Source of the DNA: Halovivax cerinus
GTDB taxonomy: Archaea > Halobacteriota > Halobacteria > Halobacteriales > Natrialbaceae
DNA: 64,000 nucleotides
Assembly (NCBI RefSeq): GCF_024498195.1
Contig: NZ_CP101824.1
Span: 2,480,001 to 2,544,000 of the forward strand
Reading direction: 5' to 3'
In this document: in pieces, positions 1-64,000 of the stretch
How the letters are laid out: every line of letters starts with the position of its first letter
How positions within the stretch are numbered: the first letter of the stretch is position 1
Notes under the pieces: model-generated
The model's database searches: none
What the model was told of the DNA's origin: nothing
The model's input: only the letters and a program-made list of their open reading frames with translations
Program-made: the position numbers and the translations under genes

Positions 1-37
1 GGTACAGTTCGAAGTCCTCCGTGGCGACGACGATCAC
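1..37 (-). CDS. Possible 5' end of a gene leaving the left edge
   Basis: On the minus strand a GTG at 37 opens a frame reading MIVVATEDFELY up to the window edge. A TATA-like CTTATT lies about 30 nt upstream (near 66-72), the usual spacing for a leaderless haloarchaeal gene, and the residues look like the first beta-strand of a Rossmann-like or PIN-like protein. Only twelve codons are visible, so no family can be named. A plus-strand frame is also open from 2 to 187, so this call is tentative. Confidence 0.35.
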   Translation of the reverse strand, partial: MIVVATEDFELY

Positions 38-87
38 GTCGTCGTGTTCGGAACGGACCGGAATAAGTGTGCCTTCGGCCGCGGGAA

Positions 88-131
88 CCGGTCGGCTCGC
101 ACTTCAGGTGCAGGTACCGGTCGGCTCGCAC
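88..131. repeat. Short direct repeat upstream of the RFAP synthase gene
   Basis: The 16-mer ACCGGTCGGCTCGCAC occurs at 88-103 and again at 116-131. The copies are 28 nt apart, in the intergenic stretch between the possible left-edge gene and the gene starting at 216. No protein-binding role can be assigned; it may be a local duplication. Confidence 0.5.
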
Positions 132-215
132 GGACAACCGCGTCCCGTCGATGGCTGCAGACGTTGACGGTGCCGAAATCCCCTTGAGTCGACCGGGCTA
201 ACCCGCGGTATCGCG

Positions 216-1232
216 ATGGTCACCGTCAGCGCTGGCGCCCGATTACACGTCGGGTTTCAGAACCTCTCGCTCGCGCACGAGCGCCTCTACGGTGGAATTG
301 GTGTCGGCCTCGCCGAACCTCGGGTCCGGGTGTGCGCTGAGCGGGCCGACGACGTCACCGTCTCGGACGAGCGACCGACAGAGTCGGACGATACGGCGAT
401 CGAATCGACCGAATCGACTCGTCGCTACGCGGAACGAGCGGTCGACGTACTCGACGTCCCCGGCGTCGACGTCCGCGTCGAGACGTCGCTGCCACGCCAC
501 GTCGGGCTCGGAAGCGGCACGCAGCTCGCGCTGTCGATCTACGCCGCGACCGCGCTGGCCTACGACCTGGAGCCGGCAGTCAGGAGCCACGCCCCATCGG
601 TGGGTCGCGGTGGTCGGAGCGCCGTCGGCGTAGCGACGTTCGAGGCCGGTGGATTCGTCGTCGACGCGGGTCACCCAACCTCCAGGTTCACCACGGCGCC
701 GCCCGCGGTCGGTGAGTGGACGGTCCCGCCGGTCGTCGCGCGTCACGAACTGCCCTCGGACTGGCGGTTCGTCGTGGTTGTACCCGACGCCGAACCGGGG
801 AGAAGCGGCGAGACGGAAGATTCGAGCATCAGGTCCGTCGTCGAGGACGCTTCGCCCGGCGCCGCCGACGAGATCGCCGGGGTACTCACCAGGCGACTCC
901 TCCCCGCAGCTGCCGCCGGCCGGCTCGACGCGTTCGGCGACGCCGTCGAACGGATCGGACGTCTCAACGGCACCTGGTACGCCGACACGCAGGGTGGCGT
1001 CTTCCGTCCGCCGGCCGGTCGCCTCGTCGATCGCCTCGAGTCCGCGTCGGTCCTGACCGGTATCGGGCAGTCCTCGTGGGGGCCCGCCGTCTACGGGGTG
1101 ACTGACGCTGCGCACGCGAACGAAGCCGTCGATGCGGCCCGTGACACCCTCGCCGGGCTCGATCTGGACGGTTCCGTGTACGTCTCTCCGCCGGCCGCGA
1201 ACGGGTACGTCGTCGAGGACCGACGCGACTGA
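216..1232 (+). CDS. Beta-ribofuranosylaminobenzene 5'-phosphate synthase family (GHMP fold)
   Basis: Predicted to condense phosphoribosyl pyrophosphate with a 4-hydroxybenzoate/p-aminobenzoate-type substrate, releasing pyrophosphate (and CO2 with some substrates), the first committed step of methanopterin-type pterin synthesis. The 338-aa protein opens with the typical TVSAGARLHVGFQNLS stretch and has the GHMP glycine-rich loop GLGSGTQ at residues 97-103. Length matches the family. Haloarchaea do not make methane, so the product is presumably a modified folate-type cofactor; that is inference. The gene stands alone, with the RecA-like ATPase 140 nt downstream on the same strand. Confidence 0.8.
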   Translation: MVTVSAGARLHVGFQNLSLAHERLYGGIGVGLAEPRVRVCAERADDVTVSDERPTESDDTAIESTESTRRYAERAVDVLDVPGVDVRVETSLPRHVGLGSGTQLALSIYAATALAYDLEPAVRSHAPSVGRGGRSAVGVATFEAGGFVVDAGHPTSRFTTAPPAVGEWTVPPVVARHELPSDWRFVVVVPDAEPGRSGETEDSSIRSVVEDASPGAADEIAGVLTRRLLPAAAAGRLDAFGDAVERIGRLNGTWYADTQGGVFRPPAGRLVDRLESASVLTGIGQSSWGPAVYGVTDAAHANEAVDAARDTLAGLDLDGSVYVSPPAANGYVVEDRRD

Positions 1233-1372
1233 TCGGTTCGTCCGCCGGACCGGGTCGCCGCGATTGGCCGTCCGACTCTGGCGGCCGACCGTCGACGATC
1301 GGGTGGGATCGGACACGGGCGACCGGCGGGTCGTGCCACAACAGCTAACCCGATCGTGTTCGATCACCGGCT

Positions 1373-2209
1373 ATGGAGCGGATCCCCTTCGGCATCTCAC
1401 GCCTCGACGCGATGATCGGGGGTGGCGCCCCGGCGGGCAGCGTGGTATTGCTCGCCGGCGAGTCGGGTGCCGGCGCCCGGGAGTTCTGTTACACCAGCGC
1501 GGCGATGAACGGACTCGCCACGGCGGACGAGGCGGGGTTCGAACTCTACTACGGCGACCTCGCGGCCGGCGCGTCGCTACCGGACGCCGTCCACTACGTC
1601 ACGTTCACCGACGAGCCAGCGTCCGTCGTCGACGAGATGCGCTTTTCCCTGGAGGACGACCTCGTCGACGCCGCCGCGACGGACATCACGGTTGCGGACC
1701 TCTCCCAGGAGTACTTCCAGCTCTCGCCAGTCCCGACCGAGTGGTACGCCGAACGGACGCCGGACATCACCGCCCTCGGTTCGTCGAACGACCGTCGTGA
1801 CGTCCTTGCAGCCGTCGCCGAGTACCTGACGGCCAACGCGCCTGGAAACCTGGTCGTGATCGACTCGGTGACGGATCTGCTGGCGGCGGCCACGGGTCGG
1901 TTCGACCCGGCCGATCTCACGTTTCTCCTCAAAGGGCTGGCGCGCGCCACGTACCGGTGGGGCGGACTGATATTACTCCTGGTCAACGTCGAACCGCTCG
2001 ATCGGCGAACGCTCGGCCGTCTCAAGGAGGCGGCCGACGGCACCCTGCTGTTCGAGTGGGAGACGGGTGGCTCCGAACGGGCTCGGACGCTCGTCGTCGA
2101 GGAGTTCAGGGGCGTCCTCTCGCGGCTCGAAGACGAGAACATCGTTCAATTCGAAACGGAGATCGACGACGCCGGATTCGACGTCAGTAACGTACGAAAG
2201 ATCCGGTAG
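1373..2209 (+). CDS. RecA/KaiC-superfamily ATPase-like protein lacking the P-loop lysine
   Basis: A 278-aa single-domain KaiC/RadA-like protein (HTR-like family in haloarchaea). It begins with the usual FGISRLDAMIGGGAPAGS lead-in, and a Walker-B-like strand NLVVIDSVTDLL lies near residue 160. The position expected to be GxxGxGKT/S reads GESGAGAR (29-36), so the catalytic lysine is Ala and the Thr/Ser is Arg. It therefore probably binds nucleotide weakly or not at all and may act as a regulatory paralogue. Partner and pathway are unknown. The ATG at 1373 gives the full N-terminal strand. Confidence 0.75.
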   Translation: MERIPFGISRLDAMIGGGAPAGSVVLLAGESGAGAREFCYTSAAMNGLATADEAGFELYYGDLAAGASLPDAVHYVTFTDEPASVVDEMRFSLEDDLVDAAATDITVADLSQEYFQLSPVPTEWYAERTPDITALGSSNDRRDVLAAVAEYLTANAPGNLVVIDSVTDLLAAATGRFDPADLTFLLKGLARATYRWGGLILLLVNVEPLDRRTLGRLKEAADGTLLFEWETGGSERARTLVVEEFRGVLSRLEDENIVQFETEIDDAGFDVSNVRKIR

Positions 2210-2333
2210 CGTCTGGTCTCCTGTCGCCCGGACGACTGGTGCTGCAGGGGGAGCGTGGGGACGTCTCGCGTTCGAATCGAACACTGAGTTCGAACCAACG
2301 TTCAAGAGTCGTCAGGCCCTCCACCCGATATAT

Positions 2334-3197
2334 ATGGCCAGCGACGGGCGCGACGACGATACGCTCACCATCTCCGTGCCGCCCGACGTCGACGACTGGC
2401 TCGACGAAGAGGCGATACGGACGGGGACGTCGCGAGCCGACGTCTGTCGGCGACTCCTGGAAGCGGCCCGCGAGATCGCCGCTGAGGACGGCGCGAGGGC
2501 GGTCGCAGACGCCGAGGAACTGGATTCACTTCGAGCGCAACTCGACGCACAGCGCGAGGAGTTCATCGACCACGTCGAAGACGTCCGCGAGCGCGTCATC
2601 GAGGTCAAACGCGAGGTCGACGAACGAGCACCGGCAGCGCACGCCCACGACGACTACGCACCGCTCGAGCGGGTCGACGCCCTCTCGAACGAGATCGATT
2701 CGCTCGAGGCGAACGTCACCGCGCTCGTTTCAGCGCACGACGATCTCTCGGACCGCGTCGACGACCGATACGAGGCACACGAATCGATCCTCGCCGACGT
2801 GTCGGGAGACGTCGACAGGCTCTCCGATCGGTCGACGGTACTCGCGGGCGCAGTGCTCGAGTTGCGCGACGACCGGGAGACGCTCCTCGAACGGGAACGT
2901 GACCGTGCGGCCGTGGACGAACTGAGAGCGACGGCGAACCGACTCGACGTGAGGCGGGCGGCCTGCGACGAGTGCGGTTCGAGCGTCGATCTCGCACTGC
3001 TCGCGCGGCCCCGCTGTCCACACTGCGGCGCCTCGTTCGCGGACGTCGAGGGGTCGTCTTCGTTCTTCGGTTCCGATACGCTTGTCACCGGCGACCCACC
3101 ACCGCTCCCGGGCCGTACCGGAACGGACGGACCGGATCGAGAGCAACTCGAAGCCGCGGCGAACGACGACTCGGCGATCGGTGGTGACGACCGATGA
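2334..3197 (+). CDS. Ribbon-helix-helix / coiled-coil / zinc-ribbon protein
   Basis: The ATG at 2334 follows a TATATAT stretch and starts a 287-aa protein. Residues 10-45 (TLTISVPPDVDDWLDEEA...) are a CopG-type ribbon-helix-helix. A long charged heptad region of about 150 residues (coiled coil) follows, then a C-terminal zinc ribbon with C211xxC214 and C228xxC231. The architecture suggests a DNA-binding oligomer, perhaps a chromatin or transcription regulator; no target is visible. The frame stays open upstream to 2067 but that part reads as antisense-like arginine/serine sequence, so the internal ATG is preferred. The stop overlaps the next start (ATGA). Confidence 0.75.
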   Translation: MASDGRDDDTLTISVPPDVDDWLDEEAIRTGTSRADVCRRLLEAAREIAAEDGARAVADAEELDSLRAQLDAQREEFIDHVEDVRERVIEVKREVDERAPAAHAHDDYAPLERVDALSNEIDSLEANVTALVSAHDDLSDRVDDRYEAHESILADVSGDVDRLSDRSTVLAGAVLELRDDRETLLERERDRAAVDELRATANRLDVRRAACDECGSSVDLALLARPRCPHCGASFADVEGSSSFFGSDTLVTGDPPPLPGRTGTDGPDREQLEAAANDDSAIGGDDR

Positions 3198-3784
3198 CCG
3201 AGGACGAGTCGGAGTCCAGCGAAGCGGCAGTCGACCGGGATCAGTCCGACGCCGAGGCGCCTCGATCGAGCAGATCGGAGGGTGCCGACGGGGTTTCGAC
3301 CGGTGCCACCGCCGGTGACGAGCGATCTCCCGGCGCCGCGACCGGTGAGCGTGGCGGTCCCGGCGACGACGCGTCGGTCGACGACCGCTCGCCCGAGCAG
3401 TCGGGCGCGGTGGCGTCCAACGGCGGGGGCCCGGGGTTCGAATTCGACGATGGGACCATCGCGACGGGTGTCACCGAGTCAGTTGACGACGATCGGGCAT
3501 TCGAGGAACTCTTCGAAGCGGTGCCAGTGAACGAACTGGATAGCGACCGGCTCTGGGAACGGCTCGCGGACGACGAGGCCGGGCCAGCGGTTGACCTCGC
3601 CGACCGGGAGATCCGAGAGATCGACAAACACCGCTACTGTCACCAGTGCGAACACTTCACCGACCCGCCCACCCTCGGGTGCGAGCACGACGGCACGTCG
3701 ATCCTCGAACTCGTCGATGTCGAGACGTTCAGGGTCGCGAACTGTCCGGTGGTCGTCGAAGAAGAGGCACTCGAAGAGGGGTAG
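3194..3784 (+). CDS. Acidic haloarchaeal protein with C-terminal Cys/His cluster
   Basis: Translationally coupled to the preceding zinc-ribbon gene by a 4-nt ATGA overlap. The 196-aa protein has a disordered, Ser/Gly/Asp/Glu-rich first half (residues 1-85), then a compact domain with C149xxC152, C163 and C184 plus nearby histidines, a likely single metal site. I do not recognise a family with a known function; similar proteins seem limited to haloarchaea. The coupling suggests that it works with the RHH protein. Confidence 0.7.
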   Translation: MTEDESESSEAAVDRDQSDAEAPRSSRSEGADGVSTGATAGDERSPGAATGERGGPGDDASVDDRSPEQSGAVASNGGGPGFEFDDGTIATGVTESVDDDRAFEELFEAVPVNELDSDRLWERLADDEAGPAVDLADREIREIDKHRYCHQCEHFTDPPTLGCEHDGTSILELVDVETFRVANCPVVVEEEALEEG

Positions 3785-3916
3785 CCGACCGGAACACGGC
3801 CGCTCGTCTGGCGGCGTGTCACTGGCGAGCGGGGCGTCCCGTCCGTGACGGTCGGTTGCGTGTGAGCGGATGCCGGCGACGGGGGACTTTTCACTCGGCG
3901 TCCCGTTTTTCGGTGC

Positions 3917-4240
3917 ATGCAGTTTTGCGACGACTGCGGGTCGATGATGAAGCCCGACGGGGACCGACTGGTCTGTTCGACCTGCGGTTCGGCCGTCGAG
4001 CGTGATCGAGACCGGGAAGCCGCGTTCGTCACCACGGAGTCCCAGACGGACGACGACGTGATCGAGACGGACGCGAACGCCGACTTCGAGGGGAAACCGA
4101 AGGCGACCGACGTCCGCTGTGACGAGTGCGGAACCGAGGAGGCGTGGTACTACATCCAGCAGACCGCGAGTGCGGACGAGCCGCCAACGCGATTCTTCAA
4201 GTGTACCGAGTGCGGCCACAAGTGGCGCGGCTACAACTGA
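3917..4240 (+). CDS. tfs: Transcription factor S (TFS; archaeal TFIIS/RPB9-like)
   Basis: RNA polymerase cleavage-stimulating factor that rescues backtracked complexes. The 107-aa protein has an N-terminal zinc ribbon (C4xxC7, C20xxC23), an acidic linker, and a C-terminal ribbon (C68xxC71, C96xxC99). The tip of the C-terminal ribbon carries the acidic pair D87-E88 in SADEPPTRFFKC, which reaches into the polymerase active site. All key residues are present. A TATA-poor but T-rich stretch (CCCGTTTTT) lies just upstream of the ATG at 3917, and expression is probably monocistronic. Confidence 0.93.
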   Translation: MQFCDDCGSMMKPDGDRLVCSTCGSAVERDRDREAAFVTTESQTDDDVIETDANADFEGKPKATDVRCDECGTEEAWYYIQQTASADEPPTRFFKCTECGHKWRGYN

Positions 4241-4477
4241 TCGCGACCGCCACGCCACCAGGCCGGCGACGTTCGAGTGGTGCGCGGATCGAGCACCGCT
4301 GACGTCGCCGGAGTCGATTTCACCGTCTTTCGAGAAACTACCGCAGCGGTCGCTACGTCTCTAGGGTCCCGATTGATGAGAAGTCGGTGTGGTGATTTGG
4401 ACCGTCCGGTGGTTCGATTCGTCGCGGACTGTCGCTGTGGTGCGGCCAATCGCGGACCTGTCGGACGATTACAACGC

Positions 4478-5548
4478 ATGACCGAAGAAGATGCAACTGC
4501 GGACGAACCGAACGCGGCCGATCGATTCGCGAAGCTCGAACGAACGGTCGAGGCACTCGCGGATCGCGTGGGGGAACTGGAGACGAACGAGCGATGCGAC
4601 GAAGGCGACGGCGAATCGGCCGGATCGATGACGCGTCGATCCGCGATGGGTACGCTCGGCCTCGCCGGCCTGCTGGGACTGGGTGCGACGACGGCGAGTG
4701 CGGACGCTCAAGGGCAGGTCGGGACGGAGAGCGACCCGCTTCGGGCAGTTCACACCGAGGCCATCATGTCACGATCGACCCTCGATATCGCCGTCGAAGC
4801 GAACAGTGGGCACGCCGGAAACATCGTTTCTGGACACTCGAGTAACGGCGTGGAGGGATCCGTTCGCGGAGTCACCATCGCTGGAGGATGATTCGACGAT
4901 GGGACGGACGCGTTCCCGAACCGGGTGTCGGGCGAGTTCGGTACCATCGGCGGCGGGTTCGACAACGCCGCAGCCACGTACGGATCGACGGTCGCCGGCG
5001 GTGAAGCGAACGTCGCGGACGGATCGACTGCCACCATCTCGGGCGGCGTCCAGAACGAGGCGAGTGGGGCGACTGCGACAGTCGGCGGTGGAAACGAAAA
5101 CGTGGCGAGCGGGGCGGATTCGACGGTCGCCGGTGGAACGCAGAACCAAGCGACCTATCAGTACACCACCGTCTGCGGTGGTCGCTTCGGTGTGGCGAGT
5201 TCGCGCGATGCGACGGTCGGCGGCGGTGCGAAGAACGAGGCCACCGCAACGGGCGCCACCGTATCGGGCGGTGACTCAAACGGTGCCAGTATGGACCTCG
5301 CCACCGTAGCGGGCGGCGATCAGAACGAGGCGAGCGGCGAGGCTGCGGCCGTGGGAGGCGGTGCGTCCAACGTAGCAAGTGGAGAGAGGGCGACAGTCGG
5401 CGGGGGGATCGACAACAAGGCGACCGATAGCGACTCGACCGTCGCGGGCGGCAATTCCAACGAGGCGACCGCTGTCACCTCGACGGTCGCTGGCGGATTA
5501 TCCAATATCGCGGAATCGACTGATGCAACCGTGAGTGGGGGGTTTAGC
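4478..5548 (+). pseudogene. 5' part of a disrupted Tat-exported beta-roll repeat surface protein
   Basis: Starts at the ATG at 4478. Residues 1-50 form an acidic coiled coil, and a twin-arginine signal (RR at 53-54, TRRSAMGTLGLAGLLGLG, then ASADA) follows. An in-frame TGA at 4889 (codon 138) sits where the pattern calls for glycine, giving TIAGG*FDDG. Beyond it the same frame is open to 5551 and encodes thirteen 15-residue repeats of the type ATVGGGxxNxAS, resembling YadA/Hep_Hag head or left-handed beta-roll repeats. The frame breaks at the IS200/IS605 element after GGFS (5548) and resumes at 7444. An ATG at 4628, just before the RR, is an alternative start. Confidence 0.85.
4925..5548 (+). 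repeat. Degenerate 45-nt (15-codon) coding repeats
   Basis: The coding sequence holds tandem 45-nt units encoding x-(A/S)-T-(V/I)-x-G-G-x-x-N-x-A-(S/T)-x-x. Thirteen lie before the IS and about three more after it (7444-7560), so the undisturbed gene had about sixteen. Units diverge at the DNA level but keep the GG, N and A positions. This is protein-level repetition, expected to form one beta-roll turn per unit, and not a CRISPR array. Confidence 0.85.
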
Positions 5549-5701
5549 TGAATTGAGGCGCTAAGCCCCCTTCCTCAGCGAGCGCCGACCGAACGGGAGG
5601 CGCGAGCAGGGAGGGGATACAGTGCCGCACGGTTCTCGAACACAATTCGGTGGCAATCCAATAGACCCACGCAATCGCAATGTTTTTGCAATAGAGTAAC
5701 A

Positions 5702-5711
5702 TAATATTTAT
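5702..5711 (+). promoter_or_regulatory. Probable promoter of tnpA
   Basis: The AT-rich run ATAATATTTATT lies 9-20 nt before the tnpA ATG at 5720, and a second A/T-rich patch (TTTTTGCAATAGAG) lies 12 nt further upstream. Either could serve as TATA box for a leaderless or short-leader transcript. The assignment rests on base composition only. Confidence 0.35.
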
Positions 5712-5719
5712 TGAACCCA

Positions 5720-6124
5720 ATGGAATACGACCTCGACTCGGGAGCGCACTCGACGTTTTCCCTGCACTACCACCTGATACTCACCACGAAGTATCGGCGC
5801 GGAGTGCTAACCGAGGAGCGAACCCAATTCATTCACGAGGTCATCAGCGGGTTCACGGACAACTACGGTGTCGAACTGACGAACCTCGACGGCGAGGACG
5901 ACCATGTATACATCTTGTTCCGAGCGAAACCAACCACAGACCTCGTGAAGTTCATCAACACGGCCAAGGGCGCGACCGCCCGCCGTATCCGCAACGAGTA
6001 CGCGGACGAACTCAAGACCGAACTGTGGGGCGACTCGTTCTGGAACGACTCGTACTGCCTCATCTCGACGGGGCAGGTGTCGCTTGATGTGCTGAAACAG
6101 TACGTCGAGGACCAACGCGAGTAG
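5720..6124 (+). CDS. tnpA: IS200-type Y1 HUH transposase TnpA, HUH motif altered
   Basis: Single-strand DNA transposase that would cut and rejoin the IS ends through a tyrosine. The 134-aa protein shows the family pattern: HYHLILTTKYRR near the N-terminus, the nucleophile region QYVEDQ with Y128, and length typical of IS200/IS605 TnpA. The metal-binding motif, normally H-hydrophobic-H (DHVH), reads D61-H62-V63-Y64 because codon 5909-5911 is TAC and not CAC. Loss of this histidine should impair metal binding and cleavage, so the copy may be inactive or weak. The ATG at 5720 is preferred; a TTG at 5711 in frame is possible. The stop at 6122-6124 lies one base before tnpB. Confidence 0.88.
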   Translation: MEYDLDSGAHSTFSLHYHLILTTKYRRGVLTEERTQFIHEVISGFTDNYGVELTNLDGEDDHVYILFRAKPTTDLVKFINTAKGATARRIRNEYADELKTELWGDSFWNDSYCLISTGQVSLDVLKQYVEDQRE

Positions 6125-6125
6125 A

Positions 6126-7427
6126 ATGTACTACGCCTACAAGTACCGTCTCACGCCGTCCGACGCCCACCGTGAGGAGTTGGACCGCCACCGAGACATC
6201 TGTAGGCAACTCTACAACCACACGCTCTACCGACTCAACGAGTACCAAGACGAACACGGTGAACTACCGTCCATGACCACACTACGGTCGGAACTACCCG
6301 ACCTCAAGACGTGGTGGGACGGCCTCTCCGCCGTGTACTCGAAGGTTCTCCAAACCGTCGTGGAACGACTGTTCGACAACCTCAAAGGACTCTCGGCACT
6401 CAAGAAGAACGGCTACGGCGTCGGTCAACTCAAGTGGAAGCCGCCACGGGAGTTTCGCAGTTTCACGTACAGCCAGTCTGGCTTCAAGCTCGACAAGAAG
6501 GGCGGTCAGACTGTCCTGTCACTCTCGAAACTCGCGGATATACCGATTCGGCTCCACCGCGCCATCCCTGACGACGCCACCGTGAAACAGGTCACGGTCA
6601 AGAAGGAACCGACGGGCGAGTGGTTCGCCACCTTCGGCGTCCAAATGGACCGTGAAGTTCCTGAGCCACCTGAGAATCCCGAGAATTGCGTCGGTATCGA
6701 CCTAGGGATTCTCAAGTACGCTCACGACACCGACGGCACAGCGGTCGGGTCGCTTGACCTCACCGACGAGCGCGAACGCTTGGAACGCGAGCACCGGAAG
6801 CTCTCTAGGAAACAATACGGGTCGAACAACTACGAGAAGCAACGGCGTCGAGTCGCGGAGTGTCACGCCGATCTCCGACGGAAGCGCCGCGACTTCCTGC
6901 ACAAACTCTCGGCGTACTACGCTCGGGAGTACGACCTCGTGGCGGTCGAAGACCTGAACGTGAAGGGGATGATGGAATCGCCGTCGAACAGCCGTACCAC
7001 CGCATCAGCGGCGTGGCGGACGTTCCTCTCGTTGCTCGAATACAAGTGTGAGCGCGAAGGGACGCACTTCGTGGCGGTCAACCCGAGAGGGACGACCAAG
7101 GAGTGCGCGTCATGTGGCGTCTCGACCGAGAAGCCGCTGTGGGTCCGTGAACACTCCTGTCCCGCCTGCGGGTTTGAGGCGGACAGGGACGCGAACGCGG
7201 CGTGGAACATCCTTTCTCGCGGCCTCGAAGACGTAGGAGTGGGATACTCCGAATCAACGCCTGTGGAGACTGCGCTCCCTGTGGATACACCTGTGTCTGC
7301 AAAGCGCGTCGTGGAAGCAGGAAGCCCTATCTGCTCACGGGCGCGAAGCGCCCGTTCGCATGGTCAGCGGGACCGAAGGTCCCGCGCTACCCTCAAGGAG
7401 CGACCGGTGTCAGCCGTGAGCGAGTAG
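6126..7427 (+). CDS. tnpB: TnpB RNA-guided nuclease (IS605 accessory protein)
   Basis: A 433-aa protein of the Cas12 ancestor family that cleaves DNA at sites chosen by an omega-RNA transcribed from the IS right end. The RuvC residues are intact: D192 (GIDLGILKYAHD), E275 (VAVEDLNVKG) and D355 (DRDANAAW). The zinc finger C327xxC330...C345xxC348 is also complete. After the catalytic core comes a tail of about 65 residues, in which residues 402-421 (Arg/Ser-rich) are encoded by DNA forming two strong hairpins. Unlike TnpA, nothing essential is missing. The 3' end of the gene overlaps the predicted guide RNA. Confidence 0.92.
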   Translation: MYYAYKYRLTPSDAHREELDRHRDICRQLYNHTLYRLNEYQDEHGELPSMTTLRSELPDLKTWWDGLSAVYSKVLQTVVERLFDNLKGLSALKKNGYGVGQLKWKPPREFRSFTYSQSGFKLDKKGGQTVLSLSKLADIPIRLHRAIPDDATVKQVTVKKEPTGEWFATFGVQMDREVPEPPENPENCVGIDLGILKYAHDTDGTAVGSLDLTDERERLEREHRKLSRKQYGSNNYEKQRRRVAECHADLRRKRRDFLHKLSAYYAREYDLVAVEDLNVKGMMESPSNSRTTASAAWRTFLSLLEYKCEREGTHFVAVNPRGTTKECASCGVSTEKPLWVREHSCPACGFEADRDANAAWNILSRGLEDVGVGYSESTPVETALPVDTPVSAKRVVEAGSPICSRARSARSHGQRDRRSRATLKERPVSAVSE

Positions 7428-7443
7428 GGTAGGGTAGTTCACT
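7320..7443 (+). ncRNA. Probable omega-RNA (reRNA) of TnpB
   Basis: In IS200/IS605 elements the guide RNA runs through the 3' part of tnpB to the right end and continues into flanking DNA, which supplies the guide. Here the predicted scaffold includes the twin hairpins (7337-7385) and the CTACCCT/AGGGTAG stem near the right end. The guide would begin at 7444 with AACACCGCGAGTGGTACC, i.e. the repeat region of the interrupted gene. The 5' boundary is a guess. Confidence 0.45.
7337..7385 (+). repeat. Twin GAA-capped hairpins inside the 3' end of tnpB
   Basis: Two perfect 8-bp stems, each with a GAA loop, stand 11 nt apart: ACGGGCGC-GAA-GCGCCCGT (7337-7355) and GCGGGACC-GAA-GGTCCCGC (7367-7385). 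They lie in frame in the tnpB tail and in the region expected to be omega-RNA scaffold. From general memory of related haloarchaeal TnpB tails this stretch looks like an insertion, but that needs alignment. Confidence 0.75.
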
Positions 7444-8304
7444 AACACCGCGAGTGGTACCGGCGCAACAATCGGCGGTGGTTCGTTAGGCGAAGCGTCT
7501 GGCTCCTATGCGACCGTCCCCGGCGGCTACTCGAACGAAGCGACGGGAGAGAGCAGCGTTGCAGTTGGTCACCAGGCGCAGGCATACCACGACCACACGT
7601 TCGTCTGGTCGGACGGCAACGGTGACTCCCTATCGGATCCGTTTTCGTCGGGGGACGGGATGAACGGGTCGGGCGTCACCGGCGCGGAGACGTTCCACGT
7701 CAAAGCGACCGGCGGAGTCCGATTCATCACCGGCGGCGGAACGACCTACATTTCGGGCGGCAGCACCGGCTGGTCGACCACGTCGACGCGGTCGGCCAAG
7801 ACCAACGTGGAACCGGTCGAGCCGTCGGCCGTTCTCGAGGGGGTCGAGTCGATGCCGGTCGCGACCTGGGAGTACACGGGGGACGACGGGGACGGCGCCG
7901 GTACGACACACATCGGCCCGATGGCCGAGGACTTCCACGAGGCGTTCGACGTGGGGGACAGCGATCGACACATCAACTCGATCAACGCCGACGGCGTCGC
8001 GCTCGCCGCGATCAAGGGCCTCGCGGAGCGCCTCGACGAACGCGAGGAGCGTCTCGACGACCAGCGAGGTCGACTCGACGAGCTCGAAGCCGAGAACGAG
8101 GCACTACGGGAGCGCCTGGACGCGCTGGAAGCAAGACGGCTGGCGGCTGACGGGGGTGACGCTGATTCGGGCATCGACGGGGGTGACACTGATTCGGGCA
8201 TCGATGAAGTCGACGACCCGGGAACCGAGGGAGACGACGGCGCGGCTGCGGGTGTGTCGAAGACGGTCGCGGGTTCCGAATCCGCCGGCGGTGAGGTGCG
8301 GTGA
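7444..8304 (+). pseudogene. 3' part of the disrupted surface protein, with S74-type chaperone domain
   Basis: Continues the repeats (NTASGTGATIGGG..., about three more units), then a short linker with VAVGHQAQAYHDHTFVWSDG. Next comes a domain typical of tail-spike/peptidase S74 intramolecular chaperones: SAKTNVEPVEPSAVLEGVES, PVATWEY, GPMAEDFHEAFDVGDSD, NADGVALAAIKGL. It is followed by a heptad coiled coil (LAERLDEREERLDDQ...) and an acidic tail. In phages such a domain trimerises the fibre and may cut itself off; the usual Ser-Asp at the cut site is not clear here. In the empty-site frame the whole protein would be about 640 residues. The end overlaps the next start (GTGA). Confidence 0.85.
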
Positions 8305-9632
8305 CGGCTCGTCTCGCCTGTGCTTCCCTGGTCCTCGTCGCGGTGATCGCGCTGGCCGCTCTTGGGACGGGAGCGGTCGCGGCGGAGCCCGACCCGGCCT
8401 GCGCTGGATCGGGTGGCGGTGCGATGTTCGTCGCGGACTCCGGGTTCACCGTCGCGTACAACGACACCCAGCCGATGCCGGAGGACGGTCCGTTCCTGGG
8501 CCCGGAGACCATCCGATTTCGGAACGTGACCTTCTCGTCGAACGCCTCGACGGTTCTCGGTGTCGAGAACGGAACAGGTCCAACCACGTGCCTGTTCGAT
8601 ATCGACGCGACGAACGGGTCGGTTCTGATCGCCCCGGACGACGAGGCGAACGTGAGCGTCGACGGAACCGTCCCCGCGCTGTCGCTCTCTGCGGTGACGT
8701 ACGGGAGCGGGAGTGGGGATATCGCGTACGACGCGGCCGCTTCGTGGAACCTGACGCTCCTCGAGACCGGTCTCGAGTCCGGGGCCGACGTCGACGCCGT
8801 GGCCGAGAACGGGTCGACGCTCGCCTCCGGAACCGTCACGGAGAACGGGACACTGCCCCTGGCGTTGCCGGGCGGGACGAACACCGTTGATTTGCAGGAG
8901 AATTCCGGTGGTGGCGGCGGATTCCTGCCGCCTCCGCCCCCGGACGACGACGGGTCCCCGCCGTTCGACGTCACCGCGTTGACACTCGACCACGGCGACG
9001 TCGGCGTCGGTGAGCAGGTTGCCGTGACCATCGAGGTCGAGAACGTCGGCGAGAGCGATGGCACCTTCACCGGGACGCTCACCGCCGACGGCGAACGGGT
9101 CGATTCGGGGTCGATCGCCGTCGAGTCGAACGGCGCGGGCACGCTCACCCTCACGACGACGTTCGACGAACCCGGCACCTACGAACTCGCCGTCGACGGC
9201 GAGCCGGCCGGATCGGTCACCGTCACGGACGAGTCTGCACTCTCGATACCGGACGCATCGATCGAGCCATCGGACGTCGATCCGGGTGAGACGGTTCGGA
9301 TCACGGTCACCGTCGCTGCCGGAGAAACGGGTGTCGATCGGACCCTCGTTCTCTCGGTCGACGGGGACGAAGTCGATTCGGCGTCGGTGTCCCTCTCTCC
9401 GGACGAGTCGAGGACCGTTACCTTCGAACACCGGTTCGATTCGACGGGCTCGAAGACCGTGTCCGTCGACGGGGTAGACGTCGGTTCGGTGACGGTGGCC
9501 CACTCCGACGAGGGAGCCGGCGGTCCGCCGCTCGTGATCGTCGCATCGGTTCTCGGCGTCCTCCTCGCCGTCGGTATCGGTAGTCTCTACTGGTACGATC
9601 CCGAGAGATTCGCCGGCGTGTTGAATCGGTGA
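8301..9632 (+). CDS. Secreted CARDB-domain surface protein with C-terminal membrane anchor
   Basis: The GTG start at 8301 overlaps the stop of the disrupted gene, so the two were probably co-translated. The 443-aa protein has a Sec-type signal (residues 5-30, ending GAVAAEP), an N-terminal domain with several N-x-S/T sites, and a Gly/Pro hinge (SGGGGGFLPPPPPDDDG, near 205). Two CARDB-like beta-sandwich modules (about 220-305 and 315-400) follow. One C-terminal transmembrane helix (PPLVIVASVLGVLLAVGIG) ends in a short cytoplasmic tail. It should sit on the cell surface. The function is unknown, presumably adhesion or an accessory to the upstream fibre. Confidence 0.78.
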   Translation: MTARLACASLVLVAVIALAALGTGAVAAEPDPACAGSGGGAMFVADSGFTVAYNDTQPMPEDGPFLGPETIRFRNVTFSSNASTVLGVENGTGPTTCLFDIDATNGSVLIAPDDEANVSVDGTVPALSLSAVTYGSGSGDIAYDAAASWNLTLLETGLESGADVDAVAENGSTLASGTVTENGTLPLALPGGTNTVDLQENSGGGGGFLPPPPPDDDGSPPFDVTALTLDHGDVGVGEQVAVTIEVENVGESDGTFTGTLTADGERVDSGSIAVESNGAGTLTLTTTFDEPGTYELAVDGEPAGSVTVTDESALSIPDASIEPSDVDPGETVRITVTVAAGETGVDRTLVLSVDGDEVDSASVSLSPDESRTVTFEHRFDSTGSKTVSVDGVDVGSVTVAHSDEGAGGPPLVIVASVLGVLLAVGIGSLYWYDPERFAGVLNR

Positions 9633-12544
9633 TCCCGTCCGAGTTCGGACCCCCGTCGGAAATCGGAACCGGGACCGACAGCGTTTTTCTGATTCCGGCG
9701 TACTTCACTCGCGTGAAGGTACGTGGAACGGTCGTCGGCGAGGTGACGACGCGGACGGTCTCGACGAGTGCGGGCGAACGGGATCTCGCCGAGGTGGCGC
9801 TCCGGCTGCGTGAGGAGGGGGTCAGCGATTCCGCGACCGACAGCGGTGTTCTGGATTCGGCAGGCGACTCAGCGACCGACAGCGGGGTGACGAGTTCGAC
9901 CGATGACTCGGCGACCGACGCTGGCCGGTCCGATTCGGCCGGCGCCACGCCGACCACGGTCACCCTCTGGGGCAAGTGGACCGAGTCGGCCGAGGTGCTC
10001 GAACCCGGCATGGAACTCGTCGTGACCGAGGCCGAACGCGACGAATACCGCGGCGAGACGGGGTACGCGACGACGCCGGCGTCCTACGTCGTGGTCGAAC
10101 CCGCGTACCTCGTCGACGTGACCGACGTCCGCAACTGGGTGGAGTGTCCACGACTGTACTATCTCAACAAGCTCTCCGGCGTCCCACTCAACTACCCCGT
10201 CGTGAAGGGGACGCTGGTCCACGAGGTCTTCGGCGACCTCCTCCGCGGCCGGGACCTGGAGGCGTCGATCGAGGAACGTGTCGAAGAGCGAGCCCTGGAA
10301 CTCGGCCTCCTGGGGGAGTCGGCCGAATCGACGGCCGAGGACGTCCGACAGAACGCGGCCGCGATCGAAGGCTGGCTCGAACAGGGCCGGCTGAGCGAGG
10401 ACGACGAGTGGCGCTCGGAGCAGCTGCTCATCAGTGAGACCTTCGGTCTGAAGGGGCGGGCCGACGCGATCCGTCGCGGCGCGCCGGTCGAACTCAAGAC
10501 GGGCAAGAACCTGAAGAAGGAACCGCGGTTCAAGGACAAGGTGCAGGCGGCGCTGTACGCGCTCGTCCTCGAGGAACACGGCGGCTCGATCGACACCGGG
10601 ACGCTGCTGTACACGAAGAACTCGGCGCTCGATCGGAACGAGGAGACGGGCGATCTGACCCCGGCGAAGGACTTCTCGATGGGCCAGGGATTGCTGGAGT
10701 ACGTCCTCCGACTGCGTAACGAGATCGCCGCGATGGAGGCCTCGGGCGGCGTTCCGACGGGCAAGGAAGGAAACGCGAAGTGCGAGTACTGCTTCGAACG
10801 GGACACCTGCATGGTCGTCTCCGGCCGCCTCGACCAGGAGTCGAAGGCCGGCCAGATCGGGGGTGCGATCCCGGTGGAAGAGCGTGAGCACTTCGATCGC
10901 TTCTACCGGGCGATCGAGGAGGAGCGGCGCGAGGTCCACCGCGAGTACGCGAAGCTCTGGGAGCAGAGCGCCGAGGAACGAGCGGACGACGACCGGGCGA
11001 TCGTCGACCTCGAGTTTATCGAGGCGCGCGAGCTGTCGGGCGGCCGCTGGGAGCTGCGCGCCCGCCGGCGGTCGGCGGCCACCTCGAAGCTGCGGGAGGG
11101 CGATCTGGTACTGGCCAGCGACGGCGAACCGGTCGTCGGCGACGCCGAGCTGGCCCGGATCGAACGACTGGACGGCGTGGCGCCGCCCGCGGCGGAGGCA
11201 GACGATGGGCCGCTGGACGCGGAGATCGTCCTGACGGCGGACGAGCCCGTCGAGGTCGAGCGCCTCGACGTCTACCCGAGCGAGCTGACGACCGATCGGC
11301 TCCTGACGGCGTTGCACGACGCTCTCCTCAAGGGTACGGAGCGGCGAAAAGACGTCCTGTTCGAGCGCGCAGCGCCGGAATTCGACGCGATCGACGAGAC
11401 GTTCGTCGACAACAACGACGCCCAGGACGTGGCCGTCCGCAAGGCGGTCGGCGCGCGCGATTGCGCGTTGATTCACGGCCCGCCGGGAACCGGCAAGACT
11501 TACACCATCGCTCGCGCCATCCGCGCCATGGTCGAGCGCGGCGAGCGCGTGCTGCTGTCGGCCTTCACCAACCGGGCGGTCGACAACGCGCTCGAAGCGG
11601 TGCTGGAGACCGGGATCGAGCCCGAGGACGTCGTCCGCGTCGGCACCGAGAGCGGCGTTCGCGAAGACATGGGCCACCTCCGTCTCGAACGGGAGGGCGA
11701 TCCGGACGCGCGGGTCGCCGAGCTCCAGAGCGCCCGGATCGTGGCCGCGACGACGGCGACCTGCGGCTCCCGGGTCATGAAAGAGGGATCGTTCGACGTC
11801 GCGCTGGTCGACGAGGCCGCCCAGCTCACGGAGCCGGGGACGTACGCGGCGATCAACCTGGCCGAACGGTTCGTCCTCGTCGGCGACCACCACCAGCTTC
11901 CGCCGGTGGTGCAGGCGGAGAACGAACTCGCCGAGTCGCTGTTCGAGCGCCTCGTCGAGGCTTACCCCGATGCTGGCGTCATGCTCGATCGCCAGTACCG
12001 GATGAACCAGCGCATTCAGGCGTTTCCGTCGACCGAGTTCTACGACGGCCGGCTCCGGCCGGCGACGCCCGACGTGGCCGGTCGCACGCTCGACGACCTA
12101 GACGACGTCTCTCTGGAATCGCTCCCGTCCGAACTCGCGGACCAGGTCACGTTCGTCGACGTCCCCGGCGACGACGAGCGCTACACAGACGCCGTGGAGG
12201 CGTCGAGGATCGCCGATCTGATCGATACCTACGCCGATGCGGGACTCGCCCCGTCCGAGATCGGCGTCATCGCCCCGTTCCGCGCGCAGGTCTCCGAGAT
12301 CGAGCGCCACGTCCCCGACGCCGTCGCCGTCGACACCGTCGATCGCTTCCAGGGGTCGAGTCAGGAGGTGATCGTCGTCTCGTTCGTCGCGAGCGGCGAG
12401 CTCGACGGCCCGATCTTCGAAGACTACCGGCGGATCAACGTCGCGCTCACCCGTCCGAAGCGGGCACTCGTACTGGTGGGCGATGCGGAGGCCCTCGGGA
12501 CGGATCCGGTCTACGCGCGTATGCTTTCCTGGGCGCGTCGGTGA
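9629..12544 (+). CDS. Dna2/Cas4-type nuclease fused to superfamily 1 helicase
   Basis: A 971-aa DNA end-processing or flap-processing enzyme. The N-terminal OB-like part is followed by a Cas4/RecB-type nuclease with the Fe-S cysteines C173, C385, C388 and C394 and the catalytic strand PVELKTGKN. Helicase motifs then follow in order: GPPGTGKT (617-624), DEAAQ (728-732), GDHHQLPP, RQYRMN, DRFQGSSQE and NVALTRPKRAL. Residues about 67-110 are an acidic Ser/Asp/Thr repeat absent from the core fold. The GTG at 9629 overlaps the previous stop; a GTG at 9713 (VKVRGTVVGEV) is a plausible shorter start. The order matches eukaryotic Dna2. Confidence 0.88.
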   Translation: MIPSEFGPPSEIGTGTDSVFLIPAYFTRVKVRGTVVGEVTTRTVSTSAGERDLAEVALRLREEGVSDSATDSGVLDSAGDSATDSGVTSSTDDSATDAGRSDSAGATPTTVTLWGKWTESAEVLEPGMELVVTEAERDEYRGETGYATTPASYVVVEPAYLVDVTDVRNWVECPRLYYLNKLSGVPLNYPVVKGTLVHEVFGDLLRGRDLEASIEERVEERALELGLLGESAESTAEDVRQNAAAIEGWLEQGRLSEDDEWRSEQLLISETFGLKGRADAIRRGAPVELKTGKNLKKEPRFKDKVQAALYALVLEEHGGSIDTGTLLYTKNSALDRNEETGDLTPAKDFSMGQGLLEYVLRLRNEIAAMEASGGVPTGKEGNAKCEYCFERDTCMVVSGRLDQESKAGQIGGAIPVEEREHFDRFYRAIEEERREVHREYAKLWEQSAEERADDDRAIVDLEFIEARELSGGRWELRARRRSAATSKLREGDLVLASDGEPVVGDAELARIERLDGVAPPAAEADDGPLDAEIVLTADEPVEVERLDVYPSELTTDRLLTALHDALLKGTERRKDVLFERAAPEFDAIDETFVDNNDAQDVAVRKAVGARDCALIHGPPGTGKTYTIARAIRAMVERGERVLLSAFTNRAVDNALEAVLETGIEPEDVVRVGTESGVREDMGHLRLEREGDPDARVAELQSARIVAATTATCGSRVMKEGSFDVALVDEAAQLTEPGTYAAINLAERFVLVGDHHQLPPVVQAENELAESLFERLVEAYPDAGVMLDRQYRMNQRIQAFPSTEFYDGRLRPATPDVAGRTLDDLDDVSLESLPSELADQVTFVDVPGDDERYTDAVEASRIADLIDTYADAGLAPSEIGVIAPFRAQVSEIERHVPDAVAVDTVDRFQGSSQEVIVVSFVASGELDGPIFEDYRRINVALTRPKRALVLVGDAEALGTDPVYARMLSWARR

Positions 12545-12554
12545 CGTGGCCGCC

Positions 12555-12598
12555 GGTGAGCACGCACGCAGGTGTTGGTGAGCACGCACGCAGGTGTC
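12555..12598. repeat. Two tandem copies of a 22-nt unit
   Basis: GGTGAGCACGCACGCAGGTGT plus one variable base occurs at 12555-12576 and again at 12577-12598, just after the helicase stop, in the gap between convergent genes. It may be a recent local duplication; no function can be read from it. Confidence 0.7.
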
Positions 12599-12675
12599 TG
12601 TCCGCACACGCGTCCGCGCCGATGAGCAGACGGCCACTCCGTCGACGCGGCCGGTCTGCTACGGCGGTGAATCCC

Positions 12676-13299
12676 TCACTCGATCACGTATTCGTCGAGT
12701 TCCGTCTCTCCCCAGGATCCGGTCCAGACGAGACGGAGCGTACGCAGGTCGGCAGGTGGCGTATCGCCGACGTCGTCTTCGCTCTCGGTCATCGAACTGA
12801 CGAGTACCGTCCCGTTCTGAAGCGGTCGTCCTTCGACAGCAATGGCGATGACGTCGACGCCGGTCTCGGTGTCCGTGCCGTTGATCGTCCGCCCCTCGAG
12901 ATCAGTATCGCTGCGATAGGGCTGTCGTGCCTCGACGTCGGCGTCCGCGACGAAGCCGACGGTGAGCGTACTGCCGTTCCTGACCGTTCCCCAGTCTTCG
13001 AGCGAGGTGTTACCAGAGAGTCCGCGAATGCCGGAGGCGTCGAGTGTGAGTCGGTCGCCCGGAATCGAGTCGCCGCCAGCGTGTTCGAGCGTCACTTCCA
13101 GATCCGCTCCCTGCCCGTTCTGGGTCCACTCGAAATCGGCATCCGGCTCCGGATCTTCGGCGATCGCACCGACGAGCACGCCGACGGCGACCGCCAGCAC
13201 GACGGTGACGAGCAGCGCGACGGCGAACCCGAGCGCGGGCGAGATGGCTCTATCGGAGCGACGGCCGCCTGGAACTCCGCGATGTCCGGTCGGTATCAT
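12676..13299 (-). CDS. Type IV pilin-like protein
   Basis: The ATG at 13299 gives 207 residues: a short positively charged leader (MIPTGHRGVPGGRRSDR), then AISPALGFAVALLVTVVLAV, the class III signal plus hydrophobic helix found in haloarchaeal pilins. Cleavage by PibD would fall just before AISP. The rest is a beta-rich extracellular domain with NGT/NGS sites. It is expected to be a minor or adhesive pilin subunit in the membrane. The frame is open further upstream to 13548, but that extension is arginine-rich and unlikely. No pilus assembly gene (pilB/pilC) is nearby. Confidence 0.8.
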   Translation of the reverse strand: MIPTGHRGVPGGRRSDRAISPALGFAVALLVTVVLAVAVGVLVGAIAEDPEPDADFEWTQNGQGADLEVTLEHAGGDSIPGDRLTLDASGIRGLSGNTSLEDWGTVRNGSTLTVGFVADADVEARQPYRSDTDLEGRTINGTDTETGVDVIAIAVEGRPLQNGTVLVSSMTESEDDVGDTPPADLRTLRLVWTGSWGETELDEYVIE

Positions 13300-13569
13300 C
13301 CTGTGGGGGTCTGGTTTTCGCGTTCGTCGCCGACCGACTCCGAATCGCACGTATTCGCCGTGACGTGCGCAGGTCGAGGTCGCGCGCCCATCGGGGCTCG
13401 ATCTCACTGTCGTCGGCTCTCTGCCCTCGACGACGGGGTCGCAGTGTGGACGCTGTGGTTCGGCTGTTCCTTCGGAGACCGGTCTCAAGTACGTTCGTTC
13501 CGTATCGAACGCTGAGTCGGCACTCGATTTCGTTGGTCTGTCACCCACGTCGGCATCCGCACGGGTCGG

Positions 13570-14550
13570 TCACGCGTCGTCCAACGCCTCCCACAGGGGA
13601 TAGAGGCCGTCTTCGATGGGCTCCTCGTACGTGTCGCCGTCGAGCGTGACGCTCCCGGTCCGTTCGCCCGTCGTGACGCGTCCGATGTCGGCCGCGTCGA
13701 TTCCCGTCTCCGCGAGCGAGGCCACGACCTCGTCGACGGCGTCTCCCGGGACGGTGGCCACCAGCGCACCGGAGCCGAAGATGCGCAGTGGATCGACGCC
13801 GGCCGCCGCACAGAGGCGTCCTGTCTCCGGTCGGATGGGAATCGACTCACGCTCGATCGAGAGTTCGACGTCGGAGGCGGCGGCCAGCTCGACGAGACCG
13901 GCGAGGACGCCACCCTCGGTCGGATCGTGCATGGCCGTCGCCCGCTCGCGCAGGACGCGTGCGGCCGGGAGAACCGAAATCTCCGAGAAGAACGTATTCG
14001 CCGTATCGATCGTCTCCGCCGAGACGTCGAGCGACTCGCCGAAGTCGGCTGCCAGGATCGCCGTTCCCTCGAGACCGGCGGGTCCAGCGAGGACGACCCG
14101 GTCGCCCGGACGGGCGCCACCGGTCGGGACGAACGGATCGGCGAAGCCCAGGGCCGTGAGTGAGAGGATGGGACGGGTGAGCGCGTCGACGTACTCGGAG
14201 TGGCCGCCGACGATCGCGGCACCGATGTCGGCGGCGGCCGCGTCGAGGTCGGCGGTGATCACGTCCAGCGTGTCGGGAGCGTCACTCGGAAGCAAGCACA
14301 CGACCGTGAGCCACGCCGGCTCCGCTCCGGACGCGGCGACGTCGTTACAGGCGACGGCGACGCCGAGCCGACCGATCTCGCTCGCTGCCAGCGAGATCGG
14401 ATCGGAACTCACGACGAGCGTCCCCGCGGGAACGTCGATCGCCGCGGCGTCTTCGCCGAGACCTGGCCCCTGCCTGACGCGGTCGTCCGGCGCGCCGGTC
14501 CGCTCGAAGACGTGCCTCGTTAGATCGTCCGACCCTACCTTCCCGGGCAT
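13570..14550 (-). CDS. AIR synthase-related (PurM/HypE-like) protein
   Basis: A 326-aa protein of the PurM/HypE/ThiL ATP-binding fold. Visible signatures are GPGLGEDAAAIDVPAG (N-terminal Asp-containing loop), VGGHSEYVDA, the glycine-rich GGARPGDRVVLAGPAGLEG, and MHDPTEGGVLAGLVEL. The C-terminus ends in LWEALDDA and lacks the PRxC cysteine tail needed by HypE for cyanide-ligand synthesis; no hydrogenase genes are nearby. Haloarchaea commonly carry this paralogue; its substrate is not known. It is oriented like the upstream thioesterase (117 nt gap from 14691), but a shared transcript is uncertain. Confidence 0.78.
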   Translation of the reverse strand: MPGKVGSDDLTRHVFERTGAPDDRVRQGPGLGEDAAAIDVPAGTLVVSSDPISLAASEIGRLGVAVACNDVAASGAEPAWLTVVCLLPSDAPDTLDVITADLDAAAADIGAAIVGGHSEYVDALTRPILSLTALGFADPFVPTGGARPGDRVVLAGPAGLEGTAILAADFGESLDVSAETIDTANTFFSEISVLPAARVLRERATAMHDPTEGGVLAGLVELAAASDVELSIERESIPIRPETGRLCAAAGVDPLRIFGSGALVATVPGDAVDEVVASLAETGIDAADIGRVTTGERTGSVTLDGDTYEEPIEDGLYPLWEALDDA

Positions 14551-14690
14551 GGACGTGAATGAACGGACTCGCGGTTTGTAGCTGTCGCTCGCGGCGAGTC
14601 GTCGAACGGCGAACGGTCGGTGGATCCGGTGCAGGACGACTGCTGGTCGGTGGATTCTGGTCGGAGCGGTTGCTGGTCGATCGATCCGAT

Positions 14691-15173
14691 TCAGGGTGAC
14701 TGTCGGTCGGCGACGGCGTCACGAAACGCGTCCGGTACGGGCGTCGGTTCGGCCGTTTCCTCGTCGACGATGACCTGCGTGACCGACCCCTTCGCCAGAA
14801 GTCGGTCGTCGTCCTCGCGCCTGACCCGGTACTCGTAGGTCACGCTCGTCTCGCCGATGCGGGCGACGCGGACCTCGTTGACCAGGACGTCCTCGTACCG
14901 AGCGGATTCGTGGTACTCCATCTCCGTCGCGACCATTCGCGTACTCCAGTCGGTCCCTCGGACGTACTCGGCGTCGAAACCGAGTTCTCGCCGGTAGGCG
15001 GACACGGCCTCGTCCTGGTACGTGACGTACTCGCCGTAGTAGACGATCGCCTGTCGATCGGTCTCTGCCATGCGGACGCGATTGGTCCAGACCCGTCGAA
15101 ACGCGTCGTCGCTCCCGTCGTAGGCTCCACCATCCGTCGTCGCGGCGGGTGGATCTTCGTCACTATCGCTCAT
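14691..15173 (-). CDS. Acyl-CoA thioesterase, YbgC/4-hydroxybenzoyl-CoA type hotdog protein
   Basis: A 160-aa single hotdog domain. The active-site segment AETDRQAIVYYGEYVTYQ (D39) matches the DxDxxGxVYY pattern of the family. The hotdog helix and sheet strands (FDAEYVRGTDWSTRMVATEM, EVRVARIGETSVTYEYRV) follow. It should hydrolyse short-chain or aromatic acyl-CoA in the cytoplasm. The ATG at 15173 is chosen because the open frame above it is arginine-rich shadow sequence; the first 20 residues are an acidic disordered tail. Confidence 0.82.
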   Translation of the reverse strand: MSDSDEDPPAATTDGGAYDGSDDAFRRVWTNRVRMAETDRQAIVYYGEYVTYQDEAVSAYRRELGFDAEYVRGTDWSTRMVATEMEYHESARYEDVLVNEVRVARIGETSVTYEYRVRREDDDRLLAKGSVTQVIVDEETAEPTPVPDAFRDAVADRQSP

Positions 15174-15274
15174 ACGACCCCTGCGGTGACCGCGCGCAAA
15201 GAACTGTTGACAGCGGCAACGAGACGTTGACAGCGGCAGCGAGAACGGGCTCTGGTTCGGAGCGAGGTCTCCGT

Positions 15275-18154
15275 TCAGTCGTCCGTGGCGACGCCGGTCG
15301 GGGTCGCGGCGTCGATCTCCGAGAGGACGCGATCGTGGAACGACTGGAGGGCGGCGCTCTCGTCTTCGGCGAGGACGACGTCGCTGGCCGAGAGCGTCGC
15401 GAGGCCGAACGCTCGCGGCGTCGGCGAGTCGAACAGGGACCGTGTGACGGTCAGTTCGCCCGCGTCGATGGCGTCGACGATGGATTCGATCTCGTCGACC
15501 GCGAGTTTGTCTTCCAGTATCTCGCGGTACGTTTCTTCGACGACGGCGAAGTCTTCGAGGCCCTCCGCGAAGCCGAGCAGCATCTCGCTCGAGACCTGCT
15601 GTTCGCTGGCGGACTTCTCGTAGCCCTTGTAGCGTTTGAGGATCATCAGCGAGCGTGTGGCGTTGATCCGGAAGTACCGCTGTAGGAGGTCCGTCCCGGA
15701 GAGCGCATCTCGCAGGTCGCTGCGGACGCTCTCGGGGTCGAGGTCGGCGAGGATACCGGGGACGTCGACCTTGCGATTCAGCGGCATGGAGAGGACGAAA
15801 CCGTTGTCCGCGACGGCGACGCGAACGTTCGCGGTGGCCTCCTGGGCGCAGTGATACGCGAGCAATCGCGAGAGGCCGTCGTTGACCCGTCGACCGTAAT
15901 TCGAGTGGACGTAGTAGTGGCGCTCGTACTCGTCGCGATTTCGTTCGATCTCGATCGCGAGTCGGTCGTCGGTCGACACGCTCTCCGTCCCCCCGTACCG
16001 ACACTGCTGGTCGAACAGGCGCGCGAGCGCCCGGACGCTGTCGTCGTCCAGCGGAACGTCTCGGAGCCAGGCCCGGACACGGGCCGAACCGCCAGCCTCG
16101 TAGTGCGATAGCAACTCGCGCTGGAAGTCGAGGATCTCGCGACCGAGGTCCGTCGAGAGCGGTAGCCGCTCGGAGTACCAGGAGGGGACGGTTGGTCTGG
16201 CGCGAGTGTGGTCTACGTACACCTTCGACCCACGTCGGTAGCGGTACTCGAAGTGGTTGCCGCCGAGGACGAAGACGTCGCCCTTCTCCAGTGTGTCGAG
16301 ATAGTCCTCGTCGAGCTGGCCGACCCACTCGTCGCTCGCGCGGGTGTAGACGCTACAGGTGAACGAGTCGGGAATGGTCCCGATGTTCGTCATGTAGATG
16401 ACGCGGGCGAGTCGGCCCCGTTTGCCGATCAGCGTCTCGCCGACCGGGTACTCCGCGTAGTGGTGCTCGCCGTCGGGCGGGTCGTTCTCGTCGCGCCAGA
16501 TTTTCGCGTAGACGTTGCGATCCTCGAGGCCGGCGTAGTCGGCGGTGAGGTACCGGATCAGGCGTTCGTAGCGCTCGTCGTCGTAGTTTCGGAACGGATA
16601 GGCCCGGCGGAGGATGGCTTTCACCTCGCGTTCCGGACGGATCTCCGCGATGCCCATCCCGTAGACGTGCTGGGCGGCCACGTCGTGGGCGTTCTCGGGG
16701 ATCGACACCGAGTCGACGAACCCCTCCTCGGCCTTCGTAAGCATGACCGCGCACTCGACGAGTTCGTCGCGATCGAGCGCGATCACGCGCCCGGTGACGG
16801 TCTGGCCCACACGGTGTCCCGCGCGGCCGACGCGCTGGAGGAGTGCGGCGACGCTCTTCGGGGAGCCGACCTGGACGACCAGGTCGACGTGGGGCATGTC
16901 GATGCCGAGCTCGAGCGACGTCGATGAGGTGACGACGTCCAGCTCGCCCGACTTGAGTTTCGCTTCGACGCTCTGCCGAACGTCCTTCGAGAGGCTGCCG
17001 TGGTGACAGGCGGAGTTCGCCTCGTCGTATCCGCTCGCGGCGTCAGCTGTCGCTCTCTCGTTCGTTTCGTCGTTCGTCCCGTCGCCCGTTTCGTCGTTCG
17101 TCCCGTCGTCGGAGCGGCCATCACCTCCTGGACCGGGATAGCGCTCACGCAGCTCGTGGAGCACTCGTTCGGCGCCCGACCGGGTGTTCGTGAAGACCAG
17201 CGTGTTCGTGTGGTCCCGGATCAGGTCGTGGAGTCGCCGATAGAAGCGGTCCTGGACGATATCTCGTGGCGTGTTGATGAGGTCGTCCGTCGGACACTCC
17301 AGTTCGAGGTCGAAATCGCGGGCGAACCTGGCGTCGACGATCTCGCACTCACGGGGCTCGCCGGGCAGCGAATCGTCGGCCGCGTCGGCGGGTACCTCGC
17401 GACCGACGAGGAACTCGGCGACGTCGTCGAGCGGGTCGATCGTCGCCGAACAGCCGATACGCGTGATATCGCCCTCGGCCATCGCTTCGAGTCGTTCCAG
17501 ACTCACGGAGAGGTGCGTGCCGCGTTTGCCCTCGGCGAGCGAGTGGATCTCGTCGACGACGACGTACTCGACGGTCCGGAGCTTCTCGCGAAACTTCGGC
17601 GAGTTGAGCAAGATCGCGAGCGTCTCGGGCGTCGTGTTCAAGATGTGCGGCGTCTCGTCCAACATCTTCTGGCGCTCGGACGAGGGCGTGTCGCCGTGGC
17701 GGATCGCGTGGCGGATCTCGCCGACGTCGTCGCCCCGTTCCTCGATGATCGATTCGATACCGGAGAGCGGCCGGGTGAGGTTGCGGTGGATGTCGTTGGC
17801 GAGCGACTTCAACGGGGAGACGTACAGGCAGTAGACCGAATTGTCCAGCCCGTCGGCCCGCTCGCGATCGCGGCGAAAGAGTTCGTCGATGATCGCGCTG
17901 AACGAACTCAACGTCTTTCCGCTGCCCGTCGGCGCACAGACGAGCGTGTTCGTCCCGTCGTGGATCTTCGGGATGGCCTCGCGCTGGGGCGGCGTGAAGA
18001 AGCCGCCGTTCTCGGGGACGTACTCGCCGAACTCGCGGATCCACCACTCCTGGACGGCGGGTTCGAACAGGTCCAGGACGTCGCGATCGGCGATGTCCGC
18101 GTCGGTGTCGACCGGCAACCGCCCGTCGAGGTCGACCGACTCGGAGGGTTCCAT
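15275..18154 (-). CDS. lhr: Lhr-type large ATP-dependent helicase
   Basis: A 959-aa superfamily 2 3'-5' helicase for DNA and DNA:RNA, linked to repair in archaea. Motifs: APTGSGKT (74-81), VVVDEIHSL, GCSATIDPLDDV, TSSTSLELGIDM and VGRAGHRVGQ, then the winged-helix and Lhr-core C-terminal region. Residues about 342-378 are an acidic Asp/Thr/Gly/Asn repeat insertion between the two RecA domains. The ATG at 18154 begins MEPSESVDLDGR; the upstream part of the frame (to 18337) is not Lhr-like. Divergent from the DUF2589 operon across a 327-nt gap. Confidence 0.9.
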   Translation of the reverse strand: MEPSESVDLDGRLPVDTDADIADRDVLDLFEPAVQEWWIREFGEYVPENGGFFTPPQREAIPKIHDGTNTLVCAPTGSGKTLSSFSAIIDELFRRDRERADGLDNSVYCLYVSPLKSLANDIHRNLTRPLSGIESIIEERGDDVGEIRHAIRHGDTPSSERQKMLDETPHILNTTPETLAILLNSPKFREKLRTVEYVVVDEIHSLAEGKRGTHLSVSLERLEAMAEGDITRIGCSATIDPLDDVAEFLVGREVPADAADDSLPGEPRECEIVDARFARDFDLELECPTDDLINTPRDIVQDRFYRRLHDLIRDHTNTLVFTNTRSGAERVLHELRERYPGPGGDGRSDDGTNDETGDGTNDETNERATADAASGYDEANSACHHGSLSKDVRQSVEAKLKSGELDVVTSSTSLELGIDMPHVDLVVQVGSPKSVAALLQRVGRAGHRVGQTVTGRVIALDRDELVECAVMLTKAEEGFVDSVSIPENAHDVAAQHVYGMGIAEIRPEREVKAILRRAYPFRNYDDERYERLIRYLTADYAGLEDRNVYAKIWRDENDPPDGEHHYAEYPVGETLIGKRGRLARVIYMTNIGTIPDSFTCSVYTRASDEWVGQLDEDYLDTLEKGDVFVLGGNHFEYRYRRGSKVYVDHTRARPTVPSWYSERLPLSTDLGREILDFQRELLSHYEAGGSARVRAWLRDVPLDDDSVRALARLFDQQCRYGGTESVSTDDRLAIEIERNRDEYERHYYVHSNYGRRVNDGLSRLLAYHCAQEATANVRVAVADNGFVLSMPLNRKVDVPGILADLDPESVRSDLRDALSGTDLLQRYFRINATRSLMILKRYKGYEKSASEQQVSSEMLLGFAEGLEDFAVVEETYREILEDKLAVDEIESIVDAIDAGELTVTRSLFDSPTPRAFGLATLSASDVVLAEDESAALQSFHDRVLSEIDAATPTGVATDD

Positions 18155-18481
18155 CGAGGTACCCTGGGACGCGAGCGCCAAAGAGGGTTGGGTCGGCGGA
18201 GTGAAAGTGAACCTGTGTAGGCTCCATATACCGGCGCCCCGCGGACGCGATTGATTCGGTGCCCGCGGACGACCGAGCAGACGTAGACGTACCGGCGGAT
18301 CACGCACCTTCCCATTTTTAGATACATTGACTATCAATCGAAATTATTGTATTATACTCGCACAATGGGGAGATAGAACCTATAAATATAGGCGATATCG
18401 GTCTCCGGCGAAGTTTATAAAAAATAATAACTGGAGACAAATATTTATCGCCCCTACCAACCCACGTTCGACCGGGATACA
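18155..18481. other. Divergent intergenic region, AT-rich on the right
   Basis: About 330 nt between lhr and the DUF2589 operon. The right 170 nt (18310-18480) is much richer in A/T than the surroundings and contains several TATA-like runs (CCTATAAATATAGG near 18379, GTTTATAAAAAATAATAA near 18413, ATATTTAT at 18441). No ORF or structured RNA is evident. Such an island is unusual here and suggests a strong or regulated promoter, or chromatin control. Confidence 0.6.
18441..18448 (+). promoter_or_regulatory. Probable TATA box of the DUF2589 operon
   Basis: ATATTTAT preceded by purine-rich GGAGACAA (BRE-like) lies 34-41 nt upstream of the ATG at 18482, which allows a short-leader transcript. 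A stronger match to TTTATA lies further up at about 18414, so more than one start site is possible. Confidence 0.5.
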
Positions 18482-19084
18482 ATGGCAGACCCCGACTTTC
18501 CATCAGAACTGGGAAACATTCCGTACAGCAAGATACTCGGCGCACCGTTGAACGCGGCCGTGGAGGCCAACGCGGAGGCTTCGGAGACGGCGGCGCAGTT
18601 CATTCAGGACGTCGGATTCACAGAGACGGATAGCTTCGGCACGTTCGACGCCCAGCGCGAACCGGTCTACGTCACGTTCCACTACAAGAAGGACGCCACG
18701 AACACGGACGGGGAGGTCGAGACCCAGGAGTTCGAGATGAAGATTCCGCTCCTGCTGTTGCTCCACGTGCCCTACTTCGAAGTGAGCAACGTGACCGTCG
18801 ACTTCAACGTCTCGCTCAACTCGACGCACATGCGGCAGGTCGAAGAGGAGGGCGGCGGTGGTGGCAGCGTCGGCGGCCTGGTCGGCGGTATCATCGGTTT
18901 CAACGTCGGTGCCAGCTACCAGAAAACCGACAAGCGCCAGCAGAAGATCGAACGCAGTTACGACCAGTCCGTCCACATCGAGGCCGGGTCGATCGAATCT
19001 CCGGAAGGTGTCACGCGGCTGCTCGACGTCCTCGAACAGACGATCACGGAACAGTCCGAAGACGACGTCGAGACTCCCTCATAA
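18482..19084 (+). CDS. DUF2589 family protein (paralogue 1)
   Basis: A 200-aa member of the DUF2589 family, with no known biochemical role. Typical parts are the N-terminal amphipathic segment (LGAPLNAAVEANAEASETAAQFIQ), a beta-strand block VYVTFHYKK...EFEMKIPLLLLLHVPYF, then VTVDFNVSLNS, a Gly-rich linker (EEEGGGGGSVGG, near 120), GASYQKTDKR, and a closing helix LLDVLEQTITEQ. There is no signal peptide or true membrane helix; the Leu-rich strand is part of the beta fold. First gene of a four-gene operon; the next start is 22 nt after its stop. Confidence 0.82.
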   Translation: MADPDFPSELGNIPYSKILGAPLNAAVEANAEASETAAQFIQDVGFTETDSFGTFDAQREPVYVTFHYKKDATNTDGEVETQEFEMKIPLLLLLHVPYFEVSNVTVDFNVSLNSTHMRQVEEEGGGGGSVGGLVGGIIGFNVGASYQKTDKRQQKIERSYDQSVHIEAGSIESPEGVTRLLDVLEQTITEQSEDDVETPS

Positions 19085-19106
19085 TGCAACCGGGATGTGA
19101 TGATCG

Positions 19107-20048
19107 GTGACGGAGGAACTACAGAACCTCCCGCTGTCGGCGCTGTTTAGCGGTCCGCTGATCGCCGCGATCGACGCGAGCGTCGAGGCCCAGACGGAGA
19201 CCGTCGAACTCCTGCGCGAACACGGCTACGACGAGGCGGGCAATCTCGTCACGGTGACCTTCGGGTACACGACGACCGAATCCGACCCGGCGGGCGGCAC
19301 GCGCCGGGTGGCCAGAGAGATCGAGATTCCACTCCTGCTCTTTCTCTCCCTTCCCAACCTCGTGATCCACGAGATCGAAGAGGAGTTCTCGGCGAAGATT
19401 ACGAAGGTACAGAGTACAGAGGCCGAATCCGATAGCGTCGAACCCGCGTCTCGCCACCGCCTCACACCGATCCGGCCGCCGCGACTCCGCGTCACACCGT
19501 CCGACCAGGAGACGACGCTCGACCGCAAGACGCGCTCGACCTACGACCTGACCGTCCGGATGGTCGCGGAGCTGCGAAACGAGTCGGCGGGGATGGATCG
19601 ACTCGAACGGGTGGCTGCGACCGCCACGACCGACCGGATCGACGAGGCGCGAACCGAACAGCTTGCCGAGACGCGTCGTGAGGAAACCGACGGTGGCGGC
19701 CTGTCTCCGGTGCCCGGTCGCGATGGGACTGCGAGCCAACCGACGCCGGATGCGGACGCCACGGCTCCCGTTCGTACTCCAGCAACTCCCGACGAGTCCG
19801 ACGACGAGGGATCGGAGACGGGCGATCAGCTCGCGGGGCAGTCGGCCGATTCGGCCGATCGAGCGGTCGGCGATCCGTCGGAATACACCGTCTCCGAGCT
19901 TCGAGAGACGGTCGCCGAGGTGGACGATATCGACGACGCGCGGTCGCTCCTCGAGGCCGAGCGGACGGGTCGGAACCGAAAGACTGCTCGACGGGCCATC
20001 GAGCGTCGGATCGAACACCTTCGCGACGAGGAGGCGTCAGAAGAATGA
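19107..20048 (+). CDS. DUF2589-like protein (paralogue 2) with helical C-terminal extension
   Basis: The GTG start at 19107 gives 313 residues. Residues 1-110 repeat the plan of the upstream protein: LPLSALFSGPLIAAIDAS, VTVTFGYTTTE, EIEIPLLLFLSLPNL and VIHEIEEEFSAKI. They are followed by the strand STYDLTVRMVAEL and the helix MDRLERVAATATT. A long acidic, Pro/Ser/Thr-rich linker (about 190-250) leads to a C-terminal helical module (EYTVSELRETVAEVDDIDDA, ERTGRNRKTARRAIERRIEH). The stop overlaps the next ATG by 4 nt. The two paralogues may form a mixed assembly (inference). Confidence 0.78.
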   Translation: MTEELQNLPLSALFSGPLIAAIDASVEAQTETVELLREHGYDEAGNLVTVTFGYTTTESDPAGGTRRVAREIEIPLLLFLSLPNLVIHEIEEEFSAKITKVQSTEAESDSVEPASRHRLTPIRPPRLRVTPSDQETTLDRKTRSTYDLTVRMVAELRNESAGMDRLERVAATATTDRIDEARTEQLAETRREETDGGGLSPVPGRDGTASQPTPDADATAPVRTPATPDESDDEGSETGDQLAGQSADSADRAVGDPSEYTVSELRETVAEVDDIDDARSLLEAERTGRNRKTARRAIERRIEHLRDEEASEE

Positions 20049-21070
20049 CCGAACTGACCCGATTCCTCGCCGCGTTGTACGATTCGTTCTCGGAGGCGGA
20101 GATGCAGGCTCAGGAGCACGGCCGCAGGCGCTACCTCGAACTCCTCGAGACGGGAGCGATCCCGAAGGACGGTGCGGTCCCCGTTTACCACGCGGCCGAC
20201 GCGAGCGTCACACTCGACGTCGGACTCGCGGCCGAAGAGACCAAACACGGGACGGAAATCTACATCACCGAACCGACGGAGGGAGACGAGTCGGGGCTGA
20301 CGTTCACCGTCGAACTGTTCGACCTGGTCGACATCGACGACTTCGAGAACCTGGAGTACGAGGACGTACTGGACGATGGGGTACCGCCCGGTCGTTCGCG
20401 TCCGGGTGGACCCGGTGGCGGGCCGATTGGCGACATCGAGAGCCAGTCGGTGGACGCCGTCCGCGGGATCGGCCCGGAATTCTCGAACGATCTCGAGGCG
20501 GCTGGCGTCGAGTCGATCGCCGACCTCGTCGTCCACTCGCCCGAGGAACTGGCCGAGATCGTCAGTGAAGAGGGCGGCGTCGTCTCGCCCGATCGCGCGA
20601 GCGACTGGATCGAACAGGCTCGCGGGATGATTGCGGTCCTCTCCGGGGGCGCCCAGCCGGTCGAGTTCGTCGACGATATCGGACCGGCCTACGGGAGTCG
20701 CCTCCGTGAACACGGGATCGAGACGCTCTCGGAACTGGTCGATCGCTCACCCGACGAGGTCGCAGACCTGGTCAGTACCGCGTCCCGCTCGATCTCGACC
20801 GATCGGACCGGCGAGTGGCTCGCGGCGGCCGAGGATCTCCTCGCAGAGTTGGAACAGACCGAGGCGGACGTGGCGGAGCGCTCGTCCGACGAACCGGGAG
20901 AGAGTGATGCATCCCCACCGACCGACGATTCGGCCATGACGTCGGCGGAGCGTGAATCGACCGACGAAACCGGGATGATCGACGAAACTGAGACGACCGG
21001 CGACCCCGAGACGAACGACGACGCAGAGACGATCGGCGAAACGGAGACGACCGACGACGAAGAACGATGA
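20045..21070 (+). CDS. DUF2589-operon protein with tandem helix-hairpin-helix domains
   Basis: A 341-aa protein. Residues 1-110 carry an amphipathic helix and strands (AVPVYHAADASVTLDVGLAA, FTVELFDLVDI) that look like a partner of the DUF2589 fold. Residues about 138-200 and 205-262 are two helix-hairpin-helix modules (VRGIGPEFSNDLEAAGVESI; VDDIGPAYGSRLREHGIETL) of the DUF4332/GxGxxxA type, suggesting DNA or protein binding. The tail (about 275-341) is a Thr/Glu/Asp repeat. Overlaps its neighbours by ATGA on both sides, so it is tightly coupled. Confidence 0.75.
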   Translation: MTELTRFLAALYDSFSEAEMQAQEHGRRRYLELLETGAIPKDGAVPVYHAADASVTLDVGLAAEETKHGTEIYITEPTEGDESGLTFTVELFDLVDIDDFENLEYEDVLDDGVPPGRSRPGGPGGGPIGDIESQSVDAVRGIGPEFSNDLEAAGVESIADLVVHSPEELAEIVSEEGGVVSPDRASDWIEQARGMIAVLSGGAQPVEFVDDIGPAYGSRLREHGIETLSELVDRSPDEVADLVSTASRSISTDRTGEWLAAAEDLLAELEQTEADVAERSSDEPGESDASPPTDDSAMTSAERESTDETGMIDETETTGDPETNDDAETIGETETTDDEER

Positions 21071-21393
21071 CAGGAAACCTTGGAACCTACTTCGAGCAGT
21101 TGACGATGAGCGATCGAGCCGAACTCGAGACGCGCCTCGAACGCTACCGCGATCAACTCGAGGCACAGGGGTACGAAGCGACGGTCGCGGAGGGCGAGAA
21201 CGGCTTCTTCGCCGGCGTCCTGGTTATCGACGACGAGGGTGGCCGCTTCGGCTTTCTCGAACCGGACGGCAGTGTCACCTGGATTGGCGGCGACAACGAG
21301 GGCATCGGTGCCTTGGGGACGGCTGTCGCACAGAACCCGACCGAAGAACTCGCGCAGGACCCGGACGGGCTCGAGAACGTCGACGTCGAGTGA
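21067..21393 (+). CDS. Small acidic protein closing the DUF2589 operon
   Basis: A 108-aa protein starting at an ATG that overlaps the previous stop. It has an N-terminal helix (MSDRAELETRLERYRDQLEA), then strands containing FFAGVLVIDDEGGRFGFLEPDGSVTWIGG, and an acidic C-terminus. No family with known function is recognised. The coupling implies equal expression with the HhH protein; a chaperone or antitoxin-like role would be speculation. Confidence 0.7.
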   Translation: MTGNLGTYFEQLTMSDRAELETRLERYRDQLEAQGYEATVAEGENGFFAGVLVIDDEGGRFGFLEPDGSVTWIGGDNEGIGALGTAVAQNPTEELAQDPDGLENVDVE

Positions 21394-21559
21394 TCCGACG
21401 AGACGAGCGGGAGGCGGATGAGACGAACCCGGCCGAGACGGCGGTGCTCGTCGGCATTCGGACACTGGCGTCGGTCAGGCGGCGACGAATGGGCACCCTC
21501 GGAGTCTCCGTCCCGATGCCGTCGGAACGTTTTTCCACGATCCGTTCCGATATCTCCGT

Positions 21560-22300
21560 ATGCAGGTGACCTTCCTCGGGACCGGCTCCGCGATGCCGAT
21601 GGGCGACCGTTTCCAGGCAGGAATTCTCGTCCAGGAGGACGGTCGGACCGTGCTGATCGATTGCGGATCTGGGGTCCTCCACCGGCTGGAGCAGTCGGGC
21701 GTGGGATACGAAGCCGTCTCGACGGTGCTGCTCACGCACCACCACCTGGACCACGTCGCCGACCTCCTCCCGCTGATGAAGGCCCGGTGGCTCGCGGGCG
21801 AGGAGCATCTGGAGATCGTCGGCCCGCAGGGGACGAAAGCCCTCGTCGACGATCTCCTCTCCGTCTTCGAGTACATGGACGGCCGACTCGACCTCCAGGT
21901 TCGCGAGGTCGTCCCCGACGATACGGTCTCGGTCGCGGGATTCGACGTCTCTACGTACGAAACGCGCCACTCGCTGCCCTGTCTGGCCTATCGGTTCGAC
22001 GATCGCTTCACCTTCAGCGGCGACAGCGAGGCGTTCACCGGACTGGCGAACTTCGCCGATGGGTGTGCAATCTTCGCCCACGACTGCTCGTTCCCCGACG
22101 ACGTCGACGTCTCGAATCACCCGACGCCGAGTGACCTCGGCCGGGCGCTCGCCGACGTCGAACTCGGGCGGCTCTACCTCACGCACCTCTACCCGCACAC
22201 GCAGGGCCGCCACGAGGAGATGCGCCGCTCGATCGCGACTCACTTCGACGGCGACGTCAGATTCGCCGAGGACCTCCAGCGCGTGACGATCGAATCGTGA
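21560..22300 (+). CDS. RNase Z-like metallo-beta-lactamase hydrolase
   Basis: A 246-aa MBL-fold enzyme with the zinc motif LTHHHLDHVADLL, the opening strand VTFLGTGSAMP shared with tRNase Z and arylsulfatase-like members, a TRHSLPCLAYR strand, the FSGDSEAF aspartate site and HDCSFPDD. A late histidine sits in LTHLYPHTQG. Shorter than canonical tRNase Z (about 310 aa) and without a clear flexible arm, so the substrate may be a cyclic phosphodiester or ester and not tRNA. ATG at 21560; single gene. Confidence 0.8.
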   Translation: MQVTFLGTGSAMPMGDRFQAGILVQEDGRTVLIDCGSGVLHRLEQSGVGYEAVSTVLLTHHHLDHVADLLPLMKARWLAGEEHLEIVGPQGTKALVDDLLSVFEYMDGRLDLQVREVVPDDTVSVAGFDVSTYETRHSLPCLAYRFDDRFTFSGDSEAFTGLANFADGCAIFAHDCSFPDDVDVSNHPTPSDLGRALADVELGRLYLTHLYPHTQGRHEEMRRSIATHFDGDVRFAEDLQRVTIES

Positions 22301-22397
22301 GTGCGTTCGTCGGCGAGTCGGTTCTTCGAGCGGTTTGGTGGTCGGCGTCTCGATCGATCCGGTCCCCGGTTCTTCGACTGGAGTGGGAGCCGGTTCC

Positions 22398-23465
22398 TCA
22401 ATCGATCCGATACCGCAGGAGTGCTGCGATGCCGCCAAGGTTCGAGAGCTGCTGTCCCGGCGGGAACTCGCTCGAGAACACGGTCACCTCACCGCCTTTC
22501 TGTTCGACCGTCCGGACCAGGTCGTCGACGTCGACGGCCCACTCGCGGTCGGGACCGCGCTCTTTTCGGAGCCGATCGTCGAGAACCAGGAGCCGTTCGA
22601 TCGCGCCGAATTCGGCCGCTTTCTCGACTTCGTTGGGTCCGTAGGCGGCCTTCGCCCCCTCGGCGATCCGGCGGGTCAGTTCGTCGATCGCCTCGGCTTC
22701 GGTCTCGATTCGCGTCTCCTGTTGCACGTCTGCGACGGCACCGCGTTTTAACACCTCGTGAACGCCACGGTCACCGACGCTCGCCGTGTCGACCATCGTG
22801 ATCAGTTCTGCGACCTCGGGTGCCTCGTCCTCGACGTATTTGTGGGCGTCTTGCTTGGTAAAGCCAGGTCCGGCGAGGATGATCGCGTCGACGTCGAGGC
22901 GTCGGAGGACGTCCGTCAGCTCGGAAAAGAGCGCGGTCCGATCCTGGGCGTCCTCGTTCTTGCCCGTCGAGCCCGTGATCGTCGCGCGTTCCTCGGTGCC
23001 GTACTGGGCCACGCTGTGGACGTGGGCTCGTCCCTCTTCGACCGTCGCGATGGCGACGTCGGGGTTCTCGGTCGCTTCCTCCGCCTCCTCGAGGCGCCGT
23101 TCTTGATCGGGTTTCCAGTACTTCTCGATCGAGAGTTCGTCGCGCTCTTCGACGTTCAGTGTGTGCTGAAAGCCCAGTTGATCCTCGCGGGAGCAGGCGA
23201 CGATCTCGCCGCCGACGCGGAGCCGGTTCGCGAAGCGGTGGAACTCGACGTCCTCGACCGCCAGCGCGACCCACATGGGCTCTCGCTCGCCGCCCGTATC
23301 GCGCATCTTGTCGTCGTTGCGCTGGATCCGACGGGTCGTGTCGCCGGCGACGCGGTCGCCGGGCTCGAGGACGTACTGGAGGTGCCAGAGGTCGTCGACG
23401 TTCTCCGGGACGACGGTCAGTCGCTCCCGACCGCCATCGAGTCGCTCCCGGTCTCTGACCTGCAT
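22398..23465 (-). CDS. pelA: Pelota (Dom34) mRNA-surveillance factor
   Basis: A 355-aa eRF1 paralogue that enters the empty A site of stalled ribosomes and promotes splitting with ABCE1. The N-terminal Sm-like domain shows [20 protein letters not shown] and [13 protein letters not shown]. The central domain (about 135-265) lacks the GGQ of eRF1, as expected for pelota. The C-terminal domain holds [20 protein letters not shown] and [12 protein letters not shown]. Complete and of normal length. RqcH, which acts later in ribosome rescue, lies 4 kb away on the same strand. Confidence 0.93.
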
Positions 23466-23716
23466 GGGTCACCGTCGAACCGGCGCGGTGAAAGGTGCTG
23501 TTATTCGGACCCACCGCGGCGATTGGTTGGCAGTGCGCCAGTGAGTGTGTTTCCGGCGTGCATCGGTGACGCGGTCGACGGCTTCGGGGCTACGATAGTC
23601 CGACCAAGCGTGGCTCGATTCCCGAGTGACCGTGACGTCCGTCTTCGCATGCGACGGTGGCCCACTGCTCGGCGTGGTACGGCTTCACCCGTTCCACTGT
23701 ACTCGTTCCCCGGCAC

Positions 23717-23724
23717 ATATTTAT
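23717..23724 (+). promoter_or_regulatory. Probable TATA box of the DUF4129-DUF58 operon
   Basis: CACATATTTATACG places ATATTTAT 31-38 nt before the ATG at 23755, in a pocket of A/T within GC-rich sequence. It would drive the four-gene operon that follows. Confidence 0.55.
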
Positions 23725-23754
23725 ACGTCGGTGTGGGGTAATACTTACAGACGA

Positions 23755-24468
23755 ATGCGACACGGACGGGTCCTGCTGCTGGTGGCGACGTTTCTCTCGA
23801 TTCTCTCGCTGGGGATCGCCGGGTCGGCGCTCGAAACGGTGTCGATCTCGTCGCCGTACGAGTCGCCGTCTGCTGAGCGACCCGACTCGGGTGTCTCGCT
23901 GTTCGGGATGCTGTTTATGCTCTTGGCCGCGGTGTTCGAGTTGTTCGGTATCGAGTTGAGGGAGCCAACGGTCCCTGCCGGTACCGGCGACATGACCGGG
24001 GTCTTCGTCGCGTTGCTCGAGTTCCTGTACCCGAACGCGTTGCCCGCGCTGGCGCTCGGTTTGGGTGCGGTCCTCCTGTCTTTCGCCGTGCGACGACTTC
24101 CGGATTCTCGCGGCGAATCACTGATTCGGTCGGTAGTCATATGGGGTGTGTCCGCGCTGGACGGGTGGCGGTACGGAGCGGGCACGGCGCCACGACGCAA
24201 CGACGTGGGGCGTGAGTGGCCGCCCGCCGAACCGACGGACGAGGTGTCACGGGCCTGGGTAGCCATGATCCAAGCGCTCGACGTCGATACTCCACGCAGT
24301 CGAACGCCCGCAGAGTGGCAGCGTGCAGCCGTCGACGCGGGGATCGATCCGTCCGTCGCTCGCGAACTGACCGACCTGTTCAGGAAGGTCAGGTACGGGC
24401 GTTCGACGGCATCTTCGGACGACCGGGACCGAGCGAACGAGCACCTGAGACGGATCGAGGGGGAGTGA
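23755..24468 (+). CDS. DUF4129 domain membrane protein
   Basis: A 237-aa protein with an N-terminal signal-anchor (RVLLLVATFLSILSLGIAGSA), a second hydrophobic stretch (SLFGMLFMLLAAVFELFGI) and a third (ALPALALGLGAVLLSFAVR). A cytoplasmic C-terminal DUF4129 domain follows (VSRAWVAMIQALDVDTPRSRTPAEWQRAAVDAG...). This family accompanies transglutaminase-like, DUF58 and MoxR genes and is thought to serve envelope protein maturation. ATG at 23755 after a TATA-like box; the next gene begins 3 nt after the stop. Confidence 0.78.
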   Translation: MRHGRVLLLVATFLSILSLGIAGSALETVSISSPYESPSAERPDSGVSLFGMLFMLLAAVFELFGIELREPTVPAGTGDMTGVFVALLEFLYPNALPALALGLGAVLLSFAVRRLPDSRGESLIRSVVIWGVSALDGWRYGAGTAPRRNDVGREWPPAEPTDEVSRAWVAMIQALDVDTPRSRTPAEWQRAAVDAGIDPSVARELTDLFRKVRYGRSTASSDDRDRANEHLRRIEGE

Positions 24469-24471
24469 GCG

Positions 24472-25056
24472 ATGGATCCCATTTCGATCGGTCGCCGTTC
24501 GCTGACCGCGATCGGGATCTTCTCACTCTGTCTGGGGCTCGGAGTAGTGCTGTTCGTTCCAATTGTCCCACCCGCTCCGTGGCCTCGAGACGACGAAGTC
24601 GTCGTGACCCTGTTCTTCACGGGAGTCCTGACGATCGTGTGCTTCTACGTGCCGCTCGTCCTGGGAGGTGTGGACGTATCGGGTGACGCGAACGGAGCGC
24701 CGCCTGAACGAGTAGTGTCGACGCCGACTCCCGGCGCTCGGTTCGAACGGCGCCTCGAGAGTCGTTGGTCGGTGACGTTGCCGCGCCAGACGCGGCGGCG
24801 TCTCCGGACGGATATCCGTCAGGCGGCCGTTCGAGCGATCTGGAGACGATCGAACGGCACACCCCGAAGTGCACGTGAAACGATCGAACGAGGGGACTGG
24901 ACGAGCGATCCGGTCGCCGAATCGTTCGTTCGACGCGATCGGGGGTCGGAACGGACGCCCGTCCGGGCCGTGGTCGATCGGGTGCTGTTCAAGACTCGCG
25001 CGCTGCGAGCCGTCCGAGCGATCGTGCGCCTCGAACGGGAGGGACACCGTCGATGA
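24472..25056 (+). CDS. Haloarchaeal two-helix membrane protein of the DUF58 cluster (DUF7269-like)
   Basis: A 194-aa protein with two N-terminal transmembrane helices (LTAIGIFSLCLGLGVVLFVP; VVVTLFFTGVLTIVCFYVPLVL) and a basic, Arg-rich cytoplasmic part. Position and size fit the DUF7269 component that normally lies between DUF4129 and DUF58 in haloarchaea. Its end overlaps the next ATG by 4 nt. The biochemical role is unknown. Confidence 0.68.
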   Translation: MDPISIGRRSLTAIGIFSLCLGLGVVLFVPIVPPAPWPRDDEVVVTLFFTGVLTIVCFYVPLVLGGVDVSGDANGAPPERVVSTPTPGARFERRLESRWSVTLPRQTRRRLRTDIRQAAVRAIWRRSNGTPRSARETIERGDWTSDPVAESFVRRDRGSERTPVRAVVDRVLFKTRALRAVRAIVRLEREGHRR

Positions 25057-26312
25057 TCCGTCGACGGACCGGTCGATGGAACGGCACGGTCATCGTCGCG
25101 TTATCGGCGATCGCCGTCGGCGTCCTGCTAGCGGAGTCGGCGTTGGTGCTCCTGGCGATCCCCCCTATCGTTTTCGTGGGCTATTCACATCTCACGAGGG
25201 ACCCTGTCGTCTCGCTCTCCGTCGACCACCATCTAGCCCCCACGGACCCAACCCACGGGGAGTCCGTCGAGGTCACCGTGACGGTTCGCAACGAGGGCCC
25301 ACAGCCGCTCGCAGACGTTCGAGTGCTCGACGGGGTCCCACCGATGCTCTCCGTCCGTGACGGTACGCCCCGCCACGGAGCCGTTCTCGGGCCCGGTGAG
25401 TCGACGACGTTTTCCTATCGCGTCGAACCGAAACACGGCGTCCACCGATTCGAACCGGTGACGGCGGTCGTCAGGGACGTTAGCGGCCGGCTGGCGATGG
25501 TGACGACGCTCTCGACGTCGACTGCGATTTCGTGCCGGTCGCCGGTCCGGACGATTCCGTTAGAACGGGTCGTCGGGAATCGTCCCGGCGCCACGGCTGG
25601 CGCGACGACCGGGAGCGGGGTCGAGTTCTCCACGGTCCGATCCTATCGATTTGGGGATCCACCGGGACGGATCGACTGGAATCGATACGCACGATCCGGT
25701 TCGTTATCGACGGTCAGCTATCGCGAGGAGCGAACCGAGTCGGTGGTCCTCTGCGTGGATGCGAGGCGCGAGTGCTATCTCTCGGCGGGTCCGGCCGAAC
25801 CACACGCAGTGTTGTACGAACGCGTTGCAGCCAGAGAAGTACTCGACGCGGTGACAGCCGCCGGAACGCCCGTGGGGTTGTCGATTCTGTCGGCCGAGTC
25901 GACGTGGCTCGCGCCTGGAACGTGTTCTCACCACGTCGGGAATATCGAACGGACGCTCGAAGACGACACTACGCTGTCGCTCGAGCCACCGGACCGTCGG
26001 ACGGAAGACGGGTGTGTCGACGCCCACGTCAGCACGCTCCAGCCGGCCGTTCGCGCGGACTGGGGCGTCGTCTTGTTCTCACCCCTCTGCGACGACGTTC
26101 CGGTCGAGATCTCGCGTCGACTCCGCGAACGAGGCTGTTCCGTCGCGGTCGTTTCACCGGACGTCACGAGTGGGAATTCCCTCGCCACCGCGTTCTCGCA
26201 ACTCCGGCGCAGAAATCGTATCGCCACCCTTCGGCGAGCCGACGTTCCCGTCGTCGACTGGGACCCCGAAACGCCCCTCGAGCCGACGATCCGGCGGAGC
26301 GTGGGGCGATGA
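25053..26312 (+). CDS. DUF58 family membrane protein
   Basis: A 419-aa protein with two N-terminal helices (VIVALSAIAVGVLLAESALVLLAI...), then a beta-sandwich module (about 60-150, VTVTVRNEGPQPLADVRVLD). The DUF58 core follows, with the signature VEFSTVRSYRFGDPPGRIDW and RYARSGSLSTVSYREER, then a vWA-like fold (ESVVLCVDARRECYL). Members usually work with a MoxR-type AAA ATPase; none is encoded in this operon. Overlaps both neighbours by ATGA. Confidence 0.85.
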   Translation: MIRRRTGRWNGTVIVALSAIAVGVLLAESALVLLAIPPIVFVGYSHLTRDPVVSLSVDHHLAPTDPTHGESVEVTVTVRNEGPQPLADVRVLDGVPPMLSVRDGTPRHGAVLGPGESTTFSYRVEPKHGVHRFEPVTAVVRDVSGRLAMVTTLSTSTAISCRSPVRTIPLERVVGNRPGATAGATTGSGVEFSTVRSYRFGDPPGRIDWNRYARSGSLSTVSYREERTESVVLCVDARRECYLSAGPAEPHAVLYERVAAREVLDAVTAAGTPVGLSILSAESTWLAPGTCSHHVGNIERTLEDDTTLSLEPPDRRTEDGCVDAHVSTLQPAVRADWGVVLFSPLCDDVPVEISRRLRERGCSVAVVSPDVTSGNSLATAFSQLRRRNRIATLRRADVPVVDWDPETPLEPTIRRSVGR

Positions 26313-27031
26313 GTCGGATTCCTGCCCACCCGACTGATCCGCGACCAGCTGTTCTGAGCGCTGCAGTCGCCTGTCTCGCCGCCTTCGGCGCCGCCATCGT
26401 CGGCTCGACCGGACCCGTTCAGCAGGCACCGTTGCTCCTCACCGGGATCGGTTCGGGACTCTACGCGTGTGGGATCGTCCTTCGGCGCCGTCGCTACCGG
26501 TTCGTCGGACGCGTAGCCACTGTCGTCGGCCCGCTCGTCGTCGGCGGTGCGCTCGTCGGTATCGTCGCACTCTCACCATCGCTGGCGACGGTGCTGCCGA
26601 TCATCGCGTGCGGTCTCGGCGTCGCGTTCCTCACCGTCGGGATGTTTTCGATCGTCGTTCGATGGGCGCGTCAGTGCGCCATGTTCGGCGTCGTCCTGCT
26701 GCTCGGTGGGGTGCTCGCGAATGCGACGATCGGTGAGCCGCCGATCTTGCGATCGGCGTTCGCGGTCACGTCGGTCGTGCTGTCCTGGGACGCCGCCGAC
26801 CGGGCGGTATCGGTAGGGCGAGCACTCGGTCCCGGCGCGACGACGGCGCCGGTGGAAGTGGTCCGGACGATGCCGAGCGTTCTCGTCGGTGGGGCAGCCA
26901 TCGCTCTCACCGTCGGTGCCTCGATGATTCCGGCGGCTGGTGGCACGGTTTTCGGCGTCCTGCTCGTCCTCGTAGCGACGGTCGCGTTTACGCTTGTTCT
27001 CTCACACGCCCCGCGCACGTCGGAATCGTGA
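26309..27031 (+). CDS. Multi-helix membrane protein closing the DUF58 operon (DUF7519-like)
   Basis: The ATG at 26309 overlaps the DUF58 stop and gives 240 residues with about seven hydrophobic helices (PAVLSAAVACLAAFGAAIVG; VGPLVVGGALVGIVALSP; ATVLPIIACGLGVAFLTVGMF; VLVGGAAIALTVGASMIPA; VFGVLLVLVATVAFTLVL). Haloarchaeal operons of this type end with such a protein. It could be the integral scaffold for the DUF58/DUF4129 complex (inference). The frame is open upstream inside DUF58 but that part is a shadow. Confidence 0.68.
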   Translation: MSRIPAHPTDPRPAVLSAAVACLAAFGAAIVGSTGPVQQAPLLLTGIGSGLYACGIVLRRRRYRFVGRVATVVGPLVVGGALVGIVALSPSLATVLPIIACGLGVAFLTVGMFSIVVRWARQCAMFGVVLLLGGVLANATIGEPPILRSAFAVTSVVLSWDAADRAVSVGRALGPGATTAPVEVVRTMPSVLVGGAAIALTVGASMIPAAGGTVFGVLLVLVATVAFTLVLSHAPRTSES

Positions 27032-27179
27032 TGTGGTGGCCGGTGGGTCATGTCCCGTCGATCGTTCGCGCGTGCGGCTGATCGCCGGACGCGATCGAGC
27101 CGATCGATCGGAAATCGAGGGTCACTGCGGGACCAGCGGCGTCTCCGGGTCGGAGACAGGGACTCCGACTGTCCGGCTC

Positions 27180-29399
27180 TCAATCGTCTTTGATCCGACT
27201 GCCGCCCGGCGGCAGGAAGTGCTGAAGTTGATCCGGGCTTGCGATCTTGCGGACGAACGACTCGTCGGCGAAGCGTTCGCGCAATTCGCGGTAGATCCGC
27301 TTTGCCACGTCGCCCTGGGCGAACTGGCCGGGTTCGACCTCGATCGTGGTCACCGCCCGGTCTGCGATCGCGGCCGGCGGTCCACCGACGACGCGGGTCC
27401 AGGGCTCACACTGGATGCCGACGACGACGCCGACCGGCGTATCTCGATGGTAGGTCCGGTCGCCCCGAATTGCGAAGCCGCCCTTCTCCAGATATTCGCC
27501 GCTCTCGGGCGTCTTGGTCACCTGATCGGCGTCGACGGAGTAGACGTCGCCGGCGTAGCGACCGTCCTTCCAGACCGACGCGTAGGAGACGGCGAACTGG
27601 GCGGCCTGCTCGATGCTCGTCTCTGGGAACTCCATGTCGGGACGGGACGATTCGCTGGGATCCGTGGCCTTCAGGACCGTCACCGGCCCGCCGTGGGCCT
27701 GCGTGTGGAAGACGCGATCGCCGGGTTCCAGATACTTGCTCACGAGCTCTTCGTTCTGGTCGGCGTTCCGGCCGCCGATGACGAGGAAGCCGTCGCTGGT
27801 GTGGACCCACCGGAAGCGGTCGAACCAGGGTTCGTTCTCGCGGATCGGGATCGACGAGCGTGAGAGCCAGTCGATCTCGCGGTCGTCTTCGTCCGAGTCG
27901 TCGCCCCCGGTATCGGCGCCACCTTCGCCGTCGGCGGCCTCCCAGGCGGCCTTGCGTTCGCGGACGTCGGCGAGGTCCTCGCGGGTGTTCTCGATCGCCT
28001 GCTGAGCGCCTTCCTTCTTCTCGGCGATTCGCTTCGCCTCGGTGTAGAGGCGATCGGCGTTCTTCTCGACGCCGTCTTCGGCATCGAGCGGGATCCGTTC
28101 GCCGTCGAGATCGATCGTCACGCGGCCGTTCGCGCCGTCGACGCCGACGACCGCCTCGGCCGCGTCGATTCCCTGCTCGGCACCGGCGGCGAATCGTTCC
28201 TCGATCTCCGCCCACGGTGTGCCCTCGGCTCTGGCCTCGCGGACCGTCGTGAGGATCTCGTCGACGAAGCCGTAGTTCGCGTAGAGCAACTCGGCGCGCT
28301 CGCGTTCGGCCGCGGCCTCGCGCTCGAACTCCTCGATCGCACCCTCCTGCTGTTCGATGATGCGCTGTTGCTTCGCGATCTCGGCCTCGAAGTCGGGCCG
28401 TTGGCTGGTCGGCTCGGCTGACTCCTCCTCGGCGAGTTCCAGCCGGTAGAAGTACTCGTCGAGGGCCTCGGTGAAGGAGTCGAACGCTTCGGGTTCGAGT
28501 CCCGCTTGCTGGTGTTCGTCGAGCGGGAACGGCGTCACGTCGACAGGCGTACCGGACGCCTCGGTCTCGTCCTCGTCGTCAGTGTCCGCTGTTGCGTCAG
28601 CCTCGTCGTCAGTCCCGCTGTCGTCCCCGTTTTCGCCTTCTTCGTCCTCGCGTTCCAGATAGAGCCGCGGATCGAACGCGCCGTTCCTGACGTCGATCGA
28701 CAGTCGTTCGATCGCCCCGTAGAGCCTCTCGTATTCGGCCTCGTCGGCGTCGTCGATGTCCATCGTCTTTTCGACACCGGCGCGCGTACAGAGCTCTTCG
28801 GCGTAGAGGCCGCCGAAGTTGAGCTGCGTCGCGAGCGTTCGGACGACGTCCGTATCGGAGTCGTCCATCTGCCGGTCGAAGGCTTCACGGGAGACGGTCA
28901 GCGGATTCACCCGCGACTCGGGGAATTCGTAGCGAGCGCCGGGGGCGACGGTGCGCGACTTCAGTCGGATCGTCTCGAGCGAGTCCACGACCTCGTACTC
29001 GTCGTCGGTGACGGCCACATTGCCCTCGCCGAACAACTCGACGATGAGTCGGGTCGTGGCGTCCTCGCGGTCGAAGACGAACTCGAGGATGCGATCGAAC
29101 TCGTACTGCGAGACGCCGGCGAAGTCGGCCCCGGAGAGCCGGTTCCGGAGCATCTTCGCGAAGTGTGGCGGCCGACCCGGCGCGTCCGGCACGCGCTCCT
29201 GGGCGACCGTGTGGACACGCTTCGTCTCGCCGACCTCGATGAAGAGTTCGACCCGTCCGCGATCGAAATCCCGCAGCTTGAGGCGCACGAGGTCGTCGCC
29301 GTAGAGGTAGGCCTTGTCGACCTTCGCCCCCTCCAGTTCGGAGAGCTCGCCGACGACGGCGGCGAGGTCGACGCTCGAGAGTTCCCGCTTCGGATCCAT
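27180..29399 (-). CDS. rqcH: RqcH/Rqc2/NEMF ribosome quality-control protein
   Basis: Binds obstructed large subunits and recruits alanyl-tRNA for tailing of stalled nascent chains (known for bacterial and eukaryotic homologues; inferred here). The 739-aa protein starts with NFACT-N, including the tRNA-recruiting D102-R103 pair in YEFDRILEF. An acidic insertion (about 230-270), helix-hairpin-helix and long coiled coil (about 330-500, AKQQRIIEQQEGAIEEFERE) follow, then NFACT-R (WFDRFRWVHTSDGFLVIGGRNADQNE, VFHTQAHGGPVTVLK). The ATG at 29399 begins MDPKRELSSVDLAA; a GTG at 29408 would add three residues. Confidence 0.92.
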   Translation of the reverse strand: MDPKRELSSVDLAAVVGELSELEGAKVDKAYLYGDDLVRLKLRDFDRGRVELFIEVGETKRVHTVAQERVPDAPGRPPHFAKMLRNRLSGADFAGVSQYEFDRILEFVFDREDATTRLIVELFGEGNVAVTDDEYEVVDSLETIRLKSRTVAPGARYEFPESRVNPLTVSREAFDRQMDDSDTDVVRTLATQLNFGGLYAEELCTRAGVEKTMDIDDADEAEYERLYGAIERLSIDVRNGAFDPRLYLEREDEEGENGDDSGTDDEADATADTDDEDETEASGTPVDVTPFPLDEHQQAGLEPEAFDSFTEALDEYFYRLELAEEESAEPTSQRPDFEAEIAKQQRIIEQQEGAIEEFEREAAAERERAELLYANYGFVDEILTTVREARAEGTPWAEIEERFAAGAEQGIDAAEAVVGVDGANGRVTIDLDGERIPLDAEDGVEKNADRLYTEAKRIAEKKEGAQQAIENTREDLADVRERKAAWEAADGEGGADTGGDDSDEDDREIDWLSRSSIPIRENEPWFDRFRWVHTSDGFLVIGGRNADQNEELVSKYLEPGDRVFHTQAHGGPVTVLKATDPSESSRPDMEFPETSIEQAAQFAVSYASVWKDGRYAGDVYSVDADQVTKTPESGEYLEKGGFAIRGDRTYHRDTPVGVVVGIQCEPWTRVVGGPPAAIADRAVTTIEVEPGQFAQGDVAKRIYRELRERFADESFVRKIASPDQLQHFLPPGGSRIKDD

Positions 29400-29511
29400 A
29401 CTGTCCACTGTCGCTCCGCCCCAAAAAGGGGTGTCGCTCCGACTCGCACCCAGGTCGACCGTGGATCGATTCCGTGACTGGGCCGACTATTCCGGCCGGG
29501 GAATTAGGTCG

Positions 29512-29769
29512 GTGCAGCGCCTCCGGGTGTCCGTGACAGTGTCCCGAGACCACGATCCCGATGCGTCCGCCCACGTCGGCCCGTATCGCGTCGAGCAGCT
29601 CGCCGACCCCGAACGCGGGCTGCGCGTCGGCTGTGAGCGCCACGACGAGTGGACTGAGTTCGATCCGGGTCGTCGATCGGTGGCGTTCTACTGTCCGGAC
29701 TGCAGCATGGAGATCGAAGTGACGCTCCACGACGACCTGGATTGGCGTGACTGGGGGGAGCGGTGTTAG
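29512..29769 (+). CDS. Small Cys/His zinc-finger-like protein
   Basis: From a GTG at 29512 the frame encodes 85 residues: a beta-rich start (RLRVSVTVSRD), then GCERHDEWTEFD and FYCPDCSMEIEVTLHDD, giving C-x3-H and CxxC as a possible single metal site. The composition is acidic and protein-like, unlike shadow frames. Start choice is uncertain (GTG at 29461 or 29536 also in frame). It is divergent from rqcH with a gap of 112 nt. No family recognised. Confidence 0.55.
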   Translation: MQRLRVSVTVSRDHDPDASAHVGPYRVEQLADPERGLRVGCERHDEWTEFDPGRRSVAFYCPDCSMEIEVTLHDDLDWRDWGERC

Positions 29770-29823
29770 GGCGGCTACTATAGGGGGTAGTCCGTCTATC
29801 GCCCGAGACGCGAGAGAGACTGT

Positions 29824-31542
29824 CTAGAGCCGCTTACTCACGTAGGGGCCGTCCTGGTGGTACCCGAGTTTCTCGCGGTAGTACTCGCGGGCGCCGATAC
29901 CCGAGATGACCGAGAGCTTGGAAAACCCGGCGTCGGCGGCGAGGTCCTCGGCTCGCTCCATCAGTCGACGGCCGTAGCCGCGGTGCTGGTGCTGACCGCC
30001 GTCGCTGGCGGCGTTGTTTGGCTGCGTGCCCTGTCCGCTCGCGGATTCCGGGTCACTTTGCGGCTCGCTCCCGACGCTCACCTCACTGCCGTAGACGTGG
30101 AGTTCGCGAACCAGCGCGGCGTCGTCGAGCTCGGGGCGGACGGGGTCGTTCGGGAAACGGAGCCGACAGAAGCCGATCAGGAGGTTCTGGTCGAAGTCCT
30201 CGACGGAGATGAAGTGCTCCGTGCCGCCGCAGGCCTCGTAGGTCATCACGTCCAGGTCGACGGTTTGGGGTTCCGCGTCGTTCATCCCTACTTCGCGACA
30301 GCGAATACAGTCACAGGACCAGCCGTGTTCGTCCATGCGCTGTCTGGCGAGCTGGCGCAGGTTCGACTTCCAGACGCCGGCGTCGATGAAGTCCGCGGGG
30401 ATGTCCCGCTGGACGCGCTGGAGGCGCGTGTAGCGCGGGATCATGTCCTTGATCTCGGCGACCAGGTCGGCCGCCTCGTCGTTCGTCAGGGGATCGTACT
30501 CGTCTCGGTGCCACCAGTCGTAGGTGGCGGTGCCGCGGACGACGAGCGTCGGGTAGATCTTCAAGTAATCGGGCTTCCAGTCCTCGTTCGCGAAGAGTTC
30601 GCGGAAGTCCTCGAGACACATCTCTTTGCTCATCCCCGGCTGGCCGGGCATCATGTGGAACCCGACCTTGAACGCCGCGTCGCGCAGGCGGCGGTTGGCG
30701 TCGATCGACTCCTGGATGCCGTGGCCGCGGTGCATCTCGCGGTTGATACGCTCGTATGTGGTCTGGACGCCCACCTCGACCTTCGTCCCCCCGAGATCGA
30801 GCATGCGATCGATCTGTTCCGGGTCGCACCAGTCGGGCTTGGTCTCGAACGTGGTCCCGATGTTACGGATCTCGTTCGTCTCGTTTTCGGCGATCACGTC
30901 TTCTATGTATCGCCACTCGTACTCCTCGGGATCCTGCGCGAAGCTCACGCCCTCGGCGGGCTCGGGCTCTTTCTCGACGTCGTAGTCGTTCATCGCCTCT
31001 AACGCCCGCTTGACGAACCACTCCTGGTAGTCGTGACTGCGCGCGGTCATCGTCCCGCCCATGAGGATGAGTTCCACCTTGTCGACCGGGTGTCCTATCT
31101 GGCGTAACTGCTCTAAGCGGAGCGTAACCTGGCCGTACGGATCGTAATCGTTCTGGACCCCGCGCGCGGCCGCCGGCTCCTGGCCGGTGTAGCTCTGCGA
31201 GGAGGAGAACTCCGAGTCCGGGCCGCCCGGACAGTACAGACACTTTCCGTGCGGACAGCGCGCGGGCGAGGTCATGATCGCGACGGGCGAGACGCCCGAG
31301 GCCGTCCTGACCGGCTTTCGTTGCAGGACCGATTCGAGCGTCTCACGCTGCTCGTCCGGGGCGTACTCCAGCAGTTCCGCGTTCTTCGGCACCTTCGGCG
31401 CGGAGTACTCGGAGCACGCCTGCAACTTCGCCGATTCGACGTCCTCTCGGTCGATCTCCCCCGAGAGAATCCGTTCGACCAGCGTCTCACAGACCCGCTC
31501 GAACGCCTCCGTCTCGGTCGGATCGGACGTCTCGGTACTCAC
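29824..31542 (-). CDS. elp3: Elp3 tRNA uridine-34 carboxymethyl-type modification enzyme
   Basis: Radical-SAM plus GNAT enzyme that builds the cm5U-type side chain on wobble uridine using acetyl-CoA. The 572-aa protein has the Elp3 cluster cysteines C96, C101 and C104 (RCPHGKCLYCPGG), the SAM-fold strands GGTMTARSHDYQEWF and KVEVGVQTTYERIN, GFHMMPGQPGM, and the zinc-binding CDCIRCREVG. A GNAT domain makes the last 150 residues (GYGRRLMERAEDLAADAGF). A short Ser/Gln/Asn-rich insertion (about 490-520) precedes the acetyl-CoA loop. Archaeal Elp3 acts without the other Elongator subunits. Confidence 0.94.
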   Translation of the reverse strand: MSTETSDPTETEAFERVCETLVERILSGEIDREDVESAKLQACSEYSAPKVPKNAELLEYAPDEQRETLESVLQRKPVRTASGVSPVAIMTSPARCPHGKCLYCPGGPDSEFSSSQSYTGQEPAAARGVQNDYDPYGQVTLRLEQLRQIGHPVDKVELILMGGTMTARSHDYQEWFVKRALEAMNDYDVEKEPEPAEGVSFAQDPEEYEWRYIEDVIAENETNEIRNIGTTFETKPDWCDPEQIDRMLDLGGTKVEVGVQTTYERINREMHRGHGIQESIDANRRLRDAAFKVGFHMMPGQPGMSKEMCLEDFRELFANEDWKPDYLKIYPTLVVRGTATYDWWHRDEYDPLTNDEAADLVAEIKDMIPRYTRLQRVQRDIPADFIDAGVWKSNLRQLARQRMDEHGWSCDCIRCREVGMNDAEPQTVDLDVMTYEACGGTEHFISVEDFDQNLLIGFCRLRFPNDPVRPELDDAALVRELHVYGSEVSVGSEPQSDPESASGQGTQPNNAASDGGQHQHRGYGRRLMERAEDLAADAGFSKLSVISGIGAREYYREKLGYHQDGPYVSKRL

Positions 31543-31631
31543 TACGCGATGGTGGTGGACGGCCGCGAATAAGCGTATCGGACCGATAGCACCAGCTATC
31601 GGGTGTATCGATCCGCAGGACGGTGATGGTT

Positions 31632-33794
31632 CTACCCGAGCAGTTCGCCGAGTGCGTCGACGGCGGCCTCGTGGACGGCCGCTCGTTCACCCTTCAGGAA
31701 CTCGACGTGGCCATCAGCGCCGCCGACGACGTGGACGCCGGCGTTCGGGAGCGCGTCGGCGATGGTCTCGCCGAGGTCACGAACGTCGACGGACTCGGTC
31801 GCGCGAACGTGCAGTTCGGTCTCGTCGACACCGAGCGTGACGAACGGCGGGTCCGTCCGTCCGCGTTCGCGCCGGTGGAGTTCGTCGAGGAGGAGCCCCG
31901 TCGGTGGGAAGTCGAACCGATGGGTGTACTTGGCCGTGTCGAGGACGGTGATCGTGACGCCGTTCGTCCCGCGCACGCCGGCGTTCTCGCGAGCGGTCTC
32001 GAGTTCGGTCTCGAGCTTGTCGCGGAACTGGCCGGAGACGTGGGTAGCGAGATCCCCGTCCGTGTCGAACAGCAGGTCGGCGATCAGTTCGCGTTTGCCG
32101 TTGTACGACTGGTAGTGTGCCTCGAGGGCGACGGCGTTCCGTCGGTCTTCGAGCGCCGTCTCGTCGTAGCCGGCGTCGGCCGCGAGGTCGACGAACGACT
32201 GGGGCGGCGACTCCCAGTAACTGAGGGCGGGGAGGTGGGCGACCTCGTCGCGGACGTCGGGGTTGACGGCCGACGCGAGCGTGCTCGCGAGCGCCGTGGT
32301 CGTACAGTCTTCGACCGAGACGTCGTGGGTCGACGGCGTGACCGTCGTCGTGACGACGTCGGACAGGTCGTCGGCGCGGCCCGCGTCGACGACGAGGTGC
32401 TCGGTTCCGTACCGATCGAGCAGTTCGTAGGCTTCTCGGGAGGCCTCCGTGCTCCCGGCGTCGACGACGACGACCAGCGGCACCTGTTCGTCGTGGCGCT
32501 CCTTCGCGTCGAGCAACGACGTGACGTCACCCGTCGCGTCGTTCATCTCGTAGCGAGAGCCGTCGAGCGGGCGGCGCTCGACGTAGTGGTAGACGGCGTC
32601 GTCTCGGGTGTGTTTGTCTCGAACGAGCGGAAGGATCGCGTGTTCCAGTCCTGCGGCAGCCGCGTAGCCGTCGGCCGTGTCGCTGTGGCGGACGACGACC
32701 GGCTGACTCTCCATTACGGCCCGCCGGATCGCCGTCGCCGCGTCTCCGAGTTCGGTTTCGACGGCGGCGATCGCCTCGAGGTCGCCGAACGGCTCGACCG
32801 ACGCCGGTCTCGCCTGGTCCTCGATCGCCGCATCGAGTCGCGATCGAACCGCGGCCGCGTCGTCGTCCGTCCGGACGGTCAGCGCTTCGGTTTCGATCTG
32901 GAGGTCGCCGTTGTGTCGTTCGACCTCGCCTTCGAGCGAGACGACGTCGTCGACGTCGACGTCGGGATAGGCGCGAACGCCCGCCTCTTCGAACGCGGCA
33001 CACTCGACGATGCCCGTCTCGTCTTTCAGTTCGAAGACGGTCGGGCCACTCGTCTGGCGGACGCTCGCGATCTCGCCTTCGAGTCGGACGATCGTCCCGA
33101 GTTTGTCCTCGAGTGAATCGATCGTCGTCCGCGCGAGCGTGGCGTCGGCGTCGTCGGACGCCCGATCGTGGGGCTCTTCGTCGGCGACGGCCACCGCGCT
33201 TCCACTGCCGGCGGCGACGGTCCCGCCGTCCTGTCCGCCCGCGGAGGCGTTCCCGGAGGTACTCGTCGCACTCGCGGGAGTGTCGGTGTGTTCGGCGGCG
33301 CTAGCGTCGACCCCAGCGCTGTCTTCGGTTCGGGCGCTCCGATCGTCCTCGCTCGTCGGTTCGTCCGTCTCGGTCGGCGTCTCGTCCGTCTCGGTCGACG
33401 CCGTCTCTTCCTCGTCGGGAAGTCGCTCGCCCGTTTCGGGATCGTCGACGATCGTTCCGCGGAACTCGTCTGCCGATTCGCGGATGGACCAGCCGAGGTC
33501 CACGTTGCCGTTGTCGCGGACCGAGAGGACCTGGACGAAGACGGTGTCGCCGGGTTCCCACTCGAGGCTTTCGAGTCGGCTATCCAGTTCGCTACGGTGC
33601 AACAGGCCGGTGACACGGGGGCCGATATCGACGAAGACGCCGAAGTCGGCGTACCCGTCGACGGTCCCCCGGTAGTACCGGTTGGGGGTCAGTTGCGAGG
33701 GGTCGTCGCCACGGAAGACGAAACAGACGTCCTCTTCGTGGACCTCGCAAACTTCGCCGTCGACAGGCGTGTCGCAGATGATGCAGGTACCCAT
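31632..33794 (-). CDS. Zinc-finger/S1/OB/DHH-type protein with degenerate DHH motifs
   Basis: A 720-aa modular nucleic-acid protein. Residues 4-24 hold C4, C7, C16, H19 and C24. An S1 domain is at about 38-112 (YYRGTVDGYADFGVFVDIGP), then an acidic low-complexity linker (115-200). An OB fold (about 225-305) precedes a DHH/RecJ-like region starting VVVRHSDTADGYAAAAGLE and a DHHA1-like end (VVGGADGHVEFLKG). Catalytic RecJ/DHH enzymes have DHH and several metal aspartates; here that position reads VVDAGRADD after VVVDAGSTE, so nuclease activity is doubtful. It belongs to the haloarchaeal RecJ-like set; a structural role in DNA or RNA metabolism is possible. Confidence 0.8.
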   Translation of the reverse strand: MGTCIICDTPVDGEVCEVHEEDVCFVFRGDDPSQLTPNRYYRGTVDGYADFGVFVDIGPRVTGLLHRSELDSRLESLEWEPGDTVFVQVLSVRDNGNVDLGWSIRESADEFRGTIVDDPETGERLPDEEETASTETDETPTETDEPTSEDDRSARTEDSAGVDASAAEHTDTPASATSTSGNASAGGQDGGTVAAGSGSAVAVADEEPHDRASDDADATLARTTIDSLEDKLGTIVRLEGEIASVRQTSGPTVFELKDETGIVECAAFEEAGVRAYPDVDVDDVVSLEGEVERHNGDLQIETEALTVRTDDDAAAVRSRLDAAIEDQARPASVEPFGDLEAIAAVETELGDAATAIRRAVMESQPVVVRHSDTADGYAAAAGLEHAILPLVRDKHTRDDAVYHYVERRPLDGSRYEMNDATGDVTSLLDAKERHDEQVPLVVVVDAGSTEASREAYELLDRYGTEHLVVDAGRADDLSDVVTTTVTPSTHDVSVEDCTTTALASTLASAVNPDVRDEVAHLPALSYWESPPQSFVDLAADAGYDETALEDRRNAVALEAHYQSYNGKRELIADLLFDTDGDLATHVSGQFRDKLETELETARENAGVRGTNGVTITVLDTAKYTHRFDFPPTGLLLDELHRRERGRTDPPFVTLGVDETELHVRATESVDVRDLGETIADALPNAGVHVVGGADGHVEFLKGERAAVHEAAVDALGELLG

Positions 33795-34032
33795 CTACCC
33801 CAGTAAAATGGATTGAGCGTAAAACGGTTGTCGAATCGGACTCGCCACCGACCGACGCCAGGATCGGCGGTCACCGTCGTCGCCTCCGTCGATTCGCACC
33901 AGGTTTACCTCTCGGGGCCCATCAGGCGGCCGCGGATTGGGCGCACGCGCGAGGTGTAGTAATTGGGCTCTGACTGATCCGACGTCGAGTATCCCTCCGA
34001 GTCGTGTTTCACTCGAAGCCGACCGACGTGTC

Positions 34033-34296
34033 TCACTCGAAGACGGCCGACTCGGATTCGAGTTCGTCTATCTCGGCCGCGAGCGACCGCACCTCGTCGG
34101 GAAAGAGTGCGACCTGCACCTCGTTGCCCGCGTCGTCGGTGAATTCGAACTTCACCCGCTTATCGCCGAACTCGCGCGCGTGTGCCTCTTCGACGTCGAA
34201 CAGTTTGACTGTGGTCGTCTTGTTCGTCGGACCGACGTTTTTGATCGAACCGTCTTTCACCTCGACCGTGAACGGGTCGAGTTCCAGTGTCAGCAT
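34033..34296 (-). CDS. Small conserved haloarchaeal protein
   Basis: The ATG at 34296 gives 87 residues with strand-rich sequence (MLTLELDPFTVEVKDGSI, VKLFDVEEAHAREFGDKRVKFEF, NEVQVALFPDEV) and a C-terminal helix (RSLAAEIDELESES). No metal site or signal is present. It resembles a short haloarchaeal family of unknown function. The frame remains open upstream to 34563 but the extra part is not protein-like. Confidence 0.65.
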   Translation of the reverse strand: MLTLELDPFTVEVKDGSIKNVGPTNKTTTVKLFDVEEAHAREFGDKRVKFEFTDDAGNEVQVALFPDEVRSLAAEIDELESESAVFE

Positions 34297-34691
34297 CGAC
34301 CACCGCTTCGGACCGGGACGGGATAAAGCCGGGCGATGAGCCGACGGATCGATTCGGTTGTGAGCGTCCTTCGATCTCGGACGTCGGTCCCAAATCCGGA
34401 CGAGACGTCGCTTCGACGCCCGTCTTCGATATCGGTAGCGGTTCGATGCGGTCTCTGCGATGGGCAGTTGCTCGATTGATGGTTCGGAGGGCCGTCGATT
34501 CCGGCCGTCTGTGACCGCACACCAATGGACGTCTATCCAGGTTCGATACGCGCTGACGGCCACCGGCGCGGGCTAACTCGTGGTATCGAGTGTGTACGAC
34601 CGAGTGTGATCTATCAGTCAGCCGTCAGCGGGGGCGAGAACGACGAAATCTCGTACTTTTAAGGGATTTTGACCGGTATCTCGAATCGTCC
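34297..34691. other. Intergenic stretch without recognised gene
   Basis: About 395 nt between divergently placed genes. Open frames here are arginine-rich shadows. The right end holds the promoter of the UPF0173 gene; otherwise nothing is evident. Confidence 0.5.
34657..34663 (+). promoter_or_regulatory. Probable TATA box of the UPF0173 gene
   Basis: TACTTTTAAGGG centres TTTTAAG 29-35 nt upstream of the ATG at 34692, matching leaderless haloarchaeal promoters. Confidence 0.6.
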
Positions 34692-35408
34692 ATGGAACTC
34701 ACCTGGCACGGCCACTCGACGTGGTCCGTAACCGTTGGCGAAACGTCGCTGCTGATCGATCCGTTCTTCGACAATCCGAAGACATCGCTGGAACCGGGGG
34801 ACGTAACGGACCCGGATTACGTCCTGTTGACGCACGGTCACGCAGATCACATCGCCGACGCGGGCGCGTTCGCCGACGCGACGCTGGTCGCGACACCCGA
34901 ACTCGTCTCGTACTGCAAGGACGAGTTCGGCTACGAGGACGCCGTCGGTGGAATGGGGATGAATCTGGGCGGAACCGTCGAGTGTGGCGATGCGTTCGTC
35001 ACGATGCACCGTGCCGACCACACGAACGGCATCATGACCGACTACGCCTCGAGCGCAGGGATGCCCGCAGGCTTTCTGATCAGCGACGAGGATCCGACTG
35101 CCGACGGAGCGACGACGTTCTACCACACGGGCGATACGAGTCTGTTCAGCGAGCTTCGGGACGTTGTGGCTCCGTACCTCGACCCGGACGCGGTCGCCGT
35201 CCCGATCGGGGATCACTTCACGATGGGCCCCTCGCAGGCTGCAGTCGCCGTCGACTGGCTCGACGTCGACTACGCCTTCCCGCAACACTACGATACGTTC
35301 CCGCCGATCGAGCAGAACCCGGACGAGTTCGAGACGGAAGTGCGAGCGACCGGGAGCGACGCGTCCGTTGTCGTCATGGAAGGAGACGAGTCGTTCGATC
35401 TCTCCTGA
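34692..35408 (+). CDS. UPF0173-type metal-dependent hydrolase (MBL fold)
   Basis: A 238-aa MBL protein starting [13 protein letters not shown], with DPFFDNPKT, the zinc motif [34 protein letters not shown] and [14 protein letters not shown], all typical of the UPF0173/UlaG-like group. It is likely a soluble hydrolase of phosphodiester or lactone substrates; the true substrate is unknown. The ATG at 34692 is fixed by the TATA spacing. Confidence 0.88.
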
Positions 35409-35612
35409 GACCGACGAGGGACGGTACGTGTTCGCTGTGTCCGTAGGCCTGAACCGACAGACTCAGACTCACGCACCGGTCTGTGTCCAGCGAGTGGCCG
35501 GATCGGTCGAATGTCACCGGCCCGCACGTACCGAATGCCCGGGGACGCTGGACCACAGCCGCCGTGGCGAAGGAACAACGTTTACACGTCGGGCCGTCGT
35601 CGGATAGAGTGC

Positions 35613-35993
35613 ATGTCAAAGAACGTGACCACGGTTTCCGACGAGGGGTACGCCTCGACGAACGACACCGGCGACTTCGAGTGGACGGTCGACGCGACCG
35701 CGGAGGAGGCGCCCGACACCCTCGAAGCGCTGCTCGGCGCGTACGCGTCCTGTTACGTTCCGGCCCTCCGCGTCGCCGGCGAACAGCGTGACGCGGGCGA
35801 CCTCGGACGTATCCGTATCGACGCGACGGGTGACCTCAACGACGACGACAAACTGGCGTCGATCTCGTTCGATATCGACGTCGAACCCGACCTCGACGAG
35901 GAGACGGCGGCTGCCGTCATCGAGCGTGCGAACGAACTGTGCAAGGTTCACGACGCCCTGAAGCCACAGCTGCACGCGGAGATGAACCTGTAA
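35613..35993 (+). CDS. OsmC-like protein
   Basis: A 126-aa OsmC/Ohr-fold protein. The core segment PDTLEALLGAYASCYVPALRVAGEQRD includes the single conserved cysteine; the second Cys lies in ERANELCKVHDALK. Members reduce organic hydroperoxides through this pair. ATG at 35613; an 18-nt tandem repeat lies just beyond its end. Confidence 0.85.
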   Translation: MSKNVTTVSDEGYASTNDTGDFEWTVDATAEEAPDTLEALLGAYASCYVPALRVAGEQRDAGDLGRIRIDATGDLNDDDKLASISFDIDVEPDLDEETAAAVIERANELCKVHDALKPQLHAEMNL

Positions 35994-36032
35994 CGCGGCC
36001 GAGATCGATTTCGTATCGCTTTCCGTTCCCTT

Positions 36033-36104
36033 CGTAGCCGGTCGTACGCTCGTGGCCGGTCGTACGTTCGTAACCGTTCGTACGTTCGTAGCCGGTCGTA
36101 CGCT
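36033..36104. repeat. Four tandem copies of an 18-nt unit
   Basis: CGTAGCCGGTCGTACGCT and close variants occur at 36033, 36051, 36069 and 36087, exactly 18 nt apart, between OsmC and the lipoprotein gene. Each unit contains the palindrome CGTACG. It could be a slipped-strand array or several binding sites; because 18 is a multiple of three, an antisense frame stays open through it, but that ORF is not convincing. Confidence 0.8.
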
Positions 36105-36235
36105 CGTCGTCTGCGACGCTCGTCGACGCTCTGACCGCTAGCTGGGCTCTCTCCGGTCGTTCGTTCGCTCCCGTCGAAGTGATGCGACTGTCCCCGATCC
36201 GATCGGCAAAAAAGTGACCGAGAACGGTACTGTCG

Positions 36236-36667
36236 TTATTCGGCCGGCTGTGCACCGTCGAGGACGAACGTGACGTCCGTCTCGCCCTCGACCGTGACGT
36301 CCTTCTCGACGTCGTCGAAGCTCCCGTCGGTGCTCGTGACGGTGATCGTGTACTCGCCTTCGCCCAGCTTGTCGCTTAGCGTTCCCTCTTCGATCCCGGT
36401 CGACGTGATGGTGTAGGCCGCCTTGCTTCCGTCCTCCGGTTCGGCCGTCCCCTCGATGCCCGACGAGATCGGCTCGCCAGCTTCGTTCTCGAAGTGCATC
36501 GTGACCGTGTACCGGTCGGTCGGTTCCCAGTCCGAGAGGTCACCGCTCGAATCGTCCGCTGGCGACTCGTCTTCCGAGTCCCCGTCGAGACACCCGGCGA
36601 GTGCGAGTGAACCAATTGCAGCGAGTCCTGTCGTGAACTGCCGTCGCGTGGAGGTTTGTCGAACCAT
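36236..36667 (-). CDS. Tat-type lipoprotein with beta-sandwich domain
   Basis: A 143-aa protein. The leader MVRQTSTRRQFTTGLAAIGSLALAGC has twin Arg and a lipobox (LAGC), so it should be exported folded and lipid-anchored. An acidic linker (DGDSEDESPADDSSGD) is followed by strands YTVTMHFENEAGEPI, AAYTITSTGIEEGTLSDKL and GEYTITVTSTDGSFDDVEKDV, like a carboxypeptidase-regulatory/CARDB-type sandwich. Function unknown. The ATG at 36667 is fixed by the lipobox distance and TATA spacing. Confidence 0.8.
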   Translation of the reverse strand: MVRQTSTRRQFTTGLAAIGSLALAGCLDGDSEDESPADDSSGDLSDWEPTDRYTVTMHFENEAGEPISSGIEGTAEPEDGSKAAYTITSTGIEEGTLSDKLGEGEYTITVTSTDGSFDDVEKDVTVEGETDVTFVLDGAQPAE

Positions 36668-36687
36668 ATACGAACCGAAACACGGTC

Positions 36688-36698
36688 CATATATAAAT
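36688..36698 (-). promoter_or_regulatory. TATA box of the lipoprotein gene
   Basis: On the minus strand ATTTATATATG lies 21-31 nt upstream of the ATG at 36667. It is a clear AT island in GC-rich DNA and the best TATA match in this part of the window. Confidence 0.65.
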
Positions 36699-36902
36699 TC
36701 GTTGAACCGAACCGGAACTTTCTGCCGATATGTGTATGAGTCACTCTCTGACGTGTACTTTGTCAACTTTTACCTCTCTCGTGTATGTAATTGTCACACA
36801 CTGCGTGCCGTCGACGGTCTTCGAGGTATCGTACTCTCCCACGACCTCGTCGCTGTAGGTCCGGTGGGAAACGCTCATACGGATCGACGGAAATCGATGT
36901 GT

Positions 36903-37343
36903 ATGACTGAATCGTGGACCGATCGCATCGTCGGCGAACGTATGGCGCTCGATCGCGAATTTTCGAATCGGATAGCCGACTCACGCTTTACGAATCAGGA
37001 GTGGTCGTTGATCATGACTGCGACGACGTTCGAGATCGAGGGGGCGGACGACCCGGAGTCCGCGCGACTCGTCGCGAACACCGAACAGGTCGAACACGTC
37101 CTCCCGGAGTTCGAGTCTCTCCGGACGCAATCAGCGGGTCTCGGCGGTGCGGGCGGCGAGTCCGGCCGCTCGGGGTTGATCGATTCGATCAAGTCGGCGG
37201 TCGGCATGGGTGACGACGGCGTCTCCGAGGAAGAGCGCCAGGCTGCGGATGCACTCGCACAGGAGTACGCTGGCGCACTCCAGTCGAAACTCGAATCGAA
37301 CGGCCGGTGGAACGAAATTCTCGAACTCGCCGCCTCCACGTGA
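36903..37343 (+). CDS. DUF5799-like haloarchaeal protein
   Basis: The ATG at 36903 (a second at 36897 would add two residues) gives 146 residues, starting MTESWTDRIVGERMALDREF with the conserved NQEWSLIMTATTFEIEGADD. A Gly/Ser linker (SAGLGGAGGESGRSG) and a helical end (ERQAADALAQEYAGALQSKL) follow. Recognised by its N-terminal pattern as the haloarchaeal family annotated DUF5799; function unknown. A soluble cytoplasmic protein by composition. Confidence 0.7.
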   Translation: MTESWTDRIVGERMALDREFSNRIADSRFTNQEWSLIMTATTFEIEGADDPESARLVANTEQVEHVLPEFESLRTQSAGLGGAGGESGRSGLIDSIKSAVGMGDDGVSEEERQAADALAQEYAGALQSKLESNGRWNEILELAAST

Positions 37344-37415
37344 ACGGTGGCGTCTGCGCGACCGGCCGGCGACGACAGCCGCAGGACCTTTAGGCCGGGC
37401 CGTGAGTGTAGCGGT

Positions 37416-37706
37416 ATGGTCGAACAGGCAGATACCACGACGTTCAGCATCGAATCGGAAGCCGGCGACGTCGACGACGTGACGATCCCGACTGGACTCG
37501 TCTCGCTCCTCGCCGAAGGCGAGCAGTCATCTGCTGAGACGGTCGGCGACATCACCCTGCTCTCGTTCGCGAGTCGCGCGCATCACCTCGTACACCACGG
37601 TGAAGACGCAGACGAAGACCTCGTCGCACAGGAGGAACTCGCCATGGAACTGTTCGAGGAACGGTTCGGCGTCAGTTATGCCGAAGCGACCGGTCACCAC
37701 CACTAG
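37416..37706 (+). CDS. Small haloarchaeal protein (DUF7545-like)
   Basis: A 96-aa acidic protein. The first half is beta-rich (TTTFSIESEAGDVDDVTIPTGLVSLL); the second is helical (ETVGDITLLSFASRAHHLVHHGEDADEDLVAQEELAMELFEERFG). Assigned to a conserved but uncharacterised haloarchaeal family from the overall pattern. ATG at 37416, 72 nt after the previous gene on the same strand. Confidence 0.65.
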   Translation: MVEQADTTTFSIESEAGDVDDVTIPTGLVSLLAEGEQSSAETVGDITLLSFASRAHHLVHHGEDADEDLVAQEELAMELFEERFGVSYAEATGHHH

Positions 37707-37933
37707 ATCCCCTTCGCCCCACTCGCGCATCGCCTACCGCGGACGACGGTCGCTACCCGCGTGTTGGCTGCCGTCGACAGTACGGTAGCGCCGGGTGGGG
37801 TCGTCGTCCGGTCGAACCCGTTACGCGTCTCCCTCATGCACTCTCACGAGTAGGTCACCATCGAGTACTCTCGCGGGGTCAGTCCCATCGAATGGGTCAG
37901 TCGCATCGAATACTCGAACGCACCCCGACTCCT

Positions 37934-37965
37934 CCGTAAACCAAAGCAGTTAGTACGGTTTACGG
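37934..37965 (+). promoter_or_regulatory. BirA-type operator before bioY
   Basis: Perfect inverted repeat CCGTAAACC (37934-37942), 14-nt spacer, GGTTTACGG (37957-37965). The half-sites match the bacterial/archaeal BirA consensus GTAAACC-N14-16-GGTTTAC. The spacer contains AGTTAGTA (37948-37955), about 23-30 nt before the ATG at 37978, so BirA bound here could block TBP. This predicts repression of the transporter by biotinyl-AMP-loaded BirA; the protein itself is not in the window. Confidence 0.85.
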
Positions 37966-37977
37966 GAAGTGGCGGGT

Positions 37978-38631
37978 ATGTCGACCGATCACCGATTCGA
38001 CTCCGTCGAGCTCGTCCCGGCGTCGATCGTCAGGCCGTTCGCTCGCGCGGCAGTCTTCGCAGCGCTGACCGGTGTCGCCGCGATCGCGGAACTACAGACG
38101 CCGCTCTCGCCGGCGCCGGTCACGCTGCAGGTCCTGTTCGTCTTCCTGGCAGGCCTCTACCTCGGGCCCGTCTGGGGATCGATCTCGATGCTCCTGTACC
38201 TCGCCGCGGGCGCCGTCGGCGCCCCGGTCTACTCGGGCGGAGATGCCGGCCTCGGCATCCTGTTCGGAAACACGGGCGGGTTCCTCCTCTCGTACCCCGT
38301 CGCCGCGTTCGTCATCGGAGTCCCGGTTCACGGTCGGGCGGGTCTCGGTCTCGGCTCCGGGTGGCCCTGGCGTCCGGGCGAGAGGAACGATTTCTTCGAT
38401 CGGGTAATCGTTCGCGATCCGGCCGACGCTCCGCTCCCGGTACTCGTCTTCGCACTCGCTGTCGGCGCGCTCGTCGTCTACGCGTTCGGAGCCGCCTACG
38501 TCACGATCCTCCTCGACCTCTCGCCGGCCACGGCGACGGTCCAGTACGTCGTGCCGTTCCTCCCGGTCGAGTTCCTCAAACTGATCGCCGCACTGTTGGT
38601 CGTCAGAGCCGGACCCATCGATCTCACGTGA
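37978..38631 (+). CDS. bioY: Biotin-specific ECF substrate-binding protein BioY
   Basis: A 217-aa integral S component with about six helices: IVRPFARAAVFAALTGVAAI, PVTLQVLFVFLAGLYLGPVW, GSISMLLYLAAGAVGAPVYSGG, GILFGNTGGFLLSYPVAAFVIG, VLVFALAVGALVVYAFGAAY and a last near YVVPFLPVEFLKLIAALL. The Gly-rich motif GNTGGFLLSYP is diagnostic of BioY. A hydrophilic loop (about 120-145) is longer than usual. It is followed by bioM and bioN, forming a complete biotin importer. ATG at 37978 (GTG at 37969 also in frame). Confidence 0.92.
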   Translation: MSTDHRFDSVELVPASIVRPFARAAVFAALTGVAAIAELQTPLSPAPVTLQVLFVFLAGLYLGPVWGSISMLLYLAAGAVGAPVYSGGDAGLGILFGNTGGFLLSYPVAAFVIGVPVHGRAGLGLGSGWPWRPGERNDFFDRVIVRDPADAPLPVLVFALAVGALVVYAFGAAYVTILLDLSPATATVQYVVPFLPVEFLKLIAALLVVRAGPIDLT

Positions 38632-38674
38632 TCCGACCGTCCACCCGACTCCCGTCGGTCGCCATTGACCTGCC

Positions 38675-39385
38675 ATGATAGCGTTCGATACCGTCACGTA
38701 CGCCTACGGCGATACAACCGTGCTCGCGGACGTCTCGTTGACGATCGACGACGGGGCGTTCGCCGTCCTGGTCGGTCCGAACGGGAGCGGCAAGTCGACC
38801 CTCTTGCGTCTCACCAACGGGTTACTCGTCCCCGATTCCGGGACTGTCAGCGTCGACGGCCGCATCGTCTCCGAGAACCTCGTCGCAGCGCGAACGGCCG
38901 TGGGGATGGTGTTCCAGCACCCTCGCGACCAGTTCGTCGCGGCGACTGTCGGGGCGGACGTCGCGTTCGGCCCCGAGAACCTTGGTCTCGACCGCCGCGA
39001 GATAGACGACCGTGTCGACCGTGCGCTCGCGGCCGTGAACATGGAGGGCCGGACGACCGACCGTATCGACGCCCTCTCGGGTGGTGAACAGGCGCGCGTT
39101 GCGATCGCGGGCGCGCTCGCGATGGAGCCGACCCACCTGGTCCTCGACGAGCCGTTCACCGGTCTCGACGACCCCGCTCGGCGGTCCGTTCGCGATCAGC
39201 TTCGAACCCTCTCGCGAGACGGGACGAGCATCGTCGTCTCGACGCACACGCCGCGGCTGGTGTCCGACCAGGCCGATCACTTCGTCGCCCTCGAGGACGG
39301 CCGAGTTCGGCTGGTCGACGAGTTCGACAGCGGGCTGAAAACGCCGGCGGACGACCCGCAGGACTCCCGCGTCCAGGAGGGCTGA
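38675..39385 (+). CDS. bioM: ECF transporter ATPase BioM
   Basis: A 236-aa ABC ATPase of the CbiO/EcfA group. Walker A is GPNGSGKSTLLRL (33-45), the Q-loop is VFQHPRDQFVAATV with the ECF-type pair, the signature is LSGGEQARVAIAGAL, and Walker B is LVLDEPFTGLDD, followed by the switch histidine in VVSTHTPRL. All catalytic residues are present. It energises BioY import; only one ATPase gene is found, so it probably works as a homodimer. Confidence 0.92.
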   Translation: MIAFDTVTYAYGDTTVLADVSLTIDDGAFAVLVGPNGSGKSTLLRLTNGLLVPDSGTVSVDGRIVSENLVAARTAVGMVFQHPRDQFVAATVGADVAFGPENLGLDRREIDDRVDRALAAVNMEGRTTDRIDALSGGEQARVAIAGALAMEPTHLVLDEPFTGLDDPARRSVRDQLRTLSRDGTSIVVSTHTPRLVSDQADHFVALEDGRVRLVDEFDSGLKTPADDPQDSRVQEG

Positions 39386-39388
39386 GCC

Positions 39389-40093
39389 GTGCTCGCGTAC
39401 GAACCGGACGAGACGATCGCTCACGGCCTGGATCCGCGGGCCAAACTCGCCTTCCAGGTCGCGTTCGCGGTCGCGGCACTGGCTCGCCCGTCGATCGTCA
39501 CGCTCGCCGCCCTCACCGTCCTCGCCAGGAGCACGCTCGCTACAGCCGGCCTCTCTCCGGTGTCCGTGCTGTACGGGTACCGCCACCTCTTCGCGTTCCT
39601 CGCCCTGTCGGTCCTGCTCGCGGCGGTTACCGTCGGGCCACCCTGGATCGACGTCGCCGGCGGTGTCCGCACGGCGCGGGCCGCGTACGGGGTCGGCCTC
39701 GTCCTGCTCGTCAGTGCCGCGTACGTCCGCTCCACACCGGTGCGCCACTCGCGCGCAGCGATCCAGCGGCTCGTCCCGGGTGCGCCCGGTCGACTCCTCG
39801 GACTCGGCGTCTCGCTCGTGTTTCGCTTCCTGCCCGTCGTACGACACGACGTCCTGACGATCAGGGACGCGATGGCGGTTCGGCTGGGTACCGAGCGATC
39901 GATGCCCGATCGTGCGGCCACCATCGGGGCGCGGAGTCTCACCCGGGCCTTCGCGAGAGCCGACCGACTGTCCGTCGCGATGCAGGCCCGCTGTCTCTCC
40001 TGGAACGCGACGCTCCCTCGCCTCTCGTTTTCCCGGGATGACTGGCTCGTCGTCGCGTTCTCCCTCGCGGTCGGGACGTCACCGCTGTGGTGA
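39389..40093 (+). CDS. bioN: ECF transporter transmembrane component BioN
   Basis: A 234-aa CbiQ/EcfT-type membrane protein coupling BioM to BioY. Four to five helices (LAFQVAFAVAALARPSIVTL, HLFAFLALSVLLAAVTVGP, AYGVGLVLLVSAAYVRS, GLGVSLVFRFLPVVRHDVL). Conserved Ala-Arg-Gly-like motifs of EcfT are present in modified form, as MAVRLGTE and MQARCLSWN. The GTG at 39389 starts 3 nt after the bioM stop. Confidence 0.88.
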   Translation: MLAYEPDETIAHGLDPRAKLAFQVAFAVAALARPSIVTLAALTVLARSTLATAGLSPVSVLYGYRHLFAFLALSVLLAAVTVGPPWIDVAGGVRTARAAYGVGLVLLVSAAYVRSTPVRHSRAAIQRLVPGAPGRLLGLGVSLVFRFLPVVRHDVLTIRDAMAVRLGTERSMPDRAATIGARSLTRAFARADRLSVAMQARCLSWNATLPRLSFSRDDWLVVAFSLAVGTSPLW

Positions 40094-40112
40094 CGGTCAG
40101 CGTCGGTGGGTG

Positions 40113-40139
40113 CTCTCTCTCTCTCTCTCTCTCTCTCTC
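40113..40139 (+). repeat. (CT)13 microsatellite upstream of the HTH gene
   Basis: Thirteen and a half CT units run from 40113 to 40139, 55 nt before the ATG at 40195 and just 5' of the T-rich promoter element at 40162-40167. Pure dinucleotide tracts of this length are unusual in haloarchaea. A near-identical tract follows the HalOD1 gene (41249-41274). Confidence 0.95.
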
Positions 40140-40161
40140 GATACTCGCTTTCACCGCGTGA

Positions 40162-40167
40162 TTTTTA
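40162..40167 (+). promoter_or_regulatory. Probable TATA-like element of the HTH gene
   Basis: GTGATTTTTATCG places TTTTTA 28-33 nt upstream of the ATG at 40195, a typical leaderless promoter distance, immediately downstream of the CT tract. Confidence 0.5.
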
Positions 40168-40194
40168 TCGAGGTACGTGGTAGTCGCCGCTCCG

Positions 40195-40875
40195 ATGAGT
40201 CTCATCGCCGAGTTCACCCTCGACACGCCGATCCTCGTGAACGCACGAACGACGGTGCCGGCGGTGGAGTTCACGATCGAAGACGAGTTCGTCTCCTCGA
40301 CCGGGACGCCGATCCTCACCGCGTGGGTGACGGCCGACGAAGCCACGCTGGACGAACTCGACGACGTCCTCTCGGGGGATTCGACGCTGGACTCGGCGTG
40401 TCTCCTCGCGGACATGGGTGACCGACGCCTCTACCGACTCGAACTGACTGAAGCGGGGGCGACGGCGCTTACGTACCCACGAGCCGTCGACGAGGGCTTC
40501 ATCTTCCAGGAAATCTCCGGCTCCGGCGACGACGTGTACTACCGCGCCCGTGTCCCGGACCGACAGTCGTTGACGGCCTACCGTCGGCTGTGCGACGAGC
40601 GAGATCTGAACTTCCGGTTGCTCGGTCTCTACCGCGACGAAACGAGCGAGGCCGACTCGCCCTCGATGACGGACCGCCAGCGCGAGGTACTGCGAGCGGC
40701 GTACGAAGCCGGATACTTCGACGTCCCTCGCAGGACGCGGCTTGCAACGCTTTCAGACGAGCTCGACGTCTCGGAACAGGCTCTCTCGACGATTCTCCGC
40801 CGCGGCCAGGCGAACCTCCTCGCCGACACGGTGGCCAGCGATCTCGTCCCGACCGACGCAGCCGAGGGGACTTAA
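40195..40875 (+). CDS. Bacterio-opsin-activator-type HTH regulator
   Basis: A 226-aa transcription regulator of the HTH_10/Bat family. Residues 1-150 form the N-terminal sensor-like domain typical of haloarchaeal members (MSLIAEFTLDTPILVNARTTVP; VYYRARVPDRQSLTAYRRLC). The C-terminal HTH (about 160-212) carries LTDRQREVLRAAYEAGYFDVPRR (with MTDRQ) and SDELDVSEQALSTILRRGQANL. No PAS or GAF domain is present, so the ligand is unknown. The HalOD1 gene 63 nt downstream is probably co-transcribed. Confidence 0.85.
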   Translation: MSLIAEFTLDTPILVNARTTVPAVEFTIEDEFVSSTGTPILTAWVTADEATLDELDDVLSGDSTLDSACLLADMGDRRLYRLELTEAGATALTYPRAVDEGFIFQEISGSGDDVYYRARVPDRQSLTAYRRLCDERDLNFRLLGLYRDETSEADSPSMTDRQREVLRAAYEAGYFDVPRRTRLATLSDELDVSEQALSTILRRGQANLLADTVASDLVPTDAAEGT

Positions 40876-40938
40876 AGTGTTGAGTGATCAACCGCGAACC
40901 ATACCCTCCGCGTGGCACTACTCCAAGCTAGATTCTCG

Positions 40939-41232
40939 ATGCACGCCGAGACGAACACAGAGCAGACCGTGACGGATAGCGACTCGTTTACCTACCAGCG
41001 TTCCGGTACCGAGACACCGACCGAGGGCGTCCTCGAAGCCGTCTCGACGGCGCTCGACCGGCCGATACTTCCTGGCGAGGGAACCGACCCGCTCCCGCCG
41101 ATGTACGACGCGATCGATCCGGATGCACTCGACACCATCTTCGACGGCTCGTCCCGTCCGATCCTCACGTTCGAGTACGCCGGGTGTACGATCACCGTCG
41201 AGCAAGACGAGATCACGGTCGAACGCGTCTGA
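40939..41232 (+). CDS. HalOD1 output-domain protein
   Basis: A 97-aa protein made almost wholly of the HalOD1 domain: GVLEAVSTALDRPILPGEG, PPMYDAIDPDALDTIF, and the paired strands PILTFEYAGCTITVEQDEITV. HalOD1 is often fused to response regulators in haloarchaea; its output is not known. The start at ATG 40939 is preferred to GTG 40912. It is followed by the second (CT)13 tract. A paralogue lies at 62315-62659 on the minus strand. Confidence 0.82.
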   Translation: MHAETNTEQTVTDSDSFTYQRSGTETPTEGVLEAVSTALDRPILPGEGTDPLPPMYDAIDPDALDTIFDGSSRPILTFEYAGCTITVEQDEITVERV

Positions 41233-41243
41233 ACTGAGGCTAC

Positions 41244-41545
<302 letters not shown>

Positions 41546-42763
41546 ATGGACATCGCCACCATCGTTTCTACCGAGTTCGTCGAATTACCCCCGGACACCC
41601 GCGTCTCGAAACTCGTCGGGACCTTCGCGGACGCCGACGTGCGAGGCGTCGTGATCCGCGGCGACGAGTTCGAGGGCGTCGTCACGAGGCGCCAGCTCAC
41701 CTCGTCACACCAACAACCCGATCAGAAGGTCGGATCGCTGGTCTGGAACGTCCCGAGGCTGTCGCCAGACGAAGACATACGGACGGTCGCTCGGCTGATG
41801 ATCGACGCTGACTCGCAGTTCCTCCCGGTCTTCGAGGGCCGTGACCTGCTCGGCGTCGTCACCGCCGACGACGTACTGGGCGAGGTCGAGCCCTATCTCG
41901 ACGCGGCGACCGTGGCAGAAGCCTACTCGGCCGACCTGATCACACTCGAACCGGACGCCTCCCTCGGCGAGGCGATCAACACGTTCCGGGAGCAACACAT
42001 CACGCACCTGCCTGTCGTCGACGGGGGCGACGCTGTCGGCGTCCTGAGCCTCTACGACGTCACCGACCGGACGGTCCGGGCGGAAGTGCAGAGCCAGGGC
42101 GGCGACCCCGGCGGCACCGACCCGTTCGGGGGTGCGATCTCCCAGAGTTCCGGTCGCACGCGCGGCGGCGGCTTCGGCGCCCGCGAGGGCGAACGCCAGC
42201 GAATGCTCTCCCTCCCGGTCAGAGATAGCATGTCGACCCCGGTGCGCACGATCGATCCGGACGAAACGCTCGACGTCGCCGTCCGGGAGATGTTCGATCA
42301 CGACGCCTCGTCGCTCGTGGTGATCGAGGACGGTTCCCCCCACGGGATCGTCACGAAGACCGACGTCCTGGACGCGCTCACGTGGGAGGCCGGCGGGAAC
42401 CGCGGCGTCCAGCTCTACGGAAGCGACCTGATCGACGACGCGACCTACGAGGAGATCGTGGCCATGGTCGAGACGTTCGACGAGCGGGACGGCGCGATGT
42501 CCGTCCTCGACGCGAAGGTCCACCTCCACGAGCACGACGAACAGCGTCGCGGCGTCCGACTGCTCCTCGTTCGAATCCGGCTCCACACCGACCGCGGCCT
42601 CTTCGTCGCCTCGGGCGAGGGCTACGGCGCATCCCAGGCCATGAACGAGGCGCGAGACGTCCTCGAACGACAGATTCGCGACCGGAAAACCCGCGGGCGG
42701 ACCAAGAAGCACCCGGACGAGGAGTTCTGGGAGAAGCGCTTCGGCTGGCTGCTCGAAGAGTAG
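41546..42763 (+). CDS. Four-CBS protein fused to an HPF/S30AE-like domain
   Basis: A 405-aa protein. Four CBS motifs, in two Bateman pairs: residues 1-55, 65-120, 125-178 (after DLITLEPDASLGEAINTF) and 222-282 (RDSMSTPVRTIDPDETLDVAV). A Gly/Arg linker (190-215) separates the pairs. Residues about 315-390 (VLDAKVHLHEHDEQRRGVRL, FVASGEGYGASQAMNEARDV) match a hibernation-promoting-factor-like beta-alpha fold. CBS pairs bind adenine nucleotides, and the HPF-like part suggests ribosome association, so it may sense energy charge (inference). Confidence 0.8.
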   Translation: MDIATIVSTEFVELPPDTRVSKLVGTFADADVRGVVIRGDEFEGVVTRRQLTSSHQQPDQKVGSLVWNVPRLSPDEDIRTVARLMIDADSQFLPVFEGRDLLGVVTADDVLGEVEPYLDAATVAEAYSADLITLEPDASLGEAINTFREQHITHLPVVDGGDAVGVLSLYDVTDRTVRAEVQSQGGDPGGTDPFGGAISQSSGRTRGGGFGAREGERQRMLSLPVRDSMSTPVRTIDPDETLDVAVREMFDHDASSLVVIEDGSPHGIVTKTDVLDALTWEAGGNRGVQLYGSDLIDDATYEEIVAMVETFDERDGAMSVLDAKVHLHEHDEQRRGVRLLLVRIRLHTDRGLFVASGEGYGASQAMNEARDVLERQIRDRKTRGRTKKHPDEEFWEKRFGWLLEE

Positions 42764-42925
42764 GCGGTCACTGGCCTCGAGCGAGACCCACCTCGTTCAC
42801 GGTGGTCTCAGTTTCCCGAATCGTCGTCGCTCTGACTCACACTCTGGTAACGGCTCCACCGTTCACTATTCGTGGTTCTCGCTTCGCTCCGAACCACGTT
42901 CCGTTCGTCGTAGAAAGAGCCGGTG

Positions 42926-42997
42926 GAGGGATTGTGAACTACGCGAAGACGGTCGCTCGTTTCACTCGCGCTGCGTCTTCTCTCGTTCAAATCCCTC
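42926..42997. repeat. Imperfect palindrome made of tRNA-end-like arms
   Basis: Left arm GAGGGATTGTGAAC (42926-42939) is answered by GTTCAAATCCCTC (42985-42997); inner GAAGAC/GTCTTC bases also pair. Both arms resemble the T-arm end of the tRNA-Thr gene that forms the attachment site 40 nt further right. It may be a remnant of an earlier insertion. Confidence 0.65.
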
Positions 42998-43033
42998 GAT
43001 GGCTGTTGCTGCTCACGAATTGTTCGCAGCAAC

Positions 43034-43062
43034 AAGCCGGTGGAGGGATTTGAACCCTCGAC
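43034..43062 (+). repeat. attL: 29-bp copy of the tRNA-Thr 3' end
   Basis: Begins AAGCCGGTGGAGGGATTT and ends CCCTCGAC; identical to 54302-54330. It contains the T-arm and acceptor 3' strand of tRNA-Thr in antisense orientation, but what follows (GCGCCGAGGC...) cannot fold as the rest of a tRNA. Confidence 0.88.
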
Positions 43063-43133
43063 GCGCCGAGGCACTCTGTACCTCGACGCTACCGCCGGTC
43101 CGTACGCGGCCGTGCCTCTGCTGGTGGACGTAC

Positions 43134-44153
43134 ATGGAGAAACCCATGCAACTAAAGCCCACACCGCCGCAAGACGCCAAGAAGCGCTACCTGAAGAAGA
43201 AGCAGACCTACGTCTCAGATAAGACGTATTACAACTACAACACTGCTCTCAAGCGATTTCTGGAGTACCTTGACGAACGCGGGATAGACGACATGCGCGA
43301 CGTTGACAGCGACGAGATTGTGCGGTTCGAGGAGTGGCGGTTGACCGATGTGAAGCCCATCACGTGCCGCAACGACATGCGGACGGTCAAGAACTTCATC
43401 CAGTTTTCCGAGACCATACAGGCCGTCCCTGTCGGGCTACACGAACTTGTCGAACCCACGAAAGTATCCGCAGACGACGAGATATGTGACGATGTTCTCA
43501 CGCGGCAAGAAGCCAGCGCTATCCTCGATTACGTCGGGAAGTACGAATACGCCAGTACTCGCCACGTCATCATGCTCGTTCTGTGGAAGTGCGGAATGCG
43601 GATTGGCGGACTACGGGCGCTCGATGTTGAGGACTTTGACGAGGGACGGCCAGCGGTCGAAATCCGTCACCGGCCCGAGACAGGGACGCCTCTCAAGCGG
43701 AAGGAAAACAGCGAGCGTGACGTAATCATCACTTCCGAGACCGCCGAAGTGGTCCAGGACTACATCGAGACGACGCGTCCTGATTCCACCGACGATTACG
43801 GCCGGAAGCCGCTAATCGCTACTGACCACGGGAGGGCCAGCCGAACGACAATCACGAAACACGTCTATATTGCTACTCGACCGTGCTTCTACAATGGCGG
43901 GAAGTGCCCTTCCGACCGCGACCCGAACGAATGTGAAGCGACGTACTGGGGTCACGCCTCGAAGTGTCCAAGTTCGGTTAGTCCCCACGCGCTCCGGCGA
44001 GGATACGTGACGGCCGCCAGAAACGCGGGCCAACCGAAAGACGTGACCGGCGAACGGGTGAACATGAGCGGGAAGATTCTGGAGAAGCATTACGACAAGG
44101 GGTCTTACGACGAGAAGGCCGAACGCCGGAGGGACCACCTGAAGGACATATAG
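43134..44153 (+). CDS. int: Tyrosine integrase of the element
   Basis: A 339-aa site-specific recombinase. The SAM-like N-terminal domain (about 15-100) is followed by a catalytic domain with R156 (GMRIGGLRALD), a lysine near 188-190, H285xxR288 (SPHALRRGY) and nucleophile Y320 (ILEKHYDKG). A Cys-rich insertion (C251, C258, C267, C278) before the HxxR motif may bind zinc. It should integrate and excise the element at the tRNA-Thr site. ATG at 43134 is preferred; the frame extends to 42999 through the attachment site, but that part is not protein-like. Confidence 0.9.
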   Translation: MEKPMQLKPTPPQDAKKRYLKKKQTYVSDKTYYNYNTALKRFLEYLDERGIDDMRDVDSDEIVRFEEWRLTDVKPITCRNDMRTVKNFIQFSETIQAVPVGLHELVEPTKVSADDEICDDVLTRQEASAILDYVGKYEYASTRHVIMLVLWKCGMRIGGLRALDVEDFDEGRPAVEIRHRPETGTPLKRKENSERDVIITSETAEVVQDYIETTRPDSTDDYGRKPLIATDHGRASRTTITKHVYIATRPCFYNGGKCPSDRDPNECEATYWGHASKCPSSVSPHALRRGYVTAARNAGQPKDVTGERVNMSGKILEKHYDKGSYDEKAERRRDHLKDI

Positions 44154-44216
44154 AACAAGAAGCCCTCACAGCCCCCCTACAGCCTTTCAAGAGTTTTGTG
44201 ACTATATTCCCCTCTG

Positions 44217-44480
44217 ATGAGAATTGACCCAGTCAGGGCGGTATCTGGGGCCATTTGGATGCCTGGGAGCGTGACCACAATCTGCGAGAAGGTCAAGTCC
44301 CGACGAGACCTTCACATGCTTCGACTTGGGTACATCACGGCGGCCCTGAACGCGAGACAGCCGGTAGACGTGACCGCCGAGCGGACCAACGTGAGCCGCG
44401 AGGTGCTGGACAAGAACTACGACGCCCGAACCGACAGCGAGAAGCGGGAAGTGCGCAAGCGGTTCTTGGAGGACGTGTAA
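44217..44480 (+). pseudogene. C-terminal fragment of a second tyrosine integrase
   Basis: The last 60 residues (from HMLRLGYITAALNARQ to NYDARTDSEKR) follow the end of the adjacent integrase closely: HxLRxGY, then DVTAERTNVSREVLDKNYD with the catalytic Tyr. Everything before the HxxR box is missing; the first 30 codons have no match. This suggests a remnant of another integrase gene, left by duplication or by an earlier element at this site. Confidence 0.7.
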
Positions 44481-44555
44481 ACTAAATCCATCAGTGATAG
44501 ACGGAAATGGTTCCTGAATTGTTAGGTACAGAATATCGTCGTTAGCAGTTTGGTG

Positions 44556-45206
44556 TTACCACCCGGAGGGGGTCGCGAGGCGGTATTTCACCTTCCGTCC
44601 AACCCTCTCCTTCTCCACGAGGCCTAACTTGTGGAACCAACTGTTATAGTAGCCGGTGTAGTACTTTCCAGAGCCCTTGTATTCGTCCACGAGCGTTTCT
44701 TCGAGTTCTTCGCGGAGCAGACCCCCATCATCCCGATGTGCTTCGAGAGTTCCGAGGTAGAAGAATGCGCTTCCATAGGGTTGCATACCGATTAACAGGG
44801 TCCGCTCTATGGGCCGAAGGTCGGGACCATTATCGAACACAGAAGCGAACTCCCGACCGGTATCAGTCAGAGATATTTCGGTGTCCGGGTCACGGTCACC
44901 TGTAGTGTTAAAGAACGCCCCCTCATCTGTTTCCACGATACCGAAGTTGTACGAACCTTCCTCCGCGTCAATGTGACCCTCACTCTGGAGGTAGGCTCGT
45001 AACTCCTCAAAGGTCACCGTTTCCTCACTCTCAACAAAGTTGAATGCGGCCTTGACTGCCTCGGGGTTCGAGGACCACCGCAGTATCGGTAGTTCATCGT
45101 CCCGTTCCACATCTTCGAGTAACTTTCGTCGTTCCTCGGGGGAGAGTTTTTTCAACTGCTCTTCGAGGTCGTCACGGTTCGGATTTTCGTCGGATTCGTT
45201 TGTCAT
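44556..45206 (-). CDS. Winged-helix-like DNA-binding protein
   Basis: The ATG at 45206 gives 216 residues. An acidic charged helix (ENPNRDDLEEQLKKLSPEERRKLLEDV) is followed by two domains that each look like a winged helix: about 50-110 (SNPEAVKAAFNFVESEETVTFEELRAYLQSEG) and the C-terminal part (EELEETLVDEYKGSGKYYTGYYNSWFHKLGLVEKERVGRKVKYRLA). It is probably a regulator of the element. The frame extends to a GTG at 45239 but the ATG is preferred. No closer family recognised. Confidence 0.65.
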   Translation of the reverse strand: MTNESDENPNRDDLEEQLKKLSPEERRKLLEDVERDDELPILRWSSNPEAVKAAFNFVESEETVTFEELRAYLQSEGHIDAEEGSYNFGIVETDEGAFFNTTGDRDPDTEISLTDTGREFASVFDNGPDLRPIERTLLIGMQPYGSAFFYLGTLEAHRDDGGLLREELEETLVDEYKGSGKYYTGYYNSWFHKLGLVEKERVGRKVKYRLATPSGW

Positions 45207-45722
45207 CTCTGACTTCCTCCACCCCACACTTGCACCCACTGACTAATATGTCTTACTCTGACTGAAGTTGACTTAGACTGACTTGGATAGGGGAAGGTTG
45301 ATGTTGGGTATTTCAGTCCGATTCCTAAGTCCCAAATGTGCTGAAAGCGGGAACGGTTGGACTCTCCATGATTCCAGTCGGTTTTCCTCTACTCAAAATA
45401 TCACTATCCGTTATCTCCCATAGGGCCGGTTTTCAATATGCCGATAATCCGAGAATCGACCAATAGGTACCACTACACGAGCCGGTTGCTTCGCATAGGA
45501 CGCAGGAAGGAGACAACCCCTTCTTGCCAAATTGGGTCCTCCCGATTCAGCGAGAAGGCCACCGTCCTATCAAGTCGCCCCTCTGACCCGAAGGGTTTGG
45601 GACACTTGGAGGAGGTGGCCGCTCTACTGGCATTGGGTTTTCCGATAGAGTCTCATCGGCCCCAGAACCCGAACTGCTTCACTACAGTTAATGGTCAACC
45701 CTTTATATACCACCCCCTAACC
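45207..45722. other. Gene-free gap inside the element
   Basis: About 515 nt, relatively AT-rich. Short direct copies of TGACTGAAGTTGACTTAG/ TTAGACTGACTTGG type occur near 45255-45290. A plus-strand ORF from 45438 overlaps the next gene antisense and lacks family features. It may contain the promoter of the 44556-45206 gene. Confidence 0.4.
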
Positions 45723-46361
45723 TCACCCCTCCATGTGCTGAATGAAAAGTTCCGTGACCCGGTGTTCATATTCCAGCGGGAACTCTTCATTATACTTGTC
45801 AAACTCGGGGTAATAGCGAAGGTCTCCACGCCGAACCCATCGCTCAATCCGAGCATATGCCTTCCGTATCCATTTCACGGAGACACCAAACCGTTGACTC
45901 ACGTCCTCCAGTCGGAACTCAGTCGGCTTTTCCTCCTCAGGGACATTCGGGTGTCCGCGCCGTCGGTCGGTCTCTGAGGTCTCAACCACGTACAGACAAG
46001 TGACAACAGCGAAGGTCTCCTTGTACGTCCCGAACTTCCTCCCCGAGAGCCGATGAAACAACCCTTTTGCATGGGCGCGTTCTCGCTGGGTGAGGGGCAA
46101 TTGAGAGGAACAGGCCTGTATTAGCCGGTCGTTCTCAAGCCAGTTGTAGAACGGCTTGTTCCACCAACCGAAGTTCTTGTAGCCATTGTTAGTCAGGTCT
46201 TTGTCTTGGTACCAATCTTCGTAGCGGCGCGGAAACCGGTCATCGTCCCATGTATCGTCCGGGTCGTAATGTTCTGTTTTCTCGTGCCACCAGATGATTG
46301 TTGCATTGTTGGTGTCTGCCTGTTCGAGACTCCCGTAGGTAGGTGCATCTACAGTTTTCAT
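45723..46361 (-). CDS. TFB-like (cyclin-fold) or HTH protein of the element
   Basis: A 212-aa protein starting MKTVDAPTYGSLEQADTNNA. Residues about 90-190 (TQRERAHAKGLFHRLSGRKF, FAVVTCLYVVETSE, FRLEDVSQRFGVSVKWIRKAYARIER) resemble the second cyclin repeat and HTH of archaeal transcription factor B, without an N-terminal zinc ribbon or B-finger. The first 80 residues are rich in Asp, Trp and Tyr and unfamiliar. It could be a specialised factor that directs transcription of the element's genes; the resemblance is weak and needs a profile search. Confidence 0.55.
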   Translation of the reverse strand: MKTVDAPTYGSLEQADTNNATIIWWHEKTEHYDPDDTWDDDRFPRRYEDWYQDKDLTNNGYKNFGWWNKPFYNWLENDRLIQACSSQLPLTQRERAHAKGLFHRLSGRKFGTYKETFAVVTCLYVVETSETDRRRGHPNVPEEEKPTEFRLEDVSQRFGVSVKWIRKAYARIERWVRRGDLRYYPEFDKYNEEFPLEYEHRVTELFIQHMEG

Positions 46362-46577
46362 TGAGAATCCGGGGAAGTCTCTAAGACTTTACACAGACCG
46401 CCAGTCTATGGAGAACACTCCCCCATACTTCTCTCACCACACCGCTTAACTCTATCGTAGTGCCGTCGTCTGATTTCAAAGTCAAGAAGGGGCCTTCTAT
46501 GCGGGCTATCAACTCCGAATAGTCATGCAAGTTACAAGTGCTTTGGTGGTTGCGTTAGGCCGGTGTCAAAATTCGGC

Positions 46578-46856
46578 CTACTCCTTAGAAGCAGGCTTCC
46601 AGAAGACGACTGCCCGCCCGCCGACTTTCTTCCGCCGGAGGTCTCCCCGCTCAACCAACTCGGTTACTTTGTTCAGCGCAGTCCGGCGCGACACGTCGAG
46701 GGCGTCCGCGACCTCGTTGGTCGTCCGTGGTTCGTGGTCGGTGAACACCGCGAGGGCGTCATCAGGCCGGACCGTCTCTGTATAGCGGCCCTGGTCGTTT
46801 CGGTCGCGGTCGTCATCGTCCATACGCTCGCCTTCTCGCCGCGTAGGTTTATCCAT
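46578..46856 (-). CDS. Small winged-helix regulator
   Basis: A 92-aa protein. After a charged N-terminus (an ATG at 46823 is also possible), residues 35-85 form a winged helix: RPDDALAVFTDHEPRTTNEVADALDVSRRTALNKVTELVERGDLRRKKVGG (quoted in parts: TTNEVADALDVSRRTA is the recognition turn). ArsR/MarR-like; likely a repressor within the element. Divergent from the SWIM-protein gene. Confidence 0.7.
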   Translation of the reverse strand: MDKPTRREGERMDDDDRDRNDQGRYTETVRPDDALAVFTDHEPRTTNEVADALDVSRRTALNKVTELVERGDLRRKKVGGRAVVFWKPASKE

Positions 46857-46989
46857 TGCCTTCGAAGGCTACCGACGGCCTTATATCCTCTTCCTTCGTA
46901 GGCAAAGGTGAGAAGAACTGGTTCCTCGGGACATTGGAATGTCCGGGTGCTGGAACACCCGAACCGGCTTCTCTGATAGGAGAAAGCCA

Positions 46990-47466
46990 ATGCAAGCCAA
47001 CAATCGCGGAAGACAAAAGAGTGCCGTTGACCACTTGAACTTCGGACCTGCTACGTCGAAGCGCGTGACGTGGGAAGCGTGGGAGTTCACCGTGACCGAC
47101 CCGTACCTCGTAGAAGTCACCAACGCCAGTTACGGCTTCGAGAAGGGCGACCACTCATACACGGTCGGCGTTGAGGAGCGCGACGGGCTGGCCGTTCCCG
47201 TCGATTGCGAATGTCCTGCCGACGAGTATCAGGAGGAGTACGACTGTAAGCACAAGGTAGCGCTGGCGACCATCGGCGGTCCGACGGTACTGAACGCCGC
47301 TATCGAGTACGAATCGACCTCTCGTAACCGTTCGACCGGAAGCGAGGAGCGAGCCGATACCATCCGAGCAGACGGTGGGAAGCCAGTAGAGACGGATGAC
47401 GACTGCGACTGTGCTTTCCTGTCGGGCCTCCCTTGCTGGCCGTGCTACCGAGACGGTGAGTTCTGA
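46990..47466 (+). CDS. SWIM zinc-finger protein
   Basis: The ATG at 46990 gives 158 residues. SWIM motif CECPADEYQEEYDCKHKVALA (CxCx9CxH) near residues 75-95, preceded by a beta-strand YTVGVEERDGLAVPVDCECP. The C-terminus has CDCAFLSGLPCWPCY, a possible second cysteine site. SWIM domains bind DNA or proteins; this short form is common in haloarchaeal mobile elements. It overlaps the next gene by one base, so they are coupled. Confidence 0.78.
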   Translation: MQANNRGRQKSAVDHLNFGPATSKRVTWEAWEFTVTDPYLVEVTNASYGFEKGDHSYTVGVEERDGLAVPVDCECPADEYQEEYDCKHKVALATIGGPTVLNAAIEYESTSRNRSTGSEERADTIRADGGKPVETDDDCDCAFLSGLPCWPCYRDGEF

Positions 47467-47708
47467 TGGTGGAGAGCCGTCTCCCGGTTGAATGGATTGC
47501 TATCGGTGCGGGTGTAATCGCTCTCGGGATATTCGTCGTGGCTGGCCTGTTCTCCGTTGGAGCGGGACTGTGGGCCGTGTATGCCCTCGGGAGGGTAGAT
47601 ACGGGCTGGGGCATGGTTTGGATAGGGGTCGCCCTTCTGGCCGTTCCTGTTGCTCTGTACGGCTTAGGGAAAGGGGTAGGCAGGGTCTGGGAGATGCTTG
47701 GTCGCTAA
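47466..47708 (+). CDS. Small two-helix membrane protein
   Basis: An 80-aa protein with two transmembrane helices (VEWIAIGAGVIALGIFVVAG; MVWIGVALLAVPVALYGL) and short loops. Its ATG overlaps the last base of the SWIM stop. Function unknown; it may localise or partner the SWIM protein. Confidence 0.65.
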   Translation: MVESRLPVEWIAIGAGVIALGIFVVAGLFSVGAGLWAVYALGRVDTGWGMVWIGVALLAVPVALYGLGKGVGRVWEMLGR

Positions 47709-47841
47709 AGGCTTCGGACAATCCTTCTCTCCCGTTCACAAGGGGACAGTAGTTAGTGAAAGCTAATCAGGAGCGTTCATTATATTACCTTTGTACCCTA
47801 CTGGTTCTCAGCGTAATCAAACAAATCGACCGAGGCATCAA

Positions 47842-48543
47842 TTACGAACCAGTCCGTTTATCGCCACTAAACCGAATTTCGCAAACTTGGTCTGAGTAAA
47901 AATCTGCTATAGCGTATTGGATGAACCGCCTATTGAACTTCTTTTTTCGGGAATTAAATACCAGCACTCCGACTATACTGCTAAGAATCGTTAGTCCGAG
48001 AATGGGCCAAGACCGAACCATGCCCAGACCATGGTACTTCAGGACGGCCCCAAGAAGCGAGAGAGCAATCACAGGAAACCAGACTGCCCACATACTCCGG
48101 TGGAACGAGTGGAGAGCCTGAAAACGGAGGGCACGAGTAGCGGGTGTTGTTTCGATGTAGCTCAGAAGCAATCTGAACATATGGCCGTAGTCTTCGAAGT
48201 CCGGGGGCAGAGCAAATTTTCGCCGTAGGAGTGGCCACAGACTCTCTTCGACATGAGTAATGGCTATATCTACATTATCCACGTCCTCTCCTTTTGACGC
48301 GCGAACTACATCACCAAAAATAGTTGGAGTACCGTCAAGACTACTGGCTATAGCTTGGACTACGTGACCCAGAACCAGGGATGCCACGAGGAAAACACCT
48401 GCGGAAAATGCACTCGTCGTGATTTGCACGTAATTCTCAACCTGGTAAATGGTAGTAATAGCCAGGAGCAGAACTGCTCCAGGAACAAGACTTACCAGAA
48501 CATCGTAGAGTTCGAGCGCCCGGAAGCTACGTGCAACAGACAT
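47842..48543 (-). CDS. Membrane partner of the MBL hydrolase
   Basis: A 233-aa protein with about four transmembrane helices: ALELYDVLVSLVPGAVLLLA, AFSAGVFLVASLVLGHVVQA, and two near 145-205 (VWFPVIALSLLGAVLKYH; SWPILGLTILSSIVGVLVF). A cytoplasmic loop of about 80 residues and a basic C-terminal tail (SRKKKFNRRF) complete it. It starts 12 nt after the MBL gene on the same strand, so the two form a module. No known family is recognised; the layout recalls two-component anti-phage modules with a membrane effector, as inference only. Confidence 0.68.
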   Translation of the reverse strand: MSVARSFRALELYDVLVSLVPGAVLLLAITTIYQVENYVQITTSAFSAGVFLVASLVLGHVVQAIASSLDGTPTIFGDVVRASKGEDVDNVDIAITHVEESLWPLLRRKFALPPDFEDYGHMFRLLLSYIETTPATRALRFQALHSFHRSMWAVWFPVIALSLLGAVLKYHGLGMVRSWPILGLTILSSIVGVLVFNSRKKKFNRRFIQYAIADFYSDQVCEIRFSGDKRTGS

Positions 48544-48555
48544 TAAAGCTCCCTT

Positions 48556-49545
48556 TCACACCAATCGGTCATACCGCTTGGTATCTGCTTTCTGGGAAGC
48601 GTAGTCTCGTCCAAAGACGGAGACCACCCATGTATCTGGATTTGAGGCTTGAATCCGGATGCGACCATCATTGCGGGTGGTAAGGACGTATCTGGTTTCC
48701 ATATTACCTGTGTCCTCATGTTCTACAGGTACCCCTGTCGCGTGACTATAGTAGTCTGTTGTAGCAGGGTTTTTAGGGTCGCCCTCATCTGAAACTAACA
48801 CCAAGTCAGGATTGATATGCTCAACGAGTTCATCATCGTAACTGCTGTCCCGGCCATGATGGGGCGCAACCAACACCTCAGAATCCGCTATTGCACTCAT
48901 GGCCGAGTCGTTGTCTTTTAATTCTTCAATTCCTTTCGGCATGAGGTCGCCCATCGTTACGTATTGGAAGCCGAACGAGTTGACCACAGTCACCCTGCTA
49001 AGGTTATTTAGTTTCTTGAATCGGGTGCTACCGAGGTCCGAATCGCTTGTTCCAAAGGTGTGAAAGGTTACACCCCTATCTGGGATACCGCCATCAGCCC
49101 GAACCTTACTAAGATTTTGTTCATCAAGTGCCCAGGAAGGGTCCGAGGGATAGGTATCAGGGTCGCCGTCGTATTCGTCAAGTCTATTAAGATAGTACTC
49201 GGCGTCCTCGATGTACTCTGTGTCACCATTCTCTTGCGCCATTTCCAGTCCTTCCCCAACTAACTCCGTGGCCGATTTTGGCCTCTGAAGCATACTGGGT
49301 GCCAGGCCCAGTTCCTTCATTACGTCGAGGTCCTCAATGTGGTCGTGGTGAGGGTGGCTGATAATTAGATAGTCGATGTTGTTCACTCCGAAGCGGCTAT
49401 CATTTATCCATCTGAGTGGAGACCAATCATCGTTAGCACCACAGTCAATTACAACGTCCTTTGTGCGTGCCCTCATATAGGCGGCGCTACCATGTTCAAC
49501 ATCCCAGAACCGAATATCTAAGGTGTGATTACTCTTACTCCCCAT
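48556..49545 (-). CDS. ComEC/Rec2-like MBL-fold hydrolase
   Basis: A 329-aa protein, with no membrane domain. The MBL core has FWDVEHGSAAYMRART (opening strand), VVIDCGAND, the zinc motif SHPHHDHIEDLD, VTMGDLMPKG (aspartate ligand) and APHHGRDSSYDDEL (last histidine), a pattern closest to the ComEC C-terminal nuclease-like domain. About 60 residues (95-160) form an inserted helical region. Likely a cytoplasmic nuclease or phosphodiesterase acting with the adjacent membrane protein. ATG at 49545, with TATA-like TTTATAGTAAG about 30 nt upstream. Confidence 0.8.
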   Translation of the reverse strand: MGSKSNHTLDIRFWDVEHGSAAYMRARTKDVVIDCGANDDWSPLRWINDSRFGVNNIDYLIISHPHHDHIEDLDVMKELGLAPSMLQRPKSATELVGEGLEMAQENGDTEYIEDAEYYLNRLDEYDGDPDTYPSDPSWALDEQNLSKVRADGGIPDRGVTFHTFGTSDSDLGSTRFKKLNNLSRVTVVNSFGFQYVTMGDLMPKGIEELKDNDSAMSAIADSEVLVAPHHGRDSSYDDELVEHINPDLVLVSDEGDPKNPATTDYYSHATGVPVEHEDTGNMETRYVLTTRNDGRIRIQASNPDTWVVSVFGRDYASQKADTKRYDRLV

Positions 49546-49885
49546 CGTGTATAACCGTTATGTTTGCTTACTATAAAGCGTTCCGTGACCGAAGTGGAAG
49601 TGAAAACCATGATAGATAGGTAACTATTAGTAATGCGGTTCTATATTTATTGTGGCCTGCTGAGTGTATCGATATTATCTTCCTTATATTTGTTAGTGCC
49701 GTATTTACGAATTATTACTTTGAGGTGGGCCGATGGTTTATGCATTTGGATAAGGTCGATATGTCCTTCGAAAATAGTTTGCTTAATTAGGTATCTAACT
49801 ATTCTCGCGAGCAGTAGCAACCAATAGCCCGAGAACAGGGACTTCTGTCAGGAGCTTTTTAATCCCCCGTTGTATCCAGTAATGC
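49546..49885. other. Divergent AT-rich intergenic region
   Basis: About 340 nt between the MBL gene and the large R-M gene, clearly AT-rich. It includes a minus-strand TATA-like element near 49572-49582 (TATAAAGCG on the plus strand) and, for the R-M gene, TTTTTAATCCC 20-30 nt before the ATG at 49886. A 64-codon hydrophobic ORF at 49633 is not supported. Confidence 0.5.
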
Positions 49886-52800
49886 ATGACTGATGCCGAC
49901 GGATTTGGTGATATTCTTCGCGGAATCGGCAACCGTATTGCCGAGGACATGAGTGAAAAAGATGTTGAAAATGCATTTCTTAATGAAGGGTTCTACGCCG
50001 CACTTGGTTACCAGGGGGCTGGTCACGACCTCCGTAGCGAGTGGTCCCTCTCTGATAACCGCCGTCCGGACTATGTGACCCTTGATGCCAACGAATCCGT
50101 CACCGCCGTATATGAGTTCAAAACTTCCGGACGAGACCTTTCCCCTCATACAGACCAACTCTTCCACTACGTTGAGGCACTCAAGGCCGATTACGGCGTC
50201 TTAACTAACGGCGAGGAACTTCGGCTATACCGGCGAGAGAGTGAGGACGCCCTTCTTGCTGTTTCCCTCTCTGAAGTGGACGATGCTAAAGCCCGAGACC
50301 TAAAGGGAGCACTTAGCAATCCCGAATGGGATATTACCAATCCTGAAAGCGTCAATGACTTTTTAGAACGGCTTGACCCGGTCCCACTCGATAGCGAACT
50401 CGGACAAGAACACTTCTTCGACACTTTCCGATTGGAGGAGGGAAGCCCATTTGCCGACCTCGTAACCGCCCAAATGGACCTCCTTCACGAGCTTCGGGAC
50501 GAACGGGAAGCCAAGTTCGTCAAGGGGGCTTACGACTTCTGGGAAGCCAGTTACGCCAGCGAACCCGATGAAGTACCAGATTCGTGGGAGCCATTCATCA
50601 ATGACAAACAATCTCTAATGGACTTCATGTTCTGCTTAGAGTCAGGGCACGCCCTTCTCGCCCGACTACTTCTCGCTAAGGCGACAGACGACCACGATTT
50701 CTTCCCCTCTGACGAAGGTCTAAGACAGTACGTTACAGGTCTTCAAGGATTCAGTGACGAAATCAATCTTGATGCTTACCCAGTCGCCGCAAATGGAATG
50801 ATGGAGGTCATGCAGGACCAGCTCGTTGAAAGTCTATTTGAGGACGACATTTTCATTTGGTGGCGGAGTGGGTATGAGGAACAGCTAAGCCGAATCCACG
50901 ACAATCCGGTAAATCAGTTTCGGGACGTAGCCGCTGGGCGTGACGATACCGTAGACGTAACTGAATCTGTCCAAGAGCTTCGTGCAACCCGTGAGCGTTT
51001 CAGCCGAGCAGTTGCCCACACATTCTTTTCTGTACTCAAATTCGATTTCTCCGCAGTCGAAGGCGACCCACTTGGCGACCTCTATCAGCGATACTTTGAC
51101 CCGGAGACCCGGAAAGCACTTGGAGAGTTTTACACTCCTCAACCAGTCATCGAGTACATCATGGACGGAGTGGGATACGATACGGGAGTCTCGAATGAAC
51201 GGCTTATTGACCCCTCCTGTGGGTCTGGTACCTTCCTTGTCGAGGCCGTTCGGCGCTACCTGGAAGACGTGCGGCGATTTGATGATGACCCTGATTGGGA
51301 ACAGCACTTGAAACGCCTCTGTTCCCGCCCTCATATAGTCGGTCTCGACATACATCCCTTCGCTGTATTAATGGCTCAAATTAGGTTCATGACTGAGATT
51401 CTTCCCGAATATCGAGAAGCTAAACGGAATAATCCAGAGTTTACGATTCGCCGTCTTCCGATATTCCGCACAGATACACTACGTAACGAGCGAGAGAGCA
51501 CTGGTCAGGATATTGGCGAGTCAGGACAGCGCCAGATGACGTTCGACTCACTAACTGAAGATAATCAAGACGTGTTGATTCCGGTCCCCCTTCCGGTCGA
51601 AGCCAAAGAACACGAGGAAACCGAGGGTAACACGGATTTTCTGGTTCGGCGGGTTCGGATGCCGCTGTTCGACACAATTCAGTTAGAAACGGGCGTGAGC
51701 AATTTCGGGGAATACTTCGCGGCCTTACAGGGCGTTCTTGACGTAGTAAAGTGGCATATGAGTGAGGGATTGTGGGAATATGGCGGTGGCCTTGAGCAAG
51801 CCATTCACAGGTACACCATACGAGAATATGAGGGCGTTGGTGAATTCTTCGCGCCCTATGTTGACGATATTCTGGAGACGGTTCGTTATCTTAAAGAAGA
51901 ACACAACGATGGGCGGCTATTCAAGATGTTCGAGGACAGCGTCCTTGCGCTCGTGGTTAAGAACTATATGGACTATGAGTATGTCGTTGGAAATCCCCCT
52001 TATGTAAATATCAAACACATCCCAGATGCAAGTCAGGAGTACTATCGTAGTCTCTATGATTCCGCATATGGAAGATTTGACCTTTACGTGCTATTTATTG
52101 AAAGGGGATTGAATCTCCTCGCGGAAGATGGAGTATTAGGATATATTACGTCGAATAAGTTTGCCCGCTCAAAGTACGGGCAAGAGATAAGGAGATTAAT
52201 CACTTCAGAATATTCCCTTGCTAAATATATCGACTTTGGCGATACTGGGGTGTTTGATGATGCTGTGAATTATCCTTGTATCTTCTTCATAGACCGGAAT
52301 AGAAGTCAGTCTCAGGTCCCATATGCGAAACTCCACAAACAAATAGAGAATCCACTTGAAACAGTTGAAGACTACTTTGGACAGGATGTTCTCACAGAAT
52401 CATTGGAAGTCTCGGACTTTCCGACAGAAGATTTGAACGAAGAAATTTGGGCGTTCACGCCGAAACCTGCACGCGCATTGGTTGAGAAGCTTGATAGGAT
52501 TGCTGAAACAACCGTAGAAGAAGCCTGTCTGGGCATTCGAAGCGGTGTCGCATCAAACGCTGATGACGCATTTATTGTAACACCCGAGTATGCTGAAGAA
52601 CGTGACTTGGAGGATGACTTACTCTACCCAATTATCAAGGGTAAGTATACTCGACGCTGGCAAGTTGAATGGGATGGAGAATTGGCAATCTATCCTTACA
52701 ATGACAATGAAGAATACATTGGTGTATCAGAATATCCGAACATTAAAGCTCATTTGGAGAGATACAAAGGTCAACTAAAAGACCGGTACTGTGTAGAAAC

Positions 52801-53602
52801 TGGTGGAAAGGATATTTATGAATATGATGGTCCACGTCCCAAATCCGTATTCGAGGGTGATTTCAAAATAGCCGTGCCAGATATGGCGACGGAAAATCAC
52901 TTCTCGCATACAAACACATACGATTGTTTCAAGAATACTGACTACGTTCTCACCTTCTCAATTGAGCAACCGTATACAGAAAATGAGATTCTCGGTCTCC
53001 TGAATAGCTCGGTCGCAGAATTCACAATAAAACAGGAAAGTCCCTTCTTAAATGACAGGTACTATCGGTATAAGACACAATATATCGAATCTGTTCCACT
53101 TCCGGAACCAAGTTCAGAAATCGACGAAGTCGTCGAACAGATATTGAATCTGGAATCGCTCGACCGGACCGTTAGCAATTTCCCTGATTCATACATTGGT
53201 TCTGTCCCAGGTGAAGTGGAGTATATCACTTACGAATGGCAAACTCAGCGTCGTCCGGTGGAGGCAACTATTCAGAAGCGAACTGACGGGTTGTACGCAA
53301 TTAAAGCAGGTAGAACAGATGCTATTACCGCGCCTCAAATTGACAGCGAGGAACGGGCAAAATACGTCTATGAGGCAGTCAACGGGTTAGACGTTGAGAG
53401 CGGGGAGGAGGTTTCGATACCAATACCGCGCCGTACCGAGGACGTGATAGCACTTCTCGCTGAGTTAGAGGAAGATGATGAGACCCTGCAGGAATCCAAT
53501 ATTGATGAACTTGAGGCGGAAATAGACCACTTAGTATACGACTTGTTTGACCTTTCTGAGGATGAGCGTGAAATCATCGAAAATTATCTACAGATTTTCT
53601 GA
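49886..53602 (+). CDS. Single-polypeptide restriction-methylation enzyme (type IIG/Eco57I-like)
   Basis: A 1238-aa enzyme predicted to both cut DNA and methylate adenine. The N-terminal PD-(D/E)xK-like nuclease has D62, E77 and K79 (PDYVTLDANE... YEFKTSGRD). A helical connector leads to the N6-adenine MTase with the pre-motif LGEFYTPQPVIEYIM, motif I DPSCGSGTF (442-450) and catalytic NPPY (703-706). A long C-terminal region contains the target-recognition part (repeats around 900-1120). No separate S, R or BREX/DISARM genes are present, so it appears self-contained. Base composition is much lower in GC than flanking genes. Confidence 0.88.
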   Translation: MTDADGFGDILRGIGNRIAEDMSEKDVENAFLNEGFYAALGYQGAGHDLRSEWSLSDNRRPDYVTLDANESVTAVYEFKTSGRDLSPHTDQLFHYVEALKADYGVLTNGEELRLYRRESEDALLAVSLSEVDDAKARDLKGALSNPEWDITNPESVNDFLERLDPVPLDSELGQEHFFDTFRLEEGSPFADLVTAQMDLLHELRDEREAKFVKGAYDFWEASYASEPDEVPDSWEPFINDKQSLMDFMFCLESGHALLARLLLAKATDDHDFFPSDEGLRQYVTGLQGFSDEINLDAYPVAANGMMEVMQDQLVESLFEDDIFIWWRSGYEEQLSRIHDNPVNQFRDVAAGRDDTVDVTESVQELRATRERFSRAVAHTFFSVLKFDFSAVEGDPLGDLYQRYFDPETRKALGEFYTPQPVIEYIMDGVGYDTGVSNERLIDPSCGSGTFLVEAVRRYLEDVRRFDDDPDWEQHLKRLCSRPHIVGLDIHPFAVLMAQIRFMTEILPEYREAKRNNPEFTIRRLPIFRTDTLRNERESTGQDIGESGQRQMTFDSLTEDNQDVLIPVPLPVEAKEHEETEGNTDFLVRRVRMPLFDTIQLETGVSNFGEYFAALQGVLDVVKWHMSEGLWEYGGGLEQAIHRYTIREYEGVGEFFAPYVDDILETVRYLKEEHNDGRLFKMFEDSVLALVVKNYMDYEYVVGNPPYVNIKHIPDASQEYYRSLYDSAYGRFDLYVLFIERGLNLLAEDGVLGYITSNKFARSKYGQEIRRLITSEYSLAKYIDFGDTGVFDDAVNYPCIFFIDRNRSQSQVPYAKLHKQIENPLETVEDYFGQDVLTESLEVSDFPTEDLNEEIWAFTPKPARALVEKLDRIAETTVEEACLGIRSGVASNADDAFIVTPEYAEERDLEDDLLYPIIKGKYTRRWQVEWDGELAIYPYNDNEEYIGVSEYPNIKAHLERYKGQLKDRYCVETGGKDIYEYDGPRPKSVFEGDFKIAVPDMATENHFSHTNTYDCFKNTDYVLTFSIEQPYTENEILGLLNSSVAEFTIKQESPFLNDRYYRYKTQYIESVPLPEPSSEIDEVVEQILNLESLDRTVSNFPDSYIGSVPGEVEYITYEWQTQRRPVEATIQKRTDGLYAIKAGRTDAITAPQIDSEERAKYVYEAVNGLDVESGEEVSIPIPRRTEDVIALLAELEEDDETLQESNIDELEAEIDHLVYDLFDLSEDEREIIENYLQIF

Positions 53603-53634
53603 ATTATGCGAGATGGAAAGCGTCTGTCTGCAGG

Positions 53635-53937
53635 TCATTCATCAATCAGCGACACCGAACCCACGTCAGAATGATATTGCACGTTTTCTCGGACGTACTC
53701 CAAGTGATTTTTCGGGTTCCTCTCGTGGAAGGCAAATCGTTCATGGGGTAACGTTACTCCATCCACAGTTACAGACTCGCCCGGCAACTGCTCGACTCCG
53801 TCCGCCTTGACCGAGAGTGAATGACGGAGGCCGTCCCAGCCGGCGTCTGGATGGGTAATCTCGAACTCGTAGGGGTCCGCAGTCACCTTCGCAATTTCCG
53901 CACCATCGGAATCATACAGCCGAAGGGCCAGAGGCAC
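53635..53937 (-). CDS. Small protein convergent with the R-M gene
   Basis: A 100-aa frame starting MPLALRLYDSDGAEIAKVTA, with acidic and regular content (YEFEITHPDAGWDGLRHSL, GVEQLPGESVTVDGVTLP). It reads like a genuine haloarchaeal beta-rich protein, unlike the other frames nearby. Convergent with the R-M gene. No family is recognised and the start is not certain. Confidence 0.5.
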   Translation of the reverse strand: MPLALRLYDSDGAEIAKVTADPYEFEITHPDAGWDGLRHSLSVKADGVEQLPGESVTVDGVTLPHERFAFHERNPKNHLEYVRENVQYHSDVGSVSLIDE

Positions 53938-54301
53938 ACGCTCCCTTCTGGCCGCTCTGAGATAACCCCGTCGCCCATTCGCACGCGGAAAACCTCCGGA
54001 ATTTTGCGAGCCGGGTTACGCTCTCACCGGTGACGGTCTGGAAGTGGTGTCAAAACCTACCCTTATTGGGAAGACTACATAGGCAAGAATGCTGGCTCGC
54101 CCTTCTCGCCGCAAACGAACTCCTTTTTCAAAACCGCAAGCGGTCAGGGCCACGTCTCCCTGAACGAATCAAATGTTTCCGGCAAACCGGGGTGGTGAGA
54201 CCGAATCAAATGCCCTTCGAAAGCGGGTGCTTGAGAGGAATGTTGAAGTATGAGCGCCTCTAACGGTCAAATACGTTCACAAGGGAGGCGAAGCCGACCT
54301 T
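53938..54301. other. Right end of the element, no recognised gene
   Basis: About 365 nt between the last small gene and the tRNA repeat. Short ORFs present here lack family features and the arginine/leucine content of coding sequence. It presumably includes the right-end integrase binding sites. Confidence 0.45.
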
Positions 54302-54330
54302 AAGCCGGTGGAGGGATTTGAACCCTCGAC
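54302..54330 (+). repeat. attR: 29-bp direct repeat within tRNA-Thr
   Basis: Identical to 43034-43062. Bases 54304-54330 belong to the tRNA gene (acceptor 3' strand and T-arm, complement). The tRNA is therefore regenerated after insertion. Confidence 0.88.
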
Positions 54331-54376
54331 CTAATCCTTACGAAGGATTCGCTCTGCCAGTCTGAGCTACACCGGC
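54304..54376 (-). tRNA. tRNA-Thr(CGT)
   Basis: Reading the minus strand, acceptor GCCGGTG pairs with CACCGGC. The D stem is GCTC/GAGC, the anticodon stem AATCC/GGATT with loop TTCGTAA (anticodon CGT, reads ACG), and the T stem GAGGG/CCCTC with loop TTCAAAT. All arms fold in 73 nt; CCA is not encoded. Its 3' half is the attachment site of the integrated element, and the full gene is kept on the right side. Confidence 0.95.
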
Positions 54377-54482
54377 GCGTGCGGTCCGCCCGCGGACACG
54401 TCGAGTGTGTCCCGGGTGGTCCGCGTTCACTCTTTGGTAGGGCCGATGCCAGCCATAAGGATTGCGAATCGACGCGGCGACG

Positions 54483-55505
54483 TCACCGGGTGAGGCGAAC
54501 GTCGAGACAGACGTTGAGCTCGTGGGGTGCGTAGGATCTGACCTCGCGGCGGGTCTCGACGGCGACGTCGTACTCGGGTTCGGCGGCGGCGCGGATCGCA
54601 CGCTCGCCGGGTCCGAACGGGTCGTCCTCGTGCTGGATGTCGTAGTAGTGGATCGTGCAGTCGTCGCCCGCGACGGCGACGGCGGTGTCGAGGAACTCGT
54701 CCGCGCTGTGGGGCAGGTTCATCACGATCCGGTCGGCCCAGTCGGCGTACTCGCCGGCGACCTCGCGCACGTCGTCGTCGACCGCGGTCACCCGCTCCGT
54801 TACGTCGTTGCGCTCGGCGTTCTCCTGGAGGTACTCGATTGCGCGCGGGTTGACGTCGACGCCGACGACCTCCGCGCCGCGGGCGGCCATCGGGATCACG
54901 TACGGGCCCACGCCGGCGAACATGTCGAAGACGCGCTCGCCCGCCGCGACCTGCTCGGCCACGCGGTGGCGTTCGGTCGCGAGGCGGGGCGAGAAGTACA
55001 CCGTGTCGATGTCCAGCGCGAACGCGTGGTCGTACTCGCGGTGGACGACCTCGGTACTCGGCGTGTCGTCGCTTCTCACGCTCTCGCCGGTCGGGTCGTT
55101 CGACTCGGCGAGCACCGTCCAGTCGCGCACGCGCGTTTGACCTTTCACTTTCGAGGCCTTGTTCAGCACGACGTCGACCGGCAGGTCGGAGGCGACGATG
55201 GCGTCGGCGATCTCGCGTGCCCGGTCGGCGTCGTCCTCGTCCAGAATGACCGCCCGCCCGAGTCGTTCGTAGGAGGGTTCGAACCCCAGCAGGTCGGCGG
55301 GCGTCGTCTGCGTCTCACGTTCGGGCGCCTCGCGGTTGACCACCCGGAGGTCCTCCGGGACCGCCGTCGTGTCCGCGACAGGAATGTACAGCCAGCTGTC
55401 CTCGTGGGTGATCTGAAACGCGTCCGCCACGAGGTCGTCCTTGGCGAGTCGCCGGCGCGTTGCCTCGCCCTCCTCGCGTCGCACCCGGACGCACGGCACT
55501 TCCAT
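54483..55505 (-). CDS. trm5: tRNA (guanine-37-N1)-methyltransferase Trm5
   Basis: A 340-aa class I SAM enzyme that makes m1G37 (or the first step toward wyosine), guarding the reading frame. The N-terminal domain (1-90) is followed by the middle domain (VDVVLNKASKVKGQTRVRDW) and the SAM fold: FDMFAGVGPYVIPMAARGAEVVGVD (quoted parts FAGVGPY and VVGVDVNPRA), and the catalytic MNLPHSADEFLD motif. Typical length and motifs. ATG at 55505 (MEVPCVRV); an ATG at 55511 would add two residues. Confidence 0.92.
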   Translation of the reverse strand: MEVPCVRVRREEGEATRRRLAKDDLVADAFQITHEDSWLYIPVADTTAVPEDLRVVNREAPERETQTTPADLLGFEPSYERLGRAVILDEDDADRAREIADAIVASDLPVDVVLNKASKVKGQTRVRDWTVLAESNDPTGESVRSDDTPSTEVVHREYDHAFALDIDTVYFSPRLATERHRVAEQVAAGERVFDMFAGVGPYVIPMAARGAEVVGVDVNPRAIEYLQENAERNDVTERVTAVDDDVREVAGEYADWADRIVMNLPHSADEFLDTAVAVAGDDCTIHYYDIQHEDDPFGPGERAIRAAAEPEYDVAVETRREVRSYAPHELNVCLDVRLTR

Positions 55506-55673
55506 GCACATCCCTCGCGTGCGGGCGTCCCTAACGGTATCGCTTCGGCCGGTAGCGATGTGTGTGTCGGTATCACCCCGACCGAAGCCGGCCCAGCAGG
55601 TCCGATCGACCGGGCCGGGCCCGCGTTGACGGGAGTCACGGGAGTTTTACCGCGTCGAACGAAACCCGTTCCC

Positions 55674-56114
55674 ATGACCGACGGGACGCACCTGACGACG
55701 GTCGAGACCGTCAAGGAGGCGGGATCGTGGCTATTCACAGTCCGCGACGCCTACGGCGAACTCGACGAGGTCATCCTGGTCCCCTGCGAGGACGGTGTCG
55801 AGGGCTGGATCAACCGCTGTCCGCACGAGGCCCAGCGCCTGGACGTCGGCCGCGGCGCGGCGATGCGAAACGGGGAGATCGTCTGCCCGCGCCACGGCTC
55901 GACGTTCGACTCCTGTGCGGGCGACTGCGACAACGGCGAGGCCGCGGGGACGCGGCTCGTTCCGGTCGAGACCACCGTCGACGACGGCGACGTCTACCTC
56001 TCGGACCGAAGCGTCACGGTCGCCAACGAGGGTGGGATCGCGGACGCGGACACCTCGCCCGCGGACGACGTCGACGACGACCTGCCATCGTCGACCTCCC
56101 ACATCGGCTTTTGA
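55674..56114 (+). CDS. Rieske [2Fe-2S] protein
   Basis: A 146-aa single Rieske domain. Cluster ligands are C49 and H51 (CPHEAQRL) and C71 and H74 (CPRHGSTF). The sequence fits the ferredoxin-like soluble type, without a transmembrane helix. The C-terminal tail (about 112-146) is acidic. It may feed electrons to an oxygenase or act in a redox relay; no partner oxygenase is near. ATG at 55674. Confidence 0.87.
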   Translation: MTDGTHLTTVETVKEAGSWLFTVRDAYGELDEVILVPCEDGVEGWINRCPHEAQRLDVGRGAAMRNGEIVCPRHGSTFDSCAGDCDNGEAAGTRLVPVETTVDDGDVYLSDRSVTVANEGGIADADTSPADDVDDDLPSSTSHIGF

Positions 56115-56353
56115 ACTCGTTGAAGTCGGCTGGTGTCGGTTCCCTGGCCGGCTGTGGAAGTCTCGCCAGCCGCAAGTGCTGACTCCGACAGCGGCCAGGC
56201 GCTCCGGAGGGGGCGATATTTCATGTTGGACGAGTGGGTGGTTTGGCGCTCGTACTCGCGTTACCACCATGGGTCCAGGACGCTCGGCGAATCGGGGCTC
56301 CGTTGCACACGCCACGGAGCCCATTAGGGGGTCCGCCGGTGGAGTGACCGACG

Positions 56354-56707
56354 ATGGCAGTACAAGAGATAAAACACGTCGCCGACGATGAGCGAATGGA
56401 ACGGTGCATCGACAGTTGCTCGGAAGCGTCCCAGGCATGCGAGTGGTGCGCCGACGAGTGCATCGGGATGGGCGAGGAGATGGCCCGCTGCATCCGCCTG
56501 TGTCGAGACGTCGCCGACCTGACGTCGATGAACGCGCGGTTCGTGTCGCGAAACTCCGGGTACAGCGTCGACCTCTCGGAGCTCGTCATCGCTGCCGCCG
56601 AAGAGTGCGCGGACGAGTGCGAGCGTCACGACCACGAACACTGTCAGGTCTGTGCTGACACACTCCGGACCTGCGCCGACGCCTGCCGCGACATGGTGTC
56701 GGCGTAG
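56354..56707 (+). CDS. Cys-rich four-helix-bundle protein (DUF326, copper-binding type)
   Basis: A 117-aa protein with 13 cysteines spaced along amphipathic helices (CIDSCSEASQACEWCADEC; CIRLCRDVADL; CADECERHDHEHC; CADTLRTCADAC) as in the DUF326/Csp-like bundles that store or buffer copper(I). A His-rich turn HDHEH may add a ligand. Soluble; no signal peptide. Confidence 0.82.
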   Translation: MAVQEIKHVADDERMERCIDSCSEASQACEWCADECIGMGEEMARCIRLCRDVADLTSMNARFVSRNSGYSVDLSELVIAAAEECADECERHDHEHCQVCADTLRTCADACRDMVSA

Positions 56708-56855
56708 TCGAACGCCGACCACGGGTCGTATTTTCGCGCCCGCCGATCGCGACTGTCGACGCAGTGGCGGCCGAGCGTCTCTCGACGCGCAGCGTACACC
56801 GGACACCGCTCTCGAAATCGACAGGTATTCCACACACTTCGAACAGTCCACTCAC

Positions 56856-57251
56856 ATGTCCCAGGAGCGCCAGCTGGTTTCGAGCGGCACGGAGTGGGAG
56901 GACGCGGTCGGCTATTCTCGGGCGGTTCGCGTCGGGGATACCGTCCACGTCTCGGGGACCACCGCGACGGACGAGGACGGCGACGTGGTCGGCGTGGACG
57001 ACCCGCGCGAGCAGACGCGATACGCGCTCGAACTCGCTGTCGGAGCGCTCCGCGAGGCGAACGCGTCGGTCGACGACGTGGTCAGGACGCGGCTGTACGT
57101 CACCGACGTCGACGACTGGCCGGAGATCGGCGCCGCACACGCCGACGTCTTCGACGAGGTTCGCCCGGCGGCGACGATGGTGCAGGTCGAGCGTCTGATC
57201 GACCCCGAGCACCTCGTGGAGGTCGAACTCGAGGCGATCTGCGAGGGCTGA
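56856..57251 (+). CDS. ridA: RidA family deaminase
   Basis: A 131-aa protein of the YjgF/YER057c/UK114 fold, which hydrolyses reactive enamine/imine intermediates. Landmarks: VGYSRAVRVGDTVHVSGTTA, LELAVGALREANASVDDVVRTRLYV, and the C-terminal RLIDPEHLVEVELEAIC. The arginine before LYVTD is in the active-site strand. ATG at 56856; no operon partner. Confidence 0.88.
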   Translation: MSQERQLVSSGTEWEDAVGYSRAVRVGDTVHVSGTTATDEDGDVVGVDDPREQTRYALELAVGALREANASVDDVVRTRLYVTDVDDWPEIGAAHADVFDEVRPAATMVQVERLIDPEHLVEVELEAICEG

Positions 57252-57336
57252 GACGGGCGGGGTGTGGGATGAACTGACAACCTGGACAGCGGCGACGGAT
57301 CCGTTCGCCTAAGACGCTTCGCGGCCACGGTCGGGT

Positions 57337-58110
57337 ATGCTCACATTCGTCGGCCTCGGCCTCTACGACGAGCGCTCGATCACCGTCGAGGGACGCGAGG
57401 CGATCCGCGGCGCCGACCGTGTCTTCCTCGAACGGTACACCAGCGAACTGATCGGGACGACCGTCGCGGACCTCGCCGATCACCACGATGTCGAGATCGA
57501 GGTCCGCGACCGCGCAGGTGTCGAGCAGGACCCGGCGCCCATCCTCGACGCGGCCGCCACCGGCGACGCAGTCTTCTGCACTCCCGGCGACACCATGATC
57601 GCGACGACGCACGTCGACCTTCGGCTGCGGGCGGCCGACCGCGGAATCGACACGCGAGTCGTCCACGGCGTGACCGCCCAGACCGCCGCGAGCGGGCTCA
57701 CCGGATTGCAGAACTACCGGTTCGGCCCCTCGACGACGCTCCCGTTCCCCTGGGCGCACGGGGCCGACGGCCTCCCGGCGAGCGTCACGAACACGATCGA
57801 CGACAACCGCGAGCGCGGCCTCCACACGCTGGTCTTCCTCGACATCAAGGCGGCGGAGGGCGAGTACATGTCCGCGGACGTCGCCGCCGAGCTCCTGTCG
57901 TCGACGTACCCGGATCTCGGCGCCGTGGTGGTCGCGCGCGCCGGCTCTCCCGATCCACTCGTCGAGGGCGGAGCGCTTCGCGACCTCGCCGAGCGCGACT
58001 TCGGCGAGCCGCTCCACCTGCTCGTGATCCCTGGCGAGTGTCACCTTCTCGAAGCCGACGCGCTGGAGACGCTCGCGGGCGTCCAGCGGGACGCGCTCGA
58101 CGTCGCCTGA
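57337..58110 (+). CDS. dphB: Diphthine synthase
   Basis: A 257-aa SAM-dependent methyltransferase of the precorrin-methylase fold that methylates EF2's modified histidine in diphthamide synthesis. Typical start MLTFVGLGLYDERSITVEG, then RVFLERYTSEL, the SAM loop CTPGDTMIATTHVDLRLRA, VHGVTAQTAASGLTGLQNYRFG, and GEYMSADVAAELL. Normal length and no missing motif. Confidence 0.94.
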   Translation: MLTFVGLGLYDERSITVEGREAIRGADRVFLERYTSELIGTTVADLADHHDVEIEVRDRAGVEQDPAPILDAAATGDAVFCTPGDTMIATTHVDLRLRAADRGIDTRVVHGVTAQTAASGLTGLQNYRFGPSTTLPFPWAHGADGLPASVTNTIDDNRERGLHTLVFLDIKAAEGEYMSADVAAELLSSTYPDLGAVVVARAGSPDPLVEGGALRDLAERDFGEPLHLLVIPGECHLLEADALETLAGVQRDALDVA

Positions 58111-58224
58111 AGATCGCATCCGACGCCGCCCGCTCCGATCCCCGGGGCCGGTGGCGAATCCGATTTCCGGTTACTTACCGGGGCCATCCAAATCTACTTT
58201 AATCGGGAATGGGAGTCACTGACA

Positions 58225-60369
58225 ATGACCGAACTACCGCTCGATGCCTACTACGACCTGACCGAACTCACCGAGGTGGCTATCTCGCCGTCCGGCCATC
58301 GGGTCGCGTTCGTCGCGACGGAGTACGACCAGTCGACGGACGAGGCGGTCTCCTCGCTGTTCGTCGTCCCCACCGACGGGACGCGAGAACCACACCGGCT
58401 CACGCAGTTCGGATCCGCCTCCGAACCCGCCTGGGGACCGGACGGCGATCGGCTGGCGTTTCTCGGCAGCCGGGACGTACCCGCCGAGCGCCGCGTCGGG
58501 TGGCAGGACCGGCCGGCGGAAGCCGATGGAGACGACGAATGCGAGGACGGGGGTACCGAGGACACCGGCGCCGACAACACGAACTCGACCGACGACGGGA
58601 AGGGGGACGAGTCCGACGAACCAACCCAGCAGGTCTGGTTGTTCGATCTCACGATGGGTGGCGACCCGCGACAGGTCACCGACCGCCAGGAGGGCGTCCA
58701 GGAGTTCGACTGGTCGCCCGACGGCGACCGACTCGTGATCGGGGCTCGTGACCCGACAGATCCGGAACGCGAGTACATAGCGCAGCGACAGGCGGGCGGA
58801 CCGATCGAGACCACCCGCCTCCAGCACAAACTCGACGGCGTCGGCTGGACGGACGACGTGACGTCGTACCTCTTCGTCGTCGACCTCGCGGACGGGAGTA
58901 CAGAACGCCTCGACGACGCGTACGCAGCCGGCGCGTTCGCCGATCTATTTGGTCTCGAACCCGCCTGGGGACCGACCGGGAAAATCGCGTTCTCGTCGTG
59001 CCGACAGGAGCGCCCGGACGACACGATGCAGCGTGACGTCTTCACGATCGAACCCGACGGCGCCGAGTGCACCTGCGTCACCGACGGCGAATACGCGAAC
59101 GCGCAACCGAACTGGCGCGAGGACGGCTCCCTCTCGTTCTTCCGGAGTCACCCGGAGGATACGTACGTACCGAGCGACGCCGTCCTGTTCGACGGGGAGT
59201 CGATCACCACGCTGACCGGAAACCTGGACCGGACGATCGCCCGGACGGCGAGCCAGCAGTGGGTCGACGAGACGCTGTACACGCTGGTCGGCGACGATTC
59301 GCGAACACGACTCGTCCGGGCGACGGCTGCCGAAGGGGCCACCCGATGTTTCAGCGCGCAGGGGGCGGGTCGTGCGCTGACGCACGTCGACGTGGCGGAC
59401 GACGGCGAAACCGCTGCGATCGTCTTCTCCGACCCGCGGGACGGTCTGGATCTGTACGCGATCGACGTCTCGGACCTCTCCGACCCGGAGAAAACCGGCG
59501 ATGACTACGGTGTCGAACCGGAATCTCTCGTTCGACTCACCGACCTCAACGCCGCCCTCCGCGAGGAGTTCTCTATGCCGGAGGTGCGTCGCATCGAGTG
59601 GGAGTCGGACGGCTGGACGATCGACGGCATCTGCTATCACGATTCCGACGTCGACCCGGAATCGGGGGACCACCCGCTCGTCGTCGCGATTCATGGCGGG
59701 CCGCTGTCGTACGACGAACCGGTTTTCAGCTTTGCCCACGCGGCGTTGACGAGTCGGGGGTACGTCGTCCTCCGGCCGAACTACCGTGGCGGGACCTCGC
59801 GGGGCGAAGCGTTCGCAGCCGAACTCTACGGAGAGTGGGGAACGACTGAGGTCGAAGACGTCGTCGCCGGCGTCGACACACTGGTGGATCGCGGCTGGGT
59901 CGACCCGGACCGCGTCTTCGGCTACGGTTTCTCCTACGGGGGTATCTCGCAGGGGTATCTCGTCACGCGGACTGACATATTTACCGCCGCTGCGCCGGAG
60001 CACGGCATCTACGATCTGATGTCGTCGTACGGGACGGCGGACAGTCACACCTGGTTCGAAGCGGAGTTCGGACTCCCGTGGGAGGAGCCGGACGCCTACG
60101 ACGAGGCGTCCGCGTTGCGGGACGTTGGCGACCTCGACACGCCGCTTCTCATCACCGCGGGCGGGCAGGACTGGCGGTGCCCGCCGACACAGTCGGAACA
60201 GCTCTACGTCGCCGCGCGCAAGCAGGGCGTCGACGCGAAACTGATCGTCTACCCCGATGAACACCACAACGTCGGCGATCCGGACCGGGCGATTCACCGC
60301 CTCACCGAGGTGCTCGAGTGGTACGAGAAACACGACCCGGCTGCCGAGCCATCCGCCGCCGACGAGTGA
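58225..60369 (+). CDS. S9-family peptidase (acylaminoacyl/dipeptidyl type)
   Basis: A 714-aa two-domain serine peptidase. The N-terminal beta-propeller (about 1-440, with repeated WSPDGDRL/WGPTGKI blades) contains an acidic insertion of about 35 residues at 98-134. The C-terminal alpha/beta-hydrolase has nucleophile S570 (GYGFSYGGIS), D649 (AGGQDWRCPP) and His 680 or 681 (DEHHNVGD). Probably cytoplasmic, as no signal is evident. ATG at 58225. Confidence 0.9.
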   Translation: MTELPLDAYYDLTELTEVAISPSGHRVAFVATEYDQSTDEAVSSLFVVPTDGTREPHRLTQFGSASEPAWGPDGDRLAFLGSRDVPAERRVGWQDRPAEADGDDECEDGGTEDTGADNTNSTDDGKGDESDEPTQQVWLFDLTMGGDPRQVTDRQEGVQEFDWSPDGDRLVIGARDPTDPEREYIAQRQAGGPIETTRLQHKLDGVGWTDDVTSYLFVVDLADGSTERLDDAYAAGAFADLFGLEPAWGPTGKIAFSSCRQERPDDTMQRDVFTIEPDGAECTCVTDGEYANAQPNWREDGSLSFFRSHPEDTYVPSDAVLFDGESITTLTGNLDRTIARTASQQWVDETLYTLVGDDSRTRLVRATAAEGATRCFSAQGAGRALTHVDVADDGETAAIVFSDPRDGLDLYAIDVSDLSDPEKTGDDYGVEPESLVRLTDLNAALREEFSMPEVRRIEWESDGWTIDGICYHDSDVDPESGDHPLVVAIHGGPLSYDEPVFSFAHAALTSRGYVVLRPNYRGGTSRGEAFAAELYGEWGTTEVEDVVAGVDTLVDRGWVDPDRVFGYGFSYGGISQGYLVTRTDIFTAAAPEHGIYDLMSSYGTADSHTWFEAEFGLPWEEPDAYDEASALRDVGDLDTPLLITAGGQDWRCPPTQSEQLYVAARKQGVDAKLIVYPDEHHNVGDPDRAIHRLTEVLEWYEKHDPAAEPSAADE

Positions 60370-60376
60370 TCGGGGG

Positions 60377-60447
60377 GTGGGTCCGGCGGTCGTGTATCGA
60401 CGGGTGCTCGGAGTGGGTCCGGCGGTCGTGTATCGACGGGTGCTCGG
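60377..60447. repeat. Two tandem copies of a 36-nt unit
   Basis: GTGGGTCCGGCGGTCGTGTA and the following bases to TGCTCGGA occur at 60377-60412 and again, almost complete, at 60413-60447, immediately after the peptidase stop. It may be a recent duplication in the gap before the MFS gene. Confidence 0.8.
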
Positions 60448-60555
60448 CTCCCCGTCCCCAGTCTCGTGTCGCCCCCGAGTATCGTCTCGCGCTCGTCCCG
60501 CCGGTTTCCAAGGCGATAAGTAGCCGCGACGGCCCCGTATAGCCGAGAACGCTCC

Positions 60556-61848
60556 ATGGCACTCTCCGCAAACGACCGCGCCATCGCCGGATTCGCGATG
60601 ACGGGTCACGGACTCGTCCACTGGTTCGAGACGTCTGTTCCGATCTTCCTGGTCGTCTGGCTCGCGGAGTTCGACGTCTCGAACGTGCTCGTCGGCCTCG
60701 TCGTCGCGCTCGGTTACGCCCCGTTCGGGATCGGTGCGCTCCCGGCGGGCATCCTCGCCGATCGATTCGGGCCGAAGACACTCGTCGTCGCCTGCCTGGC
60801 GGGGATGAGCGCGTCGTTCGTGATCCTCGGCCTCACCGGTTCGCTCGCCGGCGTGGCGGTCGGCCTCGTCTGCTGGGGCGCCGCGGCCAGCATCTATCAC
60901 CCCGCGGGCCTCTCACTCATCAGCACCGGCGTCGAGCAACGTGGTCGCGTCTTCGCCTGGCACGGCATGGCCGGGAACGCGGGCATCGCGCTCGGCCCGT
61001 TCGTCGCCGCGACGCTCATGGCGGTCGGACTTCCCTGGCAACGTGCCGCGCTCGTCCTCGCGGTTCCGGGCGTCCTCGCGGCGATCTACGGACTCACCGC
61101 GGACTTCGACTCCACCGCCGCGGTCGACGACGAGACGGACGCTGACGCCGACGAGGTACTCTCGCTCGGGGACTTGCTGACCGACTCCAGAACGCTCTTC
61201 GCGAGCGCGTTCGCCCTCGTGTTCGTCATCGTCACGTTCGAAGGGCTGTTCTACCGGGGGATGTTGACCTACCTTCCGGAGATCCTGCACGGATCCGACG
61301 CCCTCGCCGGGTTCGATCCCGGACAGACGCTCCGCGGGATCGAACCAGGTGACTACATCTACGTTGGGTTACTCGTCGTCGGTATCGTCGGCCAGTACGT
61401 CGGCGGTCGACTCACCGATCGCATCACGCCAGCGCGCGGCTTGCTCTCCTTCTTCGCCGTGCTTGCCGTCCTCGCGCTCGCGTACGTTCCGGTTCTCTCG
61501 CTCGGCGGCGGTGGTCCCACCGCCCTAGGGGCCGTGATCGCCCTCAGCGCCATCTTCGGATTCACCCTGTTCGCGATCCAGCCCTTCTACCAGGAGGCCG
61601 TCGCCGTCTACACGCCACCGGAGTCGCGCGGACTCTCCTACGGCTACACCTACCTCGGCGAGTTCGGCCTCGGTGCTGTCTCGATCGCGATCGGTGGCGT
61701 CGTCCTCGATATCTCGACGCCGACGTTCCTCGCGACGATGGCCGGGTTCGCAGTCGTCGGGGCCGGTCTGTCGGTGGTACTCGCCGTCGGCCTGGATACG
61801 ATCCTGGGCGGCGGTTCTGCGAGCAGTCCCGCGTCGGCCAACGAGTGA
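60556..61848 (+). CDS. MFS transporter
   Basis: A 430-aa major facilitator with about twelve hydrophobic helices. The helix 2-3 loop holds DRFGPKT, matching the MFS signature, and the second half repeats this with GGRLTDRITPARG. A central cytoplasmic loop (about 190-215) is acidic. Substrate unknown; the pattern is closest to sugar/drug or fosmidomycin-resistance-like carriers, but this is not firm. Confidence 0.85.
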   Translation: MALSANDRAIAGFAMTGHGLVHWFETSVPIFLVVWLAEFDVSNVLVGLVVALGYAPFGIGALPAGILADRFGPKTLVVACLAGMSASFVILGLTGSLAGVAVGLVCWGAAASIYHPAGLSLISTGVEQRGRVFAWHGMAGNAGIALGPFVAATLMAVGLPWQRAALVLAVPGVLAAIYGLTADFDSTAAVDDETDADADEVLSLGDLLTDSRTLFASAFALVFVIVTFEGLFYRGMLTYLPEILHGSDALAGFDPGQTLRGIEPGDYIYVGLLVVGIVGQYVGGRLTDRITPARGLLSFFAVLAVLALAYVPVLSLGGGGPTALGAVIALSAIFGFTLFAIQPFYQEAVAVYTPPESRGLSYGYTYLGEFGLGAVSIAIGGVVLDISTPTFLATMAGFAVVGAGLSVVLAVGLDTILGGGSASSPASANE

Positions 61849-61887
61849 CGAGCCGCCGGTCGTCGCGGAACGTGACTGTGATCGACG

Positions 61888-62202
61888 TTACTGGTCCTGG
61901 CTCCGTGCGTCGCGACCGAGGTGTTCCTCGACGGCGGCCACTTTCTCACTCGCGGATTCGTCGCTCGTCCGCTTGTCGTCGACCTTGAGAAACGTGCTGA
62001 CGCGATCGGCGTCGATCGACTCGTGAGCGGCCTCGACCGCGTCGAGCAACTCACCAATCGAGTCGGCCTCGATCGTCGTTCCCATCGGTCCCGTCTCGTA
62101 GGTCAGCCCGGTGTCGTCGATCGCCTCGATCGCTCCCGCCACGTCCTCGGCCATGCTCTCGTCGGTCGCGGGCGCGGTACTGAGAAATCCGATGACGGTC
62201 AT
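61888..62202 (-). CDS. MTH1187/UPF0045 thiamine-binding-type protein
   Basis: A 104-aa ferredoxin-like fold protein. VIGFLSTAPATDESMAEDVAGAI, TYETGPMGTTIEADSIGEL, and DRVSTFLKVDDKRT are the family's conserved blocks (MTH1187/YkoF-like). Members bind small ligands such as thiamine-type molecules. The C-terminal tail (EKVAAVEEHLGRD) is typical. ATG at 62202. Confidence 0.85.
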   Translation of the reverse strand: MTVIGFLSTAPATDESMAEDVAGAIEAIDDTGLTYETGPMGTTIEADSIGELLDAVEAAHESIDADRVSTFLKVDDKRTSDESASEKVAAVEEHLGRDARSQDQ

Positions 62203-62314
62203 ACGCGACGGTACGAACGCTCGGGCCTAAAAACAGCAGGTTCAGGTGAAACTCGGGGCCGTGTCGGCCTCACTGTCGAGACTCGGTGGCAGCCTCGCGT
62301 TCCCCACGCCCGTG

Positions 62315-62659
62315 TCAGTTCGGCCGTTCGACCTGCGGCGGCGGGTAGATGTAGATCTCGCCGTTCGCGTAGACGTAGACCTCGCACTCGAGGGCGGTAA
62401 AGGCCACGTGCCCGCCTGTGCGTTCCTCGCCGTCGGCCTTCGGGCTGAAGATGCGTTCGAGGGCGTCGGGGTCGACGCTGTCGTAGAGGGAGAACTCGCC
62501 CTGCGAGACGTCGACGTCGACGACCGCCGTCAGTCCGTGGACGATCGTGGTGAGAAGCGTCGCGCTCCCCTCGGGATCGTACTCGACCTCGAAGCGGTCG
62601 TTCGCCTCGTCGTACGTGAGCTCGCTCGTATCGGAGTTACGGGTAATTTCGGTTTGCAT
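62315..62659 (-). CDS. HalOD1 output-domain protein (second copy)
   Basis: The ATG at 62659 (MQTEITRN) or at 62686 gives 114 or 123 residues. HalOD1 landmarks: TLLTTIVHGLTAVVDVDVSQ, DSVDPDALERIFSP and paired strands HVAFTALECEVYVYANGEIYI. It parallels the protein at 40939-41232 and is a stand-alone domain as well. Role unknown. Confidence 0.8.
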   Translation of the reverse strand: MQTEITRNSDTSELTYDEANDRFEVEYDPEGSATLLTTIVHGLTAVVDVDVSQGEFSLYDSVDPDALERIFSPKADGEERTGGHVAFTALECEVYVYANGEIYIYPPPQVERPN

Positions 62660-63241
62660 TGGCGCTACGGGTCTGCGATCGCTCATCGTCCCTTACCCCA
62701 TCCGGGTACAAAAGGTAATCGGCTGTGACACGAGTCGGCTTGTGTGACGGTTCCGGCATCGGATCGGTCCGCGTTCGCTCGCTCGTTCCGCCCCAGGTTG
62801 CCGAAATCTATCGGTAGGGCCGGGAAATGACGGCATAACTCCCGATCGTCGCCTTCGAGAGGCGGCCGGACCAGGGGCGTCATCTCTCAGCGATCGTGGG
62901 TGCGTTGCGGCCAGTTCCGGGCTGGAACCGCTCCGATGTCGGGTGCGGGCGGCGGATCGGTCCCGAGTTCCGACGAAGCCTATTTTGCGGACGCGTTCGA
63001 TGACGACCCCGTTCTGAGTCCGTGGTGCCAGACGACGTCGTTCGGATGGAACCCGGGAATCGGCCCAGCGCCGCGGCGAACCGTTCGTGGTCTGGGAATG
63101 TCCTTCGTACTCCGTCGCGTTAGCATCCTTGCCACGAGACCGGAACCGGTCGAGGCGAGACGAACGTATCCGTTCGGTAGCGGAGGCGGCGGCTCGCGGC
63201 TCGCACACAAAGCATTTAAATGAATTACAATAACCGGATGT
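62660..63241. other. Intergenic region without recognised gene
   Basis: About 580 nt. The open frames here are shadow-like. Near its right end AGCATTTAAATG gives a TATA box for the lipoprotein gene, and AT content rises after 63205. Confidence 0.5.
63214..63221 (+). promoter_or_regulatory. TATA box of the right-edge lipoprotein gene
   Basis: ATTTAAAT lies 21-28 nt upstream of the ATG at 63242, in a short AT island (AAGCATTTAAATGAATTACAA). Typical of leaderless haloarchaeal transcripts. Confidence 0.6.
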
Positions 63242-64000
63242 ATGAATCGGCGAGCCGTCCTGGCCGGCCTTGCCGTCGGGCCCCTCGGCGCACTCGCCGG
63301 CTGCATGGCCGGTGGGTGTACAGCATCGACCTCCGTCTCGTTCGAGCCGGTCGACGCGGAAGCGATCGCGGCCGACGGGGCCGACGACGTCGACGACGCG
63401 CCAGCGATGATGGCTCGGCTCGCAGATCGGGTCCTCGCGGGCGAGGAGCCGACGGTCGAGACGCTGTACCGCGACCCGCTGGGCTGGCTAACGTACGTCG
63501 AACACGACGGGAGCTTTTTCGAGATCGCTGCGGAGACGATCGCGGAAGGACGCGTCTCCGGCCCCGAGTACGAACTCTCCCGCGACCGCGAGATGGACGC
63601 CGACGCGCTGGCGGACGACGCGATCGCGTTCACCGACTTGCCCCGCCACGATCGATGGCGCGTCAGCGAAACGGTGGACTACGCTATCTCCCCGGAAAAT
63701 ATACGCGGGCGTTACTCGGTCTCGTCCGTCGCCGGGTATCTCGACGAGTCCGATCAAGCGGACTCGGTGCTCGCCTCGGGCATCGAGGCGTCGGCGATCG
63801 AGGCGGGTGGCCACGTAGCCAGAATCGAACGTCTTGGCGAGGGATCGATCGATGCGCGGCGGTACCGATACGCGGCGAACCCGGTCACTGACGACGTCGA
63901 AGCGTTCGCCGACCACGTGCTCGAGCGTCGCGGGTCGACGGCGTTCGATCCGAGCGATGAGGTGCGCCAACTCCTCTCAGAGACGCAAGACGCGGGTGGA
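63242..64000 (+). CDS. Lipoprotein, cut by the right edge
   Basis: Open from the ATG at 63242 to the end of the window (at least 253 residues, no stop seen). The leader MNRRAVLAGLAVGPLGALAGC has twin Arg and a lipobox, so it should be a membrane-anchored surface protein. The mature part is acidic (VDAEAIAADGADDVDDAP) with mixed helices and strands (TAFDPSDEVRQLL). No family is recognised from this portion. Confidence 0.78.
   Translation, partial: MNRRAVLAGLAVGPLGALAGCMAGGCTASTSVSFEPVDAEAIAADGADDVDDAPAMMARLADRVLAGEEPTVETLYRDPLGWLTYVEHDGSFFEIAAETIAEGRVSGPEYELSRDREMDADALADDAIAFTDLPRHDRWRVSETVDYAISPENIRGRYSVSSVAGYLDESDQADSVLASGIEASAIEAGGHVARIERLGEGSIDARRYRYAANPVTDDVEAFADHVLERRGSTAFDPSDEVRQLLSETQDAGG

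What the first reader, a model, noticed from the sequence alone, without database searches (positions are those of the whole stretch)
4478..8304. Archaeal beta-roll fibre with an S74-type chaperone domain, broken by both a stop codon and an IS
The sequence shows a Tat leader after a coiled coil, about sixteen 15-residue ATVxGGxxNxAS repeats, a tail-spike-type intramolecular chaperone domain and a trimer-like coiled coil. The closest known designs are phage tail fibres and bacterial trimeric autotransporters. An archaeal exported protein with this plan is unusual and suggests a surface fibre of viral or bacterial origin. Two independent lesions (TGA at 4889, IS at 5549) mean it has been dispensable in this strain.
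Basis: partly seen in the sequence, partly recalled or inferred. Interest (0 to 1): 0.7.

Follow-up and report, generated by a model that had tools for sequence, protein, structure and literature searches.

The report
Broken archaeal surface fibre, intact partner
A salt-loving archaeon carries a damaged gene for a phage-like surface fibre; intact relatives show that the fibre normally comes paired with a membrane protein that probably holds it on the cell, and distant relatives of that partner occur in virus-like elements.

Summary
Window 4478-8304 is a haloarchaeal fibre gene: coiled coil, twin-arginine leader, sixteen UspA1-type 15-residue repeats, an S74 chaperone domain with the Ser-Lys pair, and a C-terminal coiled coil. 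It is cut by an in-frame TGA (4889) and an IS200/IS605 element (5549-7443). Intact one-piece relatives exist, so the two ends belong together. S74 domains of this kind occur in 32 of 392 genomes of the order: patchy, not unique.

The fibre stop overlaps the start of an open gene (8301-9632): signal peptide, a ~170-residue domain without a named family, two CARDB domains, membrane helix. In 38 S74 loci the partner domain is present exactly when the fibre has a conserved 'QGQ(I/V)GT..DPL..LY' stretch after its leader (11 of 11, against 0 of 27). Passengers change (with or without S74) and anchors change (membrane helix; a histidine kinase in three related genomes). Nine loci with a weak partner match carry a protein related to lemon-shaped virus LSV-48N.

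Best reading: a fibre held at its base by a membrane partner. Docking is inferred; a covariation test gave no support for it.

The parts
4478..4888 (+). 5' fragment of the fibre gene: coiled coil (about 4511-4597), Tat-type leader with twin arginine at 4634-4639 and ASA at 4694-4702, then the conserved header (4700-4786)
   Evidence: translation; header profile hit at window 4700-4786, E 4.1e-14; coiled-coil register by a simple heptad count
4889..4891 (+). in-frame TGA; relatives have a sense codon here (by eye)
   Evidence: relatives
4892..5548 (+). 14 UspA1-type beta-roll repeats
   Evidence: Pfam PF18792 E 4.4e-20; PDB 3pr7 UspA1 E 5.6e-28; periodicity
5549..7443 (+). IS200/IS605-type insertion with tnpA (5711-6124) and tnpB (6126-7427)
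   Evidence: Pfam; ends by comparison with own-genome copies, to within a few bases
7444..7782 (+). last two beta-roll repeats and the neck before S74
   Evidence: translation, repeat positions
7783..7947 (+). S74 / intramolecular chaperone domain; Ser at 7783-7785 and Lys at 7798-7800 form the conserved S-x4-K pair
   Evidence: Pfam PF13884, best stretch 7789-7947; alignments A1 and A5; fold matches
7978..8154 (+). C-terminal coiled-coil helix
   Evidence: AlphaFold helix 179-237 of P0001, pLDDT blocks 84-98 up to residue 240
8301..8304 (+). GTGA: fibre stop overlaps partner start by 4 bases
   Evidence: same overlap in L034
8301..9632 (+). partner gene, open frame, 443 aa: signal peptide (by eye), partner domain (8388-8915), two CARDB stretches (best 8982-9233), C-terminal membrane helix (about 9519-9590, by eye)
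   Evidence: Pfam CARDB E 6.3e-10, 2 stretches; alignments A2, A3; profile hits

Best explanation
The locus is a decayed copy of a two-gene surface-fibre unit. Gene 1 (now in three pieces) made a fibre that folds in the cytoplasm as a trimer, helped by its C-terminal S74 domain. That domain then cuts itself off at the Ser of the S-x4-K pair, and the folded fibre leaves by the Tat pathway. The mature base of the fibre begins with the header stretch (QGQ-GT-DPL-LY), the shaft is a UspA1-like beta-roll, and the outer end does the binding. Gene 2 makes a membrane-anchored surface protein whose N-terminal domain holds the base of the fibre on the cell. Passenger and anchor differ between species; in three related genomes the anchor is a histidine kinase. 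Shown here: domain make-up, the two lesions, one-piece relatives, linkage of header and partner domain, overlapping genes, changing anchors and passengers, absence of the pair at this place in congeners. Inferred: trimer, self-cleavage, Tat use, docking through the header, adhesive function.
For: Domains and repeats. Ser and Lys of the pair are invariant in the 12 haloarchaeal rows of A1; in A5 (23 rows: window plus 22 of 34 stop-free stretches) Lys is invariant and Ser at 90% or more. The spacing equals S578/K583 of MYRF (PMC3742443, passages). AlphaFold: residues 111-240 of P0001 have block pLDDT 77-98. The four best VIA matches are the four known chaperone structures 7dc3, 3gw6, 3gud, 4uw8, Z 5.4-5.8; the next is 4.2. 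Foldseek best 7dc3, E 4.7e-3, prob 1.00. Linkage: header and partner both in 11 of 38 S74 loci, neither in the other 27. Header hits at E 1e-5 or better: 28 genes, 2 of which seem from their coordinates to run off contig ends; of the other 26, 24 have a partner on the same strand within 10 kb (one of them, G217, a weak partner). Strong partners (E 1e-30 or better): 20 of 23 within 10 kb of a header gene. In 11 of 20 pairs examined, fibre stop and partner start overlap or lie within 2 bases. A genome not used for the models, G414, has the pair adjacent.
Against: Header and partner distances do not correlate over 19 pairs (r 0.04, p 0.31; r 0.02, p 0.41). The Tat signal and the partner do (r 0.43, p 0.0004; r 0.44, p 0.0002), and the 40 residues after the header do weakly (r 0.15, p 0.046). 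So docking through the header has no covariation support and contact with the leader is possible. The header model was built from loci found through S74 or the partner, so most of the linkage count is not independent; G414 is the one clean new case. Exceptions: G004 (header and partner in different places, L205 and L140), G281 (remnant, L204), G400 (partner alone, L223), G082 (6.7-kb contig). In 9 of the 20 pairs the genes are 140 bases or more apart, in L142 with other genes between. Twelve divergent S74 stretches were left out of A5 and some of them lack the Ser-Lys pair by eye, for example L181 and L182; L102 lacks it too. The partner model was too poor to use (pLDDT 45). No experiment.
Confidence: 0.55

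Rival explanations
1. The partner is a biogenesis helper, not an anchor: a membrane protein that assists export or trimer assembly of the fibre, as the lipoprotein SadB is said to do for the trimeric autotransporter SadA.
For: Genes overlap or touch in 11 of 20 pairs; SadA precedent (PMC3953254, title and start of abstract in a search listing; the name SadB is recalled); Tat-signal and partner distances correlate.
Against: Partner domain is fused to a 7TM histidine kinase in L097-L099 and, as a weak match, to the LSV-48N-like protein of virus-like elements, odd for a mere assembly factor.
Confidence: 0.15
2. The fibre anchors itself: the leader is not cleaved, the coiled coil stays in the cytoplasm and the leader helix holds the fibre in the membrane; the partner is a separate surface protein.
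For: Long n-region with a coiled coil before the RR; leader-partner correlation.
Against: Signal-peptidase-like small-residue sites lie directly before the header in most of the 19 rows, by eye; tight linkage to an anchored partner is then unexplained.
Confidence: 0.13
3. The pair is a relic of a virus: the receptor-binding module of an integrated lemon-shaped (spindle) virus.
For: Nine of the ten weak-partner loci fetched carry a long protein related to LSV-48N CDS0012; in L225 and L226 a Tat-leader protein with a similar motif sits directly before it.
Against: Window neighbours are TFS, a CopG-like protein and a Dna2-like helicase; none of nine LSV-48N proteins hits the window at E 1e-4; the window partner has no match in 50,697 phage records, and a pattern scan of IMG/VR found no relative.
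Confidence: 0.07
4. The pair is a contact sensor: the fibre binds a surface or cell and the partner passes the signal inward, directly when it is a kinase, otherwise through another protein.
For: The L097 partner has HisKA_7TM (E 3.4e-12) and HATPase_c (E 4.3e-13) over their cut-offs, PAS and HisKA under theirs; L098 and L099 are closely similar in translation.
Against: Only three related genomes of one genus have the fusion; L096 of the same genus lacks the kinase part; the window partner ends after one membrane helix.
Confidence: 0.1

Closest known systems
Peptidase_S74 / intramolecular chaperone (K1F endosialidase, T5 pb1, GA-1 neck appendage, MYRF)
   Same: Pfam match over cut-off, S-x4-K pair, C-terminal helix, fold matches
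   Different: On a Tat-leader archaeal protein encoded with a membrane partner; no virion genes found beside it
UspA1 / YadA-type trimeric autotransporter heads
   Same: 15-residue GGxxNxAS repeats; PDB 3pr7 E 5.6e-28
   Different: No barrel anchor family at the C-terminus; Tat-type leader; S74 end instead
'Tail fiber domain-containing protein' on plasmids of Halalkaliarchaeum, Allomeiothermus silvanus and Deinococcus
   Same: Match spans the last repeats and S74, 32-42% identity
   Different: Leader, header and partner not examined in those records
Haloferax lemon-shaped virus LSV-48N structural region (PP151251)
   Same: CDS0012 is related, over 187 to 540 residues, to the part behind a weak partner domain in nine virus-like loci
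   Different: The CDS0012 match begins past its first ~380 residues; no Tat-leader fibre was seen by eye in the 12.3 kb of LSV-48N read
SadA-SadB (trimeric autotransporter plus membrane lipoprotein)
   Same: Fibre with a dedicated membrane partner (search listing, and recall)
   Different: No sequence comparison made

Membership tests
Peptidase_S74 (PF13884) | profile match over the curated cut-off | tested here: met
   38.1 bits, cut-off 22, E 2e-9
Peptidase_S74 (PF13884) | Ser-Lys pair, spacing as in MYRF S578/K583 | tested here: met
   S114 and K119 of P0001; reference spacing from PMC3742443
Peptidase_S74 (PF13884) | chaperone fold | tested here: met
   top four VIA matches are the known chaperones, Z 5.4-5.8, rmsd 2.9-3.9, 83-109 residues aligned; Z is moderate; Foldseek prob 1.00 to 7dc3, E 4.7e-3
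Peptidase_S74 (PF13884) | trimerisation and self-cleavage | not testable with these tools
   needs protein
UspA1/YadA-like trimeric autotransporter | beta-roll head repeats | tested here: met
   PF18792 E 4.4e-20; 3pr7 E 5.6e-28
UspA1/YadA-like trimeric autotransporter | C-terminal membrane barrel anchor | tested here: not met
   the C-terminal part has S74 and a coiled coil; no barrel anchor family among Pfam matches up to E 1
Tat substrate | twin-arginine motif, hydrophobic stretch, small-residue cleavage site | tested here: met
   read by eye in the window and 18 other pairs; no signal-peptide predictor on hand
virion gene of a halovirus | lies in a virus gene cluster | tested here: not met
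   neighbours TFS, CopG-like protein, helicase; nine LSV-48N proteins gave no hit in the window
IS200/IS605 | Y1 transposase plus TnpB | tested here: met
   PF01797 E 1.3e-37; PF01385 E 6.8e-25

The most novel reading that the evidence does not exclude
The header stretch and the partner domain are the two halves of a general plug-and-socket display system, shared by haloarchaeal cells and lemon-shaped-virus-like elements. Any Tat-exported trimeric fibre with the plug can be mounted on any anchor with the socket: a membrane helix, a sortase-type tail, a virion protein, or a sensor kinase that reports what the fibre touches. The window copy is one such unit, gained as a two-gene cassette and then broken.
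Probability: 0.35. Interest if true: 0.8.

Novelty: new variant of a known kind. Interest (0 to 1): 0.58.

Why it matters
S74-matured fibres are known from phages, eCIS particles and MYRF. Here they appear as probably exported surface proteins of haloarchaea with a dedicated membrane partner. The partner's N-terminal domain matched no family in Pfam (E up to 1), NCBIfam or PADLOC (E up to 0.01), and in PHROGs the protein's best E was 0.65. If the pair works as proposed, it gives archaea a modular way to show trimeric fibres without an outer membrane, a testable route by which a fibre could feed a sensor kinase, and a bridge between cell-surface fibres and lemon-shaped archaeal viruses.

Tried and rejected
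Programmed stop read-through: rejected; relatives have a sense codon at the TGA position by eye, and the gene is also cut by the IS. Two unrelated genes at the two ends: rejected by one-frame relatives. Whole locus as a provirus: not supported. Partner fold: a single-sequence model of 185 residues had pLDDT 45 and was not used. Partner profile against PDB sequences: best E 0.021, a designed protein. S74 profile A1 against PDB sequences: three matches, none an S74 entry. Pattern scans of IMG/VR with three partner-type proteins found no relative, nor did P0001. The IMG/VR scan with A1 gave 41 S74 loci; I looked at base composition for the 41, the S74 stretch of 30 and the gene list of one (L163); none was shown to be haloarchaeal. 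For A5, 22 of 34 stop-free stretches (5, 29) were given; the 12 left out were the more divergent ones. Covariation of header and partner: no signal. Phylum draw: partner profile in 2 of 196 genomes, S74 profile in 1 of 196, own genome included, so nothing outside the window's family. Partner against plasmids: only CARDB-region matches, 20 of 27 records listed; the L137 partner had none. Papers: eight searches listed no paper with a title or abstract start on haloarchaeal S74 fibres with this partner; listings were cut, and the library holds open-licence PMC papers only, so this is weak. The name of the organism was not established.
Full report
What is in the window. The 5' part (4478-4888) reads as a coiled coil, a twin-arginine leader and a short conserved stretch, then stops at an in-frame TGA. 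The frame goes on through 14 repeats of 15 residues to 5548, where an IS200/IS605 element with tnpA and tnpB begins. After the element two more repeats, the S74 domain and a coiled coil follow to the stop at 8304. The repeats match the Moraxella adhesin UspA1 (PDB 3pr7, E 5.6e-28; Pfam PF18792, E 4.4e-20). S74 is over its Pfam cut-off. In the predicted model of the 3' part, residues 111-240 (S74 and a long C-terminal helix) have block pLDDT 77-98; the first 100 residues are below 50 and say nothing. The four best structural matches are the four solved chaperones of this kind (MYRF, K1F, GA-1, T5), at moderate Z 5.4 to 5.8, the next match 4.2.

Relatives. A profile of the S74 part (A1, 12 rows) finds 41 places in 32 of 392 genomes of the order. 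I fetched 8 to 20 kb around 40 of the 41; the one left out is a fragment at a contig end (G054:C39). By eye the relatives fall into kinds: with coiled coil, Tat leader and header (L034, L035, L040, L088, L090, L092, L096-L099, like the window); behind a T4 gp19-type tube gene (L036, L037, L039, L079, L087, L091 by tblastn; Pfam run on L037 only, E 6.5e-29), mostly with a phage-fibre-like N-terminus, L036 with a Tat-like leader instead; with another N-terminus (L032, L033, L094, L105); leaderless (L022, L038, L086); and others, some with a Tat-like leader but no header (L082, L089, L095, L101, L102). Bacterial S74 proteins, some with repeats, are also related. In the 12 rows of A1 the Ser and Lys of the pair are invariant; L102 lacks the pair by eye.

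The partner. The fibre stop overlaps the start of an open 443-aa gene, 8301-9632, by four bases (GTGA), as in L034. Its N-terminal domain has no match in Pfam, and two CARDB stretches follow; two NCBIfam matches at E 0.007-0.009 lie elsewhere in the protein and far under their cut-offs. A profile of this domain (A3, 11 rows) finds 31 of 392 genomes at E 1e-5. In 37 S74 loci plus the window, header and partner are both present in 11 and both absent in 27 (Fisher p 8e-10; not corrected for relatedness, and L097-L099 are close relatives). Searching the header alone (A4, 21 rows) over the same 392 genomes gives 25 hits at E 1e-5 or better, and a family draw of 146 genomes adds three in genomes not in the first draw. 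Of these 28, two (G430, G446) seem from their coordinates to run off contig ends; I did not fetch them. Of the other 26, 24 have a partner on the same strand within 10 kb, one of them (G217) a weak partner. The two exceptions are G281, where a header gene seems fused to a piece like the partner's CARDB part (L204, by eye), and G004, where header (L205) and partner (L140) lie apart. From the partner side, 20 of 23 strong hits (E 1e-30 or better) are within 10 kb of a header gene; the others are G082 (6.7-kb contig), G004 and G400. The header rows came from loci found through S74 or the partner, so this is mostly a statement that headers without partners are rare. G414 is the one new genome where both searches hit side by side.

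What changes and what stays. Passengers behind the same leader and header include S74 beta-rolls, beta-rolls without S74 (L136 second gene, L138, L139 second pair, by eye), a C1q/BclA-like end (L137; C1q E 3.2e-4, 21.3 bits, under the cut-off 23.7) and others without a convincing Pfam match. Partner C-termini, by eye, include a membrane helix (window, L040, L137, L138 and others), a PGF-CTERM-like tail (L092, L143, L224; motif recalled), a short repeated tail without a helix (L035), and a kinase (L097: HisKA_7TM and HATPase_c over cut-off, PAS and HisKA under; L098 and L099 by similarity of translation). L096 has the stalk but no kinase. In 20 pairs examined, 11 overlap or lie within 2 bases, 9 are 140 bases or more apart; in L092, not among the 20, the partner lies upstream.

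Link to viruses. Of 20 weak partner hits (E 1.2e-23 to 4.5e-6) I fetched ten (L144-L151, L225, L226). Nine (not L151) carry, behind the weak partner domain, 187 to 540 residues related to CDS0012 of the Haloferax lemon-shaped virus LSV-48N. In L225 and L226 a Tat-leader protein with a GT..(D/E)(D/E)PLEAIYVD motif lies directly before it; similar ones lie near the partner in L146, L147, L149 and L150 by eye; in L144 and L145 I saw none. The header model itself passes E 1e-3 only in L145 (a different frame, probably chance), L150 and L225. In LSV-48N no such leader protein was seen by eye in the half of the genome read, and the related part of CDS0012 begins past residue 378. The virus paper (PMC12714723, passages only) reports 13 LSV-48N proteins found by mass spectrometry; I could not tell whether CDS0012 is one. 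One copy series in G276 lies at 14,077-base steps on contig C4.

History of the locus. In three congeners (G001, G002, G004) the neighbours TFS and helicase are next to each other, and in G003 another gene lies between; none of three window pieces (two fibre ends, partner) has a match in the stretches read. So the pair was gained by, or survived only in, the window lineage. The own genome keeps another leader-plus-partner pair with open frames at 3.266 Mb (L137) and a leaderless S74 paralogue at 2.377 Mb (L022), so loss of this fibre may be tolerated.

How it probably works. Shown: domains, lesions, linkage, swapping. From known families: S74 domains drive trimer formation and cut themselves off at the Ser (T5 pb1, PMC4690869; MYRF, PMC3742443; passages read), and Tat exports folded proteins (recalled). 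Inferred: the fibre folds inside, loses its chaperone, is exported, and its base with the header is held by the partner. Against the last step: header and partner distances do not correlate over 19 pairs, while leader and partner do, and the 40 residues after the header weakly. A constant plug would give the first result; the second may be shared descent, or contact with the leader. S74 genes in eCIS loci are known (PMC8213781 and PMC12923769, passages), so an S74 fibre alone is not new.

Verdict. The fibre is a new variant of a known kind. The pair with its unnamed partner domain is the more interesting part, and the plug-and-socket reading is open.

Noticed in passing
L022:6883-8070 (own genome about 2.377 Mb), L038:8690-9877, L086:5099-6511: Leaderless S74 beta-roll paralogues that begin MSGE.STIGGG/STVGGG, close to the point where the window frame resumes after its TGA; L022 and L038 share a neighbour gene by eye.
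   Followed up: partly
L036, L037, L039, L079, L087, L091: S74 gene next to a lone T4 gp19-type tail-tube gene, in L037, L079, L087 and L039 followed by a small Tat-leader protein or a relative of it; no other tail genes were looked for.
   Followed up: partly
L097:9486-12332, L098, L099: Partner domain fused to a 7TM histidine kinase beside an S74 fibre gene.
   Followed up: partly
L035:8064-8230, 4894-5055, 3051-3191; also L037, L079, L087: A C-terminal ~45-residue module (DAI.DWRSGEIGTDLLRDVI.AWRSG) shared by the L035 partner, two neighbours and the small proteins beside tube-type S74 loci.
   Followed up: no
G276 C4 8832, 22909, 36986, 60795 and C1 3298115 (L148): Five copies of the weak partner match; three lie at exact 14,077-base steps, as in a concatemer or a circular element read several times.
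   Followed up: no
window 7327-7443; L044, L046, L047, L048: Short stretches like the right end of the IS (78-93% identity) occur at other places of the genome.
   Followed up: no
L021:5832-6896 (own genome 2.254 Mb): A third S74 protein of a different make-up (354 aa, no GGxxN repeats by eye), the strongest S74 hit of the genome (E 4.7e-17).
   Followed up: no
L204:6260-7141 (G281): Apparent remnant of a pair: header gene end fused to a piece like the partner's CARDB part.
   Followed up: partly

Follow-up and report, generated by a model that had tools for sequence, protein, structure and literature searches.

Which function do two DUF2589 proteins share with a protein carrying two HhH modules and a small acidic protein, and why would a haloarchaeon keep the four genes together? 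The genes A, B, C and D form a single transcription unit on the + strand (18482-21393) of a 3.9-Mb haloarchaeal chromosome, within the 64,000-nucleotide stretch of DNA that we analyzed and refer to as the window (Table 1). A and B had been identified as DUF2589 paralogues in the original prediction, and this identification is borne out: both score above the curated Pfam cut-off of 23 bits for PF11655, and they are the sole DUF2589 genes in the genome. The two HhH modules of C and the small acidic protein D were likewise recognized correctly. The tight coupling attributed to the unit, however, applies to the B/C and C/D junctions, each of which is a 4-nt overlap (ATGA), and not to A and B, which are separated by a gap of 22 nt. 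B begins with a GTG codon, and a stop codon intervenes before any upstream in-frame start. At its other end, B carries an extra C-terminal helical module (19872-20045) with a counterpart of 51% identity in an EtfA-like ORF elsewhere in the genome. The layout of C comprises a putative third subunit (residues 1-100), the HhH modules at residues ~132-196 and 203-263, the first hairpin of which contains a GIGP motif, and an acidic tail. With pI values of 4.0-4.5 the four proteins are uniformly acidic, and neither a signal peptide nor a clear transmembrane segment is evident in any of them: the hydropathy maximum over 19 residues is 1.58 and falls into a predicted strand of B. D has no match in Pfam, NCBIfam, PADLOC or the PDB, and sequence searches of the PDB with A, the N-terminus of C and a profile of the A family were equally without matches.

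Table 1. Features of the four-gene unit and its surroundings, in positions of the window.
Feature	Position	Strand	Description
Gene A	18482-19084	+	200 aa, pI 4.2, DUF2589 (PF11655), 76.7 bits, Pfam 3.2e-21
Gene B	19107-20048	+	313 aa, GTG start, DUF2589 (PF11655), 49.2 bits, Pfam 9.3e-13
Gene C	20045-21070	+	341 aa, two HhH modules, HHH_5 3.8e-11
Gene D	21067-21393	+	108 aa, small acidic, pI 4.05, matches no family
AT-rich stretch	~18316-18480	+	GC 0.41 in 18300-18499 versus ~0.65 around
Conserved promoter core	18414-18449	+	TTTATAAAAAATAATAA and TATTTATC
Presence/absence cassette	18213-21525		replaced by ~95 nt in L197; blastn of flanks

The AT-rich stretch in front of A, described earlier as a promoter island, is real, but it is just an ordinary haloarchaeal promoter. 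Its core reads TTTATA(t)AAAAATAATAA...TATTTATC, and in the region before A just TTTATtAAAA.ATAATAA and TATTTATC show good conservation among four members of the genus. Because the core is conserved and the diverging flanks are not, we assign it to the TATA type. The element TATTTATC lies ~32 nt before the ATG start codon of A; judged by the known layout of such promoters, the operon transcript presumably has a short or absent leader and is thus near-leaderless. The TATA region is also surrounded by an inverted repeat (GTCTCC/GGAGAC), which was discarded as it is not conserved in the genus.

The distribution of the four genes is informative with respect to their cooperation. DUF2589 is present in 11 of 292 Halobacteria surveyed, belonging to 4 of 77 genera, and each of the 11 genomes carries A-B-C-D in the same order, which is not explained by chance. 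A search for D in 242 genomes returned the same 11 and one marginal match; D is confidently found in the genomes with A-B-C and not convincingly elsewhere. The N-terminus of C, too, has matches only in genomes with DUF2589 (9 of 194 searched). In the genus of the window, four of five genomes contain the operon. In the fifth (L197) the two flanks are adjacent and exactly the 3.3-kb cassette is missing, an empty site from which it follows that the cassette is gained or lost as one piece. The flanking genes, an Lhr-like helicase upstream on the opposite strand (named by eye from its sequence) and an RNase Z-like metallo-beta-lactamase downstream, are unrelated to the operon: Both exist in the genus with or without it, and the latter adjoins the operon only in this genus. 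Of all the evidence for cooperation of the four proteins, the co-distribution of A-D is the strongest. Together with the gain or loss as a single cassette and an A-B(-C) core that recurs across domains, it lends support to the multi-subunit assembly postulated in the original prediction.

Beyond the Halobacteria, most matches in our phylum survey stem from one family, which we take to be Archaeoglobi. There, DUF2589 is near-universal, and A and B stand in tandem, followed by a third subunit (C') of ~140-150 aa. Methanogen-like lineages encode A and a third subunit of 230-250 aa. From the 162 encoding stretches returned by a scan of a genome collection we retained 80; the groups represented are Pseudomonadota, Campylobacterota, Thermodesulfobacteriota, Myxococcota, Bacteroidota, Bacillota, Treponema, Cyanobacteria, Acidobacteriota and Hydrothermarchaeota. 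In bacteria, two layouts recur: 44 loci combine a DUF2589 pair with a protein of ~90 aa, and at 17-19 loci a zinc-ribbon-like protein of ~70 aa accompanies two or three DUF2589-type genes. Where an A-B pair is accompanied by a third subunit outside Archaeoglobi, the order is A-B-C or A-C-B. The third-subunit family of Archaeoglobi is related to that of methanogens, Bacteroidota and Cyanobacteria (97%, E=3e-11). In a tree of the A proteins, which contains some long branches, the haloarchaea are placed beside the methanogen-like lineages in a clade shared with Archaeoglobi and a few A-C-B bacteria, while the phage proteins form one clade among the bacterial ones. DUF2589 also occurs on plasmids and phages, and 16 viral contigs carry the pair in the order B-A. 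These include true tailed phages: on contig L085, an Rz-like spanin gene is followed by the directly adjoining B, by A and by a portal gene, and on contig L094 portal and terminase genes lie near the pair. On four other contigs (L092 and L096-L098) an endolysin-like gene (phrog_3000/33083) is located within ~1.2 kb of it. This wide occurrence of the A-B pair, in many cases together with a third subunit, is a new observation of the present analysis; it extends over Archaeoglobi, methanogen-like archaea and Hydrothermarchaeota as well as numerous bacterial phyla and tailed phages.

The patchy occurrence in Halobacteria, the clean presence or absence of the cassette, and the occurrence on phages and plasmids would suit an anti-virus defence cassette, which senses infection and kills the host and for which a wall hydrolase or other enzyme, where present, serves as effector. 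We consider this quite improbable: none of the proteins matches a PADLOC family, the helicase and RNase Z-like flanks belong to the genus regardless of the operon, and near-universality in Archaeoglobi is unlike most defence genes.

We then asked what C contributes, as the original prediction had ascribed to it a DUF2589-like N-terminus and had proposed that its HhH modules tether the assembly to DNA. The first assignment did not hold up: C has no Pfam match to PF11655, and a profile comparison of its N-terminus with the A family gave a probability of 0.3%, which is not significant. A weak match, starting at residue 1 and extending over 62 columns (E=0.0019, probability 14%), points instead to the third-subunit family of methanogens, Bacteroidota and Cyanobacteria, so that the N-terminus appears, if weakly, to fit this separate family better than DUF2589. 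With regard to the tether, the co-occurrence of DUF2589 with HhH partners, which had been suggested as a check, gave a split result: C lies beside A-B in all 11 Halobacteria, but only six of these C proteins contain the two HhH modules. In the other five, which all belong to a single further genus, the modules are replaced by a charged low-complexity tail with a short conserved end, and HhH modules were not found in the third subunits examined of Archaeoglobi and bacteria. The HhH modules are consequently not essential, and DNA tethering is poorly supported as a general role. A DNA-bound complex held by C has in its favor the clear HHH_5 match and the GIGP motif in the first hairpin; given the orthologues and third subunits that lack the modules, we regard it as very improbable.

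A different direction is indicated by the genes that surround DUF2589 pairs. We compared a near set of 150 neighbours, encoded on the same strand no more than 2.2 kb away and limited to two per sequence cluster, with a far control set of 150 genes from the same loci at distances of 4 kb or more. Endolysins account for 14 of the 25 most frequent PHROG families in the near set versus 2 of 25, with one member each, in the far set. At the level of Pfam, the near set contains PG_binding_1 and PG_binding_3 (5 each) as well as Muramidase, Phage_lysozyme, GH25, GH108 and M15_4 (2 each), none of which reaches two members in the far set. Head, tail and packaging families are absent from the frequent neighbour families; since endolysins are frequent without them, the enrichment cannot be put down to simple residence in prophages. 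Counted by locus, a same-strand hydrolase candidate lies within 3 kb at 38 of 83 bacterial and hydrothermarchaeal loci, or at ~34-35 once a Marinomonas binding-protein/permease that matched an MltF seed and uncertain DUF261 genes are dropped. As the seeds were taken from near genes, this count is not an independent test, whereas the comparison of near and far sets is. MltF-like matches in Vibrio, Helicobacter and Campylobacter lie on the opposite strand and were not counted. The hydrolase neighbours span at least 10 unrelated families, and many of the candidates are separated from the DUF2589 genes by 8-85 nt; Luteibacter and Cyclobacterium provide examples of tight operons of this kind. In Hydrothermarchaeota, A-B-C' is directly followed either by an NlpC/P60-like gene (a weak match, E=0.0038, with a DCSAF motif) or by a SleB-like gene, recognized by eye only. 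More than half of the bacterial loci have no recognized hydrolase within 3 kb, enzymes of other kinds (nuclease-like, patatin) also occur among the bacterial neighbours, and the haloarchaeal and Archaeoglobi operons contain neither a hydrolase nor any other recognized enzyme.

The variety of the adjacent enzymes, which come from many unrelated families (muramidase, GH108, M15, amidase, DUF2778-like, Exo_endo_phos, patatin), is what one would expect of a carrier or effector module, in which a DUF2589 scaffold or polymer packages or escorts toxic enzymes against other cells, in a role like that of R-bodies or secretion-system effector modules. RebB genes (PF11747) do lie near the DUF2589 pair at two loci, in Chromobacterium and Marinomonas. 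RebB is, however, found in just 3 of 29 DUF2589 genomes, the frequent neighbour families share no common secretion marker, and a recognized enzyme is missing from the operons of haloarchaea and Archaeoglobi; we therefore deem this reading unlikely. Membership in the R-body system itself was rejected as a general explanation on the same rarity of RebB. A and B have no RebB match in Pfam, and the haloarchaeal operon contains no such gene.

These operons without a hydrolase bear on another alternative, namely a constitutive complex of the envelope or of metabolism, structural or regulatory and unrelated to lysis, the bacterial versions of which merely reside in endolysin-rich islands. It draws on the near-universality in Archaeoglobi and on the DUF2589-related cluster AF0414-AF0417 of Archaeoglobus fulgidus, short genes that are expressed together and induced on lactate and to which no function has been assigned (PMC3949148). 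This cluster resembles the Archaeoglobi-type loci found here, in which A, B and C' follow in a row; in comparison with the haloarchaeal operon, the third subunit lacks HhH modules and D differs. Residence in islands is difficult to reconcile with the lack of head, tail and packaging genes among frequent neighbours that do include endolysins, and with the many hydrolase genes 8-85 nt from the pair. On balance, we rate a constitutive complex as slightly more doubtful than a carrier module.

The predicted structure of A adds a feature that may relate to membranes. An AlphaFold2 model based on 82 sequences (pLDDT 75.7, pTM 0.60) consists of a long N-terminal helix (residues 15-45), a four-stranded antiparallel sheet and a C-terminal helix; between strands three and four, residues 117-153 form a Gly-rich hairpin that is largely unmodelled or disordered. 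The model of an Archaeoglobi-type A protein is poorer (pLDDT 65), and its hairpin is disordered as well. A Foldseek search of the PDB with A gave no credible match (best E 0.34), solved pore-forming proteins included, and a search of viral models retrieved one homologue, itself likely a DUF2589 protein. Across 82 A proteins the hairpin is rich in Ser (21%) and alternates between polar and apolar residues more than shuffled sequences do (mean z 1.28, positive in 89% of the 82). Ordinary strands of A alternate more strongly (z ~2.5), and the Gly-rich hairpin of A in the window shows no beta alternation of its own (z -1.3). The alternation is compatible with membrane insertion, although this is speculative and far from proof.

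Taking these observations together, we tentatively favor a soluble hetero-oligomer whose site of action is the cell envelope, where it would serve lysis, egress or delivery. Under the mechanism we envisage, the four proteins would come together in the cytoplasm: A and B would provide the DUF2589 fold with its exposed Ser/Gly-rich hairpin, C would be a third subunit extended by HhH modules, and D a lineage-specific accessory. In bacteria and phages, the complex would work with an interchangeable peptidoglycan hydrolase. Haloarchaea have no murein, and here the complex would be kept without a hydrolase. It might then engage the membrane, perhaps through the alternating polar and apolar residues of the A hairpin, whereby the envelope would be opened or remodelled and cell contents or cargo could pass. 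Hetero-oligomerization and envelope action are suggested by gene distribution and neighbourhood; for the haloarchaeal form, we infer an equivalent task by analogy, given that the haloarchaeal and Archaeoglobi operons contain no hydrolase. Insertion of the hairpin and a pore step are speculative. The strongest evidence against this envelope-acting reading is the near-universality in Archaeoglobi combined with the lactate induction of AF0414-AF0417 (PMC3949148), which does not look like suicidal lysis, as well as the majority of bacterial loci that are devoid of a recognized hydrolase. Moreover, unlike holins, A-D show neither a clear transmembrane segment nor a signal peptide.

How does this compare with known systems? 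Among the nearest are phage lysis cassettes and Type 10 secretion, which employ holin, endolysin and spanin, as in Yersinia entomophaga (PMC10847048). Bacterial and phage DUF2589 pairs likewise stand beside exchangeable endolysins and, on L085, beside a spanin; they differ in that neither a clear transmembrane segment nor a holin match is present in the DUF2589 proteins, and in that the haloarchaeal operon lacks an endolysin. The view that DUF2589 has no established function agrees with the literature consulted, in which a single paper mentions DUF2589, with the A. fulgidus expression cluster. The PF11655 entry, of which A and B are members, gives no function; neither the A-B-C operon nor the third-subunit family is described there, and the same holds for D and for a link to wall hydrolases.

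For the DUF2589 family, the partnership with hydrolases and the spanin neighbour in a phage constitute a first testable functional direction, and archaeal, bacterial and phage genes that are now annotated separately are tied together. If an envelope-acting role were true, systems for lysis, egress or delivery would gain a new protein family, and a handle would become available on how the envelope is opened in archaea without murein; if there were no role of the lysis or egress type, the family would belong to no characterized kind. A bolder version, which we think unlikely as a whole, is that DUF2589 A/B/C represent an undescribed class of envelope-opening machine common to archaea, bacteria and phages: its fold has no solved relative, its soluble subunits would assemble and insert an amphipathic hairpin into the membrane, any wall hydrolase at hand could be plugged in wherever murein has to be cut, and the haloarchaeal operon would be its murein-free form. 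Were this the case, archaeal lysis and egress in the absence of a known holin would become testable.

The helical C-terminal module of B, the longer of the two paralogues of the DUF2589 pair, has a counterpart in the same genome (51% identity) that forms the beginning of a 540-aa ORF resembling the alpha subunit of an electron-transfer flavoprotein. In two methanogen-like genomes DUF2589 is represented by its N-terminal helix region only, which appears to be preceded by a signal peptide, and A-B-C (the pair plus third subunit) is missing. In one Archaeoglobi-type genome B consists of two short overlapping ORFs and may be disrupted or mis-sequenced.

Table. Features of the DUF2589 loci compared (L-numbers denote loci or contigs)
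Feature	Location
C-terminal module of B	window 19872-20045
Second module copy	L209 (G000:C1:2621709-2621867)
N-terminal helix region alone	L076:9068-9361; L077:9163-9489
Split B gene	L059:8588-8979
RebB (R-body) genes	L156:9624-16519; L162:121-402
Exo_endo_phos-type gene	L149:8850-9548
Patatin-like gene	L102:6278-7129
~90-aa protein gene	L123:8612-8887

Both Chromobacterium subtsugae and Marinomonas MED121 have RebB genes less than 8 kb from the pair, but RebB is present in only three of the 29 DUF2589 genomes. Non-hydrolase enzymes also adjoin DUF2589, namely an Exo_endo_phos-type protein, whose gene lies 3 nt past the small gene of the pair, and, in a different locus, a patatin-like protein encoded upstream. 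A 4-kb record filed under unverified bacteriophage (L084, MT839761.1) consists of a DUF2589 island in A-C-B order that also encodes a zinc ribbon and an N-acetylmuramidase, and it showed no structural genes of a phage. Finally, a ~90-aa protein matching no family is encoded 3' of the bacterial pair in 44 loci (L123 and 43 others), making it a candidate further conserved component.
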